DNA of 64,000 nucleotides from Haloterrigena salina JCM 13891 (GTDB lineage Archaea > Halobacteriota > Halobacteria > Halobacteriales > Natrialbaceae), in the NCBI RefSeq assembly GCF_000337495.1, contig NZ_AOIS01000067.1, positions 273,466-337,465 of the forward strand, written 5' to 3'. The notes below the pieces were generated by a model, which made no database searches, had not been told where the DNA came from, and saw only the letters and a program-made list of their open reading frames with translations. A program made the position numbers and the translations under genes. How positions within the stretch are numbered: position 1 is the stretch's first letter; each line of letters opens with the position of its first letter. Positions 1 to 64,000 of this stretch are shown in pieces.

Positions 1-345
1 GCCGGCTTCGTCCGCTCGCGGTTCGAGGCCTCCCTGCGCGTCGCCGCCGTCCTCGGCGTCTGCTCCGGCGCCGGCTTCTTCGTCGGCGAGAAGCTCACAC
101 ACGTCGTCCAGTTCGTCGGCCTCCCCGAGTTGACCGTCGGCGCCGCCGCCTTCGGTCCCGAGCTCTCGGGCGATCCGCTGCTGGCCGCGGCGGTCTTCCT
201 CGCGCCGCTGGTCTTGCACGTCGTGACGGCCGTGATCTCGGCGATCGGCGCGAGTCGCAGTCGGATCGACTACGCGCTCACCGTCGTTCTGGCGACGCTC
301 GTTCACGCGATCTACAACCTGGGGGTGATCGCCCTTGTCGCGTGA
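1..345 (+). CDS. PrsW-type intramembrane metalloprotease, C-terminal part
   Basis: The reading frame is open from base 1, so the N-terminus lies outside the window. The visible 114 residues are hydrophobic and contain three segments that match the later motifs of PrsW/CPBP-like membrane proteases: a GAGFFVGEKL segment, an LVLHVVTAVISAIGA helix and a final LVHAIYNLGV helix, the last resembling the family's HalwN motif. The product would be a polytopic membrane protein that may cleave membrane substrates. Its stop overlaps the start of the ABC-2 permease, so the two are probably co-transcribed. The first catalytic motif (EE) is not in view, so the assignment rests on the C-terminal motifs only. 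Confidence 0.6.
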   Translation, partial: AGFVRSRFEASLRVAAVLGVCSGAGFFVGEKLTHVVQFVGLPELTVGAAAFGPELSGDPLLAAAVFLAPLVLHVVTAVISAIGASRSRIDYALTVVLATLVHAIYNLGVIALVA

Positions 346-1492
346 TCGCTCGAGCGACGAGTCGACGCCGATCGAGCGCGGACCGAATCCGCCGGAACCG
401 GCCGGCGACGGCGACTCCCGGTTCTCCCTGCCGTTCGGCCCGCGCTGGGCCGTCGCCCGCCGCGAGCTCGGGTCGCTGCGCTCCGAGAAGACCATCGTCC
501 TCGCGCTGGCGATCCAGCTGGTCATCGCGGCCTTCTCCTCGTTTCTGGTCGTCGGGCTCGTCTCGCTGTACGATCCGAGCTCCGTTGGCGACTCCGATAA
601 CCGGGTCGCGATCACCGGTGCCGACGAAGCCGATATCGAACGGCTCAGCCAGCTCGCCAGCGAACAGGACGGTCTCAAGCCGACGGCCGCCGAGTCCAGA
701 GCCGACGCGTTCGCGGCCTTCGACGAGGGGCAAGTCGCGGCCGTCCTCGAGGTGACCAGGGACGCGGACGGGCGACTGGTCGTCGACGCGACCGTCCCCG
801 ACGGGGGGCTAGAGACGACGCTGCTGATCGTCCAGCTCCAGGAACTCCTCGAGACCCTCGAGCACGAGGAACGACTCGCTAACGCCGACGCCCTGGAAGC
901 CCCGCCGCTCGACGTCCCCGACGAGGTCGGCGCGAGCCCGTACCTCGAGTTCACCTACACGATCCTCGTCCCGCTGTTGCTGTTCCTGCCGGTGTTCATC
1001 AGCGGCTCGATCGTCGTCGACTCGCTGATCGAGGAGCGATCCCGCGGGACCCTCGAGTTGCTCCGGGTCAGTCCGCTCTCGCTCGTGGACGTGGCCGACG
1101 CGAAGCTCCTGACGATCGCCGCGCTGGCGCCGGTACAGGCGGTCGCCTGGCTGCTTCTGCTCGCGTTCAACGAGACGGTGATCGCCGCGCCGGCGGCGCT
1201 GATCGTTCTGGTCGCGGCGTTGGCGCTCGCCGTCACCGCGGCCGGGGCGGGCGTCGCGCTCGTCGCCCCCGACAGGCGGCAGGCCCAACTCGCCTACTCC
1301 GGCGGGATCGTCGGCGCGCTGGTGCTGTCCACGTTGCTCCCCGAGCACCCGGCCAACACCGTCGCCAAGTTCGCCATCGGTAGCGCTACGGCGACGACGT
1401 GGCTGTCGCTCGCGACCTACTGTCTCGTCGCGGTCGGCGGCTATCTTGTAGTCAGGCGCGGCATCGGCCGGCTGGCGGCCGACTCCCTGTAG
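335..1492 (+). CDS. ABC-2 type transporter permease
   Basis: A 385-residue membrane protein starting at a TTG that overlaps the preceding stop by 11 nt. One hydrophobic helix lies at about residues 52-80, followed by a long extracytoplasmic region (about 85-205) rich in charged residues. Then come about five more helices, with the RSRGTLELLRVSPLS loop typical of NatB/ABC-2 permeases. Such subunits pair with an ATPase encoded upstream; none is in the window. The overlap with the PrsW-like gene suggests a single transcript. The substrate cannot be read from sequence. The TTG start is chosen because it gives tight coupling; an internal start is possible. Confidence 0.75.
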   Translation: MSRDRSSDESTPIERGPNPPEPAGDGDSRFSLPFGPRWAVARRELGSLRSEKTIVLALAIQLVIAAFSSFLVVGLVSLYDPSSVGDSDNRVAITGADEADIERLSQLASEQDGLKPTAAESRADAFAAFDEGQVAAVLEVTRDADGRLVVDATVPDGGLETTLLIVQLQELLETLEHEERLANADALEAPPLDVPDEVGASPYLEFTYTILVPLLLFLPVFISGSIVVDSLIEERSRGTLELLRVSPLSLVDVADAKLLTIAALAPVQAVAWLLLLAFNETVIAAPAALIVLVAALALAVTAAGAGVALVAPDRRQAQLAYSGGIVGALVLSTLLPEHPANTVAKFAIGSATATTWLSLATYCLVAVGGYLVVRRGIGRLAADSL

Positions 1493-1520
1493 CCGTCGGA
1501 CGCCGAACGGATCGAACTCC

Positions 1521-1668
1521 GTGCGGTGGCGTGCGCTGAGCTGCGGTGAACGAACAGTGAACCGCAGCACGGAGACGCGCGAGGGACGAGGACCGCAGCG
1601 ACCAGCGGGAGCGAGGACCGCAGTCGGTTGGGGAGGGTGGGGAAATCATCGTTGCCACGGTAGTAGTG
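1521..1668 (-). repeat. Dispersed repeat, copy 1 (inverted relative to copy 2)
   Basis: Read on the minus strand this stretch contains CTACCGTGGCAAC, then CCCTCCCCAACCGACTGCGG, then CGGTTCACTGTTCGTTCACC and finally GCGCACGCCACCG. The same ordered blocks recur at 1765-1903 and, more diverged, at 23848-24008. It lies in the gene-free 1493-2171 interval, where no convincing coding region exists. It resembles a short non-coding dispersed element rather than a gene. Confidence 0.7.
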
Positions 1669-1764
1669 CGACCGAGTCGATTGGGGCTTCGACGACAGAT
1701 CCCGGCCAATCACACGGACGTCGGTCGAAATCGTCCACTGTAGGTATCGAAGAGTCGTTCAGTG

Positions 1765-1903
1765 GTACTACCGTGGCAACGGGGAATCGCCGCGCCCTCC
1801 CCAACCGATTCACTCACTCCCTTCGGTTGCTCACTCATCTCTCGCATGATTTTACCCCGCGGTTCACTGTTCGTTCACCGCGGTCCAGTGCGCGCCACCG
1901 AAC
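1765..1903 (+). repeat. Dispersed repeat, copy 2
   Basis: Plus-strand copy of the same element as 1521-1668. It begins ACTACCGTGGCAACGGGGAA, passes through CCCTCCCCAACCGA and CGGTTCACTGTTCGTTCACC, and ends GCGCGCCACCGAAC. Copies 1 and 2 face each other across about 100 bp, so the region could form a large imperfect hairpin downstream of the ABC permease and upstream of the aldo/keto reductase. The middle differs between copies (CACTCACTCCCTTCGGTTGC here), as expected for a decaying element. Confidence 0.7.
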
Positions 1904-2171
1904 GTCGATTGCACGGTTCGGAGCCCACCGTCTCGAGACCCGACTGCGCAGATATCGAGCGACTCGAGCCGTCTCTCGACAACACCTGCCCGTACGGTGG
2001 CGCGAGAAAAACGGAAAACCGAACGGAACCGATCGATGGCGGGCGGCGGTACGACGCGATCGCACTACCGAATAACGGGACTCAGACCTGTTGTCCGCCG
2101 TGACGCTCGTCCCGGCGACCGTCAGTTGCCCCGGCACGTACTGTTTTTTCGCCGGCGGCCGTTCGCCCGGT

Positions 2172-3146
2172 ATGGAGTACACCACGCTCGGTTCGACCGG
2201 CATGGAAGTCAGTCGCCTCTGTCTGGGCTGTATGAGCTTCGGCTCGAGCGACTGGCGCGAGTGGGTCTTAGACGACGAGGAGAGCGCGGAAATCATCGAT
2301 CGGGCGATCGACCTCGGGATCAACTTCTTCGACACGGCAAATATGTACTCGAAGGGCGAGTCCGAACGGATTCTGGGCGAGGCCCTCGAGGGCCACCGGG
2401 AGGAGTCGGTCGTCGCGACGAAGGGGTACTTCCAGATGCGCGAGGACGACCCGAACTCGGGCGGGCTCTCCCGGAAGGCGATCGAGCAGGAACTGGAAGC
2501 GAGCCGCGAGCGACTCGGGATGGACACGATCGACCTCTACCAGATCCACCGCTGGGACGACGACACGCCGATCGAGACGACGATGCGGGCGTTAGACGAC
2601 GCCGTCCGCCGGGGTCACGTCCGCTATCTCGGCGCCTCCTCGATGTGGGCCCACCAGTTCGCCGAGTCGCTCCAGACGAGCGATCGGCTGGGCCTCGAGC
2701 GGTTCGTCACGATGCAGAACCACTACAACCTCGTCTACCGCGAGGAGGAGCGAGAGATGTTGCCGCTCTGTGAGAAGGAAGACGTCGGCGTCGTGTCCTG
2801 GTCGCCGCTGGCGCGGGGCTATCTCACCCGGCCCCACGAGGAGATCGACGCGACGACCCGCGGCGAGAACGAGGAGCACCTGTACGATCACCCCTACCGC
2901 GAGGGCGGCGGCCGGGAGATCAACGAGCGCGTCGCCGAGATCGCCGCCGACAAGGGCGCGACGATGGCCCAGATCTCGCTTTCGTGGCTGCTCCACAAGG
3001 ACTGGGTCGACGCCCCCATCGTCGGGACGACCAGCGTCGAACACCTAGAGCAGGCCGTCGAAGCGCTCGAGATCGATCTCTCCGCGTCCGATATCGCCTA
3101 CCTCGAGGAACCCTACGAGCCGGTGCCGGTATCGGGACACAGCTGA
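2172..3146 (+). CDS. Aldo/keto reductase
   Basis: A 324-residue TIM-barrel oxidoreductase that should use NAD(P)H to reduce aldehydes or ketones in the cytoplasm. The catalytic tetrad is visible: D54 and Y59 in FFDTANMY, K84 in VVATKG and H126 in LYQIHRWD. The C-terminal WLLHKDWVDAPIVGTTSVEHL segment is the usual cofactor-binding end of AKR11/12-like proteins. The ATG at 2172 is chosen over the upstream extension to 2091 because family members begin with MEYxxLGxTG. It appears monocistronic. The physiological substrate is unknown. Confidence 0.93.
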   Translation: MEYTTLGSTGMEVSRLCLGCMSFGSSDWREWVLDDEESAEIIDRAIDLGINFFDTANMYSKGESERILGEALEGHREESVVATKGYFQMREDDPNSGGLSRKAIEQELEASRERLGMDTIDLYQIHRWDDDTPIETTMRALDDAVRRGHVRYLGASSMWAHQFAESLQTSDRLGLERFVTMQNHYNLVYREEEREMLPLCEKEDVGVVSWSPLARGYLTRPHEEIDATTRGENEEHLYDHPYREGGGREINERVAEIAADKGATMAQISLSWLLHKDWVDAPIVGTTSVEHLEQAVEALEIDLSASDIAYLEEPYEPVPVSGHS

Positions 3147-3179
3147 GGCTATGACTGGGAGGGCGATACCGTCTCGGGC

Positions 3180-3734
3180 TCACGGAATTTCCGTGACGGC
3201 CTCGCGCAGCTCGTCCTCGGTCCCCCACTCGTACAGCCGTCCCTCGGACTCGAACAACTCGAAGACCCCGTCCTCCATCCAGCCGTAGGGGTGGTCCTCG
3301 TCGGCGTCGGGGTACGCCCGCTTCAGGACGTGGGTCTTCGCGAAGTACTCCTCGGTGCCCGCGAGCAGCCCCTGTTCGACGAGGAAGCCGCTGGGCTCCT
3401 TCTCGGCGACGCCGACGACGTGGCTCACGAGATCCGCGAGCAGGCAGAACTTCGCGATGCCGTTCTCCCAGTCGCCGCGGACGTCGCTCATGAGGAACGC
3501 GTAGGCGTCGTCGCGCCGGTTGAGGCGGTCGACGACGAGATCCAGCCGGCCCATCGGTCTGGGATCGTAGTTTCCGAGGACGAAATACGAGCGCTCGGTC
3601 TCGTAGATCGGCGTCAGATCGCTCAGCGCGCGGAGCAGTTCCTCGTTGTCCGCAAGCGAGCGCTCCTCGGCCTCGAGGCGCTCCGTCGCGCTCGTGAGCA
3701 CTGCCTCGGGAACGGGCGGCGACTCGTCGGTCAT
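3180..3734 (-). CDS. Conserved haloarchaeal protein of unknown function
   Basis: A 184-residue soluble acidic protein, convergent with the aldo/keto reductase and divergent from the PadR-type regulator. It has no transmembrane segment or signal peptide. The N-terminal 50 residues look helical. Aromatic-rich patches occur around YFVLGNYDPRPMGRLD and near the C-terminus (HPYGWMEDGVFELFESEGRLYEW). The initiation codon at 3734 sits beside the divergent promoter region. No domain with a known reaction is recognised. It resembles proteins annotated only as domains of unknown function in haloarchaea. Confidence 0.7.
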   Translation of the reverse strand: MTDESPPVPEAVLTSATERLEAEERSLADNEELLRALSDLTPIYETERSYFVLGNYDPRPMGRLDLVVDRLNRRDDAYAFLMSDVRGDWENGIAKFCLLADLVSHVVGVAEKEPSGFLVEQGLLAGTEEYFAKTHVLKRAYPDADEDHPYGWMEDGVFELFESEGRLYEWGTEDELREAVTEIP

Positions 3735-3820
3735 ACCCCACGGTTCAAAGGAGACGACAATAGGGTTTGCTCCACGGTTTCCGTTTCCGAAACGCGGCCG
3801 GCCGCTAGAGAGTACTCGGG

Positions 3821-3865
3821 GGGTAAATTACTCCGAGGTAATTTACTCCAGGGTAAACTACTTGA
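3821..3865 (+). promoter_or_regulatory. Three tandem 15-bp repeats in the PadR-type regulator promoter
   Basis: Three consecutive 15-bp units are visible: GGGTAAATTACTCCG (3821-3835), AGGTAATTTACTCCA (3836-3850) and GGGTAAACTACTTGA (3851-3865). Each contains a near-palindromic GGTAA-N-TTACTC core. The last unit ends 24 bp before the ATG of the downstream regulator, where a haloarchaeal core promoter would sit. This suggests operators overlapping or abutting the TATA/BRE region, possibly for autoregulation. Confidence 0.6.
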
Positions 3866-3888
3866 TGGAGGGATCCGTAGGGCCTCGC

Positions 3889-4302
3889 ATGAGTACCGAC
3901 GTGGGCGCGGCCGACGGGGCAGCGGGGCGCGAACTCCTCCACTTCGTCACCCAGGAGACCCGGTTCGCGATCGTCGCCAACATCCTCCAACACCCCGAGG
4001 GGCTGCCCTCGATGTACGAACTCGAGGAGCTGAATCCCAGCGTCAGCGACGCGACCGTCTACAAACACGTCCAGAAGCTGATCGACGCCGGGATCGTCGA
4101 AGCGGTCGCGTTGCCCGACGACGAGCGCCGACAGGGTTACCCCTGGAAGTTCTACGGCCTGACCGACGGGGGCCGGGCGTTCCTCGAGCGACACAACCTG
4201 CTGCAGGCCGAGGCGACGCTCGAGCGGATCTACGGAACGATTTCCGATAAATCCGAGAAAATGGTCAAATACGAGAACGCGCCGCGGCCCGGCCGGAACT
4301 GA
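3889..4302 (+). CDS. PadR-family transcriptional regulator
   Basis: A 137-residue winged-helix protein. The helix-turn-helix lies at about residues 40-75 (SMYELEELNPSVSDATVYKHVQKLIDAGIVE), followed by the wing with RQGYPWKFYGLTDGG, the PadR signature. The C-terminal helix (about 105-125) would dimerise. The ATG at 3889 is chosen because it follows the tandem promoter repeats at the distance expected for a leaderless or short-leader mRNA; the in-frame upstream extension would run through the promoter. It probably represses its own gene and perhaps the divergent 3180-3734 gene. The ligand is unknown. Confidence 0.88.
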   Translation: MSTDVGAADGAAGRELLHFVTQETRFAIVANILQHPEGLPSMYELEELNPSVSDATVYKHVQKLIDAGIVEAVALPDDERRQGYPWKFYGLTDGGRAFLERHNLLQAEATLERIYGTISDKSEKMVKYENAPRPGRN

Positions 4303-4333
4303 GTCCAGACTCGGGTTCGAGTCGTTTCTCGCG

Positions 4334-5428
4334 CTACCCCTCAGCCGCCGCCTCCGCCAACGCGGTCTCCAGCGCGTCGATCTGCTCGGGGAGCCGGTCT
4401 CTGTACGCCTCGGCGCGCTCGCGTCCTCGCTCCGCGAACCCCTCGTAGACGTCCGGATCGTCGAGTTTCCCGAGCGCTTCGGCCCAGGCGTCCGGATCAG
4501 CGTACTCGTCGACGAGCAGGCCCGCGCCGCCACAGGCCTCCGGGAGTCCGCCGCGATGGCTCGCGACGACCGGGATGCCGTTCCACATCGCCTCGAGGAC
4601 GACGCGGCCGAACGTCTCCGCCCAGACGGACGGCACCAGCAACACGCCCGTCTTCGCGTAGACTTCCAGAATCCCCGGCTCGCTCGTGAACGCGACGTTC
4701 TCGAGGTCGTCGAACGCCACGTCGGTCGGTCCACGCTCCAGGATCTCCGCCTCGGGAACGTCGGGCGGGGCGCCGTGGAACGTGCTGCCCTGGAGGTGCA
4801 GCGCCTCGACGTCCCAGCTGAAGTCGTCGTTTCGGAAACTGTACCAGCCGCCCTTCGCCAGGAACTCCCGGTCGGGGAACCGCTCGGCGACCGCTCGGAA
4901 GGTGTGCCCGCCCTTCATGTCGATCGGGTTGATCATCGAGATCCGATCCGACGGCCCTTCGGGTGCGGTGTAAAAGTCGAAGTCGATGTGCGGGTAGACG
5001 AGCGTCGAGTCGCGCCCCCAAACGCTCGTGATCCACTGCTGGGTGTACCGCGAGTTCGCGACGAACCGCGTCGGCGAGAGCTCGGCGACGACCTCCTCCG
5101 TCGCGTGGGTCGTCGTCAGCGAGAGGACAGTCGGGATACCGTGCTCCGCGGCCGCCTCGAGCGCGATATCGGCCCAGAGGTCTTGCACGAGCGCGACGTC
5201 GTACTCCCCGTCCGCTAGCCGTGCCGCGATTTCGTCGCGCGGCTCGAAGCCGGACAGTTCCGTGATCTCGATCCCGCCCTCGACGCGCGAGACGTCCGAT
5301 TCGCCGCGGCAGATGACGTCGATTTCGACGCCCCGTTGGCGAAGTTCGTCGATCCACTTGTCGGCCGTGTTCGCCGCGCCGCCGATCGAACTGATCGGGT
5401 TCGACGCGCTGATGTATGCTATCTTCAT
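4334..5428 (-). CDS. Glycosyltransferase, GT4-type GT-B fold
   Basis: A 364-residue protein beginning MKIAYISASNPISSIGGAA, the usual N-terminal beta strand and glycine loop of GT-B enzymes. The C-terminal donor-binding half carries VLLVPSVWAETFGRVVLEAMWNGIPVVAS, with the E-x7-E arrangement of retaining GT4 enzymes. It would transfer a sugar from an NDP donor to a glycan, lipid or small molecule. The ATG at 5428 is chosen over the extension to 5530 because the family starts at MKIAYIS. It stands between the PadR-type gene and the urease operon and shares no obvious operon with either. Confidence 0.88.
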   Translation of the reverse strand: MKIAYISASNPISSIGGAANTADKWIDELRQRGVEIDVICRGESDVSRVEGGIEITELSGFEPRDEIAARLADGEYDVALVQDLWADIALEAAAEHGIPTVLSLTTTHATEEVVAELSPTRFVANSRYTQQWITSVWGRDSTLVYPHIDFDFYTAPEGPSDRISMINPIDMKGGHTFRAVAERFPDREFLAKGGWYSFRNDDFSWDVEALHLQGSTFHGAPPDVPEAEILERGPTDVAFDDLENVAFTSEPGILEVYAKTGVLLVPSVWAETFGRVVLEAMWNGIPVVASHRGGLPEACGGAGLLVDEYADPDAWAEALGKLDDPDVYEGFAERGRERAEAYRDRLPEQIDALETALAEAAAEG

Positions 5429-5526
5429 GCTGTCGGGAGCCGAAGTAAACGGCGAACGCGAATAGGACGTTCCCTCAGCCGTCCGGCAGTTTATAACCCC
5501 TCGGGAGTCCCTGCCGGAGCGGCCAG

Positions 5527-6339
5527 TCAACTCATGAACAGCCGCCGCCCCGCGCGCTCGTGGCGCATCCCCATGATCTCGGCCAGCGGTGCGAACGAAA
5601 CCATCGCGTCCGGCTCGTCGTCGACGTGGCGCTCACAGACCGCGGTGATCGCGGGCTCGAGGGCCGCGAGCGCCGACTGGATCTCCGTGTGGCCGAACCG
5701 GCCGAGCCGTTGGGCCGCGCCCAGCAATCCCGTCACGAACGAGTGGGCGTGGGCCAGGCAAGCCTCGCGTCGCGAGAGCCCGCGCGCCTGCGCGACGACG
5801 CCGAAGGCGACCGGGTAGTGGCACGGCGTCTCGTCGGCCGCGACGGCGTCGGCGAAGGCCGACTCGAGGTCGGAGCCGTCGGACTCGGTTTCGTCAGAAC
5901 CCTCGGCGCCGTCCTTGGTGTCGGTCTCGGCAAGTAGCTCGCAGAGCTTCGCCCCCGCTTTCGTCGAACTCTCGCGGAACTCGCGAGGCATGGTTACCGC
6001 GTGGAGGCGTTCGTCGACCGCCAGCAGCGCCTCGAGGTCCCCCGCCGCGCTCGCCGCGTGGGCGTTGGCCAGCGCCACGGTCTCGCAGGGCCCGACCACG
6101 CGCCGGAGGTAGGCCGCGATCAACTCCCGCAGGTCGTCGCCGTCTTCGATCCGATCCTCGTTGATGTACTGCTCGAGGCCGTAGGAGGCCGTGTACCCGC
6201 CGACCGGCAGGAACGAGTCCGAGAGTCGAAGAGCCGAGAGGAACGCGCTCGCGTCCGATATCCGGTCAGAATCCAGTGTCCGGTCCGAGTCCGCGTTCGG
6301 TTCCGGAGGTTCCGGATCCACGTTCCTGTCAGTGGTCAT
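5527..6339 (-). CDS. ureF: Urease accessory protein UreF
   Basis: A 270-residue accessory protein needed, with UreD and UreG, to deliver nickel and CO2 to the urease active site. The diagnostic LRLSDSFLPVGGYTASYGLEQ segment begins the conserved domain after an acidic N-terminal extension of about 35 residues. The C-terminus ends GMRHERAGRRLFMS, as in UreF. It is the last gene of the minus-strand urease operon. The ATG at 6339 is preferred because it overlaps the ureE stop by only 11 nt; the longer ORF to 6480 would read through the histidine-rich ureE tail. Confidence 0.93.
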   Translation of the reverse strand: MTTDRNVDPEPPEPNADSDRTLDSDRISDASAFLSALRLSDSFLPVGGYTASYGLEQYINEDRIEDGDDLRELIAAYLRRVVGPCETVALANAHAASAAGDLEALLAVDERLHAVTMPREFRESSTKAGAKLCELLAETDTKDGAEGSDETESDGSDLESAFADAVAADETPCHYPVAFGVVAQARGLSRREACLAHAHSFVTGLLGAAQRLGRFGHTEIQSALAALEPAITAVCERHVDDEPDAMVSFAPLAEIMGMRHERAGRRLFMS

Positions 6340-6988
6340 GGTCGTGTTCGGGGGAGTGGCCGTGGCTGTGTTCGGCGTGGTCGTGGCCCTGTCCGTCGTG
6401 CCCGTGAGCGTGCCCGCCGTGTTCGTGGGAGTGATCGTGCCCGTGCTCGTGCTCACCGCCGTGACTGTGCTCGTGATCAACGTCGCGAGCGCCGGCGTCG
6501 TCGATATCCGTCACGAACAGGTCCGCCTCGACGGTCGTCTCCCGGAGCTCCGAGCCCGGGACGACGTCGGCGACGACGCGCTCGGCGATGTGGCGGTCGG
6601 CCTCGAGCGGAACGTAGACGACGCCGTCCTCGACCGCGAGATCCCAGTGCTGGTTGCCGATGCGGTGACCGAGTTCGACCGCGGCCTCGAGCGCCTCGTC
6701 AGTCGCGTCGGGCAAGGAGACGGCCAGCGCGTCCCGCGGTTCGAAGGCGACGACGATCATCCGGTCGTCCTCGACCAGCAGCACGTCGCCGGCCGAGACC
6801 GCGGCCCTGTCCACGATGACGCCGACGTCCGTCCCGGCGTCGGTCGTCGCGCGGAACCGCGAGCGCCGGCGGTTGTCCGCGTCGACGACGACGCGCTCGA
6901 GGGTCCCGCGCTCCTCGTGGTCCGCCCGTAACGCGGCCAGTTCGTCGTCGGCGTGGATGTTGCCGACGACGCCGTCGATGCGCTCCAT
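6329..6988 (-). CDS. ureE: Urease accessory nickel metallochaperone UreE
   Basis: A 219-residue protein with an N-terminal UreE peptide-binding domain (about 1-75) and a metal-binding domain containing GHRIGNQHWDLAVEDGVVYVPLE (about 105-130). The C-terminal 50 or so residues hold 20 histidines alternating with D, E, G and S, a nickel-binding tail like that of Klebsiella UreE. It donates Ni2+ to UreG. Its start overlaps the ureD stop (TGATG) and its stop overlaps ureF. The start at 6988 is chosen over 7048 on this coupling and on the family-typical first strand. Confidence 0.95.
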   Translation of the reverse strand: MERIDGVVGNIHADDELAALRADHEERGTLERVVVDADNRRRSRFRATTDAGTDVGVIVDRAAVSAGDVLLVEDDRMIVVAFEPRDALAVSLPDATDEALEAAVELGHRIGNQHWDLAVEDGVVYVPLEADRHIAERVVADVVPGSELRETTVEADLFVTDIDDAGARDVDHEHSHGGEHEHGHDHSHEHGGHAHGHDGQGHDHAEHSHGHSPEHDHDH

Positions 6989-7977
6989 CAGTATCGCCGG
7001 TCGGCGGGTGCGCCGACTCCCAGTAGCTGTCGTCTGGTCTCGTCCCACGCGGACCGGAGCGTCTCGGTCACGTCGGCCTCGCGGTCGCCGAGGATGCGGA
7101 CGATCGCGCCGACCTCGTGGGGAAGCGTGGAGACGCCCGCTTCGACGTCGTCGCGGTCCGAGAGTCGCTCGTGGACGCCCTCGATCAGCGACTCGAGGGT
7201 GGCCGATTCCGCGTCGGTCTCCACAGCGGCAGCCGTCGCCCCCGCGATCTCGTCGCTCGAGGCGGGCGCGAAGACGTACAGCGAGCCGACGACGTCGTAC
7301 TCGCCGACGCTGGCCGGATCGCGCGGTTCACGCTCGCTCGGCCGCAGGTCGACGGCGTCGGCACAGACCAGCCGACCGTCGTGTTCGGCCTCGACGCGCG
7401 CGTGATAGTGGTCGAAGCTAAAGGACTCGTGGTCGGTCAACCCGTCCGGAACCAGCACGTCCGCGACGACGACGCAGGCGTCGTCGGCGAGGTCGACGTC
7501 GATCGTCTGGAGACAGCGCGCGTCCTCGTTGACGATCGTCGGACCCGGCACGTACTCGAGGTAACTCCCCGATTCCGCTCGGAGCGTGGCGTCGAGGTGG
7601 GCGTAGTTGGCGTCCATGCTGTGGACCTTCGTCGCGCTCTGGGTCGTCACGTGCGCGCGAGCCCCCTCACGGGTCTCGATCCGCAATCGATGCCGGTCGC
7701 CCTGTGCCACGCCGCCGGTGGGCTCCTGCGCGACGAGGGTCGTCAGCCCCGGCGCCGGATCGGTCTCGAGGGTGCCCGTCAGGTGGTAGGGGACCTTCAC
7801 GCGATCGCGGATCAGCCGCGTCGGGCCGTCGCCCCGCCGGGCGAACGTCGCCTCGAGCAGGCCGTTCTTCCCCGGGCCGCCGGCCGGCGCCTGCGCGAGC
7901 GACTCGTCGGCGTAGCCCTCGAAAGCCGGCGGCAGGGGCGTCCCCTCGTCCGGCGGTGAAGAGCGCCCCGCGCTCAC
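6988..7977 (-). CDS. ureD: Urease accessory protein UreD (UreH)
   Basis: A 329-residue scaffold protein that binds apo-urease and recruits UreF and UreG for nickel insertion. Family hallmarks are the [20 protein letters not shown]-type segment near residue 90, the [10 protein letters not shown] motif near 115 and the [13 protein letters not shown] segment near 140. About 45 residues precede the conserved domain. The start overlaps the end of ureG by 4 nt and the stop overlaps the ureE start, so translation is probably coupled along the operon. Confidence 0.94.
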
Positions 7978-8594
7978 GCGAACAACACCTCCCGCTCGAC
8001 GTGCTCGAGCACCGCGTCGACCCCCTCGGCGTCCTTGCAGTTGGTGAAGACGAAGGGGTCGTCGCCGCGCACCTCGCCGGCGTCGGCCTCGATCACGTCC
8101 AGATCGGCGTCGACGTGGGGCGCGAGATCCGTTTTGTTGACGACCAGCAAATCGGCCTGCGTGACGCCGGGCCCGCGCTTGCGCGGGATGTCTTCGCCCT
8201 CCGCGACCGAGATTACGAACAGGAAGTAGTCGGCCAGTTCGGGGTTGAAGGTCGCGGCGAGGTTGTCGCCGCCGCTCTCGATCAGGACGACGTCCAGTTC
8301 GGGGTGGCGCTCGGTGAACTCGTCGACGGCCGCGAGGTTCATCGAGGGGTCCTCGCGGATGCCGGTGTGCGGACAGGCGCCGGTTTCGACGCCCTCGACG
8401 AGATCCTCCGGCAACAACTCCGCGAAGGACTCCCGGAAGACGTCGGCGTCCTCCTGGGTCATGATGTCGTTGGCGATGACGCCGACCTCGTAATCCCGCT
8501 CGACCAGTTCCGGGACGAGTCGCTTGACCAACGCCGTCTTCCCGGAGCCGACGGGACCGCCGAGGCCGACCTTCGCGACGTCTCGGTACCCCAT
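7974..8594 (-). CDS. ureG: Urease accessory GTPase UreG
   Basis: A 206-residue SIMIBI-class GTPase that drives nickel transfer to urease. The P-loop GPVGSGKT occupies residues 13-20. The conserved Cys-Pro-His nickel site appears in [17 protein letters not shown], and the VVNKTDLAP motif gives guanine specificity. The ATG at 8594 overlaps the last base of the ureA stop codon. Length and motif order match canonical UreG. Confidence 0.97.
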
Positions 8595-8971
8595 TACTCC
8601 ACCTCCCCCTCGAGGTCCTCGCCGGGGTCCGGATCGACCGTCTCGAGTTGCTCGGGGCCGTCGGCCCGGATCGGGTCGTGGATCGTCACGAGCTTGGTGC
8701 CGTCGGGGAAGACGGGTTCGATCTGGATCATGTCGACCATCTCGGGGACGCCGTCCATCACGTCTTCGCGAGTGAGCAGCTGGGTCGCCTCCGAGCGGAT
8801 CTGCGAGACGGACTTGCCCTCGCGGGCGGCCTCGCAGGCCCAGTCGGAGATGTAGGCGACCGTCTCGGGGTGGTTGAGCTTCACGCCGCGGTCCTTGCGT
8901 CGCCGGGCGAGTTCCGCGGCCATGAACACCGTGAGCCGCTCCATCTCCTTCGGCGAGAGATTCATTCCCAT
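8594..8971 (-). CDS. ureA: Urease gamma subunit UreA
   Basis: A 125-residue structural subunit of urease. The core is standard: [23 protein letters not shown], the [13 protein letters not shown] segment and [29 protein letters not shown]-terminal acidic extension of about 20 residues follows, a common haloarchaeal feature. Two starts compete. ATG at 8971 has GGAGG seven bases upstream; ATG at 8965 gives the family-typical MNLSPKE start and overlaps the stop of a small upstream ORF (ATGA). The gene stands third in the operon, after ureB and ureC. Confidence 0.95.
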
Positions 8972-9078
8972 CGGCTCACCTCCGTCGGGCGGCTCGAGGC
9001 CGGTCGCGTCGGTCGTAGTTGCGTCGTCGATGCGGTCGGAATCGTCGTCGGAGTCAGGGCTGTGTCTTCGGAGTCCAT
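8962..9078 (-). CDS. Possible 38-residue spacer ORF between ureC and ureA
   Basis: The gap between ureC and ureA is filled by an open frame starting at ATG 9078, three bases after the ureC stop codon, and ending in a TGA that overlaps the MNLSPKE start of ureA as ATGA. The 38-residue product is Thr/Ser/Pro-rich and has no recognisable domain. It may only serve to keep ribosomes on the message, or it may be chance. No independent evidence of expression exists in the sequence. Confidence 0.3.
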
Positions 9079-9081
9079 CGT

Positions 9082-10788
9082 TCAGAGCAGGTATCGCTGT
9101 GCGAGCGGCACTTCTTCGGCCGGGTCGCAGGTGACGTGTTCGCCGTCCACTTCGACCTCGAACGTCTGGGCATCGATCTCGATGTCGTCCGGGCAGTGGT
9201 CGTTGTGCAGCATGTCGGACTTGCGGACCTCACGCGTGCCCGTGACGGGTCGAACGGGCGTTTTCAGGTCGTAGGCGTCGCCGACCTCGTTCTCGGAGGC
9301 GGCCTCGCTGACGAACGTCACCGAGAGCCCGTGTTTCGCCCGGCCCTGCGCGCCGGCGCGCTCGCGGCCGATCACCGGTTCGCAGGTCATCAGCGAGCCG
9401 TTTGCCTCGCCCATCTGGGACCAGACCGGGAAGCCGCCCTTGATGACCGCCTTGGGCTTGACGCCGAAGAAGGCCGGATCCCATAGCGCGATGTCCGCGA
9501 GCTTCCCGGGCTCGAGCGAACCGACGTAGTCGTCGATCCCCGCCGTGATCGCGGGGTTGATCGTGTACTTGGCGACGTAGCGCTCGATGCGGGCGTTGTC
9601 GGCGTCGGTCCCCTCGTCGGCCTCGAGCGGGCCGCGCTGGGCCTTCATCTTGTGGGCGGTCTGCCACGTCCGACCGATCAGTTCGGCCATCCGCCCCATC
9701 GCCTGCGAGTCGGTGGTCATCATCGAGATGGCCCCCGTGTCGTGGAGCACGTCCTCGGCACCGATCGTCTCGGCGCGGATACGTGATTCGGCGAACGCGA
9801 CGTCCTCGGGGACGTCTGGGTTGAGGTGATGACAGACCATCACCATGTCCAGGTGCTCGTCGAACGTGTTCTCGGTGTAGGGCATCGACGGGTTCGTCGA
9901 CGAGGGCAGCATGTGCTCGTGGCCGATCAACTCGAGGACGTCCGGCGCGTGGCCGCCGCCGGCGCCCTCGATGTGGAAGGTGTGGATCGCGCGCCCGTCG
10001 ATGGCGTCGAAGGTGTGCTCGACGAAGCCCGATTCGTTGAGCGTGTCCGTGTGGATGCAGACCTGAACGTCCTCCTCGTCGGCGACCTCGAGGCAGGTGT
10101 CGATCGCGGCGGGCGTCGAGCCCCAGTCCTCGTGGAGCTTCATGCCGCAGGCGCCGGCCTCGACCTGCTCGCGGAGCGATTCCGGTCGGCTGCTGTTGCC
10201 CTTCGCGTAGAAGCCGACGTTGACCGGCCAGTCCTCGGCGGCCTGCAGGAACCGCTGAATATTGCGGGGGCCGGGAGTACAGGTCGTCGCGCCGCCGCCG
10301 AAGCCGCCGCCGAGCATCGTCGTGACACCCGACCCGAGCGCGTGCTCGACCAACTGCGGGCTGTTGAAGTGAACGTGGATGTCCAGCGCGCCGGGCGTCG
10401 CGATCAGCCCGTCGGCGGGAATCGTATCGGTGCTCGGCCCGATCACCATGTCGACGCCGTCCATCGTGTCTGGGTTGCCGGCCTTCCCGACGCCGACGAT
10501 CTGCCCGTCGCGGACGCCGATGTCGCCCTTGCAGACTCCCAGCACGGGATCGATGATCACGACGTTCGTAAAGGCCCAGTCGAGGGCCCCTTCGGTCTGG
10601 GTCGTGCCCGACTGCATCCCCATCCCGTCGCGCATCGTCTTCCCGCCGCCGAAGACGGCCTCTTCGCCGAGGACGCCGTAGTCGGTCTCGATTTCCGCGA
10701 AGAGGTTCGTGTCACCGAGCCGGAGGCGATCGCCCTCGGTCGCGCCGAACAGCTCCGTGTACTCCTCGCGAGGGAGGTCGCGGCTCAT
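9082..10788 (-). CDS. ureC: Urease alpha (catalytic) subunit UreC
   Basis: A 568-residue amidohydrolase that hydrolyses urea to ammonia and carbamate at a binuclear nickel centre. Metal ligands H138 and H140 are seen in LDIHVHF, the carbamylated lysine K217 in GMKLHEDWG with H219 beside it, and the flap cysteine in [22 protein letters not shown]. The C-terminus ends PLAQRYLL. Full length for the family. The ATG overlaps the ureB stop by 4 nt. Confidence 0.98.
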
Positions 10789-11192
10789 TCGTCGCCCTCC
10801 GTCGATTCGCCGGCCGTCTCCGCGATGTAACCGCGCTCTCGAGCGCGCTCCATCGCCCGTGCTTCGATCGCCTCGTCGTCGAGGTCACCGCCGACCAGTC
10901 CGCCCATGCCGTGTACGATCCGGTCGCCGCCGATGGCGACGAGATCGACCTCGCGCTCGCAGCCGGGTTCGAAGCGGATCGCGGTTCCCGCCGGAATGTC
11001 GAGGCGCATGCCGTAGGCAGTTTCACGATCGAACGCGAGTCCGGGGTTGATCTCGAAGAAGTGAAAGTGCGAGCCGACCTGCACGGGTCGGTCGCCGGTG
11101 TTCTCGACGGTCACCGTCTCCGTCTCGCGGCCCTCGTTGAGCCGAACCGGCTCCTCGGCCGGGCGCAACTCGCCCGGGACGAACTCGCTCAT
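10785..11192 (-). CDS. ureB: Urease beta subunit UreB
   Basis: A 135-residue structural subunit, first gene of the urease operon. The beta-rich core holds [30 protein letters not shown] and [22 protein letters not shown], both highly conserved in UreB. About 25 acidic residues extend the C-terminus. The operon order ureB-ureC-ureA-GDEF differs from the bacterial ureDABCEFG order and fits haloarchaeal urease clusters. The promoter should lie in the AT-richer stretch around 11230-11285. Confidence 0.96.
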
Positions 11193-12097
11193 CGGTCGAT
11201 CACGCCGGACGTGGCACCGACAGCTGTGCGCAAACGATAGCTCATCATGACGCCAGATAGGCGGACGAACAACGTAAATAGATTCGTGGACAACAATACT
11301 TGCCCAGGTAATTTCGAGATTCTAGCAGAAGGCGCATAAAACCGAATTATGCAAATTCCGATTGATAACTGGACTACAAGGACCGACTATTCGTTCGATT
11401 ATTCGCTCGCCGTCATGTCTTCCGTCCCCTTGAGCGCCGCTCACGGCACATGGGTCGGTCTACCGTTCGCGGTGGTGGACTGCGACCACTTCCGAACCGA
11501 TTCCTTACGTCCGATCGCCAGGCCGCCGCTCGAGTCATCGTACCCGAAGATCCGACCCGAACTTGACGATTCGGCGAAATAATACGGGATTGAGAATCGA
11601 ATACAACACCTGCATCCTAAAACAGTATCGGCGGTCGCGAACGGACGACGCGACGCGGCGACTCGAAGCCTGTGCCCATTCGTCGACTAATATTGGCATA
11701 ATACGCTGGTCGCAAACACAATTTCGGCAAGAAGGTTACAATTCCCATTCCGTCCGGAACGTGAACGTTTGCCAAATCGGTGCGTAGAGGCGGAGTGCCG
11801 CGGAATATTGTCGAGTTATCGGAGAGATACGAGGACGCAATATTCATCGTTGATAGCTGCATGTTGTTCAAGGATCCCCGATAGCGGCTGTCTGCGGGGG
11901 CTTCAGTAGAATTCGCCGTTCGTCGATCCACGGAGTATCGCTCTTCGATGCCGCCGTTCGACGAATCCGGCGAACGTTTGCAGCTATACGCGGACGAAAT
12001 CGGATATTCCTCCGGAGTACTAGGGGATACAGTTACATTTTGGATGGTTACCCACTACCCGAGACAACTATAGCAATTGTACTCCCTTGAGACAATC
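11193..12097. other. Gene-free divergent region between urease and urea-transport operons
   Basis: About 900 bp that is visibly richer in A+T than its surroundings (for example around 11270-11350 and 12000-12120). Open frames at 11349-11582, 11563-11787 and 11617-11931 have no haloarchaeal acidic bias, no conserved motif and no good start, so no gene is called. The interval must hold the urease promoter at its left end and the urt promoter at its right end. Shared nitrogen regulation is likely but no specific operator is recognised. Confidence 0.6.
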
Positions 12098-12107
12098 CTT
12101 TTATATC
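12098..12107 (+). promoter_or_regulatory. TATA-like box of the urt operon
   Basis: CTTTTATATC is the strongest TATA-like sequence before the urt genes. Transcription starting about 25-30 bp downstream would begin close to the ATG at 12134, the first of two tiny leader ORFs, giving a nearly leaderless mRNA. Confidence 0.5.
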
Positions 12108-12133
12108 TACTCTATTTTCAAGCACTCAGAGAT

Positions 12134-12223
12134 ATGATCGGACAATCGTGGCCCATATATCGAGATACGTTCGGGAAGGGGAAAGGAATTCGACCGGCTG
12201 CCGACGGAGGGAAACCGAGATGA
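12134..12223 (+). CDS. Leader ORF 1 upstream of urtA (29 residues)
   Basis: An ATG about 30 bp after the TATA-like box opens a 29-codon frame encoding a basic peptide (several Lys and Arg, one Trp, one Tyr). Its TGA overlaps the ATG of leader ORF 2 as ATGA. The net positive charge is unlike normal haloarchaeal proteins, so it may be a regulatory leader rather than a functional peptide. Seen directly in sequence; function is inference. Confidence 0.35.
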   Translation: MIGQSWPIYRDTFGKGKGIRPAADGGKPR

Positions 12224-12273
12224 GCGCGCCGACCGATTCGACGGGTGCGATCGGCGCCGGTGATCGCGCGTGA
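12220..12273 (+). CDS. Leader ORF 2 upstream of urtA (17 residues)
   Basis: A 17-codon frame (MSAPTDSTGAIGAGDRA) with GGAGGG at 12206-12211 as a good Shine-Dalgarno. Its TGA overlaps the GTG start of urtA as GTGA. It would feed ribosomes directly onto urtA, which itself lacks a clear Shine-Dalgarno. Confidence 0.4.
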   Translation: MSAPTDSTGAIGAGDRA

Positions 12274-13538
12274 CCGGCCGTCGGTGCTCTCGACGCGACG
12301 TTATCGCCGGGGGTTCCGCGAGCGTTCTCGCCGGACTCGCCGGCTGCGTCGCGGAAGGCGGCCTCGTCGGCCTCGGCGACGGCTCGAGCGGGCCGACGGT
12401 CGCCATCCTCGAGGACCGCTCCGGGACGTTCGCGCTGACGGGGACGGCCAAGTACCGGACGACGAAGCTGGCCATCGAGGAGATCAACCGCGACGGCGGG
12501 ATTCTTGGCGAGGAGATCGAGGTCTTTGCTCCGGACCCGCAGTCGGACAACATGCGCTATCAGGACCTCACCCGGTACGCGATCTACCGGGAGGACGTCG
12601 ACGTCATGTGGGCCGGCTACTCGAGCGCGACTAGGGAGGCGATCCGGCCGATCGTCAACGAACACGAGCAGCTGTACTTCTACACGACCCAGTACGAGGG
12701 CGGCGTCTGCGATAAGACGGTGTTCCCGCTGGGCGCGACGGCTCGCCAGCAACTCGGCGCGGTCGTCCCCTATATGATCGAGGAGTACGGCGACGAGATC
12801 TACACGATCGCCGCGGACTACAACTTCGGGCAGCTCTCGGGCGACTGGGTGAAGATCATCGCCGAGGAACACGGCGCCGAGGTCGTCGGCGAGGAGTACA
12901 TCCCGTTGAGCGAGTCCCAGTTCGGCTCGACGATCAACGACATCCGATCGGCCGACCCCGACTTCGTGATGTCGATGCTCGTCGGCCAGGACCACTCCTC
13001 GTTCTACGAGCAGCGGCTGGCCAGCGGGCTCACCGACATCCCGATCGGGACGTCGACGAACATGGCACAGGAGCGCGAACACCTCCGAATCGACCCGCCC
13101 GCGCTGGAGGACGTCTACGCCGGCGTCAGCTACATGGAGGAGCTGCCGACCGACCGCAACGAGGCGTTCGTCGAGCGCTATTACGACCGCTGGGACGACG
13201 CCGAGTACATCAACCAGGAGGCCCAGAACAACTACTTCTCGGTCTACCTCTACAAGGAGGCGGTCGAACGCGCGGGCACGTTCGATCAGGAGGCGGTGAT
13301 CGAAGAACTCGAGAGCGGAATCGAAGTCGAAGCGCCGGAGGGCGACGTCGCGCTCGATCCGACGACCCACCACGTCGAACACAACATGCGAGTCGCACAC
13401 GCGGACGAGACCCACGAGATCACCTTCGACGACGAGCGGACGATCGAACCAACGTTCCTGCACGACGTCGGCTGCGATCTCACGAGCGAGGCCGAACAGA
13501 CGCAGTACGAACCGGCGGACTACTACGAGGTGGTCTGA
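12270..13538 (+). CDS. urtA: Urea/short-amide ABC transporter substrate-binding lipoprotein
   Basis: A 422-residue periplasmic-binding-fold protein that would capture urea outside the cell. The N-terminus carries a twin-arginine signal (RRDVIAGG) and a lipobox LAGC, so it is predicted to be Tat-exported and lipid-anchored at Cys26. The mature domain is AmiC/UrtA-like, with the YFYTTQYEGGVCD segment comparable to the UrtA/AmiC ligand pocket. The GTG start overlaps a tiny leader ORF. It is first in a five-gene operon divergent from urease, which supports urea as substrate. Other amides are possible. Confidence 0.88.
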   Translation: MTGRRCSRRDVIAGGSASVLAGLAGCVAEGGLVGLGDGSSGPTVAILEDRSGTFALTGTAKYRTTKLAIEEINRDGGILGEEIEVFAPDPQSDNMRYQDLTRYAIYREDVDVMWAGYSSATREAIRPIVNEHEQLYFYTTQYEGGVCDKTVFPLGATARQQLGAVVPYMIEEYGDEIYTIAADYNFGQLSGDWVKIIAEEHGAEVVGEEYIPLSESQFGSTINDIRSADPDFVMSMLVGQDHSSFYEQRLASGLTDIPIGTSTNMAQEREHLRIDPPALEDVYAGVSYMEELPTDRNEAFVERYYDRWDDAEYINQEAQNNYFSVYLYKEAVERAGTFDQEAVIEELESGIEVEAPEGDVALDPTTHHVEHNMRVAHADETHEITFDDERTIEPTFLHDVGCDLTSEAEQTQYEPADYYEVV

Positions 13539-13540
13539 CC

Positions 13541-14422
13541 GTGGCGGCACCGGAACTCCTGAACCTCGGCTTCGAGTTCGTCGAGATCTTCGCCTTCATC
13601 GTCCTCGCGACGGTGGGACTGGCGGTGATCTTCGGCATGATGGGGATCATCAACCTCGCTCACGGTGAGTTCATCCTCGTCGGCGCCTACGCGACCTCCT
13701 TCGCCGTCGCCGCCGGCCTGCCGCTCGCGGTCGCGATGGCCGTCGGCGTTGTCGCGACGGCCGCTTTCGGGCTCGTCCTCGAGCGATTCATCATCCGTCG
13801 TCTCTACGGACGGCTGCTCGACTCGATGGTCGTCACGTGGGGGATCAGCCTCGTGATGATCCAGCTCACCCGGATCGCCTTCGGCAACACCGCCCCCGGC
13901 GTGGGGATCCCGTTCGGCCAGCTCCCGGTCGTCGACGGGCCGGTCTACTACCTCGTGCTCGCCGTCATCGCGGTCGGCGTGCTCGGCGGGCTGTACGCGC
14001 TGTTCACGTGGACGGACTTCGGCGTCCGCGCACGCGCGACGATGCAAGACGAGGAGACCGCCCGCAGCATGGGCGTCGACACCGATCGGATGTACATGGC
14101 GACGTTCGCCATCGGCTCCGGACTCGCCGGTCTAACCGGCGCGCTGTACGCGCCCGTGATGACCGTCACGCCCGAGTACGGGACCAGCTTCCTCGTCGAG
14201 TCGTTCGTCGCCGTCGTCGTCGGCGGCTCCTCGGTCCTCCTCGGGACGATTCTGGCCAGCGGATTCCTCGGCACGGTCAACGCCGCGTTCACGAACCTCG
14301 CCGGGACCTTCATGGGACAGGTCGCGATGCTGGTCGCCGCCATCGTCGCCATCCGCCTGATGCCCGACGGGATCACCGGACTGCTGTCCGATCTCCGCGA
14401 GAAGTGGGGTGAGAGCGAATGA
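13541..14422 (+). CDS. urtB: Urea ABC transporter permease UrtB
   Basis: A 293-residue membrane protein of the branched-chain amino acid/urea permease (LivH) family with about eight helices. Conserved motifs include GIINLAHGEFILVGAY (about 40-55) and the cytoplasmic loop TDFGVRARATMQDEETARSMGVD that contacts the ATPases. GTG start two bases after urtA. Forms the channel with UrtC. The stop overlaps the urtC start. Confidence 0.92.
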   Translation: MAAPELLNLGFEFVEIFAFIVLATVGLAVIFGMMGIINLAHGEFILVGAYATSFAVAAGLPLAVAMAVGVVATAAFGLVLERFIIRRLYGRLLDSMVVTWGISLVMIQLTRIAFGNTAPGVGIPFGQLPVVDGPVYYLVLAVIAVGVLGGLYALFTWTDFGVRARATMQDEETARSMGVDTDRMYMATFAIGSGLAGLTGALYAPVMTVTPEYGTSFLVESFVAVVVGGSSVLLGTILASGFLGTVNAAFTNLAGTFMGQVAMLVAAIVAIRLMPDGITGLLSDLREKWGESE

Positions 14423-15525
14423 GCGTCGGTTCGAGCGACGGACCGCTGGCCGGACTCCGCCGGCCGTTCGAGGGACCGAACACGATGGGGAACACGCCGG
14501 GCTTCTGGCTCGGCTTCGTCGTCGCCGTAGCCGTTCTCGCGGCCTTGCCGGTTCTCTTCGGCTACTACGCCGCCGAGATCGGCGCCGTGTTCCTCGCGTA
14601 CGCCCTGCTGGGCGTCAGCCTCGCGTTCATCTGGGGTTACTGCGGCATCCTGAGCTTTGGCCAGGTGGTGTTCTTCGGCGTCGGCGGCTACGCGTTCGGC
14701 GTCGTCGCGATCAACGTGCCGACGCTGACCGGGGCGACGCTGGGGCTGCTGGCCGCGATCGCCGTCTCGACGTGCTTCGCCGCCGCGCTGGGCTACTTCA
14801 TGTTCTACGGCGGCGTCCGGAACGTCTACGTGACGATCCTGACGCTCGTCGTCGCGCTGGTCCTTTACACGTTCATGGGCCAGACCGCCGGCGGCGAGTG
14901 GGCGATCGGCGACGCCCGCCTCGGCGGGTTCAACGGGATGAGCGGCGTCCCCGACCTCGGGATCGGAATCGGTTCGACGGGTCTCGAGATCGGGATCGTC
15001 GCCCACTACTACGTGACGCTGGGCGCGCTCGTGGCGACCTACCTCGGGCTGCGCGCGCTGGTCAACAGCCACTTCGGGTACGCGATGGTCGCGACCCGAG
15101 AGGACGAGAGCCGGACCGAGATGTTCGGCTACAACACGACGTTCATCAAGTTCGCCGCGTTCACGATCGGCGGCGCGATCGCCGGCCTCAGCGGCGTCCT
15201 GTTCACGACCCAGAACAACTACATCGATCCGAGCGTCTTCGGGATCACCGCCGCCGCCCTGCCGGTCGTCTGGGCCAGCGTCGGCGGCCGGACCTCGCTT
15301 CTGGGCACCGTCGGCGCCGCGCTCGCGATCCAGTTCCTCGACTACCAACTCGCGCTCTCGGGCAGCGAGTGGGCGCTGGTGATCATCGGCTCGCTGCTGG
15401 TGTTCGTCGTCCTCGTGATGCCCGAGGGGGTCGCGCCGCGGCTCCGCGATATCGTCGTCGACTACCGATCGTCCGAACCGACGCCGGCGGACGCGCCGGC
15501 CGGCACTGAGGAGGTGAGCGACTGA
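14419..15525 (+). CDS. urtC: Urea ABC transporter permease UrtC
   Basis: A 368-residue LivM-family permease with about ten helices. Recognisable segments are WGYCGILSFGQVVFFGVGGYAFG and the EAA-like loop YAMVATREDESRTEMFGYN. It starts in a 4-nt ATGA overlap with urtB and ends with a Pro/Ala-rich cytoplasmic tail. With UrtB it forms the transmembrane pore. Confidence 0.92.
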   Translation: MSVGSSDGPLAGLRRPFEGPNTMGNTPGFWLGFVVAVAVLAALPVLFGYYAAEIGAVFLAYALLGVSLAFIWGYCGILSFGQVVFFGVGGYAFGVVAINVPTLTGATLGLLAAIAVSTCFAAALGYFMFYGGVRNVYVTILTLVVALVLYTFMGQTAGGEWAIGDARLGGFNGMSGVPDLGIGIGSTGLEIGIVAHYYVTLGALVATYLGLRALVNSHFGYAMVATREDESRTEMFGYNTTFIKFAAFTIGGAIAGLSGVLFTTQNNYIDPSVFGITAAALPVVWASVGGRTSLLGTVGAALAIQFLDYQLALSGSEWALVIIGSLLVFVVLVMPEGVAPRLRDIVVDYRSSEPTPADAPAGTEEVSD

Positions 15526-16304
15526 TGGGGGCCAGCGATCCGACCGTCATGACGACGCAGGCCGTCGACGAGACCGGCGAGGGCTCCTCGCGGATCCTCC
15601 AGACGCGGAACCTGCGCAAGGAGTTCGGCGGTCTCACCGCGACCGACGACGTCGACTTCGCGCTCGAGGAGGGGGAACTGCGCTGTCTCATCGGCCCCAA
15701 CGGCGCGGGGAAGAGCACCTTCCTCAACCTGCTGACGGGCCAGCTCGAGCCCACGGCCGGGAAGATCTATTACGACGGTCACGACGTCACCGACCTGCCC
15801 TCGTACGAGCGGGTCGATCGCGGCATCAGCATGAAGTTCCAGGTGCCGAGCATCTACGAGGGGCTGACCGTCGCACAGAACCTGCGGATCCCGCTCCAGC
15901 AGGTCGCCGACGGCGACGCGTTCGAGACGCGAACGCGCGAGATACTCGAGCGCTTCGACCTGCTCGCCGAGCGCGATACCGTCGCGTCGAATCTCTCGCA
16001 CGGCCAACAGCAGCGACTGGAGATCGGGATGGCGATGGCCCTTGAGCCGACCCTCATGTTGCTGGACGAACCGGTCGCCGGCCTCTCTGTCGAGGAGACC
16101 GCCGAGATCGCCGACCTGCTGCGGGAGATCTCGGACGACGACGGCGTCGCGCTGATCGTCATCGAACACGACATCGACTTCGTCGAATCGATCGCGGATC
16201 GCGTCACCGTCCTCGATCAGGGCTCGATCTTCCGGGAAGGCTCCGTCGAGGCGGTCAAGAGCGACCCCGAAGTCAAGCGGATTTACCTGGGGGAAGATCA
16301 CTGA
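15525..16304 (+). CDS. urtD: Urea ABC transporter ATP-binding protein UrtD
   Basis: A 259-residue ABC ATPase of the LivG type. Walker A GPNGAGKST, a variant signature LSHGQQQRLEIGMAMA and Walker B LMLLDEPVAG are all present. The Q-loop region reads MKFQVPSIYEGLTVAQNL. The start codon overlaps the urtC stop by one base (TGATG), and its own stop overlaps urtE in the same way. An alternative start at the internal ATG near 15549 is possible, since the first residues are not conserved. Confidence 0.93.
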   Translation: MGASDPTVMTTQAVDETGEGSSRILQTRNLRKEFGGLTATDDVDFALEEGELRCLIGPNGAGKSTFLNLLTGQLEPTAGKIYYDGHDVTDLPSYERVDRGISMKFQVPSIYEGLTVAQNLRIPLQQVADGDAFETRTREILERFDLLAERDTVASNLSHGQQQRLEIGMAMALEPTLMLLDEPVAGLSVEETAEIADLLREISDDDGVALIVIEHDIDFVESIADRVTVLDQGSIFREGSVEAVKSDPEVKRIYLGEDH

Positions 16305-17002
16305 TGCTCGAACTCACGAACCTGCGCGCGTCGTACGGCAAGACACCGATCCTCCGCGGCGTCGACGTCACCGTCGACGAGGGGGAGATCGTCGGCGTCA
16401 TGGGGAAAAACGGCGTCGGGAAGACGACGCTGATCAAGGCCGTCGTGGGCCTGCTCGAGGCCGACGAGGGAACCGTCGTCTTCGACGGCGAGGACGTCAC
16501 CGACGAGCCGGCCGACGTCCGCGCCCGCCGCGGGATGGGCTACATTCCGCAGGGGCGGGACGTCTTCCCCGAGCTGACCGTCGAGGAGAACCTGCGGATG
16601 GGCGAGACGATCAACGAGGGCGACGACCGCCTGCAGTACGAGGCCGTCTACGACTACTTCCCGATTCTCGAGGAGCGCCGCGACCAGGAGGCGGGAACGA
16701 TGAGCGGCGGCCAACAGCAGATGCTCGCGATCGGGCGCGCGCTGATCGGCAACCCCGAACTGCTCCTGCTCGACGAGCCCTCCGAGGGCGTCCAGCCCTC
16801 GATCGTCCAGGACATCACGCGGGACCTCCGGAGCGTCAACGAGGAGGTCGGGACGACGATCTGCTTCGTCGAACAGAACCTCCACGTCGTGCAAAACCTC
16901 GCGGAACGCTGCTACGCCATCGACAAGGGAGAGATCGTCGACGAACTCGGTCCCGACCGCCTCGAGTCCCGCGACGCGGTGACGGAGTACTTGGCGGTGT
17001 GA
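16304..17002 (+). CDS. urtE: Urea ABC transporter ATP-binding protein UrtE
   Basis: A 232-residue LivF-type ABC ATPase, the last gene of the operon. Walker A GKNGVGKTT, signature MSGGQQQMLAIGRAL and Walker B LLLLDEPSEGVQPSIV are intact; the EGVQPSIV form is typical of UrtE. It forms a heterodimeric motor with UrtD. Confidence 0.93.
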   Translation: MLELTNLRASYGKTPILRGVDVTVDEGEIVGVMGKNGVGKTTLIKAVVGLLEADEGTVVFDGEDVTDEPADVRARRGMGYIPQGRDVFPELTVEENLRMGETINEGDDRLQYEAVYDYFPILEERRDQEAGTMSGGQQQMLAIGRALIGNPELLLLDEPSEGVQPSIVQDITRDLRSVNEEVGTTICFVEQNLHVVQNLAERCYAIDKGEIVDELGPDRLESRDAVTEYLAV

Positions 17003-17054
17003 GCCGCGACCTCGAGCGTCGACGAGGGGAACCGCCAACTCGAGTCCTGACCGA

Positions 17055-17594
17055 CTAGGAGAACCGCGAGGCGATGTCGGCCTCGGTGATGATCCCGACC
17101 GTCTCGCCGGCCTCGGTGATCATCACGGCCTTGTAGTGCTCGAGCAGGTTGCTGATCTCGTCTAGCGTCGCGTCCTTCGACACCGTCGGGAAGCTCTCGC
17201 TCATGTGCTCCTCGACGGGTTCGTCGCGGGCCTCCGAGTCGAGGTGGACGAGGTCGCCCTGACTGATCGAGCCGACCGGAATGCCGTCCTGGATGACGGC
17301 GAGCTGGGAGTAGGCCTCCTCCTCCATCTTCCGGGCGGCTTCCTTGACGGCGTCGTCGGGGGCGACGTTGACCACGGCCTCGTTCATCAGGTCCTCGGCG
17401 CGGACGACGTCGCTCTCGGCCTTCTCGAGGGCGTTGACGATTCGGCGCAGCGTCGAGAGCCGCGGGTCGACGTCCCCGCCCTCGATTCGGGCGATCAGGG
17501 GCTGGGAGACGTCGGCCGTCTCCGCGAGTTCGCTCTGGGTCAGCCCGAGTTCGGTGCGGCGCTGGCGCAGATCCGCGGGCGTCGGAAGTTCCAT
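17055..17594 (-). CDS. XRE-type HTH regulator with two CBS domains
   Basis: A 179-residue protein with an N-terminal helix-turn-helix (about 5-58, LGLTQSELAETADVSQPLIARIE) followed by a CBS pair (about 65-179, with VNVAPDDAVKEAARKM and ATLDEISNLLEHYKAVMITEAG). CBS pairs bind adenine nucleotides, so it may link transcription to energy state. This architecture is widespread in archaea. ATG at 17594 is preferred over TTG at 17603 because a TATA-like AT-rich stretch lies just upstream. It converges with the urt operon; a regulatory link is possible but unsupported. Confidence 0.85.
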   Translation of the reverse strand: MELPTPADLRQRRTELGLTQSELAETADVSQPLIARIEGGDVDPRLSTLRRIVNALEKAESDVVRAEDLMNEAVVNVAPDDAVKEAARKMEEEAYSQLAVIQDGIPVGSISQGDLVHLDSEARDEPVEEHMSESFPTVSKDATLDEISNLLEHYKAVMITEAGETVGIITEADIASRFS

Positions 17595-17686
17595 ACGGTA
17601 CAATAACTACGGGTTATCAAAAATACTTTGCGTTGGGAGACTGTCCGAAGGAGAATAGGCGCGACGTTCACGCGTAAAATGCTAAA

Positions 17687-17929
17687 ATGAATATGGAGAA
17701 CATCGGAGATATAATTGATTTAGAGCGAGCAACGATAGCCATCCTTTTAACAACTACTACAGCTATTTTCAATTATATTGGCATATTTGGAGTAGAAAGG
17801 CAGATCTTTTCTGTGACGGATCTTATACTATGGCTCTTAGTCGGAATTATCATTGCATATATACTTCTCCCAGTCGTAATCTCGTGTAGTACATATATCA
17901 TAGAGCGCTTTTTAGGCATTTCACGATAA
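17687..17929 (+). CDS. Small AT-rich membrane protein, unknown
   Basis: An 80-residue protein with two predicted helices (about 16-38 and 44-66) and no family I recognise. Codon use is strikingly AT-rich (ATA, TTA, AAT) compared with neighbours, which suggests acquisition from outside or low constraint. ATG at 17687 or 17693 could start it. No partner gene is next to it. It could be a real small membrane protein or a remnant. Confidence 0.45.
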   Translation: MNMENIGDIIDLERATIAILLTTTTAIFNYIGIFGVERQIFSVTDLILWLLVGIIIAYILLPVVISCSTYIIERFLGISR

Positions 17930-18432
17930 TTCTACTAGGCTATTCTTCTCGTATGGGATACAGACGCCTGCCAGTGGGTTTTTGCGATATGGACCGTATT
18001 GTGCGCCTCGCGTATATGGATCGATCACGACTCGAGGAGATCGCCGCCATTCTTGAGATCACAACATCGGATGATAGAACCGGTGTACGCCTTCTATTGT
18101 TTCCTGAAGAATGGGTCTACGCCAGTGGTTCACTCGAGACAGAGAAAATCAGGAATACGTGTAAGAGACTCCCGACATGAATTGGGATACACACGCGCGG
18201 ACTCATCAGGAAAGACGGGTTCGCGTTTACCCTCGAGCACGAGTCGATTTCTTCATCGAGTAGCCGGACAAACCGGGCCCAACAATGGTATTTCTTCTCT
18301 TGTTTTACTTATCCATAACAATGTCATGCGTAGTATGGAATTTAGACACTCGTAAAAGCGGAACAGTCGCCGCCGTGGTGATGACCGGCCGACGCCGTCG
18401 ATTGACGGCGGCAGTCAGCAGCCAAGGCGCGC
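17930..18432. other. AT-richer interval without a convincing gene
   Basis: About 500 bp of moderate GC content following the small membrane protein. Open frames at 17953-18180 and 17999-18355 overlap in different frames and show no motif, so neither is called. The stretch continues the atypical base composition that begins near 17640 and ends near 18360, where normal GC returns at the UPF0212 gene. Confidence 0.5.
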
Positions 18433-18786
18433 TCAGTCCTCTTCTTCCGTCTCGATGATGTCGACGACCGAGAGGGGAACGTCACGCAGCGCGCCGCCGA
18501 CTTCGCTCTTGGCGATTCGGGAGGCGTGTTCCTCGCTATCGGCGTTGTACACTTCCATCTCGAGGGCCAACCCCACGAGCGCCGTGTCGGCGGCGATGAA
18601 AGCCGAGTCGAAGGGTTCCCCGCAGGCGGGACAGCCCGTCGCGCCGACTTCGACTTCGACGTAGTCCATGTCTTCGCTGTTGAGTCGTTTCCCGGCTTCG
18701 CTGACGGCGACGCCGATCGCGTCGTCGATCTCTTCGACGTCACGAACGAGCCACGCGGCTTCCATCGCGACGAGATAATTGCCCAT
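18433..18786 (-). CDS. UPF0212/DUF555 family protein
   Basis: A 117-residue conserved archaeal protein of unknown function. The start MGNYLVAMEAAWLVRDVEEIDDAIGVA is the family N-terminus. A CPACG motif lies at about residue 51, with a typical FIAADTALVGLALEMEVYNA core. The ATG at 18786 is chosen on this alignment; the longer frame to 18906 adds non-conserved sequence. The two cysteines could bind zinc. No operon partner. Confidence 0.85.
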   Translation of the reverse strand: MGNYLVAMEAAWLVRDVEEIDDAIGVAVSEAGKRLNSEDMDYVEVEVGATGCPACGEPFDSAFIAADTALVGLALEMEVYNADSEEHASRIAKSEVGGALRDVPLSVVDIIETEEED

Positions 18787-19080
18787 ACGTGGTGGTCGTT
18801 CCGGGGGGTTTCCTGTCTTGCGGTTCGTCGCCGACAAACGACCGCGTCCTCGAGTCCGGTTCGTTCTCGACGAGCTCGCGACGAGCGCCGGGTACGGGAC
18901 GTCCACGGTGGCCTACGACCGCCGCGGGCCGAGTGCGCACGTGAGCCGAATCGTTCCCATAAGTTACGAGAATTGCCCGGGTCAATTGCCGCCTGCATAG
19001 CCGTACATCGACTCGAGTGCGCCTCGAGTGAGTCGAACTACAACTACAGTTGAATCGCAAGACGGCGCCGACCTCAAACC

Positions 19081-19128
19081 TGACTATCGATCGTTATAGT
19101 CAGTGAATTACGAGAAGATTTATATATA
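19081..19128 (+). promoter_or_regulatory. Dyad plus TATA box upstream of small membrane gene
   Basis: TGACTAT-N8-ATAGTCA (19081-19102) is a perfect 7-bp inverted repeat placed 16 bp before a strong TATA-like TTTATATATA (19118-19127). The ATG at 19157 follows about 30 bp later. The arrangement suggests an activator or repressor site just upstream of a core promoter. Confidence 0.5.
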
Positions 19129-19156
19129 CCCATCGTCTGGCCATGGCTGAACGTCG

Positions 19157-19333
19157 ATGATATCCCGCGTGTACCACGCGACCCTGTTCGCCCTGTACCA
19201 ACTGTGCATCCTGATCGGCATCGTCGCGATGCCGCTCGCGATCGCCGCCCGCCAGGCCGGCGTCACGCTCCCGATCCACCGCGTCCTCGCGAACGTCGAG
19301 GAGGAACTCGAGGCCCGCCAATCCGAGGAGTAA
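19157..19333 (+). CDS. Small membrane protein of 58 residues
   Basis: A 58-codon frame beginning MISRVYHATLFALYQLCIL, with one long hydrophobic segment (residues 8-30) and an amphipathic acidic tail ending EEELEARQSEE. Codon use matches the chromosome (GTC, CTC, GCC), and a clear TATA box with a dyad precedes it at a leaderless distance, so it is likely genuine. It is followed by proteasome beta on the same strand but separated by 133 bp. Function unknown. Confidence 0.65.
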   Translation: MISRVYHATLFALYQLCILIGIVAMPLAIAARQAGVTLPIHRVLANVEEELEARQSEE

Positions 19334-19466
19334 TCGAATCCGACCGAACTGACGACGAATCGCCGTTTCTGTAGGGCTCTCGACTCGAGAGCCACCGGTC
19401 CGAAAAGCGGAAACCCCCGAGGTGACCGCCGGTGTTTTATACCGTGCCGGTCGTAACGTTTCGTCA

Positions 19467-20198
19467 ATGCGAGCACCTCAGCATAATTCGGACTTCTCTC
19501 GTACCGTCGACCAGTTGGCCGACGATCCGAACCCCTACGAGCCCGAAATCGGGTCGATGCCCCAGAACGACCTGACGCGGGCCGACCTCGACAACGTCAA
19601 CAAGACCGGGACGACGACGATCGGCATCTCGACGGCCGACGGCGTCGTCATCGCGACGGACATGCGCGCCAGCCTCGGCGGCCGGTTCGTCTCGAACAAG
19701 AACGTCCAGAAGGTCGAGCAGATCCACCCGACCGGCGCGCTGACGCTCGTCGGCTCGGTCGGCGGCGCCCAGTCGTTCATCTCGAGTCTCCGCGCCGAGG
19801 TCAACCTCTACGAGTCCCGACGCGGCGAGCAGATGAGTATCGACGCGCTCGCGACGCTGGCGGGCAACTTCGCCCGCGGTGGCCCGTTCTTCGCCATCCA
19901 CCCGATCCTGGGCGGCGTCGACGAGGAGGGCAGCCACGTCTACAGCATCGACCCCGCCGGCGGGGTCATGGAGGACGACTACACCGTCACCGGCTCCGGG
20001 ATGCAACTCGCCTACGGGCATCTCGAGCAGGCCTACGAGGAGGACATGTCCAACGAGGAGGCCGTCTCGGTCGCAGCCCACGGCATCAAGTCCGCCGTCG
20101 AGCGCGACACCGGCTCCGGCAACGGCGTCTTCCTCTGTGAGATCACCGACGAGGGCGTCGACATCCACGGCCACCACGACTTCGACGACGTCCTGTAA
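19467..20198 (+). CDS. psmB: Proteasome beta subunit
   Basis: A 243-residue Ntn-hydrolase that forms the inner catalytic rings of the archaeal 20S proteasome. A 48-residue propeptide precedes the autocatalytic site KTG|TTTIGI, leaving Thr49 as the N-terminal nucleophile. The conserved Asp and Lys of the active site are seen in VIATDMRAS and FVSNKNVQKV. The ATG at 19467 (MRAPQHNSDF) matches haloarchaeal PsmB starts. It appears monocistronic. Confidence 0.96.
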   Translation: MRAPQHNSDFSRTVDQLADDPNPYEPEIGSMPQNDLTRADLDNVNKTGTTTIGISTADGVVIATDMRASLGGRFVSNKNVQKVEQIHPTGALTLVGSVGGAQSFISSLRAEVNLYESRRGEQMSIDALATLAGNFARGGPFFAIHPILGGVDEEGSHVYSIDPAGGVMEDDYTVTGSGMQLAYGHLEQAYEEDMSNEEAVSVAAHGIKSAVERDTGSGNGVFLCEITDEGVDIHGHHDFDDVL

Positions 20199-20337
20199 GT
20201 CGGCTCGAGGCGAGCGGGTTCCGATTTTTCGCTGTTACAGTGGACGGAGCCGCGGCTCCGTTCGCCGCGGTAACCGTTCGGTATCGATCGTCGCGGAACG
20301 GAGAGAAAAATCCGGATTCGAGACGGACGTTACGCAG

Positions 20338-21462
20338 TTACTTGAGCCGGGTCGCCTGCTCGAGCTGGAACTCCGAGACCTGCGGTTCGGCGAGCTCGGT
20401 CGCGCGTCCCGTCTCGCTCGAGCGGTAGATCGCGTCGATGACCCGCTGGACGGTCAGGGCCTCCTCGACGGTGTTCGTCTCGGGCGTCGCACCCGCGGCG
20501 ATCGCCGCGAGGAACTGTTCGTCCTGTTCCGCGTAGCCGGTCACCGACTCGTCGCCGGTCATCCTCACGTCGGCGTAGTGGTCGCCGCCTGCGGTGCCCG
20601 CCTCGAGGATATTGAGAGTGGTGTCGCCGATGTCGAACTGCGCGCCGGCCTCGGTGCCGCGCACGCGGAAGTCCATGCTCTCCTCGCGGTTGGTCGCCCA
20701 GGCGGCCTCGAGCGAGATCGTCTGGCCCTCGGCGGTGCGGATGAAGGCGCTGACGGAGTCGTCGACCTCGTAGGTCTCCGCTTCGGCGTCCCAGTTGTCG
20801 CCGAAGCCGTCGGGGTCGGCGTACTCCGCGTCGGTGCCAAAGGTCGTCCGGGTGACCCCCGACACTTCGGTGATCTCCGGGAAGTCGAGCGCGTAGAGGG
20901 CGAGGTCGAGCGCGTGGACGCCGATGTCGAGTAGGGCGCCGCCGCCGGCGAGTTCCGGGTCCGTAAACCACGAGCCGGGGCCGGGGACGCCTCGCCGTCG
21001 GACGTAGTTGGCCTCGACGTGGGTGAGGTCGCCGAAGCGACCGCGGGCGTGTTGTTCGTCGAACATCGCCATCGACGCGGCGTGACGGTTGTGGAAGCCG
21101 ACCATGCAGATGCCGTCCGCGCTCGCGGCGGTGCGTGCGACTCGCTCGGCGCTCTCTATCGTGTGGGCCAGCGGCTTCTCGACGAGCACGTGACAGCCGG
21201 CCTCGAGGGCGTCGACGGCGATCGGTTCGTGAAACCGGTTAGGCGTCGTCACGATGACGGCGTCGACGTCGTCCGCGGCGACCATCTCTTCGTGGGTCTC
21301 GTAGGTCCGCGCGCCGAACTCGTCGGCGAAGCGCTGGCGTTGGGCCTCGACGAGGTCGGTGCCGGCGACGACCTCGGCACCAAGATCGGAGATGCTACGC
21401 GCGTGCAGGTGCCCCATCCCGCCCAGACCGACGATTCCGACGCCGATACCGTCGCCGATCAT
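20338..21462 (-). CDS. Gfo/Idh/MocA family sugar oxidoreductase
   Basis: A 374-residue NAD(P)-dependent dehydrogenase. The Rossmann motif VGIVGLGGMGHLHA is at about residues 8-21, and the family-diagnostic CHVLVEKPLAHT carries the EKP lysine. The C-terminal domain includes GGGALLDIGVHALDLALYAL. The likely substrate is a sugar or inositol derivative. It is divergent from a ThuA-like gene, a pairing seen in sugar-utilisation loci, so both may act on the same compound. The specific substrate cannot be assigned. Confidence 0.9.
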   Translation of the reverse strand: MIGDGIGVGIVGLGGMGHLHARSISDLGAEVVAGTDLVEAQRQRFADEFGARTYETHEEMVAADDVDAVIVTTPNRFHEPIAVDALEAGCHVLVEKPLAHTIESAERVARTAASADGICMVGFHNRHAASMAMFDEQHARGRFGDLTHVEANYVRRRGVPGPGSWFTDPELAGGGALLDIGVHALDLALYALDFPEITEVSGVTRTTFGTDAEYADPDGFGDNWDAEAETYEVDDSVSAFIRTAEGQTISLEAAWATNREESMDFRVRGTEAGAQFDIGDTTLNILEAGTAGGDHYADVRMTGDESVTGYAEQDEQFLAAIAAGATPETNTVEEALTVQRVIDAIYRSSETGRATELAEPQVSEFQLEQATRLK

Positions 21463-21741
21463 CGCGAAACCTCCGATTGATGAAGCGTCCAGGAGGAGAT
21501 GGTAGCGGAAACGGGCGATTTCGATGGCATTTGCGTGCGGTCCCAGTCCATAGAGAGAAGCAGTCGGCGATCGAAATAAGGGTTGTGACCGATTAATCTG
21601 TGCAATTGTTCTGTTGTTCAGGAATGATTATACGATCGCTGTCTGACACCGGGAAACAGGTCCGAATAATCGTATCGTTAAACCGACCCGTCACGGGCCA
21701 GTATCACTTCAGCTAAGGGCGTTCGTGACGATGGCCGTCCG

Positions 21742-22464
21742 ATGGCCGACGTTACGATCTGGAACGAGTACCGCCACGAACGCGAGGACGACGACGTCGC
21801 GGCCGTCTATCCGGACGGCATCCACGCGACGATCGCCGACGCGCTGGACGCCGGCGGCGCTGATCGGGACGACGGGCCCGATCACGAGATCCGTACCGCG
21901 ACGCTGGACGACCCCGAACACGGCCTTCCGCCGGACGTCCTCGAGGAGACCGACGTGTTGCTGTGGTGGGGCCACGAGGCCCACGACGAGGTCTCCGAAG
22001 CCGTCGTCGACCGCGTCCAGCAGCGGGTGCTCGAGGGGATGGGCCTGATCGTCCTCCACTCGGGGCACTACTCGAAGGTCTTCAAGCGGCTCATGGGCAC
22101 GACCTGTAGCCTGCAGTACCGCGAGGACGGGAGGACCGAACGGCTCTGGGTCGTCGACCCCGGCCACCCGATCGCCGACGGGCTCGACGAATCGATCGAA
22201 CTCCCCAGAACGGAGATGTACGGCGAGCCGTTCGACGTGCCCGAGCCCGACCGGCTGGTGTTCACCAGCTGGTTCGAGGGCGGTGAGGTGTTCCGCAGCG
22301 GCTGTTGCTACCGGCGGGGCAGCGGCCGAATCTTCTACTTCCGGCCGGGTCACGAAGAGTATCCGATCTACGAGGACGACGACGTTCGGCGCGTGCTCCG
22401 CAACGCCGTCGACTGGGCGACGCCGAGGGAGGGGGCGCCGCGGACGTTCGGCGAACGCGATTGA
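21742..22464 (+). CDS. ThuA-like trehalose-utilisation domain protein
   Basis: A 240-residue protein of the ThuA family (class I glutamine-amidotransferase-like fold). Segments [12 protein letters not shown] at the start, [33 protein letters not shown] and [16 protein letters not shown] match the family. ThuA proteins are linked to trehalose and related disaccharide metabolism. The gene is divergent from the Gfo/Idh oxidoreductase across 279 bp, in which 7-bp arms ATACGAT (21630-21636) and ATCGTAT (21669-21675) form a possible operator. Confidence 0.9.
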
Positions 22465-22500
22465 ATTCGGACGAATTCCGCCCAAGCGGGCGCCACTGGG

Positions 22501-23352
22501 TTAGAACGTCTGTCGTCCCTCGTCGGTGACGATGCTCTCGAGCAGTTCGATCGGCGTCGCGTCGTAATTGGGGTTTTCGACGGCGAAGCCCTCCGCGGGT
22601 TCCGGCATCACCTCGCTGCCCGGCCGGAACTCGTTTTCGAAGACGAACCCCTCGCTGACGATCTTCGACGCCGAGCCCAGGACGGTGACGGGGACGTCCA
22701 ATCGCGCGGCCGTCGACGCGAGCGGAAACGTGCCGACGCGGTTATACAGCGTGTCCTCGACGATGCAGTCCATGCCGACGACGACTCGGTCACACTCCTC
22801 GAGGTAGACGCCGTGGGCGCTGTCGGTGATCAGCGTCGTCTCGACGCCGTCGAGGTCCGCGAGCGCTCGCGCCGTCTTGCGGCCGATGAAGCGGGGCCGG
22901 GCCTCGGTGACGTAGACCTCGAAGCTCTTGCCCGCGTCGGTCGCTTGCTCGAGGGCCTCCAAAACCGTCGAGGAGTAATCGTGGGTCAGCAGCGTCGCGC
23001 CGTCCTCGAGGAACTCGGCGGCGTTCTCGGCCGCGAGTTCCTTCCCGGACTCGACGCGGGAGACGACCGCGTCGATCTTGTCCCGGGTGTACTGCTTTGC
23101 CTCCTCGACGCTGTCGTGATCGGCGTCGGAGACGTCGTCGACGACTTCCCGGACCGCGTTCTGCAGCGAGGCGTGAGAGTGGTTCGCTCGTCGGAGCACC
23201 GAGCCGTTGCGCTCGAGGGCGCGCGTGTACTCCTCGACGGTAGCGAACTCCCGTTCGAGCAACTCCTCTAGGGCCCGCGTCGCGCGGACGGCTACCACCG
23301 AGGAGCTGTGGGTCTGCATCTCCTGGATCTGCTCGACCGTCTCGTCGATCAT
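22501..23352 (-). CDS. eIF-2B alpha/beta/delta-like protein
   Basis: A 283-residue member of the eIF2B/MtnA/ribose-1,5-bisphosphate isomerase superfamily. The N-terminal helical domain (about 1-105) is followed by the Rossmann-like domain with TLLTHDYSSTVLEAL and VVVGMDCIVEDTLYNRVGTFPLA. The isomerases carry a catalytic Cys after the THx motif; here that position is Asp, while the later Asp (GMD) is kept. It may therefore be a regulatory or divergent relative rather than an AMP-pathway isomerase. No operon context clarifies it. Confidence 0.8.
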   Translation of the reverse strand: MIDETVEQIQEMQTHSSSVVAVRATRALEELLEREFATVEEYTRALERNGSVLRRANHSHASLQNAVREVVDDVSDADHDSVEEAKQYTRDKIDAVVSRVESGKELAAENAAEFLEDGATLLTHDYSSTVLEALEQATDAGKSFEVYVTEARPRFIGRKTARALADLDGVETTLITDSAHGVYLEECDRVVVGMDCIVEDTLYNRVGTFPLASTAARLDVPVTVLGSASKIVSEGFVFENEFRPGSEVMPEPAEGFAVENPNYDATPIELLESIVTDEGRQTF

Positions 23353-23412
23353 ACCTGCACGAATTCCCGTCAGGGAGAAAGGTGTTCGGGTGTCGGTAGT
23401 GGCCGCGGCTGG

Positions 23413-23739
23413 TCAGTCTGCGGGTTCGAAGCCGAAGATGCGCCGTAACTCCGCTTCGATTCTCGTGACGAGTTCCTCGAGGACGGTGTCGAATCGCTCG
23501 GGTTCGCCGACGGCGCTTCGCACCTCCTCGACGTGCTCGTCGGGCAACTCGACGCGGAACTCGCCGTCTCCCTCGTAGAACGGCTCGCTCTCGCTCAGAA
23601 CGTTCCGATCGATCGCTTTGAGGATCTCGGAGTCGTAGCGGCCGTGCAGCTGGTTGTAGGCGTTGGAGTAGGCCTCCTGGAGCTCCTCGAAGTAGTGGAC
23701 GTACTTGTCCTCGAACTTCTCGGGATCGAACTCGGTCAT
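23413..23739 (-). CDS. Conserved acidic haloarchaeal protein, unknown
   Basis: A 108-residue helical acidic protein beginning MTEFDPEKFEDKYVHYFEELQEAY. It resembles small haloarchaeal proteins annotated as a DUF5783-type family, though the family number is from memory. No cysteine, membrane segment or catalytic motif. It lies upstream of the eIF2B-like gene on the same strand, 60 bp away, and may share its transcript. Confidence 0.7.
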   Translation of the reverse strand: MTEFDPEKFEDKYVHYFEELQEAYSNAYNQLHGRYDSEILKAIDRNVLSESEPFYEGDGEFRVELPDEHVEEVRSAVGEPERFDTVLEELVTRIEAELRRIFGFEPAD

Positions 23740-23847
23740 GGTCGGTTGTGGGCCAGCAGGCGGGTAAACGGTTCGGGACCGCTTTGGAGACTCATCTCGA
23801 GCGACGTTCGGCGACTCGAGGTATCACAAATCACTCGGATCATCCCT

Positions 23848-24008
23848 GCTATCGTGGCGACGGGGAATTGCCACGCCCTCCCCAGCCGACTGCGGTCCTC
23901 ACTCACGGGTCGTCCCTCCCCGTTCGTTGCGGTCCTCGTCCCTCGCACGAGATCGTTGATCGCTCCTCGCTGTCGCTCGGACCGATCGACAGCGCGCGCC
24001 ACCGCACG
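23848..24008 (+). repeat. Dispersed repeat, copy 3 (diverged)
   Basis: Contains ATCGTGGCGACGGGGAATTG, CCACGCCCTCCCCAGCCGAC, TGCGGTCCTC blocks and a terminal GCGCGCCACCGCAC, in the same order as the copies at 1521-1668 and 1765-1903. The centre is replaced by unrelated sequence (GAGATCGTTGATCGCTCCTC). It fills the intergenic space between 23739 and 24065. Confidence 0.6.
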
Positions 24009-24064
24009 CCTCACATCGGAGTCTCGACCGCAGACTTACGTCCTCGAGCCCCCTAGAACCGTCG

Positions 24065-24388
24065 ATGACCGTCACCGTCCGCTACACCTGTCCCCACTGC
24101 AACGCCGTCGTGAGCCTCGAGCGGCCGCCGGATCTGGCGGATCGGTCAGTTACGACGGTCCCGCAGCCGGGGTGGGAGTACGCCGACCCGGACGATCCGG
24201 ACCGTGAATCGGCCGACGGCATCGAGTTTCTCTGCGGTGAGGACGGCCCCGTCACCGACCTCGAGGGCGAGCCGGTCGAGGGCTGCGGGCGACCGTTCTA
24301 TCTGAACTTCGTCCGCTACGAGCAGGGGGTCGAACTCGAGCCGGACCCGCCGACATACGGCGGGCCGCGGTTCGATTTCAACGCCTGA
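24065..24388 (+). CDS. Small zinc-ribbon-like protein, unknown
   Basis: A 107-residue acidic protein with CPHC at residues 9-12 and later LCGEDG and GCGRPF cysteines, which could together form a zinc site. The C-terminus is rich in Pro and aromatic residues. No catalytic domain is recognised. It precedes the SMR transporter by about 100 bp on the same strand. Codon use is typical of the genome. Confidence 0.65.
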   Translation: MTVTVRYTCPHCNAVVSLERPPDLADRSVTTVPQPGWEYADPDDPDRESADGIEFLCGEDGPVTDLEGEPVEGCGRPFYLNFVRYEQGVELEPDPPTYGGPRFDFNA

Positions 24389-24494
24389 CGAATTTGCAGT
24401 CGATCCGGTGATCGGTCCGCAGATCGGTTCGCGCGAGTCGTCGCCTCGAGACCGACAGGGTCCTCTACCCGCAGTTCCGATCCTCGAGTCGAGT

Positions 24495-24815
24495 ATGTCG
24501 TGGTATCTCCTGGTGCTCGCGGGACTGTTCGAAGTCGGCTGGGCGATCGGGCTCGGGTACTCCGACGGGCTCTCGCGGCCGCTCCCGACGCTCGCCACCG
24601 TCGTCTCCCTCGTCATCAGCATGGGGCTGTTGGCCCTGGCGGTCAGAGACCTCCCGGTAGGAACGGCCTACGCGGTCTGGACGGGGATCGGCGCCGTCGG
24701 GACCGCGTCGCTCGGGATCGTCCTCTTCGACGAACCCGTGTCTGCGGCTCGAGTCGGCTTCCTCAGCGTGATCGTCGTCGGGATCGTCGGGCTGCACCTC
24801 ACCGGCGGCCACTGA
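24495..24815 (+). CDS. SMR-family exporter, SugE/Gdx type
   Basis: A 106-residue protein with four hydrophobic helices. The essential helix-1 glutamate is E13 in LAGLFEVGWAIGLGYS; the GW after it and AYAVWTGIGAVG in helix 3 fit the SugE/Gdx (guanidinium exporter) branch rather than the EmrE multidrug branch. It works as a proton-coupled dimer in the membrane. The ATG at 24495 is chosen because the frame upstream is not membrane-like. Substrate assignment to guanidinium is inferred from family motifs. Confidence 0.85.
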   Translation: MSWYLLVLAGLFEVGWAIGLGYSDGLSRPLPTLATVVSLVISMGLLALAVRDLPVGTAYAVWTGIGAVGTASLGIVLFDEPVSAARVGFLSVIVVGIVGLHLTGGH

Positions 24816-25018
24816 CGACCGACCGGCGGCGGTCCGCGGTGCGACTTCAACGCGTAGACGGTGCGCATCGGTCACAGACAGCGTTCGCGCGGCCAATTTG
24901 CTGGTGCGGTCTTTTTGGACCAGCTTTTTGCAAGGGCTCGAGCGAACGAAGTGAGCGAGCGCCCGCAGGAAAAAGGTGGGAACACAACCCTTTTCGACGC
25001 CCGGAAGTAGCTAGTTAC

Positions 25019-26095
25019 ATGGACGAAGCCGCCGTTCGCGACCGCCTCCGGACGGTCGAAGATCCGGAACTCGGCGACGACATCGTTTCGCTCGGACTCG
25101 TCAACGACATCACCGTCGACGGCGAGCAGGTCGATATCGATCTCGCGCTGGGGGCGCCGTACTCACCCACCGAGACCGATATCGCCGGCGAGGTACGGGA
25201 ACTGCTCCTCGAGGAGGGCCTCGAGCCAGACCTCTCAGCGAGCGTTCCCGACCGGGACGACGTCGCCAACGAGGATCAGGTGCTGCCGGGCGTCAAGAAC
25301 GTCATCGCCGTCGCCTCCGGGAAGGGTGGCGTCGGCAAGTCGACGGTCGCCGTCAACCTCGCGGCCGGCCTCTCGCGGCTGGGCGCCAACGTGGGCCTGT
25401 TCGACGCCGACGTCTACGGCCCGAACGTGCCGCGGATGGTCGACGCCGACGAGCCGCCGATGGCCACCGAGGACGAGACGCTCGTGCCCCCCGAGAAGTA
25501 CGGCGTGAAGCTGATGAGCATGGCCTTCCTCACCGGCGAGGACGACCCCGTCATCTGGCGCGGCCCGATGGTCCACAAGGTCATCACCCAGCTCACCGAG
25601 GACGTCGAGTGGGGCCACCTCGACTACCTCGTCATCGACCTCCCGCCGGGGACCGGTGACACCCAGCTGACGATGCTCCAGACCATGCCTGTCACGGGTG
25701 CAGTCATCGTCACGACGCCCCAGGACGTCGCCCTAGACGACGCTCGGAAGGGCCTCGAGATGTTCGCCAAACACGACACCGTCGTGCTCGGCATCGCCGA
25801 GAACATGTCGACGTTCTCCTGTCCCGACTGCGGCGGCGAGCACGACATCTTCGGTTCCGGCGGCGGCCGGGAGTTCGCCGACGAACACGAGATGCCGTTC
25901 CTGGGCTCGATCCCGCTCGACCCGGCCGTCCGCGAGGGCGGCGACGGCGGGAAGCCGACCGTCCTCGAAGACGAGAGCGCCACCGGCGACGCCTTCCGGA
26001 CGATCACCGAGAACGTCGCGAACAACACTGGGATCGTCCACCGGCGCGGCGTCTCCACGAGCAGGCGGAACGAGGCGGCCTCGGCCGATCGATGA
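25019..26095 (+). CDS. Mrp/ApbC-type P-loop ATPase, Fe-S carrier
   Basis: A 358-residue protein with an N-terminal MIP18/DUF59 domain (about 1-80), then a deviant Walker A GKGGVGKST (about 101-109) and a CPDC motif (about 265) in the Mrp/Nbp35 Fe-S carrier position. It likely carries Fe-S clusters to target proteins in the cytoplasm. The start MDEAAVRDRLRTVEDPELGDD is the standard N-terminus; the frame extends upstream through the SMR gene region only by chance. The 3' end overlaps a small ORF by 4 nt. Confidence 0.93.
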   Translation: MDEAAVRDRLRTVEDPELGDDIVSLGLVNDITVDGEQVDIDLALGAPYSPTETDIAGEVRELLLEEGLEPDLSASVPDRDDVANEDQVLPGVKNVIAVASGKGGVGKSTVAVNLAAGLSRLGANVGLFDADVYGPNVPRMVDADEPPMATEDETLVPPEKYGVKLMSMAFLTGEDDPVIWRGPMVHKVITQLTEDVEWGHLDYLVIDLPPGTGDTQLTMLQTMPVTGAVIVTTPQDVALDDARKGLEMFAKHDTVVLGIAENMSTFSCPDCGGEHDIFGSGGGREFADEHEMPFLGSIPLDPAVREGGDGGKPTVLEDESATGDAFRTITENVANNTGIVHRRGVSTSRRNEAASADR

Positions 26096-26355
26096 CGCCG
26101 GACGTCGACCCCGACTCGAGCGACGGAACGGATGCGGACGCACCCGAGTTCGAGCCCGATCCCGAACGTGTGGCGGCGCTCCGCGACGTCGCCGACGACG
26201 TCCGCGGGGAAACCAGCGAGAGCAAGCAACTCGCCAACATCCTCTACCGGACTAGCGACCTCTACGATCCCGACGAGGAAACTACGCCCGAGGAGATCGT
26301 TCGCAACGTGAAGTTCATCCTCGAGGTCACCGAACGCGGCGGCCTCGATCGCTGA
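26092..26355 (+). CDS. Small acidic protein coupled to mrp, unknown
   Basis: An 87-residue acidic protein starting in an ATGA overlap with the Mrp gene. The first 25 residues are Asp-rich and probably disordered; residues 27-87 are helical (VAALRDVADDVRGETSESKQLANILYR, then PEEIVRNVKFILEVTERGG). The coupling suggests a role with the Fe-S carrier, but no family function is known to me. Confidence 0.7.
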   Translation: MTPDVDPDSSDGTDADAPEFEPDPERVAALRDVADDVRGETSESKQLANILYRTSDLYDPDEETTPEEIVRNVKFILEVTERGGLDR

Positions 26356-26686
26356 ACCGCGACGCCGCTTCGCGGACCGGTTTTTCGACCGTCTTCGCCG
26401 GCTGTTCATTTCGTCCCCTCGTTTTTCGTCAGCCGTTCGTTTCGACCTCCCGTTTCTCGCCGACGCGCTCGAGTGAGCAACCACGAGTGAGGCCGCTCGC
26501 GATAGCTATGACTACGATGACAGGAGATCGAGAAACCGCCCGCTGATACCGTGATGAAGATCTACGGCATTCTGTGGTATCAAATGGTTCCTAAAACCAT
26601 TTAGGGACAGTTCTTATACGAGTCGCCGTCGTTCTCGCGGGTAGGTACCAGGGACGGCAATTACCCGTCACTGCGCCCTCGACACC
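26356..26686 (+). promoter_or_regulatory. Intergenic region with overlapping dyads and TATA box
   Basis: No gene is seen in these 331 bp. Near the right end, AAATGGTT-N5-AACCATTT (26582-26602) is a perfect 8-bp inverted repeat. An offset dyad GTTCCTAAA-ACCA-TTTAGGGAC overlaps it with one mismatch. A TATA-like CTTATAC follows at 26613-26619. This looks like an operator abutting the core promoter of the coiled-coil gene at 26687. Confidence 0.55.
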
Positions 26687-27694
26687 ATGACCGACGCAAC
26701 CACGCCCATCGAAGCCACGTTCGAGCTGCAGCGCCAGTCGATCAAACAGAGCCAGCAGCTGTTCGAGCAGGGGCTCGAGTTCCAGGAGAACGCGATGGAG
26801 ACGATGCTTCGCAACGGGATGGCGGCCCAGCGAAGCGCCCAGCGCCAGGGCACCGAACTCGCCCGCCGGTTCCTCGACGCCCAGCTCGAGGCCCTCGAGG
26901 ACGCCATCGACGAGGACGCCTACGACGTCCGGTCGACCGTCGACGAGGGATTCGAAGAGAGTACGGCACAGACCAAGCAGGCGTTTAACGAAGGGGTCGA
27001 GCAACACGCCGAACTGGTCCAGCGGATGCTTCACGCGCAGTTCGACGCCCTCGACTCCGTGATGAACGGCGACGAGTTCAACGTTCGCTCGGCCGTCAAC
27101 GACGGCTTCGACGAGTTCGAGCGCACCCAGGACGAGGCCTGGGAGGAGCTCGAGGACGGCTTTCTCGAGGCCGTCGACGAACTGACCGCCCAACAACAGC
27201 AGGTGCTCGCCGACTCGACGCAGTCGATGCTCGAGGCCCAACAGGAGACCGAACAGCAGACCGTCGAGGGCATCCGCCGTGCCGAGGAGGCCGCCGAAAC
27301 GGTCCAACAGCAGACCGAAGACGTCGCTGATACCGTCCAACAGTCCACCGAAGCGGTCGCACAGACGGCCCAGGAGTCGACCGAGTCGGTCGCCCGGACG
27401 AGCCAGCGCGGCGCGCAGGACCTGGTCGGCGAGGCCGCCGAAGCGACCGAGAGCACCGTCGTCGAGACCACGAACGCGATCGAAACCGCGACCGAGGAAG
27501 GAGCCGACGCGACCGAGCAGAACCTGCAGGCCCTCGAGGGCGTCGGGCAGACCTACGCCGAGCGGCTGGCAGACGCGGGCATCGAGACGATCGCCGACCT
27601 CGCGAGCACGCAGGCCCACGCCGTCGCTAGCGCCGCGGAGATCTCCGAGGACCGCGCTTCGGACTGGATTCAGGCCGCCCAATCGCAGGCGTAA
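26687..27694 (+). CDS. Coiled-coil protein with C-terminal helix-hairpin-helix domain
   Basis: A 335-residue protein. Residues 1-60 (FELQRQSIKQSQQLFEQGLEFQ) resemble phasin-type amphipathic helices, and about 60-270 is Gln/Glu/Thr-rich coiled coil with loose repeats such as VDEGFEES/VNDGFDEF and TVQQQTEDVADTVQQSTEAV. Residues 278-335 form a helix-hairpin-helix domain (LEGVGQTYAERLADAGIETIADLA) of the kind that binds DNA or proteins. No exact family is assigned. A strong dyad operator lies upstream. It could be a granule-associated or nucleoid-associated protein; both are inference. Confidence 0.8.
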   Translation: MTDATTPIEATFELQRQSIKQSQQLFEQGLEFQENAMETMLRNGMAAQRSAQRQGTELARRFLDAQLEALEDAIDEDAYDVRSTVDEGFEESTAQTKQAFNEGVEQHAELVQRMLHAQFDALDSVMNGDEFNVRSAVNDGFDEFERTQDEAWEELEDGFLEAVDELTAQQQQVLADSTQSMLEAQQETEQQTVEGIRRAEEAAETVQQQTEDVADTVQQSTEAVAQTAQESTESVARTSQRGAQDLVGEAAEATESTVVETTNAIETATEEGADATEQNLQALEGVGQTYAERLADAGIETIADLASTQAHAVASAAEISEDRASDWIQAAQSQA

Positions 27695-27863
27695 TCGGGC
27701 CGCAGCCGAACGAGCCAGGATCGCCGCCGTGACAGGGATCGTTTTTTCGTCGGTACGTTCCCAGTGACTCTCCGTCTCGAGTCGGCGGGAACCGAAGCGC
27801 GCTTCGGCGGCAGCGAGCGGCGGCAGCCGCGTCACTTTTGGGCGCCTCCCTCGAGACTCGAGT

Positions 27864-28526
27864 GTGGACGCGAATCAACAGTCTCGGGCGAACCCGTTCG
27901 GCATGGACGAGGAGTGTCGGAACTGTCCGGCGCTCTGTGAGACGCGCACGCAGGTCGTCCACGGCTACGGCGACGTCGACGCGGACTTTCTGTTCGTCGG
28001 CGAGCGACCGACCGCGAGCGCGGACGCGATCGGCGTCCCGTTCGCCGCGGAGGCGGCTGACGGGGCGGCCGCCGAGGGAACCGAGTCGGCGACGACCCTC
28101 CGGCGAATGCTCGAGCGGCTCGGGCTCTGCGATTCGACGTCACCGGCCGACGAGCCGGTCCTCGAGAACGTCTACCTGACGAACCTCACGCGCTGTCGCG
28201 ATCCCGATCGACGGCCGACGGACGAGGAAATCGGCAACTGCGATCCCTACCTCAACGCCGAGATTCGGATGATCAACCCCGAGATCCTCGTCCCCGTCGG
28301 CGAGCGACCGCTGCGGGAGCTCGGCGTGGAATACACGACGACACCGGCCGACGACCTCGCGCTGCCGGACGACCACGCCGTACGGATCCGCGGTCGCGGG
28401 TTCGAACTCGTTCCGATGGTCGATCCCCGCGAACAGTCCGACGCGCAGACGCAGGCGTGGCTCGAGGAGTTCGTCGATCTGATGGCCTCGGACTACCGCC
28501 AGACGAAGGGGCGACGCGAGCGGTAA
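27864..28526 (+). CDS. Uracil-DNA glycosylase superfamily protein, atypical
   Basis: A 220-residue protein with the fold and Fe-S cysteines of family 4/5 UDGs: two Cys near the N-terminus (EECRNCPALC) and a second pair in TRCRDPDRRPTDEEIGNC. The usual motif A (GEAPGxxEDxxGxPF) reads FVGERPTASADAIGVPF, losing the acidic catalytic position. Motif B (HPS) is replaced by MVDPREQ. Catalysis may thus be altered or lost. GTG start at 27864. It stands alone on its strand. Confidence 0.8.
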   Translation: MDANQQSRANPFGMDEECRNCPALCETRTQVVHGYGDVDADFLFVGERPTASADAIGVPFAAEAADGAAAEGTESATTLRRMLERLGLCDSTSPADEPVLENVYLTNLTRCRDPDRRPTDEEIGNCDPYLNAEIRMINPEILVPVGERPLRELGVEYTTTPADDLALPDDHAVRIRGRGFELVPMVDPREQSDAQTQAWLEEFVDLMASDYRQTKGRRER

Positions 28527-28538
28527 GCGATCGACTCA

Positions 28539-28775
28539 TCACCAGTACGGGTTGGCGAGCCACTCGCGGGATCGCGCACCGAGGGCGGCCAGCGCGCCGA
28601 CCGCGACGACGACGACCGCGAGCACGCCAAGAAGCGGCGCGAGGTAGTCGCCGGAGCCGAGCAGGGTGCTGTCGGCGAAGCTCCAGACGCCGAGCGCCGC
28701 CAGCAGGACGACCGTCAGGACGCCGAGCAGACCGACCGATCCGGGAATCGACCGCGGGAGCGTTTGCTCTTCCAT
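28539..28775 (-). CDS. Small two-helix membrane protein, unknown
   Basis: A 78-residue protein with two hydrophobic helices (about 15-33 and 45-65), a short N-terminal cytoplasmic segment MEEQTLPRSIPG and a C-terminal RSREWLANPYW. The ATG at 28775 is chosen over 28802. It converges with the UDG-like gene, 12 bp apart. The same general type is common in haloarchaea; no function is known. Confidence 0.65.
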   Translation of the reverse strand: MEEQTLPRSIPGSVGLLGVLTVVLLAALGVWSFADSTLLGSGDYLAPLLGVLAVVVVAVGALAALGARSREWLANPYW

Positions 28776-28885
28776 AGCCGAGTGCTGTCGGTCCACCACC
28801 ATAATTCGTCCGCCGGCGGCGCAAGCGGCGGGGTCGCGCTGGCGAAAGCGCCGCGTTCAAGAGTCGCGTCCGCGGAGAACCGTGT

Positions 28886-29665
28886 ATGATCGTCGTCGTT
28901 CCGGTCGATCCGCCTCGAGAGGGTCTCGTCCTGTCGTCGCTCGTCGACGAAACGCCGCTGTCGGCCGCCGACGCCGTCGCGCTCTACGAGGCCGCCGTCG
29001 CCGACGTCTGCTGGGCCGTCGCCGAGAGCGGCGGCGACCTACTGGTCAACTACCGCGACGCGGAGACGTTGCCCGACGAGTTCGCCAACGCCGACTCCGA
29101 CTCCGATCCCGAAGCCGAGGTCCGCGCGCTCGTCATCGACGCGCTCGGGGAGGACGCCATCGCCGGCGACGGCGACCGCGACGCGGGCGTCCGATTCGAA
29201 CCCCAGGTCGGCTCGAGTCGCGATGCGCGGATCGGCAACACCGTCACGCACCTTCTCGAGCGCGAGGGCGCCGACAGCGTCGGCGTCCTCGAGTCGACGG
29301 CCCCGCTGGTTCGGCGAACTGAGATCGACGGCGTGGCGATGTCTGTCCGGCGCCACGAGGTCGTCCTCGGGCCGTCCGCCGAGGGACGAACCTACCTCGC
29401 CGGCTTCCGGGAGGCGATCGACTTCGCCGACGCGTACGCGACGCCGGAGGTAACCACGCTGGCAACTCGAGCCACGGACGCGGGTTTCGGGGTCGGATTC
29501 GCCCCCATGCTCCCGACCGTCGACACGCCCGCGGGACTTCGCTCGACGCTCGCGCTGCTTGAGGCGCGACGCCTCGCGGACCAGCCAGGCAGCGAGGCGA
29601 CGGCTGCCGTCGTCGACGAACTGGGACTCGCGGTCGGGGACGACGGTTCGCTCGAGCGATCGTAA
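28886..29665 (+). CDS. DUF2064/CofC-like nucleotidyltransferase-fold protein
   Basis: A 259-residue protein beginning MIVVVPVDPPREGLVLSSL, which resembles glycosyltransferase-A-like proteins of the DUF2064/CofC type at the N-terminus. A GREGADSVGVLESTAPLVRR-type segment near residue 140 lacks the usual metal-binding Asp pair, so activity is uncertain. It precedes tRNA-Ser by 40 bp on the same strand. The assignment is tentative. Confidence 0.55.
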   Translation: MIVVVPVDPPREGLVLSSLVDETPLSAADAVALYEAAVADVCWAVAESGGDLLVNYRDAETLPDEFANADSDSDPEAEVRALVIDALGEDAIAGDGDRDAGVRFEPQVGSSRDARIGNTVTHLLEREGADSVGVLESTAPLVRRTEIDGVAMSVRRHEVVLGPSAEGRTYLAGFREAIDFADAYATPEVTTLATRATDAGFGVGFAPMLPTVDTPAGLRSTLALLEARRLADQPGSEATAAVVDELGLAVGDDGSLERS

Positions 29666-29705
29666 CCGACAGTACTTTTTGAACGTACGGAGAAGGTGAG
29701 CGTGA

Positions 29706-29789
29706 GGTGGGGTAGCGAAGCGGCCCAACGCGCCTGCCTTGAGAGCAGGTGGCTGTATAGCCTCATGGGTTCAAATCCCATCCCCACCG
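29706..29789 (+). tRNA. tRNA-Ser (anticodon UGA)
   Basis: An 84-nt type II tRNA. Acceptor strand GGTGGGG pairs fully with CCCCACC (29782-29788), with discriminator G, as expected for serine. Anticodon stem CCTGC/GCAGG encloses loop CTTGAGA, giving anticodon TGA for UCA codons. A variable arm GGCT-GTAT-AGCC and T-arm ATGGG-TTCAAAT-CCCAT are visible. No CCA is encoded and no intron is present. Its 3' 22 bases are repeated downstream at 30599-30620. Confidence 0.96.
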
Positions 29790-29941
29790 CTTCCTTGCGA
29801 TTTTGGTGATTACTTCACATATCTGGTTTTACAGCGATCATATATTTTTTATAACAGAGAACAAGTCCATGGTGATTAGTTGGTGATCGTCGTCAATGAA
29901 ATAGAAACTATCAAACAGAAGTCGAGATACATACCATCTGA

Positions 29942-30505
29942 ATGATTGAATCATTTGCTCTATCAGATTTATTAGCATCAATCCCAGTACTCACAGTCAT
30001 CCTTGTGTCATATAATATCTACAAATCACGCTTGGAAACTAAAGCAAGCGACATAGACATAGAATACGTACATCAGAGAAATAATTTTAAACATCTACAA
30101 GATGGTGGGTTAAAATATACTCTTGGTTTAATAGCTATCAATAATGGCGAACGTAATGGGATCATTGAAAGAGTATTTTTAGATGAGATTATGATTGTTA
30201 ACGATGGTTCTGTGGAAGATTATGTACCGGAGAGTGACATCGACTATTGGACAATCGAGACATCTCCCGAAGAGTATGAGGACTGGATAGATGTTCCACC
30301 TGAGGAAACCATTCGATTTGATGTAACCGCCTTTTTATCAGGAGAAGACATCAAAGAGAGATACGATCAGAATTTACTGCCTGTATTTAAGTTCGAGATC
30401 AGAGATCATAGTCAGCACTATTTGGAGGAAATCCATGGGAAGTTGGAGTGGTACGAAGACGACTATGAACCATCAGGATTAGAGTGGGTGAGTGGAGCGG
30501 AATAG
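29942..30505 (+). CDS. Island-encoded membrane-anchored protein, unknown
   Basis: A 187-residue protein, the only good ORF of the AT-rich tRNA-Ser island. An N-terminal hydrophobic helix (about 8-28, LLASIPVLTVILVSYNIY) would anchor it. The rest is soluble, acidic and beta-rich (YTLGLIAINNGERNGIIERVFLDEIMIVNDG), resembling the soluble C-terminal domains of many viral or plasmid-encoded haloarchaeal proteins of unknown role. Codon use (AAT, ATA, TTA) differs sharply from flanking genes, indicating transfer. Confidence 0.75.
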   Translation: MIESFALSDLLASIPVLTVILVSYNIYKSRLETKASDIDIEYVHQRNNFKHLQDGGLKYTLGLIAINNGERNGIIERVFLDEIMIVNDGSVEDYVPESDIDYWTIETSPEEYEDWIDVPPEETIRFDVTAFLSGEDIKERYDQNLLPVFKFEIRDHSQHYLEEIHGKLEWYEDDYEPSGLEWVSGAE

Positions 30506-30598
30506 TGACGAAATCCAACAGTGATCTAACGCAGAGGAGACCCGTGTCTTATACGAAACGTTGGGATTTGAATCAGGGAGGAGCTTCGCTCCGACCGT

Positions 30599-30620
30599 GG
30601 TTCAAATCCCATCCCCACCG
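30599..30620 (+). repeat. attR-like direct repeat of tRNA-Ser 3' end
   Basis: Exact 22-nt match to 29768-29789 in the tRNA gene, covering the T-loop, the 3' T stem, the acceptor strand and the discriminator base. It is preceded by ACGTTGGGATTTGAATCAGG and is followed by a chromosomal-type sequence. Confidence 0.8.
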
Positions 30621-30733
30621 TTTTAACAACGACGACGAGCGTAGTGAGACGTCTGTGAGCACGAAAGCGACACGTTGGGATTCGAATTAGAGAAGTCGCA
30701 GCGCCCGAACGGAGAGCGCGATCGTCTCGGCGT

Positions 30734-30754
30734 GGTTCGAATCCTATCCCACCG
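30734..30754 (+). repeat. Second, decayed att-like copy of tRNA-Ser 3' end
   Basis: GGTTCGAATCCTATCCCACC-G matches the tRNA 3' end with two substitutions and one missing C. It is preceded by ACGTTGGGATTCGAATTAG at 30672, mirroring the sequence at 30558, so the whole block of about 115-135 bp is an imperfect tandem duplication. Confidence 0.6.
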
Positions 30755-30841
30755 GATTTTGCCGCAAGTGGCGATTCCCACATCGCGAGTCACGGAGTTC
30801 GCTTGCACCGAATCAAAGACGATACCGACCGAACAACCGAT

Positions 30842-31660
30842 ATGCTCTCTGCCTCGAGCGCCGTAACCGATCCCGGTCTCGTCAACGCCCTCGCCGCGGT
30901 GTTCGCGGTCGCCCTCGCACTGGTCCACGTCTTCGCCGGCCGACTGCGTCATCTCGAGGCGATCCCGCGCAGCCGGTGGCTGTCGATAGCGGGTGGCGTC
31001 TCGGTCGCGTACGTCTTTGTTCATATCCTCCCCGACGTCGGGGCAGCCGCCGAGGCGATCGACGAGAGCAACACCGTCCTCGCCACCGTGGATCACCACG
31101 TCTATCTCGTCACGCTCGTCGGGTTCGCCGCCTTCTACGGCCTCGAGCGGTTCGCCATGGTGAGAGCCGACGCCGAGAGCGAAGGGGGAGGGAGGGGTAG
31201 CGCCGCCGTCGATGCCGACGACTCGAGGGCCGTCGCTGACGGCTCGGAACCGGAGCCCGACGGCGTCTTCTGGCTCCACGCGGGCTCGTTCGCCGCCTAC
31301 AACGCGCTCATCGGCTATCTGCTCGTCCACCGCGAGGAGCCGGGCGTCGAGAGCCTGGCGCTGTTTTTCGTCGCGATGGCGCTGCACTTCCTCGTGAACG
31401 ACTTCGGCCTCCGCGAGCACCACGGGGGAATCTACCACCGCTACGGTCGGTGGCTGCTCGCGGCGGCCGTGCTGTTCGGGCTCGCCGTCGGCTACGTAAC
31501 CCCCATCGGGGAGTTCGCCGTCGCGCTCCTGTTCGCGTTCCTCTCCGGCGGGATTATCCTCAACGTCATCAAGGAGGAACTCCCCTCGGAACGCCGGAGT
31601 CGGTTCTGGGCCTTCGCCGTCGGCGCCGCGGGTTACACCCTGCTGTTGCTCGCCGCGTAG
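30842..31660 (+). CDS. ZIP-like polytopic membrane protein
   Basis: A 272-residue protein with about eight hydrophobic helices. YVFVHILPDVG (near residue 57) and ILNVIKEELPSE (near 240) resemble the helix motifs HxLPE and EELP of ZIP metal transporters, and a charged loop (about 105-140) could be the variable cytoplasmic loop. The match is weak, and metal transport is an inference. ATG at 30842. It begins just past the att-like repeats and is the first normal-GC gene after the island. Confidence 0.6.
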   Translation: MLSASSAVTDPGLVNALAAVFAVALALVHVFAGRLRHLEAIPRSRWLSIAGGVSVAYVFVHILPDVGAAAEAIDESNTVLATVDHHVYLVTLVGFAAFYGLERFAMVRADAESEGGGRGSAAVDADDSRAVADGSEPEPDGVFWLHAGSFAAYNALIGYLLVHREEPGVESLALFFVAMALHFLVNDFGLREHHGGIYHRYGRWLLAAAVLFGLAVGYVTPIGEFAVALLFAFLSGGIILNVIKEELPSERRSRFWAFAVGAAGYTLLLLAA

Positions 31661-31762
31661 CGGTCGAACTACCGGCGAGCCCGCGGGAGCGATCGTTCGG
31701 AGACGGAACGGCGTGCAGTCGCACACCTGTCGTTTTTGCCTCGGACCGGTGAGAAACCCACT

Positions 31763-32851
31763 ATGTGCGCGTTCCGCGAGTGGGGCAGTCGTCGTGTCGT
31801 CTGGATCGGTCTCGGCCTGCTCATCGCCCTCGCGATCGCCGTCGCCCTCCGAGCCTACTTCGGGACGTTCCTCTTCGCGATCTTCCTCTACTACGCCACC
31901 CGACCGCTCTACCGACTGCTCGATCGCCGTCTCGAGCACCCGACCGCCACGGCGACGATTACGATTCTGGCCGTCGTCGTCCCCATGGTCGCCGTCGTCG
32001 GCTACGCGGGATTCGCGGCCCTGCAGGAACTCGACCGGTTCCTCGCCGCGAGCGATCTCGAGACGTATCGATCGGCTCTCGAGCCGTACCTCTCGCTGGC
32101 TCGCAAGGGGAACGTCGGACGGCTCCGGGAGATGGCCGCGTCGGACACGGGCCGGTCGATCGCCTCGGCGCTCCGGCAGGGCCTTCCGAGCGTCCTCGGT
32201 CAACTGTCCGCTGTCGCGGGCTTCGTCGTCGGGGTCCTCGTTCGGGTGTTCCTCATGCTCACGTTCCTCTTTTATCTCCTGCGGGACGACTGGAAGCTCG
32301 GCCGCTGGTTCGCGGACAGCGTCGACCACGACGATCAGGTCGTCTCGTACCTCGAGGCAGTCGACGACGACCTCGAGACGATCTTCCTCAGCAACCTCGC
32401 GGTCGTCGGGGTCGCGGGGGCCATGGCCGCCGTCACTTACCTCGTTCTGAACCTCGTCGCGTCGGGTGCCGTCGTCGGCACGCCGGTGTTGCTGGCCGTC
32501 CTGATCGGAATCGGGACGCTGATCCCCGCGGTCGGGATGAAGATCGTCTACGTGCCGTACGGCCTCTATCTGGTCGGCCTCGCGATCGCAACGTCGGTGC
32601 CGTTCTGGCAGCCGATCGCCTTCTTCGTCCTCTCGTTTACGATCGTCGACACCGTCCCGGACTTCTTCGCCCGGTCGCTGCTCTCCGCGCGCAGCGGCGT
32701 CCACATGGGGCTGGTCCTGCTGGGCTACTTCCTCGGAACGCTGGCGTTCGGCTGGTACGGGCTCTTCCTCGGCCCGATCGTCGTGGTAGCGGCGGTCCAC
32801 TTCGCCCACCGGATCTTTCCCGACCTCGCGAGCGCCGCCCTCGCCGACTGA
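31763..32851 (+). CDS. AI-2E family transporter (TqsA/YdiK/PerM type)
   Basis: A 362-residue membrane protein with the family pattern: two N-terminal helices, a long soluble region (about 85-150), then a bundle of helices including YLVLNLVASGAVVGTPVLLAVLIGIGTLIPAVG and a C-terminal VHMGLVLLGYFLGTLAFGWYGLFLGPIVV. The family exports small molecules or acts as a Na+/H+ antiporter in different species; the substrate here is unknown. ATG at 31763 is chosen for the membrane-like start. Confidence 0.88.
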   Translation: MCAFREWGSRRVVWIGLGLLIALAIAVALRAYFGTFLFAIFLYYATRPLYRLLDRRLEHPTATATITILAVVVPMVAVVGYAGFAALQELDRFLAASDLETYRSALEPYLSLARKGNVGRLREMAASDTGRSIASALRQGLPSVLGQLSAVAGFVVGVLVRVFLMLTFLFYLLRDDWKLGRWFADSVDHDDQVVSYLEAVDDDLETIFLSNLAVVGVAGAMAAVTYLVLNLVASGAVVGTPVLLAVLIGIGTLIPAVGMKIVYVPYGLYLVGLAIATSVPFWQPIAFFVLSFTIVDTVPDFFARSLLSARSGVHMGLVLLGYFLGTLAFGWYGLFLGPIVVVAAVHFAHRIFPDLASAALAD

Positions 32852-32973
32852 CGGTCGGCACCGCCGCCGAGGGGGAGTCGGTCCCGAAATCGAGCGGCCT
32901 GCCTCGAGACCGGACCGAACCGGATCGACATATCAGGCAGCCGATTTAGGAGCGTGTGAGCCGTAGGAGGCGT

Positions 32974-33600
32974 ATGACCGTGACCGTTCTCGAGACGATC
33001 GTCGAGAACGAGCGGGTCAACGCCGCGCTCGCGTGGCCGCTCGTCGGGGCGATCGCTCTCACCGCCGTCGTCACCGCTCGATCGGGCGCGTTCGTCTGGA
33101 CCGGACTCGCGACGGCGGTCGTCGCGCTCGCGCTCGTCCCGACGGTGCTCCGCTGGGACGCGCTCGTGATGCTCCCCTGGGAGTTGTTGGCCATCGCGGC
33201 CGCGCCGCTGGGACTGCGGCTGGTCGGGAGCCTGCCGATCGCGGGCTTTCTCACGGTCGCCACCATCGCGTTGCTTGTCACCGTGGAACTCGACGCGTAC
33301 ACGCCGATCGAGATGAGGGCGCGGTTCGCCGTCGTGTTCGTCGTCCTCGCGACGATGGCCGTCGCCGGCTGCTGGGTTATCCTCCAGTGGATGTCCGACG
33401 CGCTACTCGGGACGGCCCATCTCACGGAGACGACCGAGGTGATGTGGGACCTCGTCTACGCGACCGCCTTCGGCGGGCTCGCCGGCGCGGTCTTCGTGGG
33501 CTACTTCTTCCGCCACGACGCCGCGGGCGGCGTTCGACGGGGAAACGGCCGCGAGTGGGGAGACGGTCGCGACCGCGAACCCGCAGGTGATGCGTCGTGA
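32974..33600 (+). CDS. Polytopic membrane protein, unknown
   Basis: A 208-residue protein with about six helices and a hydrophilic Gly/Arg/Asp C-terminus. GGAGG three bases before the ATG at 32974 supports this start over the frame beginning at 32956. Its stop overlaps the GTG of the next gene (GTGA), so the two membrane proteins are translated together and may form a complex. No family with known activity is recognised. Confidence 0.75.
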   Translation: MTVTVLETIVENERVNAALAWPLVGAIALTAVVTARSGAFVWTGLATAVVALALVPTVLRWDALVMLPWELLAIAAAPLGLRLVGSLPIAGFLTVATIALLVTVELDAYTPIEMRARFAVVFVVLATMAVAGCWVILQWMSDALLGTAHLTETTEVMWDLVYATAFGGLAGAVFVGYFFRHDAAGGVRRGNGREWGDGRDREPAGDAS

Positions 33601-34247
33601 CGACCGACAGCGAGACCGTCCTCGGGCTCTCCGAACGTCGCTGTTGGCAGGCCGTCCGGCTGCTACAGGCCGCGCTCGTCGCGCTTTCGGGATACGCCGT
33701 CTTCACGGCGAATCCGAGCCTGTTCGCCAACAGCGGTGTTCCGCTCGCGCTCACCCTCACACCGGCGCTCGTGCGCCGCGAGTTCGACCACGAGATGGGC
33801 GGTGGCCTCGCCCTCTGGATCGCCACCGCCGCGTTCCTCCATGCCGTCGGCGCGATCGGGCTGTACACGTGGTTCGGCTGGTTCGACCAGCTCACCCACA
33901 CCGTCTCGGCGACGCTCGTCGCCGGCGTGGGGTACGCCGTCGTCGACGCGCTCGACCGCTCGGGAACCGCCGTGGAGTTCCCCGCCGAGTTCCGGTTCGT
34001 CTTTATCGCCGTCTTCGTGCTCGCGTTCGGCGTCATCTGGGAGATTCTCGAGTTCGCCACCGGCGGGCTCGCTGCCCTGATCGGCGGTGAACCGGTCCTC
34101 GCCCAGTACGGAACGACCGACATCGCGTTCGACCTCCTGTTCAACGCCGTCGGGGCCGTCCTCGTCGCCCTCTGGGGGACCGGCTACTTCGACGGTGTCG
34201 CCAGAATATTCACGGACGGGATGGACAGCACCGGCGATGCCTCCTGA
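33597..34247 (+). CDS. YjdF/DUF2238-like membrane protein
   Basis: A 216-residue protein with about six helices. WFGWFDQLTHTVSATLVAG, VIWEILEFATGGLA and DIAFDLLFNAVGAVLVALW correspond to the three conserved polar helices of DUF2238/YjdF proteins (D..H, E..E, D...N). Their activity is unknown. It starts with GTG overlapping the preceding membrane gene. The two likely work together. Confidence 0.75.
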   Translation: MTTDSETVLGLSERRCWQAVRLLQAALVALSGYAVFTANPSLFANSGVPLALTLTPALVRREFDHEMGGGLALWIATAAFLHAVGAIGLYTWFGWFDQLTHTVSATLVAGVGYAVVDALDRSGTAVEFPAEFRFVFIAVFVLAFGVIWEILEFATGGLAALIGGEPVLAQYGTTDIAFDLLFNAVGAVLVALWGTGYFDGVARIFTDGMDSTGDAS

Positions 34248-34496
34248 ACGCGGTTCCGGCCCCGCCATCGTTGCACCTGTCACCACGGCAACTATGTGTC
34301 CCGCGTCACGAGGTCTGCGTATGAACGACGCCGTCAGACGGAAGCCGGTCCTCGGCCGGTCGGTCGAACACGGGACGGCTCCGCGACCGGACCCTGCCTC
34401 GCCGTCGACGCTAGCTTCACGTATCGAGCCAGGCGACGGACGGAGTCACCGAACGGGAGCCACCGGAGCCGAGCCGCAGTCACGGAGGGAACGGCG

Positions 34497-35828
34497 ATGG
34501 TAGACCTCGTCGCCGACCTCGCGCGGCTGTTCGGGGCGTTCGTGCTGGTCGGACTGAACGGCTTCTTCGTCGCCTCGGAGTTCGCTTATGTCCGCGTTCG
34601 CTCGTCGGCCGTCGAGCAGGCGGTCGCGGAGGGAAAGACCGGGTCGGGGATCCTGCAGGAGGCCGTCGACAACTTGGACGACTACCTCGCGACCACCCAG
34701 CTGGGAATCACCCTCGCCTCGCTGGGGCTGGGGTGGCTGGGCGAACCGGCCGTCGCGGCCCTTCTCGAGCCGGTGCTCGCACCCGTGCTCCCCGAGAGCC
34801 TGCTTCACTTGGTCGCCTTCGCCATCGGATTCAGCTTCATCACGTTCCTGCACGTCGTCTTCGGCGAACTCGCGCCGAAGACGATCTCCATCGCCCAGGC
34901 CGAACGCGTCGCCCTGCTGGTCTCGCCGCTGATGAAGTTCTTCTACACGATCTTCATCCCTGGGATCATCGTCTTCAACGGGACGGCCAACGCCTTCACT
35001 CGACTGATCGGGATTCCGCCGGCCTCAGAGACCGACGAGACGCTCTCCGAGGAGGAGATCCTGACCGTCCTGAGCAGGTCCGGGAGCGAGGGCCAGATCG
35101 ACGCGGAGGAGGTCGAGATGATCGAACAGGTGTTCGAACTCGACGACACGACCGTTCAGGAGGTGATGGTACCCCGGCCCGACGCCGTGACGATCACCGA
35201 GGATCTCTCACTCTCGGCGCTTCGCACGCTGATCCTCGAGGAGGGACACACCCGCTATCCCGTGCTCGATCCCGACGCGGACGATCAGGTGATCGGCTTC
35301 GTCGACGCCAAGGACGTGCTGCGAGCGGGCGAGTCCGCAGGCGACCTCGCGGACGTGACCGTCGGCGAGGTCACCCGCGAGATGCCGGTCGTCCCGGAGA
35401 CGACGCGCGTCACCGACCTCCTAGAGCAGTTCCAGGGCGATCGGGCCCAGATGGCCGCGGTGATCGACGAGTGGGGCGTCTTCGAGGGGATCGTCACCGT
35501 CGAGGACCTTGTCGAGGAGATCGTCGGCGACCTCCGCGACGGGTTCGACGCGGACGAGCCCTCGATCGATCGCCGGGACGACGGCGCCTACGTCGTCGAC
35601 GGCGCCGTCACCGTCTCGGACGTCAACGAGCGACTCGACGCCGACTTCGAGTCCGACGAGTTCGGCACGATCGGCGGGCTCGTGCTGGACCGACTGGGTC
35701 GGGCACCCGACGTCGGCGACCACGTCGAGGTCGACGGCTACGCCTTCGAAGTCGCCGACGTCGAGGGCGCTCGCGTCGCCACAGTCGTGGTTCGCGAGGA
35801 GCCACAAGCGGAGGAATCGGCCGAATAA
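34497..35828 (+). CDS. CNNM/HlyC/CorC-type transport protein
   Basis: A 443-residue protein. An N-terminal DUF21 membrane domain (about 1-180) contains LNGFFVASEFAYVRVRSS and LHVVFGELAPKTISI, followed by a CBS pair (about 205-330, with EVMVPRPDAVTI) and a C-terminal CorC_HlyC domain (about 345-430, GTIGGLVLDRLGRAPDVGDHV). Such proteins mediate Mg2+ or Co2+ export or Na+ coupling, with CBS domains sensing Mg-ATP. ATG at 34497 follows a GGAGGGA Shine-Dalgarno; the frame upstream is not conserved. Confidence 0.93.
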   Translation: MVDLVADLARLFGAFVLVGLNGFFVASEFAYVRVRSSAVEQAVAEGKTGSGILQEAVDNLDDYLATTQLGITLASLGLGWLGEPAVAALLEPVLAPVLPESLLHLVAFAIGFSFITFLHVVFGELAPKTISIAQAERVALLVSPLMKFFYTIFIPGIIVFNGTANAFTRLIGIPPASETDETLSEEEILTVLSRSGSEGQIDAEEVEMIEQVFELDDTTVQEVMVPRPDAVTITEDLSLSALRTLILEEGHTRYPVLDPDADDQVIGFVDAKDVLRAGESAGDLADVTVGEVTREMPVVPETTRVTDLLEQFQGDRAQMAAVIDEWGVFEGIVTVEDLVEEIVGDLRDGFDADEPSIDRRDDGAYVVDGAVTVSDVNERLDADFESDEFGTIGGLVLDRLGRAPDVGDHVEVDGYAFEVADVEGARVATVVVREEPQAEESAE

Positions 35829-35876
35829 GTCACCGACAGGCCTAGAGGTAAGCGGGTCCGGTCCGTACTCCACCGC

Positions 35877-36731
35877 ATGTTCGACCGCATTCTCGTTCCC
35901 GTCGATGGGAGCAACGCTGCATCGGCGGCACTCGATCACGCGCTCGAGATCGCCGACGACAGGGACGCGGACCTGATCTGTTTGTACATCGCGGACACGA
36001 GCGAACCCAGTCAAACCCGCGTCGGCACGAACGTTGTCGACGTCCTCGAACAGGAAGGTGACGACGTCGTCGCGGACGCCAAAGATCGGGCCGAGGCTCA
36101 CGGCCGCTCCGTCACCACGGACGTCGTTCAGGGGGTTCCACACGACACGATCGTCGACTACGTCGACCACTACGACGTGGACCTCGTGGTGATGGGAACC
36201 CACGGTCGCGACGGCCTCGAGCGGTACGTGCTCGGCAGCGTCGCTGAGCGCGTCGTCAACGCGTCGCCGGTTCCAGTGGTGACGGTCCGCGACGCCGACG
36301 AGACGACGACGACCTATCCGTACGAGTCGGTCCTCGTTCCGACCGACGGCAGCGACCACGCGGCGGCGGCACTACGCCGGGCCGCGGCCGTCGCGGCCCG
36401 CCACGGCGCGACCGTCCACCTCTTGACGGTGGTCGACGAGTCGATCCTCGGCGGGGCCGACGATCGTACCGACCGCGCCCGCGAACTACTCGCGGAGGCC
36501 GAGACGACGGCCCGAGACGCCGGCGTCGACGACGTCGTGACCGAGGTCCGATCCGGGTCGGTGCCCCGAGAGATCGTCTCGTACGCCGACGACGAGGGGG
36601 TCGATCTCGTCGTGATGGGAACCCACGGCCGAAACGGTCTCGACCAGCTCCTGCTCGGCAGCATCACCGAACGGGTGTTGCGAACCGCGTCGGTCCCGGT
36701 CCTGACCACTACCGAAGCCGACGATTCGTAA
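35877..36731 (+). CDS. Universal stress protein with two UspA domains
   Basis: A 284-residue tandem UspA protein (domains about 1-140 and 147-284). Both copies keep the ATP-binding motif G-2x-G-9x-GS: MGTHGRDGLERYVLGS and MGTHGRNGLDQLLLGS. Tandem USPs usually bind ATP and act in stress tolerance. It follows the CorC-like gene by about 50 bp on the same strand and converges with the methylaspartate-cycle operon. Confidence 0.93.
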   Translation: MFDRILVPVDGSNAASAALDHALEIADDRDADLICLYIADTSEPSQTRVGTNVVDVLEQEGDDVVADAKDRAEAHGRSVTTDVVQGVPHDTIVDYVDHYDVDLVVMGTHGRDGLERYVLGSVAERVVNASPVPVVTVRDADETTTTYPYESVLVPTDGSDHAAAALRRAAAVAARHGATVHLLTVVDESILGGADDRTDRARELLAEAETTARDAGVDDVVTEVRSGSVPREIVSYADDEGVDLVVMGTHGRNGLDQLLLGSITERVLRTASVPVLTTTEADDS

Positions 36732-36755
36732 CGCACCGCCGGCGTGGCTGCCCGA

Positions 36756-37799
36756 TCAGCCGTAGGAGAGTTCGAGGTCGCGAGCGCGCTCGAGCAGGTC
36801 GTCGTCGTAGTACTCCTCGGTCTGGCCCGGACGCATCTCGTCGATCGCGCGGACCTGTTCGACGGTGTTCTTGAAGTTCTTGAACGTGGCTTCGTCGACC
36901 ATCTGGCCGTCGAGCGTGACCGCGCCGGTGCCCTCGCGCTTGGCCTCGTTGAACCGCTCGATCTTGCTCACGTCGCGCTCGAGCTCGTCGTGACTGGGCA
37001 TGTGGATGGTGTTGGCTTGGATCGTCTGCTTCGGATACAGCGACCAGGAGCCGTCGAGACCGAGGCGAGCCTCGTGTTCGACCTGATCCGCGTACTCGTC
37101 GGCGTTGTAGTAGGTCAGCCCGGCGCGTTCCTTGAACAGGTCGTCGAAGGGACCGCCGATCGAGACGAGGCCGGCGGCGCTGGCCTCGTTGGACATCGCC
37201 TCGAGCAGGCCGTCCCAGCGCGGCCGGCCGTCGCCGAGGTCGCGGCCGCCGAGTTCGGCGGTGTAGTCGACGGGGCCGAAGACGAGCCCGGTGAGCCGAG
37301 AGTCCTCGCCGAACATCGTGATCTCGCGTAAGTCCGAGCGGGCGCGGCCGGTCTCGACGATGATCGAGAGGCCGATCGAGCCGTCGTCGTAGCCGTGTTC
37401 GGCCTCGGCCTCCGCGACGGCCTCGGCGGCGCGCCGGACGTCCTCGAGTCGGCCCACCTTGGGGACGACGACGCCGTCGATCTCGTCGCCGATCTCGCCC
37501 ACGAGCCGGTCGATCTGGTCGCGGCCCTTCTCGCGGTACTCCTCGTCCTCGTAGCTCCACTCGACGCGGGGCCAGATCTCGCCGGGGAAGTCGTGTTCCG
37601 GGACTTTCTCGATGGTGTTCTCGAGACCCTCCGCTTTCATGTTCGGCGCTGTGCCGTCCTCCATGTCGGGGACGAGCCAGTCGGGCGCCTGAAAGCCCTC
37701 CGCGGTGAGCGCGGAGACGAGATACTTCGCCGAGTCGTCTTTCGGAACGGCGGCCGGTGCGGTCTGGAAGGTTCGACAGAGTCGGATGTCGTCGGTCAT
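36756..37799 (-). CDS. Beta-methylmalyl-CoA lyase (HpcH/HpaI/CitE family)
   Basis: A 347-residue aldolase-type CoA lyase. Its position after mesaconyl-CoA hydratase makes it the methylaspartate-cycle enzyme that cleaves beta-methylmalyl-CoA to propionyl-CoA and glyoxylate. Family motifs are DWLVPDMEDGTAP near the start, the acid-base region VVVPKVGR, the metal-binding Glu in SIIVETGRA and the FGPVDYTAELGG loop. SWSLYPKQTIQANTI precedes the lid. It is the last minus-strand gene of the cluster, 97 bp after the hydratase gene, and could have its own promoter. Confidence 0.88.
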   Translation of the reverse strand: MTDDIRLCRTFQTAPAAVPKDDSAKYLVSALTAEGFQAPDWLVPDMEDGTAPNMKAEGLENTIEKVPEHDFPGEIWPRVEWSYEDEEYREKGRDQIDRLVGEIGDEIDGVVVPKVGRLEDVRRAAEAVAEAEAEHGYDDGSIGLSIIVETGRARSDLREITMFGEDSRLTGLVFGPVDYTAELGGRDLGDGRPRWDGLLEAMSNEASAAGLVSIGGPFDDLFKERAGLTYYNADEYADQVEHEARLGLDGSWSLYPKQTIQANTIHMPSHDELERDVSKIERFNEAKREGTGAVTLDGQMVDEATFKNFKNTVEQVRAIDEMRPGQTEEYYDDDLLERARDLELSYG

Positions 37800-37896
37800 G
37801 TGTCTGGGTCTGGGTGGATCTGCGGTCGTTGGCGGTCGGTATCGGTTGGTAGCGGTCGGGATCGATCGTCAGCCACGGTCCTCCTGCTCGATCGGA

Positions 37897-39009
37897 TCAG
37901 CCGGAGCGCTTCCGGATCTCCGCGGTTCGCGTGCCGGAGTAGACGGGTTCGTCGTCCTGGTTGAACGCGATGTGTTCGAACCGGACGGTGCCCGCCTCGT
38001 CGCTCGAGGCGGTATTCTCGGACGACGTCCGAGAGCCAGTCGAGGATTCCTCGACGCTGTCTTCGGCCTCGAGCACGCGCGTGAACGCGTAGACGGTGTC
38101 ACCGACCGCGACGAACGTGTGGAAGGACTCGTCGTCGAAGCCGACCTCGCGCCAGGTCTCCTCGTCCGAGCGGGCGTGACCCAGCGCGGTCGAGCGAGTC
38201 ACGTCGCCGTAGGTGACGATGTCGCCCGACGGCGAGTCGCTCATCACGTCGACGTTGTGGTGTTGTTTGGCCGTGTTGAGCGTCGCTAGCGGCAGCGAGG
38301 CGACGGTGACGTCGTCCTGCGTTCGGCCGCGCTCGTGGCGGTAGGCGACGGCCGCGTTCTCCTCGTCGGCTCGCTCGAGCGCTTCCGCGAAGTCCTCGAA
38401 GTAGCCGCCCTCGGGCGTGACGAACGTCTCGGGGAGGTCGGGTCCGTCGTCGTCGCTCTCCTCGGCGGCTGCCGCGCCGCTCCCGTCCGTCGCGACGGGC
38501 TCGCGCCGCGGGATCATGTTCGTCCGCTCGTAGGAGCAGAGCACCTCGCCGGTCTCGGCGTCCTTCCCGCGGGTGCGCCAGGAGACGATGCCGTACTCCG
38601 GCCGGGAACTCGAGGTCGCGCGGTTGACGACCTCGCTCTCGACGTGGAGTTCGGTGCCCGCGTAGACGGGCGTCCCGGGGAACCGGACGTCGGTGCGCCC
38701 GAGGAAGTAGCCGCCCTTCTCGCTGAGATCCTCGACGGTGATGCCCAGCGTCGCGGCGGTGAGGTAGTCCGGGTGGATCGGCGGCTCCTCGAAGCCGCGC
38801 GCTTCGGCGGCATCGGATCGCCAGTAGGCGGGGTCGTGGTTGAGCGTCTGGCCCATCCACTGTTCGTTACCGAACTGCGTGAGGGTGAGGCCGGGATCGT
38901 GCTCGATCACGTCCCCCTCTTCGAAGTCCTCGAAGCAGTTGCCCTTCTCCTTCGTGTCGGCTCGCTCGAGCGCCCGTGCGAACGTGTCGGGATCGGTCCA
39001 GTCAGTCAT
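37897..39009 (-). CDS. mch: Mesaconyl-CoA hydratase (MaoC-like)
   Basis: A 370-residue double hot-dog protein that hydrates mesaconyl-C1-CoA to beta-methylmalyl-CoA. Segments NCFEDFEEGDVIEHDPGLTLTQFGNEQWMGQTLNHDPAYW at the N-terminus and FVAVGDTVYAFTRVLE later fit the MaoC/Mch family. The stretch after residue 150 is an acidic linker. Start codon overlaps the methylaspartate ammonia-lyase gene by 8 nt, giving a coupled pair. Context in a full methylaspartate cluster supports the name. Confidence 0.88.
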   Translation of the reverse strand: MTDWTDPDTFARALERADTKEKGNCFEDFEEGDVIEHDPGLTLTQFGNEQWMGQTLNHDPAYWRSDAAEARGFEEPPIHPDYLTAATLGITVEDLSEKGGYFLGRTDVRFPGTPVYAGTELHVESEVVNRATSSSRPEYGIVSWRTRGKDAETGEVLCSYERTNMIPRREPVATDGSGAAAAEESDDDGPDLPETFVTPEGGYFEDFAEALERADEENAAVAYRHERGRTQDDVTVASLPLATLNTAKQHHNVDVMSDSPSGDIVTYGDVTRSTALGHARSDEETWREVGFDDESFHTFVAVGDTVYAFTRVLEAEDSVEESSTGSRTSSENTASSDEAGTVRFEHIAFNQDDEPVYSGTRTAEIRKRSG

Positions 39010-40291
39010 CTGCAGCCACCTCGTCAGTGCCGGTTTGCCGTTGTTCCCGCTCGCGGCGGGCGATCGTCCGTCGCATCTCGTTCTCGACGATCATGTAGCC
39101 CTCGTCGAAGCCCATCCCGGGCTTTGCCAGCACCTGCGCGGCGTTCGTCGCGAGCGCGACGTGGGCGCAGGCCCGCGCGGACGTCTCCGTCTCGTTACAG
39201 GTCCCGCCCAGATAGGCGCGGGTTTCGGTCCCCTCGCAGTAGCGGACCGCCTGCCCGCTGCGGTGGATGCCGCCGAGGTCGGGGGTCTTGACCTGCACGA
39301 GGTCGGCCGCTTCGGCGTCGACGAACGCCCGCACGTCCTCGAAGGTGTTACACCACTCGTCGGCGACGATGTCGACGCCGACGCCGGCGTCGTTCAGCCC
39401 CTGTCGGAGTTCGACCATCGCGTCGATCTGGTCCGCGCGATTCCCGACGTCCATCGGCCCCTCGATCTGGATCGGGTACGGTGCAGCGGCGTCCTCGAGG
39501 TCGGCGAAGTAGTCGACGACCTCGTCGCGGTCGTAGGGCGCCTCGAAGACCTCCCCGATCATGCCGTACACGTCGATATGGAATCGGGGTTCGTAGCCGT
39601 CCGGTCCGAGTTCCTGGGATCGCTCGGTGAGCCACTCGACGTACTCGAGGAGCGTCTCGCCGTTCTCGCCGATCTTCTCGACGCTGTTGATGAGCGCGTG
39701 CGGGAGCACGGGAACGCCCTTGACGAACATCTTCTCGGTGTTGTTGTAGCGGTCGTCGCCGGACTGCCCGAAGACGGGCACCGGCTCCGTCGCGGGCTCG
39801 GTGCCCAAGGCGTCGGCCAGCACGTCAGTGCGCGTTGTGTGCTGCGCTTCGGCGGCCGCGGACAGCAGGGCCTGCGAGACGCCGTAGCGGATCGCCGTGT
39901 GGAGCCGATCGCCGTCTATCTGCATCACCTCGAGAGCCTCCGCGTTCTCGAGGAAGTCGGTCGCGTCCCGTCCCTCGAGTTCGTCGGCGACGGGGCCCTC
40001 GATGACGGGGGCGTACTCCTCGGCTTGAAAGAGCGGGTCGCGCCCGCCGGCGCCGGAGTACTGGACCGCGGCGCAGTCGCCCCGCACCACGGTTCCGTCG
40101 GCGAGTTCGATATCGACGATGAGCGTCTCGCCGGCCTGACGAATCTCGTCGAAGCCGTCGGTGACGGGCTCGCCCTCGTAGGTGAACCCGTCCTGCTGTG
40201 CGCCCTGCTTGATCGCGCGCTGGTCGTCGAAGAAGAACCCGGAATAGCCGGGCGTCGCGTGAATGCCTGTGAGTTCCATGTTAGACGTCAC
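39002..40291 (-). CDS. mal: Methylaspartate ammonia-lyase
   Basis: A 429-residue enolase-superfamily enzyme that deaminates 3-methylaspartate to mesaconate plus ammonia using Mg2+. The barrel segment HIDVYGMIGEVFEAPYDRDEVVDYFADLE and the catalytic-lysine strand LVQVKTPDLGGIHRSGQAV match the family, as does PIQIEGPMDVGNRADQI. The start overlaps the glutamate mutase E gene by 11 nt. It acts directly on the product of that mutase. Confidence 0.95.
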   Translation of the reverse strand: MTSNMELTGIHATPGYSGFFFDDQRAIKQGAQQDGFTYEGEPVTDGFDEIRQAGETLIVDIELADGTVVRGDCAAVQYSGAGGRDPLFQAEEYAPVIEGPVADELEGRDATDFLENAEALEVMQIDGDRLHTAIRYGVSQALLSAAAEAQHTTRTDVLADALGTEPATEPVPVFGQSGDDRYNNTEKMFVKGVPVLPHALINSVEKIGENGETLLEYVEWLTERSQELGPDGYEPRFHIDVYGMIGEVFEAPYDRDEVVDYFADLEDAAAPYPIQIEGPMDVGNRADQIDAMVELRQGLNDAGVGVDIVADEWCNTFEDVRAFVDAEAADLVQVKTPDLGGIHRSGQAVRYCEGTETRAYLGGTCNETETSARACAHVALATNAAQVLAKPGMGFDEGYMIVENEMRRTIARREREQRQTGTDEVAADD

Positions 40292-41720
40292 CCGTTGACT
40301 GCGGTCGGCCGATGAGCTTGCCGTCGCTGATCGCGTCGACGTCGTCCGCGACCATACGGAACGACTGTTTGCGGCCCTCGGTGTCGGCCCGGCGCGAGAG
40401 CCGGGCCTTGTGGATCTCCTTGATATCGTCGTCCATCTCGAGGTCGGCCCACTCGAAGATGCGGACGCGACCGTCGTCGTCCCGCGCGGGGAGGACGGCG
40501 CCCTTCGCGCTGTCGCTGGGGGCGAAGGGGACGTCCAGCGCGCCCGAGTCGAAGGCCTCGATCGTGCCCTGGACGACGTCGCCGTCGCCGTGCTCGAAGA
40601 TGGTGTCCATCAGACACCGCGTCTCGCGCTCGATCAAGTCCTGTTCCTCCGCGATGCCGTCGATATCGATTTTCTGCTCGATGGCCATGTCGATGACCTG
40701 GCGCGTGGTGCGCAGGCCCGCGGAGTTGGCCTCCTTGGTCGGGACCCCCTGAAACTCCTGTGGGGACTTGGTGATGACCTTGTCCGGCTGGGCGATGGCG
40801 GCGGTCATCCCGCCGAGGCCGATCACGCCGTTGGCGCGGGCCTCGTCCGGCGGGAAGCCGCCCATCCACTCGTGGAAGACCGTCGTGACGACGACCTCGT
40901 CGGGGAGGTACTCGTTGCCCAGCTTCTTCAGTGCGTTCAGGGCGGCGACGTCCTGGACGACGTTGCCGACCTGTCCGTAGCCGAGCGTGATCGAGCGCAC
41001 GCCCTGCGTTGCGGCGAGTTGTCCCTCGACGATCATGATCGCGATAGCGATCGACGGCGGGACGAGGGTCCCGGTGAGGGGGCCGAAGGGCTCGCGGTTG
41101 ATCCGCACGCCGCGTTCGGTATAGGCGCCCGCCAGCCGGTCGACGAACTGCCACTTCTCGATGGTCTCCTCGAGGCCGTGGCGTTTCGTGTACGGGATGT
41201 TGTACGAGATCGGACCCCCCTCGAAGCTCTGGAAGCCGCCGGCGAAGGTGATCGCGGCCAGCAGCCGGGCGTCGGGCGTCCCGTGACGGACCTCGATCGG
41301 CGCGTCGATCGAGTCGATCAGCTCCCGGCAGCCGTCGACGCCGTGGTTGACGGCGGGGAACCCGTTGAGGGTGTCGTCGCCGGTCTCGCGAGCCTTCTCG
41401 AGGCCCTGCTGGGCCTTCTCGTACTCGTTGTCGCGCGTGTACGAGTCGATCGTGGTCGGCAGGAGGTCCGCCTTCCCCTCCCGGTGGAGGTACTCGAGGA
41501 GTTCGATCTGGTCGTCGAGCCGGGGGACGCCGGCTCGCGGTTGAAGGAGCGGTTTGTCGGCCGACTCGAGGACGTCCGCGAATCGCTTGCTATCGGGGAG
41601 CGACTCGTGGTAGGCAACGGCGTCCTCGAAGTCGACGTCGTCGCCCGTCGACCAGTTCGACCGGATTTCTTCGTCGATACGCCGTAGCTCGTCGGCGGGA
41701 ATGCGTTCGTCTCGTATCAT
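40281..41720 (-). CDS. glmE: Glutamate mutase epsilon (E) subunit
   Basis: A 479-residue catalytic subunit of coenzyme-B12-dependent glutamate mutase, which with the S subunit rearranges L-glutamate to threo-3-methylaspartate. Segments PLLQPRAGVPRLDDQIELLEYL, VNHGVDGCRELIDSIDAPIEVRHGTPDARLLAAI and YNIPYTKRHGLEETIEKWQFVDRLAGAY are family-typical. Its start is immediately after the S-subunit stop. Length fits GlmE. Confidence 0.95.
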   Translation of the reverse strand: MIRDERIPADELRRIDEEIRSNWSTGDDVDFEDAVAYHESLPDSKRFADVLESADKPLLQPRAGVPRLDDQIELLEYLHREGKADLLPTTIDSYTRDNEYEKAQQGLEKARETGDDTLNGFPAVNHGVDGCRELIDSIDAPIEVRHGTPDARLLAAITFAGGFQSFEGGPISYNIPYTKRHGLEETIEKWQFVDRLAGAYTERGVRINREPFGPLTGTLVPPSIAIAIMIVEGQLAATQGVRSITLGYGQVGNVVQDVAALNALKKLGNEYLPDEVVVTTVFHEWMGGFPPDEARANGVIGLGGMTAAIAQPDKVITKSPQEFQGVPTKEANSAGLRTTRQVIDMAIEQKIDIDGIAEEQDLIERETRCLMDTIFEHGDGDVVQGTIEAFDSGALDVPFAPSDSAKGAVLPARDDDGRVRIFEWADLEMDDDIKEIHKARLSRRADTEGRKQSFRMVADDVDAISDGKLIGRPQSTGDV

Positions 41721-42161
41721 CTACGAACTGATGGTGGCCCGTTCGGACTCGGTCGGTCTGATCTGCAGGTCCTCCCGCAGCGCCGCGATCGCGTCTTCGG
41801 GGTCCGTCTCGGAGTCGAACACGCGATCGAAGCCGAGCTTCCGGAAGGTGCGCCGGGTCCGCTCGAACTCGTCCTGGCCGACGGCGAGGTTGCCGCCGAT
41901 GTAGGTGACGGCGTCGACCCCGGCGTCCTCGAGGACCTCGTGGAACCCCTGGCAGTCCTGCTCGGCGTGGCCGTAGAGCGAGGAGACCAGTACGGCCTCA
42001 GCGTCGTGTGCTACGGCGGCCTCGGCGAACTCCTCCTGGGAGGTCTGGACGCCGAGGTTGATCACGTCGAAGCCCGCTGCGCTGAAGGCCTGTTCGAGGA
42101 TGGTGATTCCAACGACGTGAGCGTCGGAGCCGATCACGCCGAGGACGACCGTTTGGGACAT
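41721..42161 (-). CDS. glmS: Glutamate mutase S (cobalamin-binding) subunit
   Basis: A 146-residue B12-binding protein. The base-off/His-on cobalamin motif DxHxxG is seen as GSDAHVVG (about residues 12-19), followed by the Rossmann-like strands LVSSLYGHAE and TYIGGNLAVG. The ATG at 42161 is preferred over 42176, since the conserved start is MSQTVVLGVIGSDAH. A TATA-like ACTTTATAG is centred near 42191, about 30 bp upstream, consistent with a near-leaderless transcript. First gene of the minus-strand operon. Confidence 0.95.
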   Translation of the reverse strand: MSQTVVLGVIGSDAHVVGITILEQAFSAAGFDVINLGVQTSQEEFAEAAVAHDAEAVLVSSLYGHAEQDCQGFHEVLEDAGVDAVTYIGGNLAVGQDEFERTRRTFRKLGFDRVFDSETDPEDAIAALREDLQIRPTESERATISS

Positions 42162-42314
42162 CGTATGCAGAACCATGAGGAACTGGGCTATAAAGTTAAT
42201 GATCTTCCATGATAATACACCTTAACCGTCCTAATAGCGTCCCAATGGGACGGTGTCACAATGTACATTATCGATGATAAGGTTTAGGTGCCGGCCTGAA
42301 AAAGGGTCCGGTAC
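42162..42314. promoter_or_regulatory. Divergent promoter region of the methylaspartate cluster
   Basis: This 153-bp gap between glmS and mct holds CGTCCCA-A-TGGGACG (42238-42252), TTATC-GAT-GATAA (42268-42280) and an outer inverted pair CACCTTAACC (42219-42228) / GGTTTAGGTG (42281-42290). A minus-strand TATA-like element lies near 42187-42196. The density of dyads suggests one regulator controlling both directions. Confidence 0.6.
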
Positions 42315-43487
42315 ATGGGAGCGCTTTCGAATCTGCGCGTGCTCGATCTGACCCAGGTGCTGGCCGGGCCGTACTGCACGATGTTGCTCGCGGACATGGG
42401 CGCGGACGTCGTCAAAATCGAGCGGCCGGGCGGCGACATGATCCGCTCGAATCCGCCGTTCGTCGACGACCCCGAGACGGAGGCCTACGGCGGCTACTTC
42501 CAGAGCGTCAACCGCGGCAAGAAGAGCATCGAGCTGAACCTGGGCGACGAGGACGACCGCGCGGACTTCCTCTCGCTGGTCGAGGAGGCCGACATCGTCG
42601 TCGAGAACTACCGCTCGGGGACGATGGAAAAGTACGATCTGGGCTACGAAACCCTCACAGAGTACAACGACGACCTCATCTACTCCTCGATCCGCGGCTT
42701 CGGCGACCCGCGAACCGGTGAAACGGAGCGGCAGGGACAGCCCTCCTTCGACCTCATCGCGCAGGCGCTGGGCGGGGTCATGGAGACCACCGGCCAGCCC
42801 GACGGCCCACCGACGAAGACCGGCCCCGGCGTCGGCGACCTCTTCACCGCGACGCTGAACTGCATCGGCATTCTGGCCGCCGTGAACCACCGCGAACAGA
42901 CCGGCGAGGGCCAGTACGTCGACACCGCCATGTACGACTCGATGCTCAGCTTCACCGAGCGTGCCGTCTACCAGCAGTCCTACACGGGCGAGGCGCCGAC
43001 TCGACGGGGCAACTCCCACCCCACGCTCTTTCCCTACAACGCCTTCGAGACCGCCGACGGCTACGCCGTCATCGCCGCGTTCAACGACAACCACTGGGCC
43101 GAGCTCTGCGACGTGATGGGCCGCGAGGAGTTGGCCGAGGAGTATCCGACCACCGCCGAACGCCTCGAGCACCGCGCGTCGCTCCGCGACGAGATCGCCG
43201 ACTGGACCCTCGCACAGACCAACGAGGAACTGGTCAGCAAACTCGAGGGCCGGGTCCCGGCCGCCAAGGTCCAGACCACCGAGGAGATCTTCGACGACCC
43301 GCACGTCCACGCGCGGGACATGCTCGTGCCCGTCGAACAGCCCGGCGCCGACCGCGACGTCGAGATCGCGGGCAACCCGATCAAGATGAGCGAGACCGAG
43401 CCCAAGCCTCGCGGTCGCGCGCCGCTGTTGGACGAACACCGCGCAGAGATTCTGGGCGAGGAAGCGGAGCGGGCGGCGGACGACTGA
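42315..43487 (+). CDS. mct: Mesaconate CoA-transferase (CaiB/BaiF, class III)
   Basis: A 390-residue class III CoA-transferase. It likely moves CoA from succinyl-CoA to mesaconate, making mesaconyl-C1-CoA, the substrate of the hydratase in the same cluster. GPYCTMLLADMGADVVKIERPGGD (about 20-43) and IVVENYRSGTMEKYDLGYE are family motifs. The substrate is inferred from context, since formyl-CoA and succinyl-CoA transferases share these motifs. It is divergent from the other five cycle genes. Confidence 0.88.
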   Translation: MGALSNLRVLDLTQVLAGPYCTMLLADMGADVVKIERPGGDMIRSNPPFVDDPETEAYGGYFQSVNRGKKSIELNLGDEDDRADFLSLVEEADIVVENYRSGTMEKYDLGYETLTEYNDDLIYSSIRGFGDPRTGETERQGQPSFDLIAQALGGVMETTGQPDGPPTKTGPGVGDLFTATLNCIGILAAVNHREQTGEGQYVDTAMYDSMLSFTERAVYQQSYTGEAPTRRGNSHPTLFPYNAFETADGYAVIAAFNDNHWAELCDVMGREELAEEYPTTAERLEHRASLRDEIADWTLAQTNEELVSKLEGRVPAAKVQTTEEIFDDPHVHARDMLVPVEQPGADRDVEIAGNPIKMSETEPKPRGRAPLLDEHRAEILGEEAERAADD

Positions 43488-43745
43488 GTAGTGATCGCGT
43501 TCGGTGTCGATCAACTCGTGAACTGCCTTGGGATCGAAGCAGAACCGCACGCGATCAGCGGAGAGAAGCGCTTTTTTGACCGGATATTGCACGATCGGTG
43601 AGCGAAACGAACTCGAGCGGAACTGAACAGCGGCGAATCAGCGCTTATCGTTCACACAGACGGCGGACGTGTCGGCTGAAACCGGCGATCGTCTCGCCGA
43701 ACCGTACTATTCGACCGTCGTACTAGTTTCGTTTAACGCACCAGA

Positions 43746-45137
43746 ATGACCACAATAAGCCAGAAGCGAAAGCGAATGATGGCAACGGAAGACCAACGAT
43801 CGGATCGAACCGCTGCCGATCAACGCGACTCGGCGGGCGGCTTCATCGTCACGAATAATCGAGTCATTCGGGCTCTGTTCACGAATAAAAACGTACAGCA
43901 CGCAGTTAATTTGATTACGGTGTTCCTCTTCTTCTACGCGATCTACCGGGCCGCGGTAGGGCCGGCGGATTCCGGGGCGAATTTCGGAAACGTCGCGTTT
44001 TTCGGCCTCTGGTGGACGCCGGTTATGATTCTCAGCCTCGTTTTTCTCGGTCGGATCTGGTGTTACTTCTGTCCGATGGGGGCGATCGTCCGATTCACGC
44101 AGCGGTTCGGACTGCAACGTCATTTCCCGATGTACACGCGGAACTGGGTCGTGTTCGGCCTGCCGATCTCCGTCTTGTCGTTGACGGCGCTATCGTTCGT
44201 ACTGGCGCGGTGGCCGATGTACAAAGTCGGCGTCGCGTACTCGCCGCGTCTCATTCCCGTCTACTGGCTCGCAATCCTCGGCGTTGCGGTCGGCGTCAGC
44301 CTCGTATACCAACGGCAGGCGTTCTGTCGGTACGTCTGTCCCGCCACAGGCGTGATGAGCGTTACCTCGAAGTTCTCGCCCCTAGAGATCTCCCAGAACT
44401 CGGACACCGGCGTCCAGTGTGCGACGCTCGAATACAAGAGCGACTTTCTGAGCACCGATCGACGGTGTACCGCCTGTATGAAATGTACGACCGAACGACC
44501 CGAAAAAGACGTGGAGTTGCGGTTTCGCTGGCCCGGTGCGAAGGTGCTCACGGAGCGCATCCCACTCGTCGACGAGGCGCTCGTCGCGCTCGTGCTCTGG
44601 GCCGTCTTTCCGATCGATCATGTGCTCGGCAGCGCGGTTGAGGAAACCACACTCGTCGGAAATCTCCCCGGGGTCCTCGCCCCGACTACGGCCTACCTCG
44701 TGAGCATCACGGCGACGATTCTGGCGTTCACCGCCGTCAATCGACTGGCGAGCAGTTGGAGCGGTATCGACTGGACGACGTCGTTTACGAAGTTCGGACT
44801 CGCGTACGCGCCCCTCGGGATCATGTTTACGCTCGGGAGTCACGCCATCGGCGGGCTATTGGAGTCGGGCGGACAGACGCTGAACGTGTTCGCGCGTGGC
44901 CTGGGGATTCCGCTCGACCTCCCCGCGGGAGCGAGTCCCGCGATCGTTTCGGCTTGGAACGAGTTCTTCGTCACGGGCTGGCTGTGGCTCGCGGTTCTCT
45001 GGAGTGCGCTGATCGCGTGGCAAGTCGCGAGGGTGATGACCGACTCGAAGAAACGGGCGGTGAAAGCGGTTGTCCCGCACGTTGCGCTGATGGCGAGTAG
45101 CACGTACGTCGTCGCTACCGTTCTCTCGACTCACTGA
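43746..45137 (+). CDS. NapH/CcoG-like membrane iron-sulfur protein
   Basis: A 463-residue membrane protein with about nine helices and an N-terminal cytoplasmic part. Cys motifs are CYFCP (C106, C109), CRYVCP (C194, C198) and CTACMKC (C241, C244, C247). The last normally reads CxxCxxCxxxCP; here the fourth Cys is Arg (TTERP). C-terminal helices (about 280-463) have no cysteines. It may pass electrons across the membrane to an unknown partner. ATG at 43746 or a nearby internal Met is possible. Confidence 0.78.
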   Translation: MTTISQKRKRMMATEDQRSDRTAADQRDSAGGFIVTNNRVIRALFTNKNVQHAVNLITVFLFFYAIYRAAVGPADSGANFGNVAFFGLWWTPVMILSLVFLGRIWCYFCPMGAIVRFTQRFGLQRHFPMYTRNWVVFGLPISVLSLTALSFVLARWPMYKVGVAYSPRLIPVYWLAILGVAVGVSLVYQRQAFCRYVCPATGVMSVTSKFSPLEISQNSDTGVQCATLEYKSDFLSTDRRCTACMKCTTERPEKDVELRFRWPGAKVLTERIPLVDEALVALVLWAVFPIDHVLGSAVEETTLVGNLPGVLAPTTAYLVSITATILAFTAVNRLASSWSGIDWTTSFTKFGLAYAPLGIMFTLGSHAIGGLLESGGQTLNVFARGLGIPLDLPAGASPAIVSAWNEFFVTGWLWLAVLWSALIAWQVARVMTDSKKRAVKAVVPHVALMASSTYVVATVLSTH

Positions 45138-45382
45138 TACCGAACTGGGTGATTGTCGCGGAATTCCGGTCTGACGATACGTCTCGCCTCAAGTACAGAC
45201 GGAACGACCGAACACCCAGTAAGGGACGGCCGTCTCGACTGCGGGCACGATGACGGTCGTCGCGACGATCTCCGCATCATAGCGGGACACTCGCGGAACG
45301 AAGTGGCGACCACCGACGTCGTGTCATCGGTTGTCGCCCGAAGAGAGTAACCCTTTTGCGGGACCCCTGCACACGTCGGAGT

Positions 45383-45709
45383 ATGAGCAGCGACTGGCCC
45401 GTCGATCCCGACGGCGAGGAAGGCAGCGAGGGAATGCGCAAGTACGACATGCGAATCATCGCGGACAAGGTCGACGAAGAGGAGGACTTCCCGATGGTCC
45501 GCGACGAGTTCGTCGAGGAGTACGGCGACTACCCGATCCGGATCAACTACAAGCGCGTCGTCCCGATGCGCGAGATCTTCGAGTACGTCGAACCCGAGCG
45601 CTTCGAGACGATCCTCGACATGCACAAGGCCGTCGGCGACGCCATGCGCGCCGGCGACTTCTGGGAATACCACCCGCAGGGCAAGAACCCCGAGCGGAAA
45701 CACGCCTAA
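45383..45709 (+). CDS. Small acidic conserved haloarchaeal protein, unknown
   Basis: A 108-residue protein beginning MSSDWPVDPDGEEGSEGMRKYDMRIIADKV. Its central part (EYGDYPIRINYKRVVPMREIFEYVEPERF) is compact and well conserved in haloarchaea; a DUF5785-type annotation is recalled but not certain. ATG at 45383 is chosen; the upstream extension adds Arg/Cys-rich sequence outside the family. Monocistronic. Confidence 0.75.
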   Translation: MSSDWPVDPDGEEGSEGMRKYDMRIIADKVDEEEDFPMVRDEFVEEYGDYPIRINYKRVVPMREIFEYVEPERFETILDMHKAVGDAMRAGDFWEYHPQGKNPERKHA

Positions 45710-45856
45710 AGCCGACGCCGTCGCGTCTCGCCCCCCGTTTTCGACTCGAGGCCAGGATCCCTATTCGAGCGCTCGCCTCGAGTCACCCGTTCGGACACCA
45801 TCACGAATCTGGATTACGTATCGCTTATATGACGGCGTTCGAAACCAACTGCTACC

Positions 45857-46618
45857 GTGACTAATACGCAGGTTACGCTCGTTCAGATCGACAACTACGG
45901 GCCGTGGACGGTCACACCGGAGCCGCGACGGGAGGCCGACCTCCAGACGATGCAGTCCCGGCTCTACGCCGACATCTCCCAGTTCGTCGGGAACCGCGGC
46001 GGCTACACCTTCTTCACTCGCTTCGACAACATGATCGCCGTCACGAACGGCCTCGACCTCGAGGACCACGCGCTCCTCCAGGAGTCCGTCGGCAACCGGT
46101 ATCCCGTGACGCTCAGCCTCGGCGTCGCGGCCGACGCGAGTCCCGTGCAGGCGCTGGCCGACGCGACCGCCCGCGTCCAGGACGCCGGCAGCGCACAGGA
46201 TGAAGATCGGCGCGAGTGCCTCGAGGGACGGGCCGTCGGCCCCGCCGACCGAACCGCCGAAGACGTCCAGATCGCCCACTTCGACGTCATCAATGCGACC
46301 GGTACCTACACCGACGAACTCAACGCCTTCGACACGTTCATCGAGATCGAACAGGGATACGCCGAGCTGATGCGGCACATGCGCCACGCCCACGAGAGCC
46401 TCTCGTTTTTCGTCGGCGGGGACAACATCATCGTCACCTGTCCGGACCTCGACGAAGGCGACTACGAGGAGGCCATCTACCACGTCGAGGAGGCCGTCGA
46501 CGTCGAACTACAGGTCGGCGTCGGCCGCGGGGAGTGCGCCCACGACGCCGGCTTCGCCGCGAAACACGCCCTCGAGACCTGTCGGGCCGACGGGACCCGC
46601 GTCGAACTCGAGTGGTGA
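45857..46618 (+). CDS. arfA: GTP cyclohydrolase III
   Basis: A 253-residue archaeal enzyme that opens GTP to a formylaminopyrimidine, the first step toward riboflavin and coenzyme F420. The family signature VTLVQIDNYGPWTVTPEPRREADLQTMQSRLYAD opens the protein, and the second half repeats the fold with SFFVGGDNIIVTCP. The GTG start is 31 bp downstream of an AT-rich TATA-like GCTTATATGA (45824-45833), as expected for a leaderless message. Confidence 0.95.
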   Translation: MTNTQVTLVQIDNYGPWTVTPEPRREADLQTMQSRLYADISQFVGNRGGYTFFTRFDNMIAVTNGLDLEDHALLQESVGNRYPVTLSLGVAADASPVQALADATARVQDAGSAQDEDRRECLEGRAVGPADRTAEDVQIAHFDVINATGTYTDELNAFDTFIEIEQGYAELMRHMRHAHESLSFFVGGDNIIVTCPDLDEGDYEEAIYHVEEAVDVELQVGVGRGECAHDAGFAAKHALETCRADGTRVELEW

Positions 46619-46791
46619 GCGATTCGAGCGATCGCACCGGAAGTGCGACCGACCGGGGACGGGATGCCGCCAGCGTAGCGGACAGTTTTCCGCGGTAGAA
46701 CGGCCGAGAAACCGACTCACGGAACTTCGATCCCGATTCGCTTAAGAGTGGCGGGGGTAGCTTTTAGCCGGTGTGTGGTTATCTTTCACAC

Positions 46792-47412
46792 ATGGAATCG
46801 GAACTGTCGGTCAGGGAGGTCCTGACGAACGACTACGTCGGCGTCAGCGAGTCGGACACGGTTCGCGGCGCCGTCGAACTCATGCGAGAGGAGCGCTCGA
46901 GTTGCGTCCTCGTCGTCCGCGGGAGCGAGCCGGTCGGAATCATGACCGAGTGGGACGTCCTCGACGTCGTCGCCGACGAGCGCGATCCGTCCGAGACGAC
47001 CGTCGGCGACGTCATGAGTTCGCCGGTCATCACGTTCGGGCCGGACCGGTCGCTCACCGACGTCGCCGACGCGATGGCCCGCGAGAGCATCCGCAACGTC
47101 GTGGTCGAGGACGACGAGGGCGTGGTCGGCCTGCTCACCCAACGCGACGTCATCGCCGCCGCGGGCTCGTTCCAGGCCACGATGACACCCGGGCGAACGG
47201 CCAACACCGCGACGGGACTCGAGGGCGCGCAGCCGTCGGACGAGCGCTCTGCCCAGTCCCAACCCGCCGGCGAGAGTCTCGACTCGCGGATGCTGGCCAA
47301 CGGCGGCGACGAGTACACGACCCAGGGCGTCTGCGAAGCCTGTGGCTCGCTCGCGGAGGCGCTGTGGGACGCCAACGGCCAACTGGTCTGTGCGGACTGT
47401 CGCACGGTGTGA
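46792..47412 (+). CDS. CBS-pair protein with C-terminal zinc ribbon
   Basis: A 206-residue protein. A CBS pair covers about residues 1-125 (VREVLTNDYVGVSESDTVRGAVELM and TVGDVMSSPVITFGPDRSLTDVAD), followed by a Gln/Ser-rich linker and a small zinc ribbon with CEACG and CADC near the C-terminus. It probably senses adenine nucleotides and binds a partner or nucleic acid through the ribbon. The target is unknown. Confidence 0.88.
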   Translation: MESELSVREVLTNDYVGVSESDTVRGAVELMREERSSCVLVVRGSEPVGIMTEWDVLDVVADERDPSETTVGDVMSSPVITFGPDRSLTDVADAMARESIRNVVVEDDEGVVGLLTQRDVIAAAGSFQATMTPGRTANTATGLEGAQPSDERSAQSQPAGESLDSRMLANGGDEYTTQGVCEACGSLAEALWDANGQLVCADCRTV

Positions 47413-47553
47413 CCGTCGAGGCGCCGGCGGCTGCGGTCCAGCGCTCCGATCGGATCCGCGCCGCTGCGTGCCAGGACGTAGCGCGACACCAGTCACCGAC
47501 AGCGATTTCTCCGATAGAAAGACCTTTCGGGGGCCGCGATGCACCCATGGATA

Positions 47554-48780
47554 ATGATCGATACCCTCGACGACCTCGACGTCGAAGGGACCACCGTCGG
47601 CGTCCGCGTGGACATCAACAGCCCGATCGGCGACGACGGTACCCTCGCCGATGACGCCAGACTGCGTGCCCACGTGGACACCCTCTCGGAACTGCTCGAG
47701 CGCGGCGGCCGGGTCGCCGTCCTCGCTCATCAGGGCCGGCCCGGCGGCGACGACTTCGTCTCCCTCGAGTCCCATGCCGAGCGGCTCTCGAAACTGCTCG
47801 AGCGGCCCGTCGACCACGTGGACACAACGTTCAGCGACGCCGCCCGCGAAGCCGTCCGGACCCTCGAGAACGGCGACTGCCTCGTCCTCGAGAACACGCG
47901 CTTCTACAGCGAGGAGTACATGGAGTTCGACGCCGAACGCGCCGCCGAGACCCACCTCGTGGAGGGGCTGGCGCCGGCGCTGGACGTCTACGTCAACGAC
48001 GCCTTCGCCGCGGCCCACCGCTCCCAGCCCTCGCTGGTCGGCTTCCCGACCGTCCTCCCCGGCTACGCCGGCCGCGTGATGGAGTCGGAACTCGACGTCC
48101 TCGGGACGATCGAGGAGACCCCCGAACCGCGGATCTACGTCCTCGGCGGGGCGAAGGTCCCGGACTCGATCGACGTCGCCTGGTCCGTCCTCGAGAAGGG
48201 GCTGGCCGACCACGTCCTCACCGCCGGCGTCGTCGGCAACGTCTTCCTCATCGCCGACGGCGTCGACGTGGGCGACGCCAGCTCCGACTTCATCTACGAT
48301 CAGGGCTACTGGGACGAGATCGACCGCGCCGCCGACCTGCTCGACGCCTACGGCGACAGCATCGCGCTCCCGCGGGACGTCGCCGTCGAACGCGACGGCG
48401 AGCGCCACGAACTCGGCGTCAACGCCCTCCCGCCAGGCGACGAGGAGGCCGCCATGGACATCGGTAGCTCGACACTGGCCTACTACGAGCGTCTGCTCGA
48501 GGACGCGGGCACGGTCATCCTCAACGGCCCCGCCGGCGTCTTCGAGGAGGAGGCGTTCGCGACGGGGACCCGACAGCTCTACGGCGCCGCGACCGACGTC
48601 GAGATGAGCATCGTCGGCGGCGGCGACACCGCCTCCGCGCTGCGCAGCCTCGGCGTCGACGGCTTCACACACGTCAGCACCGGCGGCGGCGCCGCCCTGC
48701 GGATGCTCACCGCGGAGCCGCTGCCCGCCGTGACCGCACTTCAGGATGGACCCAAACGACAACAGCCGGCCGACGATTGA
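47554..48780 (+). CDS. pgk: Phosphoglycerate kinase
   Basis: A 408-residue glycolysis/gluconeogenesis enzyme converting 1,3-bisphosphoglycerate and ADP to 3-phosphoglycerate and ATP. Motifs RVDINSPIGDDG, HQGRPGGDDF, YVNDAFAAAHRSQPS, GGAKVPDSI, NGPAGVFEEEAF and the C-terminal GGGDTASALRSLG are present. ATG at 47554 (MIDTLDDLDVEG) fits the family; ATG at 47539 would add five residues. The 3' end overlaps the acetyltransferase gene by 35 bp. Confidence 0.96.
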   Translation: MIDTLDDLDVEGTTVGVRVDINSPIGDDGTLADDARLRAHVDTLSELLERGGRVAVLAHQGRPGGDDFVSLESHAERLSKLLERPVDHVDTTFSDAAREAVRTLENGDCLVLENTRFYSEEYMEFDAERAAETHLVEGLAPALDVYVNDAFAAAHRSQPSLVGFPTVLPGYAGRVMESELDVLGTIEETPEPRIYVLGGAKVPDSIDVAWSVLEKGLADHVLTAGVVGNVFLIADGVDVGDASSDFIYDQGYWDEIDRAADLLDAYGDSIALPRDVAVERDGERHELGVNALPPGDEEAAMDIGSSTLAYYERLLEDAGTVILNGPAGVFEEEAFATGTRQLYGAATDVEMSIVGGGDTASALRSLGVDGFTHVSTGGGAALRMLTAEPLPAVTALQDGPKRQQPADD

Positions 48781-49267
48781 ACGCGCCACCGCCGACGACG
48801 TCGAGACGGTCGCGGACCTGTGGGTCCGACTGGCTCGAGACCAGCGCCGACACGACTCCTACGTCCGCGCCGACGCCAACCGGGAGACGATGCGGGACAC
48901 GCTCGCGGCCCACCAGGTCAACGACGGCCTGCTCGTCGCCCGCGACGGCGGGACCGTCGTCGGCTTCGCCTCGTTTTCCGTCGAACGGGGCTCGCTCCAG
49001 CTCGACGCCACCCGCGGCGTGCTCTCGAACATCTACGTCGTCCCCGCCGCCCGCGGACAGGGCGTCGGGACGGCGCTGCTCGAGGCCGTCGAAGACGAAC
49101 TCGCATCCCAGGGCGCCGACGTCGTCGTGCTCGAGGTGATGGCCCGCAACGAGGCCGCCCGGCGGTTCTACGAGCGGAAGGGGTACGAGACCTATCGGGT
49201 CGCGATGGATCGCGACCTCGAGGACGACCGCTCGGAAAACGATACACATTCAAAGGAGGACGGCTAA
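48746..49267 (+). CDS. GNAT-family N-acetyltransferase
   Basis: A 173-residue acetyl-CoA-dependent transferase. The acetyl-CoA pyrophosphate loop appears as VVPAARGQGVGTALLEAVE and the C-terminal VLEVMARNEAARRFYERKGYETYRV is typical GNAT. It starts inside the last codons of pgk in another frame (35-nt overlap), so the two are transcribed together. The acceptor substrate is unknown. Confidence 0.9.
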   Translation: MDPNDNSRPTIERATADDVETVADLWVRLARDQRRHDSYVRADANRETMRDTLAAHQVNDGLLVARDGGTVVGFASFSVERGSLQLDATRGVLSNIYVVPAARGQGVGTALLEAVEDELASQGADVVVLEVMARNEAARRFYERKGYETYRVAMDRDLEDDRSENDTHSKEDG

Positions 49268-49278
49268 CCCGAAACTGC

Positions 49279-49352
49279 GCCAGGGGAGCATGGGTGGTTC
49301 ATGCACTCGACTTGTAATCGAGACTCCCGGGGTTCAAATCCCCGCCCTGGCT
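49279..49352 (+). tRNA. tRNA-Thr (anticodon UGU)
   Basis: A 74-nt tRNA. Acceptor GCCAGGG pairs with CCCTGGC (49345-49351), discriminator U. Anticodon stem CTCGA/TCGAG encloses CTTGTAA, giving anticodon TGT for ACA codons. T arm CGGGG-TTCAAAT-CCCCG is intact; no CCA is encoded and no intron is seen. Confidence 0.95.
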
Positions 49353-49979
49353 TACTGACGCAACCAATTCCGTGAGCGTCTCGGTCCCGTTCAAATCCCG
49401 TCCGACCTCGAATCCTGATTATCAACTACTCCACTGACAGGTATCGATACTTCCGTGACTAATGGAGAGTCCGGAAGATCGAATCTCGAGCGACGAGAAT
49501 CGCCCGCGACGGGGACGACTCACGACTCGAAACGCTCCGGACTATTATTACGGACTCGCCGATACTGGATACTGTCCGGGTCGCATCTCCCTGAGAACGC
49601 CAGATCTCACATCTACTCCCAAGTCGCCTTCGACTCGGACACCCCGGTACCGGCACGTAGTGTCACCCGAAACGCCGACGGAAGTCGGCGTCGGAACTCC
49701 CCTTTCGACCGGTGGCGTGTCGATCGAAATCGACTATTGATAGCGGAGCGATTCCGATCGGCAGCGGCCGGTGTGTTTCGAATGTCTCGAGTCGAACGGT
49801 AGTCGTCGGCAACGGCGGACTCCCCATCCCGCCACTCGAGTATTCGACTACCGCAAAGTAAGCCTACTGGCCGGCTAGTCGCACGTTGGCCCGGGTTTCG
49901 GACGATTCGGAGCGCCCCGAGTGACATCGCAGCCGGCCGATCGTTCCCAGCCGTTGCCGACGCGTTCGGAGACGTGCGC
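49353..49979. other. Gene-free interval after tRNA-Thr
   Basis: About 630 bp with no credible gene. A T-arm-like GTTCAAATCCCG occurs at 49389-49400, shortly after the tRNA. Open frames at 49455-49802 and 49462-49740 overlap one another, lack haloarchaeal acidic bias and have no motif, so they are left out. Confidence 0.55.
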
Positions 49980-51485
49980 TCAACAGCGTCTGGTGACCCG
50001 TTCGTTCACGACCGGGTCGCCGGCCGACCCGTCCGCCTCGACCGGCTGCTCGAGGTGATAGATCGTCACCGACTCGAGGTCTCGATCCGATTCTGCGCAG
50101 ACGTACGCCGCCGCCGGCTCGTACTGCGACTCGCCGGCGTAGCGCATATCGACGCCGTACCGGTGCCAGAGCGTCGTCGGGTACGTCCCGGCGGCGTCCG
50201 GCGGCGGGTCGAACGCGACCTCGCCGCCGTCGACCGCGTCGATCGTCTCGCCCGACTCGAGGGTCGCCTCGACCGCGTACCAGCTCGAGGTGTCCGGCGG
50301 GTTCGGCGCGAAGAACGACCAGCTCACGTCCGAGAGCTCGCCGTCCAGATCCGGGGTCGAGTCCTCTGCGATTCCGAGACTCGCCGCCTGCCAGCAGAGT
50401 ATGGCGACGAAGACGCCGACGAGCAACGCGGTGCTCCCGACCCAGATACCCCGCCGGACGCGAGGAACGTGGGGGCTCGACTCGGGCAGTAACGGTCCGG
50501 TTTCTCCGATTCGATCCACCCGAATCGAGGCCGGGAGCCGCTGACGGACGCCCGGGGCGACGAGTGCTGTGATCTCCTCGAGCCGGTCCCAGACCGGCGC
50601 CGGGAAGAACAGGAGCAGGCCGGCGATCATGACGAATGGGAACGCGCCCAGGCGCATCGTCGCGGCCATCCCGAGGTGCGCACAGACGAACGCGGCGGCG
50701 AGTGCGGTCCGCGGTCGCCCGGTGGACAGAATCAGGAACGGCGAGACGGAGAGCATGGTGACCCAGAGCCAGTTGATCGCGGTGAGCACCGTCCCGAACT
50801 CGGCGAGGGACGGCCCGAGCAACACGATGTACTCCTCGAGGCGGAAGATCCGGGACACCGCCGTCCCGGACAGCCACGCCTCGCTCTGGAACTTGTGGAC
50901 CGCGCTCGCCGCGTAGATGGTCACGAAGTGGACGCAGAGGATCGCCGTCTCGAGCGAGTAGACGGGACGATCGTCGTCGCTCCGCCGGCGGTCGTCGAGC
51001 GACCAGCGCGCGTCGAGCGGCAGGAACAGGCCCAGAAACAGGAACGTGAGCAGGATGGTGTCGCCGCCGTTGACCACGTGCGGGTTCCGGGCGAACAGCG
51101 AGGCCAGCAGGACCAGGGAGAGCCCCAGCGAGAGCTTCGTCCGGTAGCCGACGAGGAGACACGCGGCGGCGACGCCGGCAATCGCGAACAACATCCCTTG
51201 TACCCACGCCGCGCCGGAGACCGCGTGGAGCGACGCGGCCGCAAACGTCGGATAGACGTCGGCGAGCGCCGAGCGTGGGAAGACGCCGTCGTCGGTGTAG
51301 AACGTTACTAACCCCGGCACCCGGAGGAACGCCATATCGGCGAGCAGGAGCGCTCCCAGCACGATCCGAAACGCGCCGAGCGCTCGCGGATCGACGCCCA
51401 GACGCGGTCTCGCGACCGCGTGGAGTCGCTCGAGCGCCGCGCGGGATCGATCGGTCGGTTTCGAGTCCTGTGGTGACGAACTCAT
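49980..51485 (-). CDS. HTTM-domain membrane protein (VKGC-like)
   Basis: A 501-residue protein with about ten helices and the HTTM signature region ASLFARNPHVVNGGDTILLTFLFLGLFLPLDARWSLD (about 130-170). HTTM proteins relate to vitamin-K-dependent gamma-carboxylase, but most archaeal ones have no known reaction. The C-terminal 130 residues are soluble (YAVEATLESGETIDAVDGGEVAFDPPPDAAGTYP). A minus-strand TATA-like CTTATACTAT is near 51515-51525. Confidence 0.85.
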   Translation of the reverse strand: MSSSPQDSKPTDRSRAALERLHAVARPRLGVDPRALGAFRIVLGALLLADMAFLRVPGLVTFYTDDGVFPRSALADVYPTFAAASLHAVSGAAWVQGMLFAIAGVAAACLLVGYRTKLSLGLSLVLLASLFARNPHVVNGGDTILLTFLFLGLFLPLDARWSLDDRRRSDDDRPVYSLETAILCVHFVTIYAASAVHKFQSEAWLSGTAVSRIFRLEEYIVLLGPSLAEFGTVLTAINWLWVTMLSVSPFLILSTGRPRTALAAAFVCAHLGMAATMRLGAFPFVMIAGLLLFFPAPVWDRLEEITALVAPGVRQRLPASIRVDRIGETGPLLPESSPHVPRVRRGIWVGSTALLVGVFVAILCWQAASLGIAEDSTPDLDGELSDVSWSFFAPNPPDTSSWYAVEATLESGETIDAVDGGEVAFDPPPDAAGTYPTTLWHRYGVDMRYAGESQYEPAAAYVCAESDRDLESVTIYHLEQPVEADGSAGDPVVNERVTRRC

Positions 51486-51990
51486 CGATGAGTGACGTCC
51501 GGCAGATTCGATCGATAGTATAAGTGCTTTGTAGTGTCAATTCTGACGTCACGTTGCGCCGCTATCGGACTAGTCTGAGAGCGAATGAGACGATGACTCT
51601 CGAGACGGACGAGAGCCGCAGCGACGACCGGCTGAGCGAACCTACTGGATAGACTCAACTCGAGAGATCGGAGTCGTCACTCGCCGGGGTCCGGTAGGTA
51701 CCGATTCGAGCGCCCGAAAAAGTCGGCCGGCGAAAGCCGACGGTGGAACGATGATAACCGAGGACGAGGGAACTGTCTCAGAGTCGGAACCCCCCTACTG
51801 GCAACGACTAGGTGTTCCTCCCTCGTCATTAGCGTGAACGTCCCAGATAGTGATAGCTCCATTGCCAAACTGTGTAGGTAGTGGTGTGACGGAACGTCGA
51901 CTCGAGCCCGTTACCGACCGGTTCGATCCGGAACGCGACCGAATCGTCACCGCCGCTCTCTCGGCCCGATCGGTAGTGTCTCGCGCCCGG
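51486..51990. other. Gene-free interval between HTTM gene and universal stress gene
   Basis: About 500 bp. The left end carries the HTTM promoter. Small frames such as 51677-51868 (minus) are not supported by motif or start context. No repeat, tRNA or terminator is obvious. Confidence 0.5.
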
Positions 51991-52617
51991 TCACTCGGGT
52001 CGTTTCGCGGTCCGCACCTCGCCCGATACGGCGTCGACGTGGACGTGGACGGTATCGGTCGCCGTCTCGAGGGGGACGATCCAGGAGGCGCTGGTCCGAT
52101 GGGGGTCCTCGAGGACGGTGATCTCCGCCGGGTCGAGCGAGCCGTCCTCCTCGACGAGCGCCTCGCGGGCGATCCGGACCGCCTCGTCGGCGTCGTCGAT
52201 CCGGACGTTCTCGGTGAGACGAACGGTCACGACCGGTACGTCGGCCATCCGGACGACGCGCTCGGTGACGCTCCCGACTAGCACGCGGTCGAGGCCGGTC
52301 CGGCCCTGGGTCCCCATGACGATCATGTCGACGTCGTGTTCGTCGGCATACTCGAGGATTTCCTCGTGGGGAACGCCCTGCTCGACCGCCGTCACGACCT
52401 CGACGCCCTTGCGGGTGGCTTCCCGCTCGACGCGCTCGACGGCGCGGTCGGCGGCGGCAATCGCCGTATCGCTCTGTAGCGTCCCGAGGGGTCCCTCCGG
52501 AACGACCGACAGCGCGTGGATGGTCGCCCCGAACTGCTGTGCGATGGCCATTCCGTGGTCGATCGATTGGCGGGTCCCGTCGCTCCCGTCCGTCGGAATG
52601 AGCACGTCCTGATACAT
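51991..52617 (-). CDS. Universal stress protein with extra C-terminal domain
   Basis: A 208-residue protein. Residues 1-142 are a UspA domain with the ATP motif MGTQGRTGLDRVLVGSVTERVV. Residues 145-208 (DADEAVRIAREALVEEDG, then WIVPLETATDTVHVHVDAVSGEV) look like a PepSY-type domain, an unusual fusion. ATG at 52617 (MYQDVLIPTDGS) is the standard USP start. Divergent from the 2-oxoacid dehydrogenase operon. Confidence 0.88.
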   Translation of the reverse strand: MYQDVLIPTDGSDGTRQSIDHGMAIAQQFGATIHALSVVPEGPLGTLQSDTAIAAADRAVERVEREATRKGVEVVTAVEQGVPHEEILEYADEHDVDMIVMGTQGRTGLDRVLVGSVTERVVRMADVPVVTVRLTENVRIDDADEAVRIAREALVEEDGSLDPAEITVLEDPHRTSASWIVPLETATDTVHVHVDAVSGEVRTAKRPE

Positions 52618-52732
52618 GGTATCGGACGTTAGGAATCCGGACGTATATAGCCTCGAGTCGCACTCTCGGGGACTCACGTCGCCGTTCCGGTGCCTAGCTA
52701 TTTATCGATCGATGTGGTGACACCCACCGAGT

Positions 52733-53779
52733 ATGGTATCTGTTACCGACCTGCAAGAGATGTACGAGGCAATGGTGACGGCGCGCCAGTACGAGGAACG
52801 CCTCCAGGAGGAGTACCTCGAGGGGAAGCAACCGGCGTTCGACATCTCCGCCGGGCCGATTCCCGGCGAGTTACACCTCGCCGCGGGCCACGAGGCGTCG
52901 GGCGCGGGGGTCTGCCAGCACCTGCGCGACGACGACACGGTGACGGCGCCGCACCGACCCCACCACATCGCCGTCGCGAAGGGCGTCGATCTGAAGCGGA
53001 TGACCGCCGAAATTTTCGGCCGTGAGACGGGGCTGAGCAAGGGGAAGGGCGGTCACATGCACCTCTTCGATCCGGACGTCAACTTCGCGTGCAGCGGGAT
53101 CATCGCCGAGGGCTGTCCGCCCGCGGTCGGCGCCGGACTGGCCGCGAAGAAACGAAATACCGACAGCGTCGCGGTCGCGTTCCTCGGCGAGGGGGCGATC
53201 GATCAGGGCGCGTTCCTCGAGTCGCTCAACCTGGCTGCCGTCCAAGACCTCCCCGTCGTCTTCGTCGTCGAGGACAACGACTGGGCGATCAGCATGCCCA
53301 AAGATCGCGTCACCGACGTCGAGAACGGCGCGCGGCGCGCCGACGGCTTCGATATGCCGGGAACCCGCGTGGACGCCGACGACGCCGTCGCGGTCTACGA
53401 GGCCGCGCGGGAGGCGATCGGGCGCGCTCAAGACCGGAACGGGCCGTCGCTGCTCGAGGTCCAGGTCCACCGACGCATGGGTCACTTCATGGGCGACCCC
53501 GAGGCCTACCGCTCCGACGAGGACAAGGCCGCGGCCGAGCGGCGGGACTCGATCGATCGTCTCGAGGCGGACCTGCGGGCCCACGGCGTCGACGACGAGA
53601 CGATCGACGAACTGCGCTCGAGCGCTCGGGAGCGCGTCGAGGAGGCGATCGAGTGGGCGAAAGAGCAACCGGAGCCCGAGCCGGCGGACGCTCACGAGGA
53701 CGTGTTCACGAATCCGCCGTCGGGCGTAACGGACAGCGAACCGAACGTCGCGAAAACGGAGACCGGAGGTGACGACTGA
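52733..53779 (+). CDS. 2-oxoacid/acetoin dehydrogenase E1 alpha subunit
   Basis: A 348-residue thiamine-diphosphate enzyme subunit that decarboxylates a 2-oxoacid or cleaves acetoin. The TPP-binding segment is GEGAIDQGAFLESLNLAAVQDLPVVFVVEDN, and GKGGHMHLFDPDVNF is typical of E1 alpha/AcoA. The stop overlaps the E1 beta start by one base. The operon lacks E3. The substrate (acetoin, branched-chain oxoacid or pyruvate) cannot be settled from sequence. Confidence 0.92.
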   Translation: MVSVTDLQEMYEAMVTARQYEERLQEEYLEGKQPAFDISAGPIPGELHLAAGHEASGAGVCQHLRDDDTVTAPHRPHHIAVAKGVDLKRMTAEIFGRETGLSKGKGGHMHLFDPDVNFACSGIIAEGCPPAVGAGLAAKKRNTDSVAVAFLGEGAIDQGAFLESLNLAAVQDLPVVFVVEDNDWAISMPKDRVTDVENGARRADGFDMPGTRVDADDAVAVYEAAREAIGRAQDRNGPSLLEVQVHRRMGHFMGDPEAYRSDEDKAAAERRDSIDRLEADLRAHGVDDETIDELRSSARERVEEAIEWAKEQPEPEPADAHEDVFTNPPSGVTDSEPNVAKTETGGDD

Positions 53780-54831
53780 TGGCCCAACAGGAGAAAGATC
53801 CGGCGGAGGGAGGGCAGACAGACCGATCGCTGACGATGAGCCGGGCGATGGTCGAGGCGATCGCCCACGAGATGCGCGAGGACGACGACGTCTTCTACAT
53901 GGGCGAGGACGTCGCCGACTACGGCGGCATCTTCGACAGCACCGAGGGGCTGCTCGAGGAGTTCGGCCGCGACCGCATCATGGACGTCCCGATCAGCGAG
54001 ACGGCGTACATCGGCGCCGCGGTAGGGGCGGCTCAGGCCGGGATGCGCCCGATTGCCGAACTCATGTTCGTCGACTTCTTCGGCGTCGGAATGGATCAGA
54101 TCTACAACCAGATGGCCAAGAACACCTACATGAGCGGCGGCGCCGTGAGCGTGCCGATGGTGCTCACCGCCGCCGTGGGCGGCACGTACAACGACGCCGC
54201 CCAGCACTCCCAGACCCTCTACGGGACGTTCGCCCACTTGCCGGGGATGAAGGTCGTCGTCCCGTCGACCGCCTACGACGCGAAGGGGCTGATGCACAAC
54301 GCCATCCGCGACGACGATCCGGTCGTCTACCTGTTCCACAAGCGGCTCATGGGCATCGGCTGGCTGCCCGCCCCCGACGGGCCGAAGACGCCCGTCCCCG
54401 AGGACGAGTACACGATCCCCTTCGGCAGCGCCGACGTCAAGCGCGAAGGCAGCGACGTAACCGTCGTCACACTCGGCCTGCACGTCCACCGCGCGCTCGA
54501 GGCCGCCGACGAACTCGCCGACGACGGGATCGACGCCGAGGTCGTCGACCTCCGGACGTTGGTGCCGCTCGACACCGAGACCGTCCGCGACTCGGTCGCG
54601 AAGACCGGGCGACTCGTCGTGGTCGACGAGGACTACCGCTCGTTCGGCGTCACCGGCGAAATCGTCGCGCGGGTGGCCGAGGCCGAGGACGGACTCGCCG
54701 CCCTCGAGGCCGTCGAGCGGGTCGCCGTTCCGGACGTCCCGCTCCCCTACGCGCGGCCGATGGAGAACGAGGTCATCCCGGACGCCGAGGACATCACGGA
54801 CGCCGTCCGCGCGGCCCACGGTGACGAATGA
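53779..54831 (+). CDS. 2-oxoacid/acetoin dehydrogenase E1 beta subunit
   Basis: A 350-residue transketolase-like subunit. EDVADYGGIFDSTEGLLEEFGRDRIMDVPISE and MRPIAELMFVDFFGVGMDQIYNQMAK are family segments, with the C-terminal domain VVDLRTLVPLDTETV. It forms the alpha2beta2 E1 with the preceding gene. It overlaps the lipoyl gene by 4 nt. Confidence 0.94.
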   Translation: MAQQEKDPAEGGQTDRSLTMSRAMVEAIAHEMREDDDVFYMGEDVADYGGIFDSTEGLLEEFGRDRIMDVPISETAYIGAAVGAAQAGMRPIAELMFVDFFGVGMDQIYNQMAKNTYMSGGAVSVPMVLTAAVGGTYNDAAQHSQTLYGTFAHLPGMKVVVPSTAYDAKGLMHNAIRDDDPVVYLFHKRLMGIGWLPAPDGPKTPVPEDEYTIPFGSADVKREGSDVTVVTLGLHVHRALEAADELADDGIDAEVVDLRTLVPLDTETVRDSVAKTGRLVVVDEDYRSFGVTGEIVARVAEAEDGLAALEAVERVAVPDVPLPYARPMENEVIPDAEDITDAVRAAHGDE

Positions 54832-55091
54832 GTCCGGACGACGACCGCGTCGCCGTCGACACCGGCGACGTCTGGCCCGAGGACACCGACGAGGACGAGG
54901 GCGTCGTCGTCAACTGGTTCCTGCGCGAAGGGGCCGACGTCGAGGCGGGCGACGACCTCTGTGAGTTCCAGGTCGAGAAGGTCAGTGTCGACGTCCCGGC
55001 GCCGACGGACGGCACGATCGACGAGATCGTCCTCGAGGAAGACGACGAGTTCGAGCGCGGGGCCGTCCTCGCCTGGATCGAGCCGGAGTAG
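54828..55091 (+). CDS. Free-standing lipoyl-domain protein
   Basis: An 87-residue protein consisting almost only of a biotinyl/lipoyl hammerhead. The lipoylated lysine is in FQVEKVSVDVPAPTDG, and the second strand is EGADVEAGDDLCEF. It would carry acyl groups from E1 to the separate E2 core. No subunit-binding domain follows. ATGA overlap with E1 beta. Confidence 0.92.
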   Translation: MSPDDDRVAVDTGDVWPEDTDEDEGVVVNWFLREGADVEAGDDLCEFQVEKVSVDVPAPTDGTIDEIVLEEDDEFERGAVLAWIEPE

Positions 55092-55098
55092 TTTCACG

Positions 55099-55854
55099 AT
55101 GGCACCGACCGACTCCGATACGGACGACGACGACGGCGATCGGACCGAGAGCGACGAGCACGGGCGAACCGTCCGCGAGGAGCGATCGCTCTCCCCGATG
55201 CGGCGGACGATCGCGAACCGCCTGCAGGACAGCTATCGGAACGCCGTCCACGTGACCGCCAGCCGGGAGGTCGACGCCGAGGCGCTGTTCCGTGCGACCG
55301 AGACCGCGAACGATCGCCTCGAGGCGGACGTCTCGCTCGTCGACGTCGCGCTGGCCGCGCTCTCGGCGACGCTCGCGGACCATCCGGCATTCAACGCGAC
55401 GTTCGAGGACGGAACCCACCGCACGTACGAGGAGCACAACGTCGGCGTCGCGGTCGATATCGAGGCGGGGCTGGTGACGCCGGTCCTGCGCGATGTCGGC
55501 TCGAAGTCCCTCGCCGAGATCGCGACCGAACGACGACGGCTGACCGAGACAGTCCAATCCGGCGAGTACACGATGGACGACCTCCGCGGCGGGACGTTCA
55601 CCGTCACGAACCTCGGCGCCCTCGGTGTCGACTCGTTCACGCCGGTCATCAACCCGCCGGAGGTCGCGATCCTCGGAATCGGACGGACGCGGGAACGGAC
55701 CCGCCGCGGCGACGACGGCCTCGAGTTTCGCCGCGAGGTGACCTACGATCTGAGCTTCGACCACCGGATCGTCGACGGCGCGGACGCGGCACGGTTCCTC
55801 GGGACGCTCGCGGACTACACCGAGGGTGCCGAGCGGTTCGCGCCCGACGGCTGA
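55099..55854 (+). CDS. 2-oxoacid dehydrogenase E2 catalytic domain protein
   Basis: A 251-residue acyltransferase core. After an acidic N-terminus of about 30 residues, LSPMRRTIANRLQDSYRNAVHVTASREVDA begins the catalytic domain; the active site DHRIVDGADAARF carries His and Asp. No lipoyl or peripheral-subunit-binding domain is present in the protein. It starts seven bases after the lipoyl gene. Confidence 0.92.
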   Translation: MAPTDSDTDDDDGDRTESDEHGRTVREERSLSPMRRTIANRLQDSYRNAVHVTASREVDAEALFRATETANDRLEADVSLVDVALAALSATLADHPAFNATFEDGTHRTYEEHNVGVAVDIEAGLVTPVLRDVGSKSLAEIATERRRLTETVQSGEYTMDDLRGGTFTVTNLGALGVDSFTPVINPPEVAILGIGRTRERTRRGDDGLEFRREVTYDLSFDHRIVDGADAARFLGTLADYTEGAERFAPDG

Positions 55855-55937
55855 TCCGACTCAGCGGGGTCCGCTCCTGTTCTCGGTACGGTTAGAAACC
55901 CAACAAGAATATATATTCAGAGTGACTATCGTGAAAT

Positions 55938-56765
55938 ATGCGCGACCGATATCGCAACGGGCTGGCGGTAGTCGACGCCAGTCTGGACGTGTTTCGCGCC
56001 CGCCCTGGGCTCGCGATCCTCCCGCTGTTGAGCCTCGTCGCCGTCGGCAGTGCGTACGCGGCCGTCGGCGTCGCGATCCTCCACTACGGCCTGCTCGGCG
56101 CGGTATTCACGAACGATCTCGTCAGGTACGGCGCCACGTTCGCCGGCCTCGCGATTTCCTCGAGCGTCGGCGTCTTCTTCAATGCCGCGGTGGTCCACTG
56201 CGCGTCGCGACAGTTCGACGGCGAGGAGACGTCGGCCCGCGACGGGCTCGCGGCCGCGTGGGACGCCCGCCGGGAGATCGCGAAGTGGAGCCTCGTCTCC
56301 GCGACGATTGGGACCCTCCTCTACGTAGCCGAAGACAACGTCCCCGGCGTCGGCACGCTCACCCGATCGATCCTCAATCTCGGATGGGGGCTGCTGACGT
56401 TTTTCGTCGTCCCGGTGATCGTCACGGACCGTACGGGGTCGCTCCGGTCGGAGCTTCGGCGAAGCGGTAGCGCGTTCGCCCGGACGTGGGGCGAGTCGAT
56501 CACCGCGGCGTTCGGGATCGGCCTGGCGCTGCTCCCGGTCACGCTAACCGGAATCGGCATGCTCGTCGTCGCCTATGTCTCGGCGACAGGACTCACCGCG
56601 TACGTGCTCGGTGCGCTCGGCGGCCTCTTGGTCGTCGCGACCCTCGTCGTCACGCAGGTACTGGGCATGATCGTCCGAACGGCGCTCTACCGGTACGCGA
56701 CCGACGGCGAGCGCGTGGGCCCGCTCGCGGAACTCGACCCGGACCGGATCTTCGTCGACGACTGA
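55938..56765 (+). CDS. DUF6159-type membrane protein
   Basis: A 275-residue protein with six helices, probably the DUF6159 family of haloarchaea and bacteria. It begins MRDRYRNGLAVVDASLDVFRARPGLAILPLL, a hallmark short cytoplasmic helix followed by the first membrane segment. No catalytic residues are seen. A TATA-like AATATATATTC at 55908-55918 precedes it. Confidence 0.75.
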   Translation: MRDRYRNGLAVVDASLDVFRARPGLAILPLLSLVAVGSAYAAVGVAILHYGLLGAVFTNDLVRYGATFAGLAISSSVGVFFNAAVVHCASRQFDGEETSARDGLAAAWDARREIAKWSLVSATIGTLLYVAEDNVPGVGTLTRSILNLGWGLLTFFVVPVIVTDRTGSLRSELRRSGSAFARTWGESITAAFGIGLALLPVTLTGIGMLVVAYVSATGLTAYVLGALGGLLVVATLVVTQVLGMIVRTALYRYATDGERVGPLAELDPDRIFVDD

Positions 56766-56971
56766 CCCGCTCGAGTCGGTCCCAGTCACCCTTCGAACGG
56801 ATCAGCAGCGACCTGACTCACGCTCGAGAACGACCGGTCGCGGTCGGCGAACCGGAACGACTCGCTAACGTTGACTGTATTGATTGGGTGAGTGGTTACC
56901 GTCGGAAAGGATTCCTCCGGTGTATCTTTGACAATCTTTTTTACGGTACACGAAAACGTATCGCACGGAGC

Positions 56972-58555
56972 ATGACAAATCTTGTCACTAACGTCGCGGC
57001 CGCCGTCGAGGACCACGGCGAGAACACCGCGATCGGCTTTCAGGGCTCGGAAACGAGCTACGAGGAATTCTGGGGTCAGACCGGGGCGTTCGCCACCGCG
57101 CTCGAGGAACGGGGGCTGGGTGCCGACGATCGAGTCGCGCTCTATCTGCCGAACGTGCCGCCGTTTCTGATCTCGTTCCACGGGACGTTGCGGGCCGGCG
57201 GAGTCGTCGTCCCGATGAATCCGCAGTACAAGGCCCGCGAGATCGGCCACCTGCTCGGGGACAGCGAGGCCAAGGTCGTCGTCGCGCTGGCCGATCTGGT
57301 CCCCTTCGTCCGGGAGGTAGCGGACGAGACGAGCGTCGAACACATCGTCAGCGTCGGCGGCGACGCCGAGGGTGCCACCGCGTTCGAGGAGTTCCTCGAG
57401 CCGGGCGATCCCGGTATCGCCGAGCGCGACGACGACGACGACGCCGTCCAGCCGTACACCTCCGGGACGACGGGCCAGCCGAAGGGCGTCCAACTCACCC
57501 ACGAGAACCTGTCGTCGAACGCGAAGGCCGCGGCGAAGCTCATCCCCGACGGGATCCGGCCGGACGACAAGCAGCTCGGCGTCCTGCCGCTGTTCCACAT
57601 CTACGGAATGACGGTCACGATGAACGCGGCGCTGTTCAACGGCGGCGCGTACTATCCGATGGCCTCGTGGGACGCACAGGACGCCGTCTCGCTGATCGAG
57701 GACGAACAGTTGACGATCATGCACGGCGTCCCGGCGATGTACAACGACGTGATCAACCAGCCTAACGCCGAGGAGTTCGACATGTCGTCGCTGCGGCTCT
57801 GCGGCGTCGGCGGCTCCGGGATCCCGGTCGAGGTCCTGCGCCAGTTCGAGGAACGCTACGAGCCGAAGATATACGAGGGGTACGGCCTGACCGAGACCAG
57901 CCCGATCACCCACTTCAACAGCCCGATCGAGGGTCGTCGGGTCGGCAGCATCGGGAAAACGGTTCCCGGCGTCGATTCGAAAGTGGTCGACGACGACTTC
58001 GGTGAGGTTCCGCCGGTCGAAGAGGGACCGATCGACGAGGAGGAAGCCGACCTCCACGATATCACCGGCGAGATCGTCGTCGCCGGGCCGAACGTCATGA
58101 AGGGCTACTACGGCCTGCCCGAGGCCAACGAGGAGGCCTTCACCGAGGAGGGCGGCCGACGCTGGTTCCACACCGGCGACGTCGGCTACCACGACGAGGA
58201 CGGCTTCTTCTACGTCGTCGACCGCGAGAAGCACATGATCGTCACTGGCGGCTACAACGTCTACCCGCGCGAAGTCGAGGAACTCCTCTTCGAGCACGAG
58301 GACGTCGCCGACGCCGCCGTCGCGGGTATCCCGGACGAACGACGCGGCGAGACCGTCAAGGCCTTCATCGTCCGCACGCCCGACGGCGACGTCACCGAGG
58401 ACGAGATCAAGGAGTACTGCCTGTCCAACCTCGCGGAGTACAAACACCCCCGCGAGGTCGAGTTCGTCGAGGAACTGCCCCGGACGACCACGGGCAAGGT
58501 TCAGAAGTTCAAGCTCCGCGAGCAGGACGAAGAGGAGGGAGCGGAGGCCGAATAA
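56972..58555 (+). CDS. Acyl-CoA synthetase (AMP-forming fatty-acid CoA ligase)
   Basis: A 527-residue ANL-superfamily ligase that activates a carboxylic acid with ATP and CoA. The P-loop YTSGTTGQPKG, GYGLTETSP, HTGDVGYHDEDGFFYVVDREK and the C-terminal lysine motif TTTGKVQKFKLRE are all present. ATG at 56972 is chosen because upstream sequence is intergenic. It overlaps the enoyl-CoA hydratase start by one base, pointing to beta-oxidation. Confidence 0.94.
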   Translation: MTNLVTNVAAAVEDHGENTAIGFQGSETSYEEFWGQTGAFATALEERGLGADDRVALYLPNVPPFLISFHGTLRAGGVVVPMNPQYKAREIGHLLGDSEAKVVVALADLVPFVREVADETSVEHIVSVGGDAEGATAFEEFLEPGDPGIAERDDDDDAVQPYTSGTTGQPKGVQLTHENLSSNAKAAAKLIPDGIRPDDKQLGVLPLFHIYGMTVTMNAALFNGGAYYPMASWDAQDAVSLIEDEQLTIMHGVPAMYNDVINQPNAEEFDMSSLRLCGVGGSGIPVEVLRQFEERYEPKIYEGYGLTETSPITHFNSPIEGRRVGSIGKTVPGVDSKVVDDDFGEVPPVEEGPIDEEEADLHDITGEIVVAGPNVMKGYYGLPEANEEAFTEEGGRRWFHTGDVGYHDEDGFFYVVDREKHMIVTGGYNVYPREVEELLFEHEDVADAAVAGIPDERRGETVKAFIVRTPDGDVTEDEIKEYCLSNLAEYKHPREVEFVEELPRTTTGKVQKFKLREQDEEEGAEAE

Positions 58556-59355
58556 TGGCGCTGGGCGAAGCGGTCCACCTCGAGATCGAGGCCGACGGTC
58601 CCGCGACGATCACGCTCGACCAACCGGATCGGCGCAACGCCCTCTCGGAGGCGATCAGCACCGGTATCTCCGAAGCGCTCGACGAGATCGAGGGCAGCGA
58701 CGCTCGAGTCGTCCGTATCGAGGGCTCTGGCGGCTCGTTCTCGGCCGGCGGCGACATCGAGCGCATGGTCGAGGGAATCGAAAACGACATCCCCGCCGAC
58801 GAGCGGGTGCGCAGGCTCGAGCGCTCGACAAACGAACTCATCGGACGAGTGGTGGAGTTTCCGATTCCGACGGTCGCGGTGGTCGACGGCCCCGCCGTCG
58901 GCGCCGGCGCGAACCTCGCGATCGCCTGCGACGTGCAACTGGCCAGCGAAACAGCCGTCTTCGGCTTCGTCTTCCGGCAAGTCGGACTGAGCGTCGACGC
59001 CGGGACGTCCTACCTGCTGCCCCGTATCGTCGGTGAAAACGTCGCCAAGGAGCTCGTGTTGACCGGCGACATCATCGACGCCGACCGCGCCGAAGAAATC
59101 GGCCTCGTCAACCACGTCTACGGCGCCGAGGAGTTCGACGAGCGGGTCGACGAGTTCGTCGAGAAGGTCGTCTCCGGCCCGCCGATCGCGCTCCGACACG
59201 CCAATCGGCTGGTCGGCGAAGGGCTCGATAAATCGCTCGAGCAGGCCCTGACCGACGAGGCGACGGCCCAGGGAATCGTCTTCGACACCGCGGATCACGA
59301 GCAGGGCGTCGAGGCCTTCCTCGAGGACCGCGAGCCGTCGTTCGACGGCCGGTAG
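58555..59355 (+). CDS. Enoyl-CoA hydratase/isomerase family protein
   Basis: A 266-residue crotonase-fold protein. The oxyanion-hole segments SFSAGGDIERM and DGPAVGAGANLAIACDVQLAS are clear. The region FVFRQVGLSVDAGTSYLLPR has Asp where some hydratases place a second Glu, as in PaaG-like isomerases. It is co-transcribed with the acyl-CoA ligase, so a fatty-acid or aromatic CoA substrate is likely. Confidence 0.92.
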   Translation: MALGEAVHLEIEADGPATITLDQPDRRNALSEAISTGISEALDEIEGSDARVVRIEGSGGSFSAGGDIERMVEGIENDIPADERVRRLERSTNELIGRVVEFPIPTVAVVDGPAVGAGANLAIACDVQLASETAVFGFVFRQVGLSVDAGTSYLLPRIVGENVAKELVLTGDIIDADRAEEIGLVNHVYGAEEFDERVDEFVEKVVSGPPIALRHANRLVGEGLDKSLEQALTDEATAQGIVFDTADHEQGVEAFLEDREPSFDGR

Positions 59356-59412
59356 CGGCCGGATTCGTTCTCCGACTCGAGCGATACTCCCGTCCCCGTT
59401 CGCGACCGTCGC

Positions 59413-59877
59413 TTAGCGATCCGGCTCGGTCCGAGCGGTCCCGCCGCCGACTGGAATCAGCGTCGAAACCCGCGCGTTTTCCTTGATCTGCAGGCCGCCG
59501 TCGGCGACGGTCAGCGGGATCAGTGGCAGGTGCGACGCGACCAGCATCGAGGGGTGGGAGCCGCCCCGGGCCAGCAGTTCGTTGCGCGGCTGGAGCTGGA
59601 CCGGCTCCTCGAGGTCCGTCAGGAACTCGTTGTGCTGGAGGACGTACTGGCCGCCCTCGAGGGCCCACCAGCCGTACTCGTCGTCCGGCTCCCGGAGCTC
59701 GGTGGGGACCGGCTCGAGGTCGGCGTCCTCGAGTTCGTCGCCGCCGAAATCCAGTCGCCCGGGCGCGGCGACCTCGTAGACGGCGCTGACGGTCAGATCA
59801 ATGCCGTGCTCGTGGACCTGTACGGGTTCGTACACGAGGTTGTCGACGACCTCGGCGAGCGGATGCTCGGCGGACAT
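59413..59877 (-). CDS. dUTPase/dCTP-deaminase-like protein
   Basis: A 154-residue protein of the trimeric dUTPase/dCTP deaminase superfamily, beta-rich. Segments GGQYVLQHNEFLTDLEEPVQLQPRNELLARGGSHPSML and LTVADGGLQIKENARVSTL follow the family order, where the Arg/Ser of motif 2 region would bind phosphate. Activity is unproven. ATG at 59877 (MSAEHPLAEVVDN). Convergent with the enoyl-CoA hydratase. Confidence 0.75.
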   Translation of the reverse strand: MSAEHPLAEVVDNLVYEPVQVHEHGIDLTVSAVYEVAAPGRLDFGGDELEDADLEPVPTELREPDDEYGWWALEGGQYVLQHNEFLTDLEEPVQLQPRNELLARGGSHPSMLVASHLPLIPLTVADGGLQIKENARVSTLIPVGGGTARTEPDR

Positions 59878-60101
59878 TTCGGTCGAAGTGATGGGTTCCC
59901 AGCGCAAAAAACGTGTCCTCGTCGCATCGAATGTCGTCAGCGCGTCGAGCGCCGTCGAAGCTATCGGACCTGGACCCCAATCGAGGCACCCTCGTCGTCG
60001 ATACGGGTCACGACCGGCGGCTCGCTATCAACCACAGTGACTTTCCGATATTCTTTCCAAAACGAACACACCTAAAAGTTAGGCCGTCAACAGTAGGGCC
60101 G

Positions 60102-60926
60102 ATGGTACACCTCGAGCGGATTCGGATTCGGCCGGTCGCGTCCCTCGATGCGATCTCGGTTTCGGAACGGACGCTCGTCGACCGCGGACCGGCGTGGGAG
60201 CGGCGGTATACGATCGTCGAGCGAACACCGGGAAGCGACGCCCGACCCGCGCCGGTCACCGCGGAACGCGAACCCCGACTCCGCAGGCTCGAGACGACGT
60301 ACGACCTCGAGCGAGAGACGGTGACGATCCGCGAACGAGGAAGCGACGAGACCGCGACCTTCCACCTCGACCTCGATCGGGAGTGTTTCGCCTCGTGGCT
60401 CTCGGAGTTCCTCGGCTACTCGGTCGAGATCGTTCGCACCGACGAGAGCGGCGGCCCGAGCGCCGCAGTTCCGTCGGGGCCGACGGTCGTCAGCGCCGAG
60501 ACGCTCGAGACGGTCGCCGAGTGGTACGACGAGATCGACGCCGACGAACTGTGTCGTCGCGTCCAGCCGACGCTCGTCGTCGGCGGCGCCCCGCCGTTCT
60601 GGGAGGACCGACTCTACGGGCGGGCCGATCGGATCGTTCCCGTCGAGGTCGGGTCGACGACGCTGTACGGGACCGCACCGTCGCAACTGCGCGGCCTCTC
60701 GGCGCGCGACCCCGAGACCGGCGCGCAAACCGACGGGTTTCGGGAGACGTTCGTCGAGCGCCGCCGCGCGACGCTGCCCGACTGGGCGACCGCGGTGCGG
60801 TTCGACCACTACTTCCGGCTGTTGTCCGAGACGCGAGTCCCGCAGGCGTCGGTGGGGACGACGCTCTCGGTCGACGAGCCGGTCACCGTCGGGGAGCCAG
60901 TCCCGTCCCCGACGCCGGCCGACTGA
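60102..60926 (+). CDS. MOSC-domain-like protein lacking the usual cysteine
   Basis: A 274-residue protein with a MOSC-type N-terminal beta-barrel domain (MVHLERIRIRPVASLD) and the MOSC core LCRRVQPTLVVGGAPPFWEDRLYG. The usual conserved Cys before DPxTG is missing; here the text is LRGLSARDPETG. Mo-cofactor sulfur chemistry is thus doubtful. ATG at 60102. Confidence 0.78.
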   Translation: MVHLERIRIRPVASLDAISVSERTLVDRGPAWERRYTIVERTPGSDARPAPVTAEREPRLRRLETTYDLERETVTIRERGSDETATFHLDLDRECFASWLSEFLGYSVEIVRTDESGGPSAAVPSGPTVVSAETLETVAEWYDEIDADELCRRVQPTLVVGGAPPFWEDRLYGRADRIVPVEVGSTTLYGTAPSQLRGLSARDPETGAQTDGFRETFVERRRATLPDWATAVRFDHYFRLLSETRVPQASVGTTLSVDEPVTVGEPVPSPTPAD

Positions 60927-61099
60927 CTCGAGCGACGCCGGTCGACGGCCGACGGCCGACGCATTGGTGCTCATCGATCGGCGTAGCGAAGTGAAACGGC
61001 CGTTTACCGGCCGAACGCGCCGAGACGCGACCGCACGCTATTTTCACATCTGGTATTCGGAGCCAAAACTCAAAGAGGGCGCTCTGACTTCCCGGTAGC

Positions 61100-64000
61100 A
61101 TGGGAACGGGTCTCGATATCGGACCGGGAGCGCTCAGGGTGGCCGCCGAACCGGCCGGGGAGGCGATCGAATCGGTACCGCCGCTCGTCGTTCCGGTCGA
61201 CGATGCAGCGGGGAGCGACCTGCCGGATGACGGACTGTTCGTAGAGCGAGACGGAACGACCTACGCGGTGGGGGCGACCGCCGAAGCGGTCGCCGACGCG
61301 ACCGGCGCGGCGCCCGAGTCGCTGTTTTCCAACGGTGTCTTGGCGGTCGACGGCTACGCCGAACCGGCTCTCGAGGCACTGCTTGAGGACGAGCTCGAGA
61401 TCCGCGGGAACGACGGGCGACTCTGCTATACGACGCCGGGGACGCTGGTCGACGCCGCGGAGCCGACCGCGGCCCACCGGGAGACCGTCGAGTCGATCGT
61501 CGCCGAGCACGCGGCCGACGCCACGCCGATCAGCAGGGGCTTCGCCGTCGTCTACGACCAGTTGGCCGAGGACAACTACACCGGGCTCGGCATCTGCATC
61601 GGACCGCAGACGACCGGCGTCGCGCTGGCCTACTACGGCGTGCCCGCGTTGGCGTTCTCGCTCGCGAAGGGCAGCGAGTGGATCGTCGAGCGAGCGGCGG
61701 CCGAAACCGGCCGCGAGCCGGCGGAGATCGCGGCCGTCCGCGAGGAGTTCGCGCTCGATCCCGACGCCGCGTCGGGCGAAGTCGAGAGCGCGCTCGCGAA
61801 GGCCCACGACGCGCTGATCGGCGACCTCGCCGACGCGATCGCGGCCGAGGCCGACGAGAACGACGTGCAACAGGGGCTGGCCGTCCCGATCGCGGTCGCC
61901 GGCGACGGCGCGATCGAGGGCCTCGAGTTCCTGCTCGGCGGGCGGTTCGACGCGTCGGCGCTCCCGTTCTCGGTTCGCGGCGTGCGGCTGGCCGACGACC
62001 CCGCCGGGAGTGCCGCCCGCGGTGCGCTCGCGGCGGCCGAGGACGACGTCGACGCCTACGAGGACGTCACCTGGTCGGCGGCCGAAACCAATGGGGACGG
62101 CGACGAGTCGAACGGGGCTCCGGCCGGCGCCGACGCGAGCGGATCGACGACGCTCTCCTTCGACGGCGATCTGGGCGGTGAGGGCGGCGCGGACCGCGAC
62201 CGCGCTGACGACGCCATCGAGCAGTTGTTCGACCGGCTCGCCGACCGCGACGAGGAGATCGAATCGGTCCGAACCGACCTCGAGTCGGCGTTCGAGGACA
62301 TCGCGTACGTCGAGGAGCGGACGGCCGAGGCCGAGACGGTCGCGGAGCTCGACGAGCGCCTCGAGGCGTTCGCCGACGATCTGCGCGACCTCGAAGCCGA
62401 GAGCGAGACGCACGCGAGCGACGAGGCGGTCGACGAACTGGGAGACGACCTCGAGGCGCTCTCGACGGCCTTCGAGGACTTAGAGACCGACGTCGACGGC
62501 CTCGCGACCGAGCTGGAAGCCGACCTCGAGGCGGTCGAATCCGGGCTGGCGGACGACATCGACGAGTTGGAAGCCGAGCTGGCGGACGACATCGGCGAAC
62601 TGGAGTCCGGACTCGAGACCGACCTCGAGACGCTGTCGGAGACCGCCGCTGACGAACGCGCGACCCTCGAGGAGCGGATCGGGGAGCTCGCCGACGATCT
62701 CGAGGGGGTTTCGGGCAGAACGAGCTCGCTTGACGAACGACTCGAGACGCTCCGAGCGGACCTGGAACGGCTCGAGGTGGAGGCCGCGTCCGCGGCCGAC
62801 CTCGAGGACGCGATCGTGACGATCGATCGCCTGGCCGAGACGCTCGCGGCGATCGACGAGGACGTCGATCGGATCGACGATCGTCTCGTCGCTCTGGACG
62901 ACGGCCTCGAGGAGCAGGCGACCCGGGTCGAGGGTGTCGACGATCAGCTCGACGATGTCGACGACCGACTCGAGGATCACGTCGAGCGAACCGACGACGA
63001 CCTCGCGGAACTCGCCGCGGAGATCGAGGCCGTCGAGGCGACGGTCGACGACGAACTGGCCGCCGTCGACGCCGATCTCGAGGACGTGGCGGCGACGATC
63101 GAGGACGAGATCGACGCGGTCGAAGGCGAACTCGAGTCGGTCGACGATCGGATCGGAGACGTCGATAGCCGGGTCGGCGATGTCGACGACCGGCTCGAGG
63201 ACGTGATCGATGACGTCGACGACCGAATTCAGGGCGTCGACGATCGGCTCGAGACGACCAGAACGGACCTCGATACCGTCGCGGAGGATCTCACGGCCGT
63301 CGACGATCGGCTCGAGACGACCGACGACCGCGTCGGGACGGTGGCCGACGACGTCACCGACGCCCGCGAGACGCTGGGTGCCCGAGCCGACGATCTGGAG
63401 GCGCGCCTGGAGAGCGCTCGGGAGACGATCGGGGACGTCGAGGCGACGGCGGCCAGCGACGAACGGGTCGACGCCGTCGAAGACGACCTCGAGGCCCTCG
63501 AGATGGATTTCGAAGAACTCGGAGACAGTGTCACGAGCGTCTCGGAGCGACTCGAGGACCTCGCGGAGCGGACGGCGCTCGAGGATGCGGTCACCGACCT
63601 CGCGACCGACCTCGACGCCGCCGAGAGCGAACTCGCCGATCTCGGCGACGAGGTCGATTCGCTCGAAGTGGAGGTCGACGACCGACTCGAGGCGACGACC
63701 GCCGAATTCGAAGCGACGGCGACCGAACTCGAGGCGCGACTCGCCGACCGGACGGACGACGTCGAGACGAGACTCGAGAACGCGGTCGGATCGATCGAGG
63801 ACGATTTCGCGATGCTCGAGTCGCGCCTCGATCGCCTCGACGAAGCGGCACCAGAGGCTGACGCGGTCGCCGAACTGTCCGATTCGCTCGCTGAGACGCG
63901 GGAGACGGTCGAATCGGCGACCGCGGAGGTCGACGACCTCGGAGACGACCTCGACGCGCTCGAGACGACGCTGACGGATCGGATCGACTCGGTCGAGACG
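61100..64000 (+). CDS. Giant actin/Hsp70-like plus coiled-coil protein (3' end outside window)
   Basis: Open frame of 967 codons from ATG 61100 with no stop before the window end. Residues 1-320 resemble the actin/Hsp70/MreB ATPase fold, with a phosphate-1-like GTGLDIGPGALRV at the N-terminus and a phosphate-2-like GLGICIGPQTTGVALAYYG near residue 155. After a Gly/Ser/Asp linker (about 325-362), residues 363-967 are an almost unbroken acidic coiled coil with repeated DDRLE, VDDRL and DLEDV heptads. No membrane segment is seen. It could be a large cytoskeletal or scaffold protein. Function unknown. Confidence 0.8.
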   Translation, partial: MGTGLDIGPGALRVAAEPAGEAIESVPPLVVPVDDAAGSDLPDDGLFVERDGTTYAVGATAEAVADATGAAPESLFSNGVLAVDGYAEPALEALLEDELEIRGNDGRLCYTTPGTLVDAAEPTAAHRETVESIVAEHAADATPISRGFAVVYDQLAEDNYTGLGICIGPQTTGVALAYYGVPALAFSLAKGSEWIVERAAAETGREPAEIAAVREEFALDPDAASGEVESALAKAHDALIGDLADAIAAEADENDVQQGLAVPIAVAGDGAIEGLEFLLGGRFDASALPFSVRGVRLADDPAGSAARGALAAAEDDVDAYEDVTWSAAETNGDGDESNGAPAGADASGSTTLSFDGDLGGEGGADRDRADDAIEQLFDRLADRDEEIESVRTDLESAFEDIAYVEERTAEAETVAELDERLEAFADDLRDLEAESETHASDEAVDELGDDLEALSTAFEDLETDVDGLATELEADLEAVESGLADDIDELEAELADDIGELESGLETDLETLSETAADERATLEERIGELADDLEGVSGRTSSLDERLETLRADLERLEVEAASAADLEDAIVTIDRLAETLAAIDEDVDRIDDRLVALDDGLEEQATRVEGVDDQLDDVDDRLEDHVERTDDDLAELAAEIEAVEATVDDELAAVDADLEDVAATIEDEIDAVEGELESVDDRIGDVDSRVGDVDDRLEDVIDDVDDRIQGVDDRLETTRTDLDTVAEDLTAVDDRLETTDDRVGTVADDVTDARETLGARADDLEARLESARETIGDVEATAASDERVDAVEDDLEALEMDFEELGDSVTSVSERLEDLAERTALEDAVTDLATDLDAAESELADLGDEVDSLEVEVDDRLEATTAEFEATATELEARLADRTDDVETRLENAVGSIEDDFAMLESRLDRLDEAAPEADAVAELSDSLAETRETVESATAEVDDLGDDLDALETTLTDRIDSVET

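Follow-up and report, generated by a model that had tools for sequence, protein, structure and literature searches.

A long volactin paralogue with a coiled-coil rod and a C-terminal hydrophobic hairpin, a candidate membrane tether for volactin filaments in Haloterrigena salina

The 64,000-nucleotide stretch of Haloterrigena salina DNA analysed here (the window) ends within a gene for a long paralogue of the haloarchaeal actin volactin. Sequence and structure prediction establish the architecture of the product as an actin-fold head (residues 1 to ∼313), a Gly/Ser linker, an acidic heptad coiled coil of ∼890 residues and two hydrophobic helices at the C terminus, and from this layout we infer a function. 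Judged from sequence, the long form may be a membrane-tethered, hydrolysis-deficient volactin paralogue with a role in capturing or capping volactin filaments, a reading held tentatively and with belief and doubt close to balance. Relative to the literature searched, the volactin family and its actin fold are known, and a volactin-family head carried on a long rod with a C-terminal hairpin is new.

Gene, reading frame and actin-fold head

The long form was listed as an open reading frame that starts at an ATG at position 61100 of the plus strand and is still open at the window edge. The window spans C67:273466-337465, and on the same contig the gene closes ∼1 kb beyond the window edge (L009:7507, equal to C67:338506), giving a product of 1,313 residues (L009:3566-7507). 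Residues 1-967 are encoded in the window (61100..64000, +), and the final 346 residues, comprising the remaining coil and a hydrophobic hairpin at ∼1265-1313, lie outside it. Long ORFs on the minus strand facing the coil are read as shadow frames of GC-rich DNA. In the tail region, codon-position GC did not separate the two strands, so the frame is judged coding because head, neck and C terminus are all conserved in it. A same-strand gene whose product has a MOSC N-terminal domain (window 59913-60926, +; E=2.5e-9) lies upstream, and a convergent MFS transporter gene (L009:7839-9059, −) downstream. A MOSC-domain gene upstream (21/36) and a convergent MFS transporter (22/36) are the only neighbors that recur across 36 long-form loci; with no evident link to the long form, neither was accepted as a conserved operon partner.

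Residues 1-313 (61100..62038, +) match the Pfam family Volactin (PF25216) over profile positions 1-321 with E=1.6e-116 and 389.7 bits, membership being defined by a score above the Pfam gathering cut-off (35). An AlphaFold model of the head built from 47 relatives (pLDDT 89, pTM 0.89) found its best solved match in MamK (Z=27.4, rmsd 3.0, 289 residues), with further structural matches to BeeR, MreB (Z about 25) and actin. The profile match places the head in the volactin family, and the model gives it an actin fold; the MamK/MreB matches exclude a non-actin fold. An earlier note, made from the sequence alone, had claimed an actin-superfamily head with two phosphate-loop-like motifs and had proposed profile and structure searches of the N-terminal region, with an unrelated fold as the contrary outcome. 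Those searches returned actin, confirming the claim, and the motifs fall where the note had put them (phosphate-1 and phosphate-2-like). Its identification is refined here to a named family, volactin, with nucleotide-contact residues partly gone.

Nucleotide pocket, distribution and divergence

The phosphate-1 motif of the long form (residues 4-16, GLDIGPGALRVAA; 61109..61147, +; residues 4-15 being GLDIGPGALRVA) corresponds to GLDVGTMN of canonical volactin, and its D6 and G8 are present in 39/40 and 34/40 long heads, respectively. In the connect-1 region (residues 142-147; 61523..61540, +; register from hhalign to MreB and from MAFFT), the window protein has Thr at 142 and Arg at 146 where canonical volactin has Glu. 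Both glutamates are present in 25/25 canonical heads (window-protein numbering); Glu is missing at 146 from 40/40 long heads and at 142 from 38/40. The Glu-Glu-Pro of MreB is assigned by hhalign, run with a single MreB sequence and yielding a weak match (probability 3.9), and by MAFFT to different members of the 142/146 pair. A strand-helix boundary predicted at 145/146 in the head model favors 146 as the equivalent of the MreB catalytic Glu, and since the two registers disagree, the claim is limited to loss of both canonical glutamates. The phosphate-2 motif (residues 161-178, TGLGICIGPQTTGVALAY; 61580..61633, +; residues 161-179 being TGLGICIGPQTTGVALAYY), located by hhalign to MreB DIGGGTT, is degenerate, most long heads having G/E-x-Q in place of the canonical volactin GAG. 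The phosphate-2 Asp of MreB is already absent from canonical volactin, and activity therefore cannot be fixed from residue counts. The adenosine-motif equivalent reads PIAVAG (residues 263-268; 61886..61903, +) for PVVVTGG in canonical volactin. Loss of the nucleotide-contact glycines across orthologs, which the earlier note had counted against an actin-like head, is thus seen in part: the phosphate-1 D-x-G is mostly kept, whereas the phosphate-2 glycines and the conserved Glu are lost. Having lost conserved residues at or near the expected catalytic site, the long-form head probably does not cycle ATP.

Canonical volactin (342 residues) is encoded in the same genome on a different contig (C48:71682-72644, L036), and the long-form head is 32% identical to it. 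Canonical volactin was found in 75/75 sampled Natrialbaceae genomes (group f1), and in 54 of these 75 a long-form head opens a frame of 649-1,361 residues; the 21/75 without it indicate that the long form is dispensable. A profile search of selected genomes recovered at least five long forms outside Natrialbaceae, in families f7 and f10 (frames 780-909 residues), whose full proteins share head, coil and C-terminal hydrophobic pair, overturning a Natrialbaceae-only distribution. Families other than f1 were sampled through a class sample and 37 chosen genomes, and more long forms may exist. All long-form genomes found also encode canonical volactin, a co-occurrence of little weight because canonical volactin is present in all 75 Natrialbaceae regardless of the long form.

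When salactin-like proteins and E. coli MreB served as outgroups, the tree gathered the long heads of all three families on a single branch (91/75); the f1 heads made up one group (100/100) and the canonical volactins another (82/60). One origin of the head-rod fusion is favored by this sequence tree, in which long branches meet, leaving a single origin unproven. When the same genome pairs were compared (own versus f7/f10), canonical volactins were 92-94% identical and long heads 28-34%; by this sequence measure, long heads evolve far faster than canonical volactin. The long form was not accepted as the VolA orthologue, since it lies outside the canonical group in the tree, has 1,313 rather than ∼340 residues and lacks Glu 142/146 and GAG. 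Nor is it salactin: its head lies inside the volactin clade, and the salactin-like rows, recognized by resemblance to the published description rather than by accession, branch outside that clade (98/97). One salactin-like query found no salactin in this genome, its single match being Orc1/Cdc6-like, and the MreB-family match is DnaK.

Beyond the class, the phylum sample held only short forms (full-length matches having frames of ∼326-371 residues). Families f13, f15 and f16 of the phylum, well away from Halobacteria, have short volactin-family proteins, so volactin probably predates haloarchaea. Separately, some f3 genomes (G106, G212 and G270) carry two near-identical canonical volactins, and G106 also has one split copy.

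Linker, rod and C-terminal hairpin

The head is followed by a Gly/Ser/Asp-rich linker (residues 314-365; 62039..62194, +), modeled with low confidence, which contains an LSFD-like motif at 62144-62176 that is found in 28/35 Natrialbaceae long forms. A neck helix (residues 368-395, RADDAIEQLFDRLADRDEEIESVRTDLE; 62201..62284, +) of the pattern DDAIxQLFDRLxxRDEEI, with LFDR present in 32/35 Natrialbaceae long forms, is conserved far above the rest of the rod. The acidic coiled coil begins at residue 366, occupies the window to residue 967 (62195..64000, +) and continues outside it to ∼1255. Across residues 366-1255, heptad power peaks at 29.9 at a period of 3.545, as compared to a mean of 4.8 and a maximum of 11.6 in 500 shuffles, and a period of ∼3.5 was observed in every long-form ortholog tested. 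The tail contains 312 D+E, 71 R and zero K. A whole-chain model of a short ortholog, of low confidence and consulted for helix content only, has a continuous helix in the coil; fully extended, the rod would span ∼132 nm. Composition and periodicity agree with the earlier description of a Gly/Ser linker followed by heptad-rich acidic sequence; the long coil is real, and its length, given there as more than 600 residues, is corrected to ∼890.

The rod varies in sequence and, several-fold, in length (Natrialbaceae proteins of 711 to 1,313 residues, and one of 575), whereas the head, the neck and the anchor persist, which points to a spacer-like rod. An exact tandem copy of a 15-residue coil unit, EADREAAPEGVAERL, was observed at residues ∼1082-1111 (L009). 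Rod length changes through small duplications are suggested. SMC/Rad50 matches lie in the coil and below the NCBIfam and Pfam cut-offs, and the head is volactin rather than ABC-type; a match of arcadin-4 to the tail was likewise attributed to coiled-coil composition only.

Two hydrophobic segments end 40/40 full-length proteins (35 from Natrialbaceae and 5 from the two other families), with median GES sums of 32.6 and 41.0 versus 27.9 for the top-scoring stretch outside them. Nowhere else is the tail as well conserved as at its C terminus (AGGGGAGxVAGG...GxxAVxLGxVLL...). The first segment is Gly-rich and of moderate hydrophobicity; the second is strongly hydrophobic in 40/40, within a C-terminal hydrophobic stretch holding at most two charges, and is often followed by a basic residue. 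Among four genomes searched, no convincing relative of the hairpin was found elsewhere. We infer that the hairpin is inserted in the cytoplasmic membrane with rod and head cytoplasmic (N-in). Of the roles raised in the earlier note, a scaffold that is perhaps membrane-tethering gains support from this hairpin. Nothing points to a motor-like protein, there being no motor signature, or to DNA tethering, the SMC/Rad50 matches of the tail reflecting coiled-coil composition.

Proposed membrane tether and comparison with known actins

Volactin is the haloarchaeal actin HVO_2015 (VolA), which forms dynamic filaments, is required for disks to form on time and is possibly essential (PMC10869688), and it is implicated in compression-induced tissue-like development (PMC7617734). 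In the tentatively proposed tether, a duplicated volactin would have been turned into a membrane linker: the hairpin would sit in the cytoplasmic membrane with rod and head facing the cytoplasm, the rod would dimerize, and the head, not cycling ATP, would retain the actin fold for docking, capping or co-assembly with the volactin filaments of the same genome. The length of the rod would then determine how far from the membrane volactin cables are anchored. Since the same cell contains a filament-forming protein of which the head is a degenerate copy, binding of the head to volactin filaments is the most economical proposal, and the layout of binding head, spacer and membrane anchor reads as that of an adaptor. 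The tether is supported by the PF25216 head and its actin-fold model, the 40/40 hydrophobic ends, the variable rod length, the eroded pocket, the separate clade and the co-resident volactin, and is weakened by the 21/75 genomes without a long form, the Gly-rich first segment and the location of the two genes on different contigs. A more specific version, in which a duplicated actin with a disabled ATPase and a length-tunable tether has become a dedicated pseudo-actin membrane receptor that nucleates, caps or captures volactin filaments at the membrane, is somewhat doubtful.

Fast divergence and pocket erosion are also consistent with a head that no longer acts with actin filaments and has become a ligand- or client-binding Hsp70/actin-fold module, the protein serving as a membrane scaffold for other partners, for example chromosome, envelope or division proteins; the rod composition resembles SMC-like and other spacer proteins, in low-complexity matches only. 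This appears unlikely, as the full-length volactin match persists, the long form is confined, in the sample, to volactin-bearing genomes, and the neighbor genes suggest no other partner. Rather improbable in our estimate is a head that self-polymerizes into a second, volactin-independent membrane-attached filament in the manner of MreB or FtsA, with the rods as a brush between filament and membrane. The modeled actin fold is intact and most long heads retain the phosphate-1 D-x-G. As in FtsA-like proteins, polymerization may need nucleotide to be bound but not hydrolyzed. Against self-polymerization, the conserved Glu and the phosphate-2 glycines are lost, head identity of 28-34% where volactins hold 92-94% is unusual for a contact-constrained actin, and a filament would be expected to be crowded if every subunit bore a 130-nm tail. 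A soluble filament crosslinker, with the Gly-rich hairpin as an oligomerization tip outside the membrane, is very improbable: the first segment does resemble a Gly zipper and is modestly hydrophobic, but strong hydrophobicity marks the second in 40/40 proteins, where the C-terminal hydrophobic stretch has no more than two charges and a basic residue often comes after the second segment.

The tether reading can be set against known actins. Long form and volactin share PF25216 over the full head length. Volactin, however, has ∼342 residues without coil or anchor, is near-invariant in haloarchaea and retains the phosphate-2 glycines as well as both Glu, whereas in the long form the head is fast-evolving and is followed by a long rod and, at the C terminus, a hairpin. 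Salactin of Halobacterium salinarum is likewise a haloarchaeal actin homolog but is short, with an N-terminal charged tail, other motifs and a separate tree branch. MamK and MreB share the actin fold of the long-form head (Z=27.4 for MamK). MreB and FtsA contact the membrane via helices, and RodZ connects MreB to the membrane; to our knowledge, none of MamK, MreB, FtsA and RodZ has, as part of its own chain, a rod hundreds of residues long with a terminal membrane hairpin. The archaeal crenactin gene lies beside a separate gene for the SMC-like coiled-coil protein arcadin-4; these are two genes, whereas the long form joins head and rod in a single polypeptide. In the main text of the open-licence PMC papers found on volactin, salactin, crenactin/arcadin and coiled-coil actins, an actin head on a long rod is not described, and within that literature the earlier statement that this domain order belongs to no described haloarchaeal actin holds.

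How haloarchaeal actin filaments are anchored to the membrane is not settled in the literature found, and the long form provides a concrete, conserved candidate whose design of actin-like head, variable-length spacer and membrane anchor is testable. If the tether reading is true, the long form would clearly exemplify an actin duplicate that became a linker after losing enzymatic residues, and Natrialbaceae, which usually have it, could be compared with haloarchaea in which the sample shows volactin without a long form.
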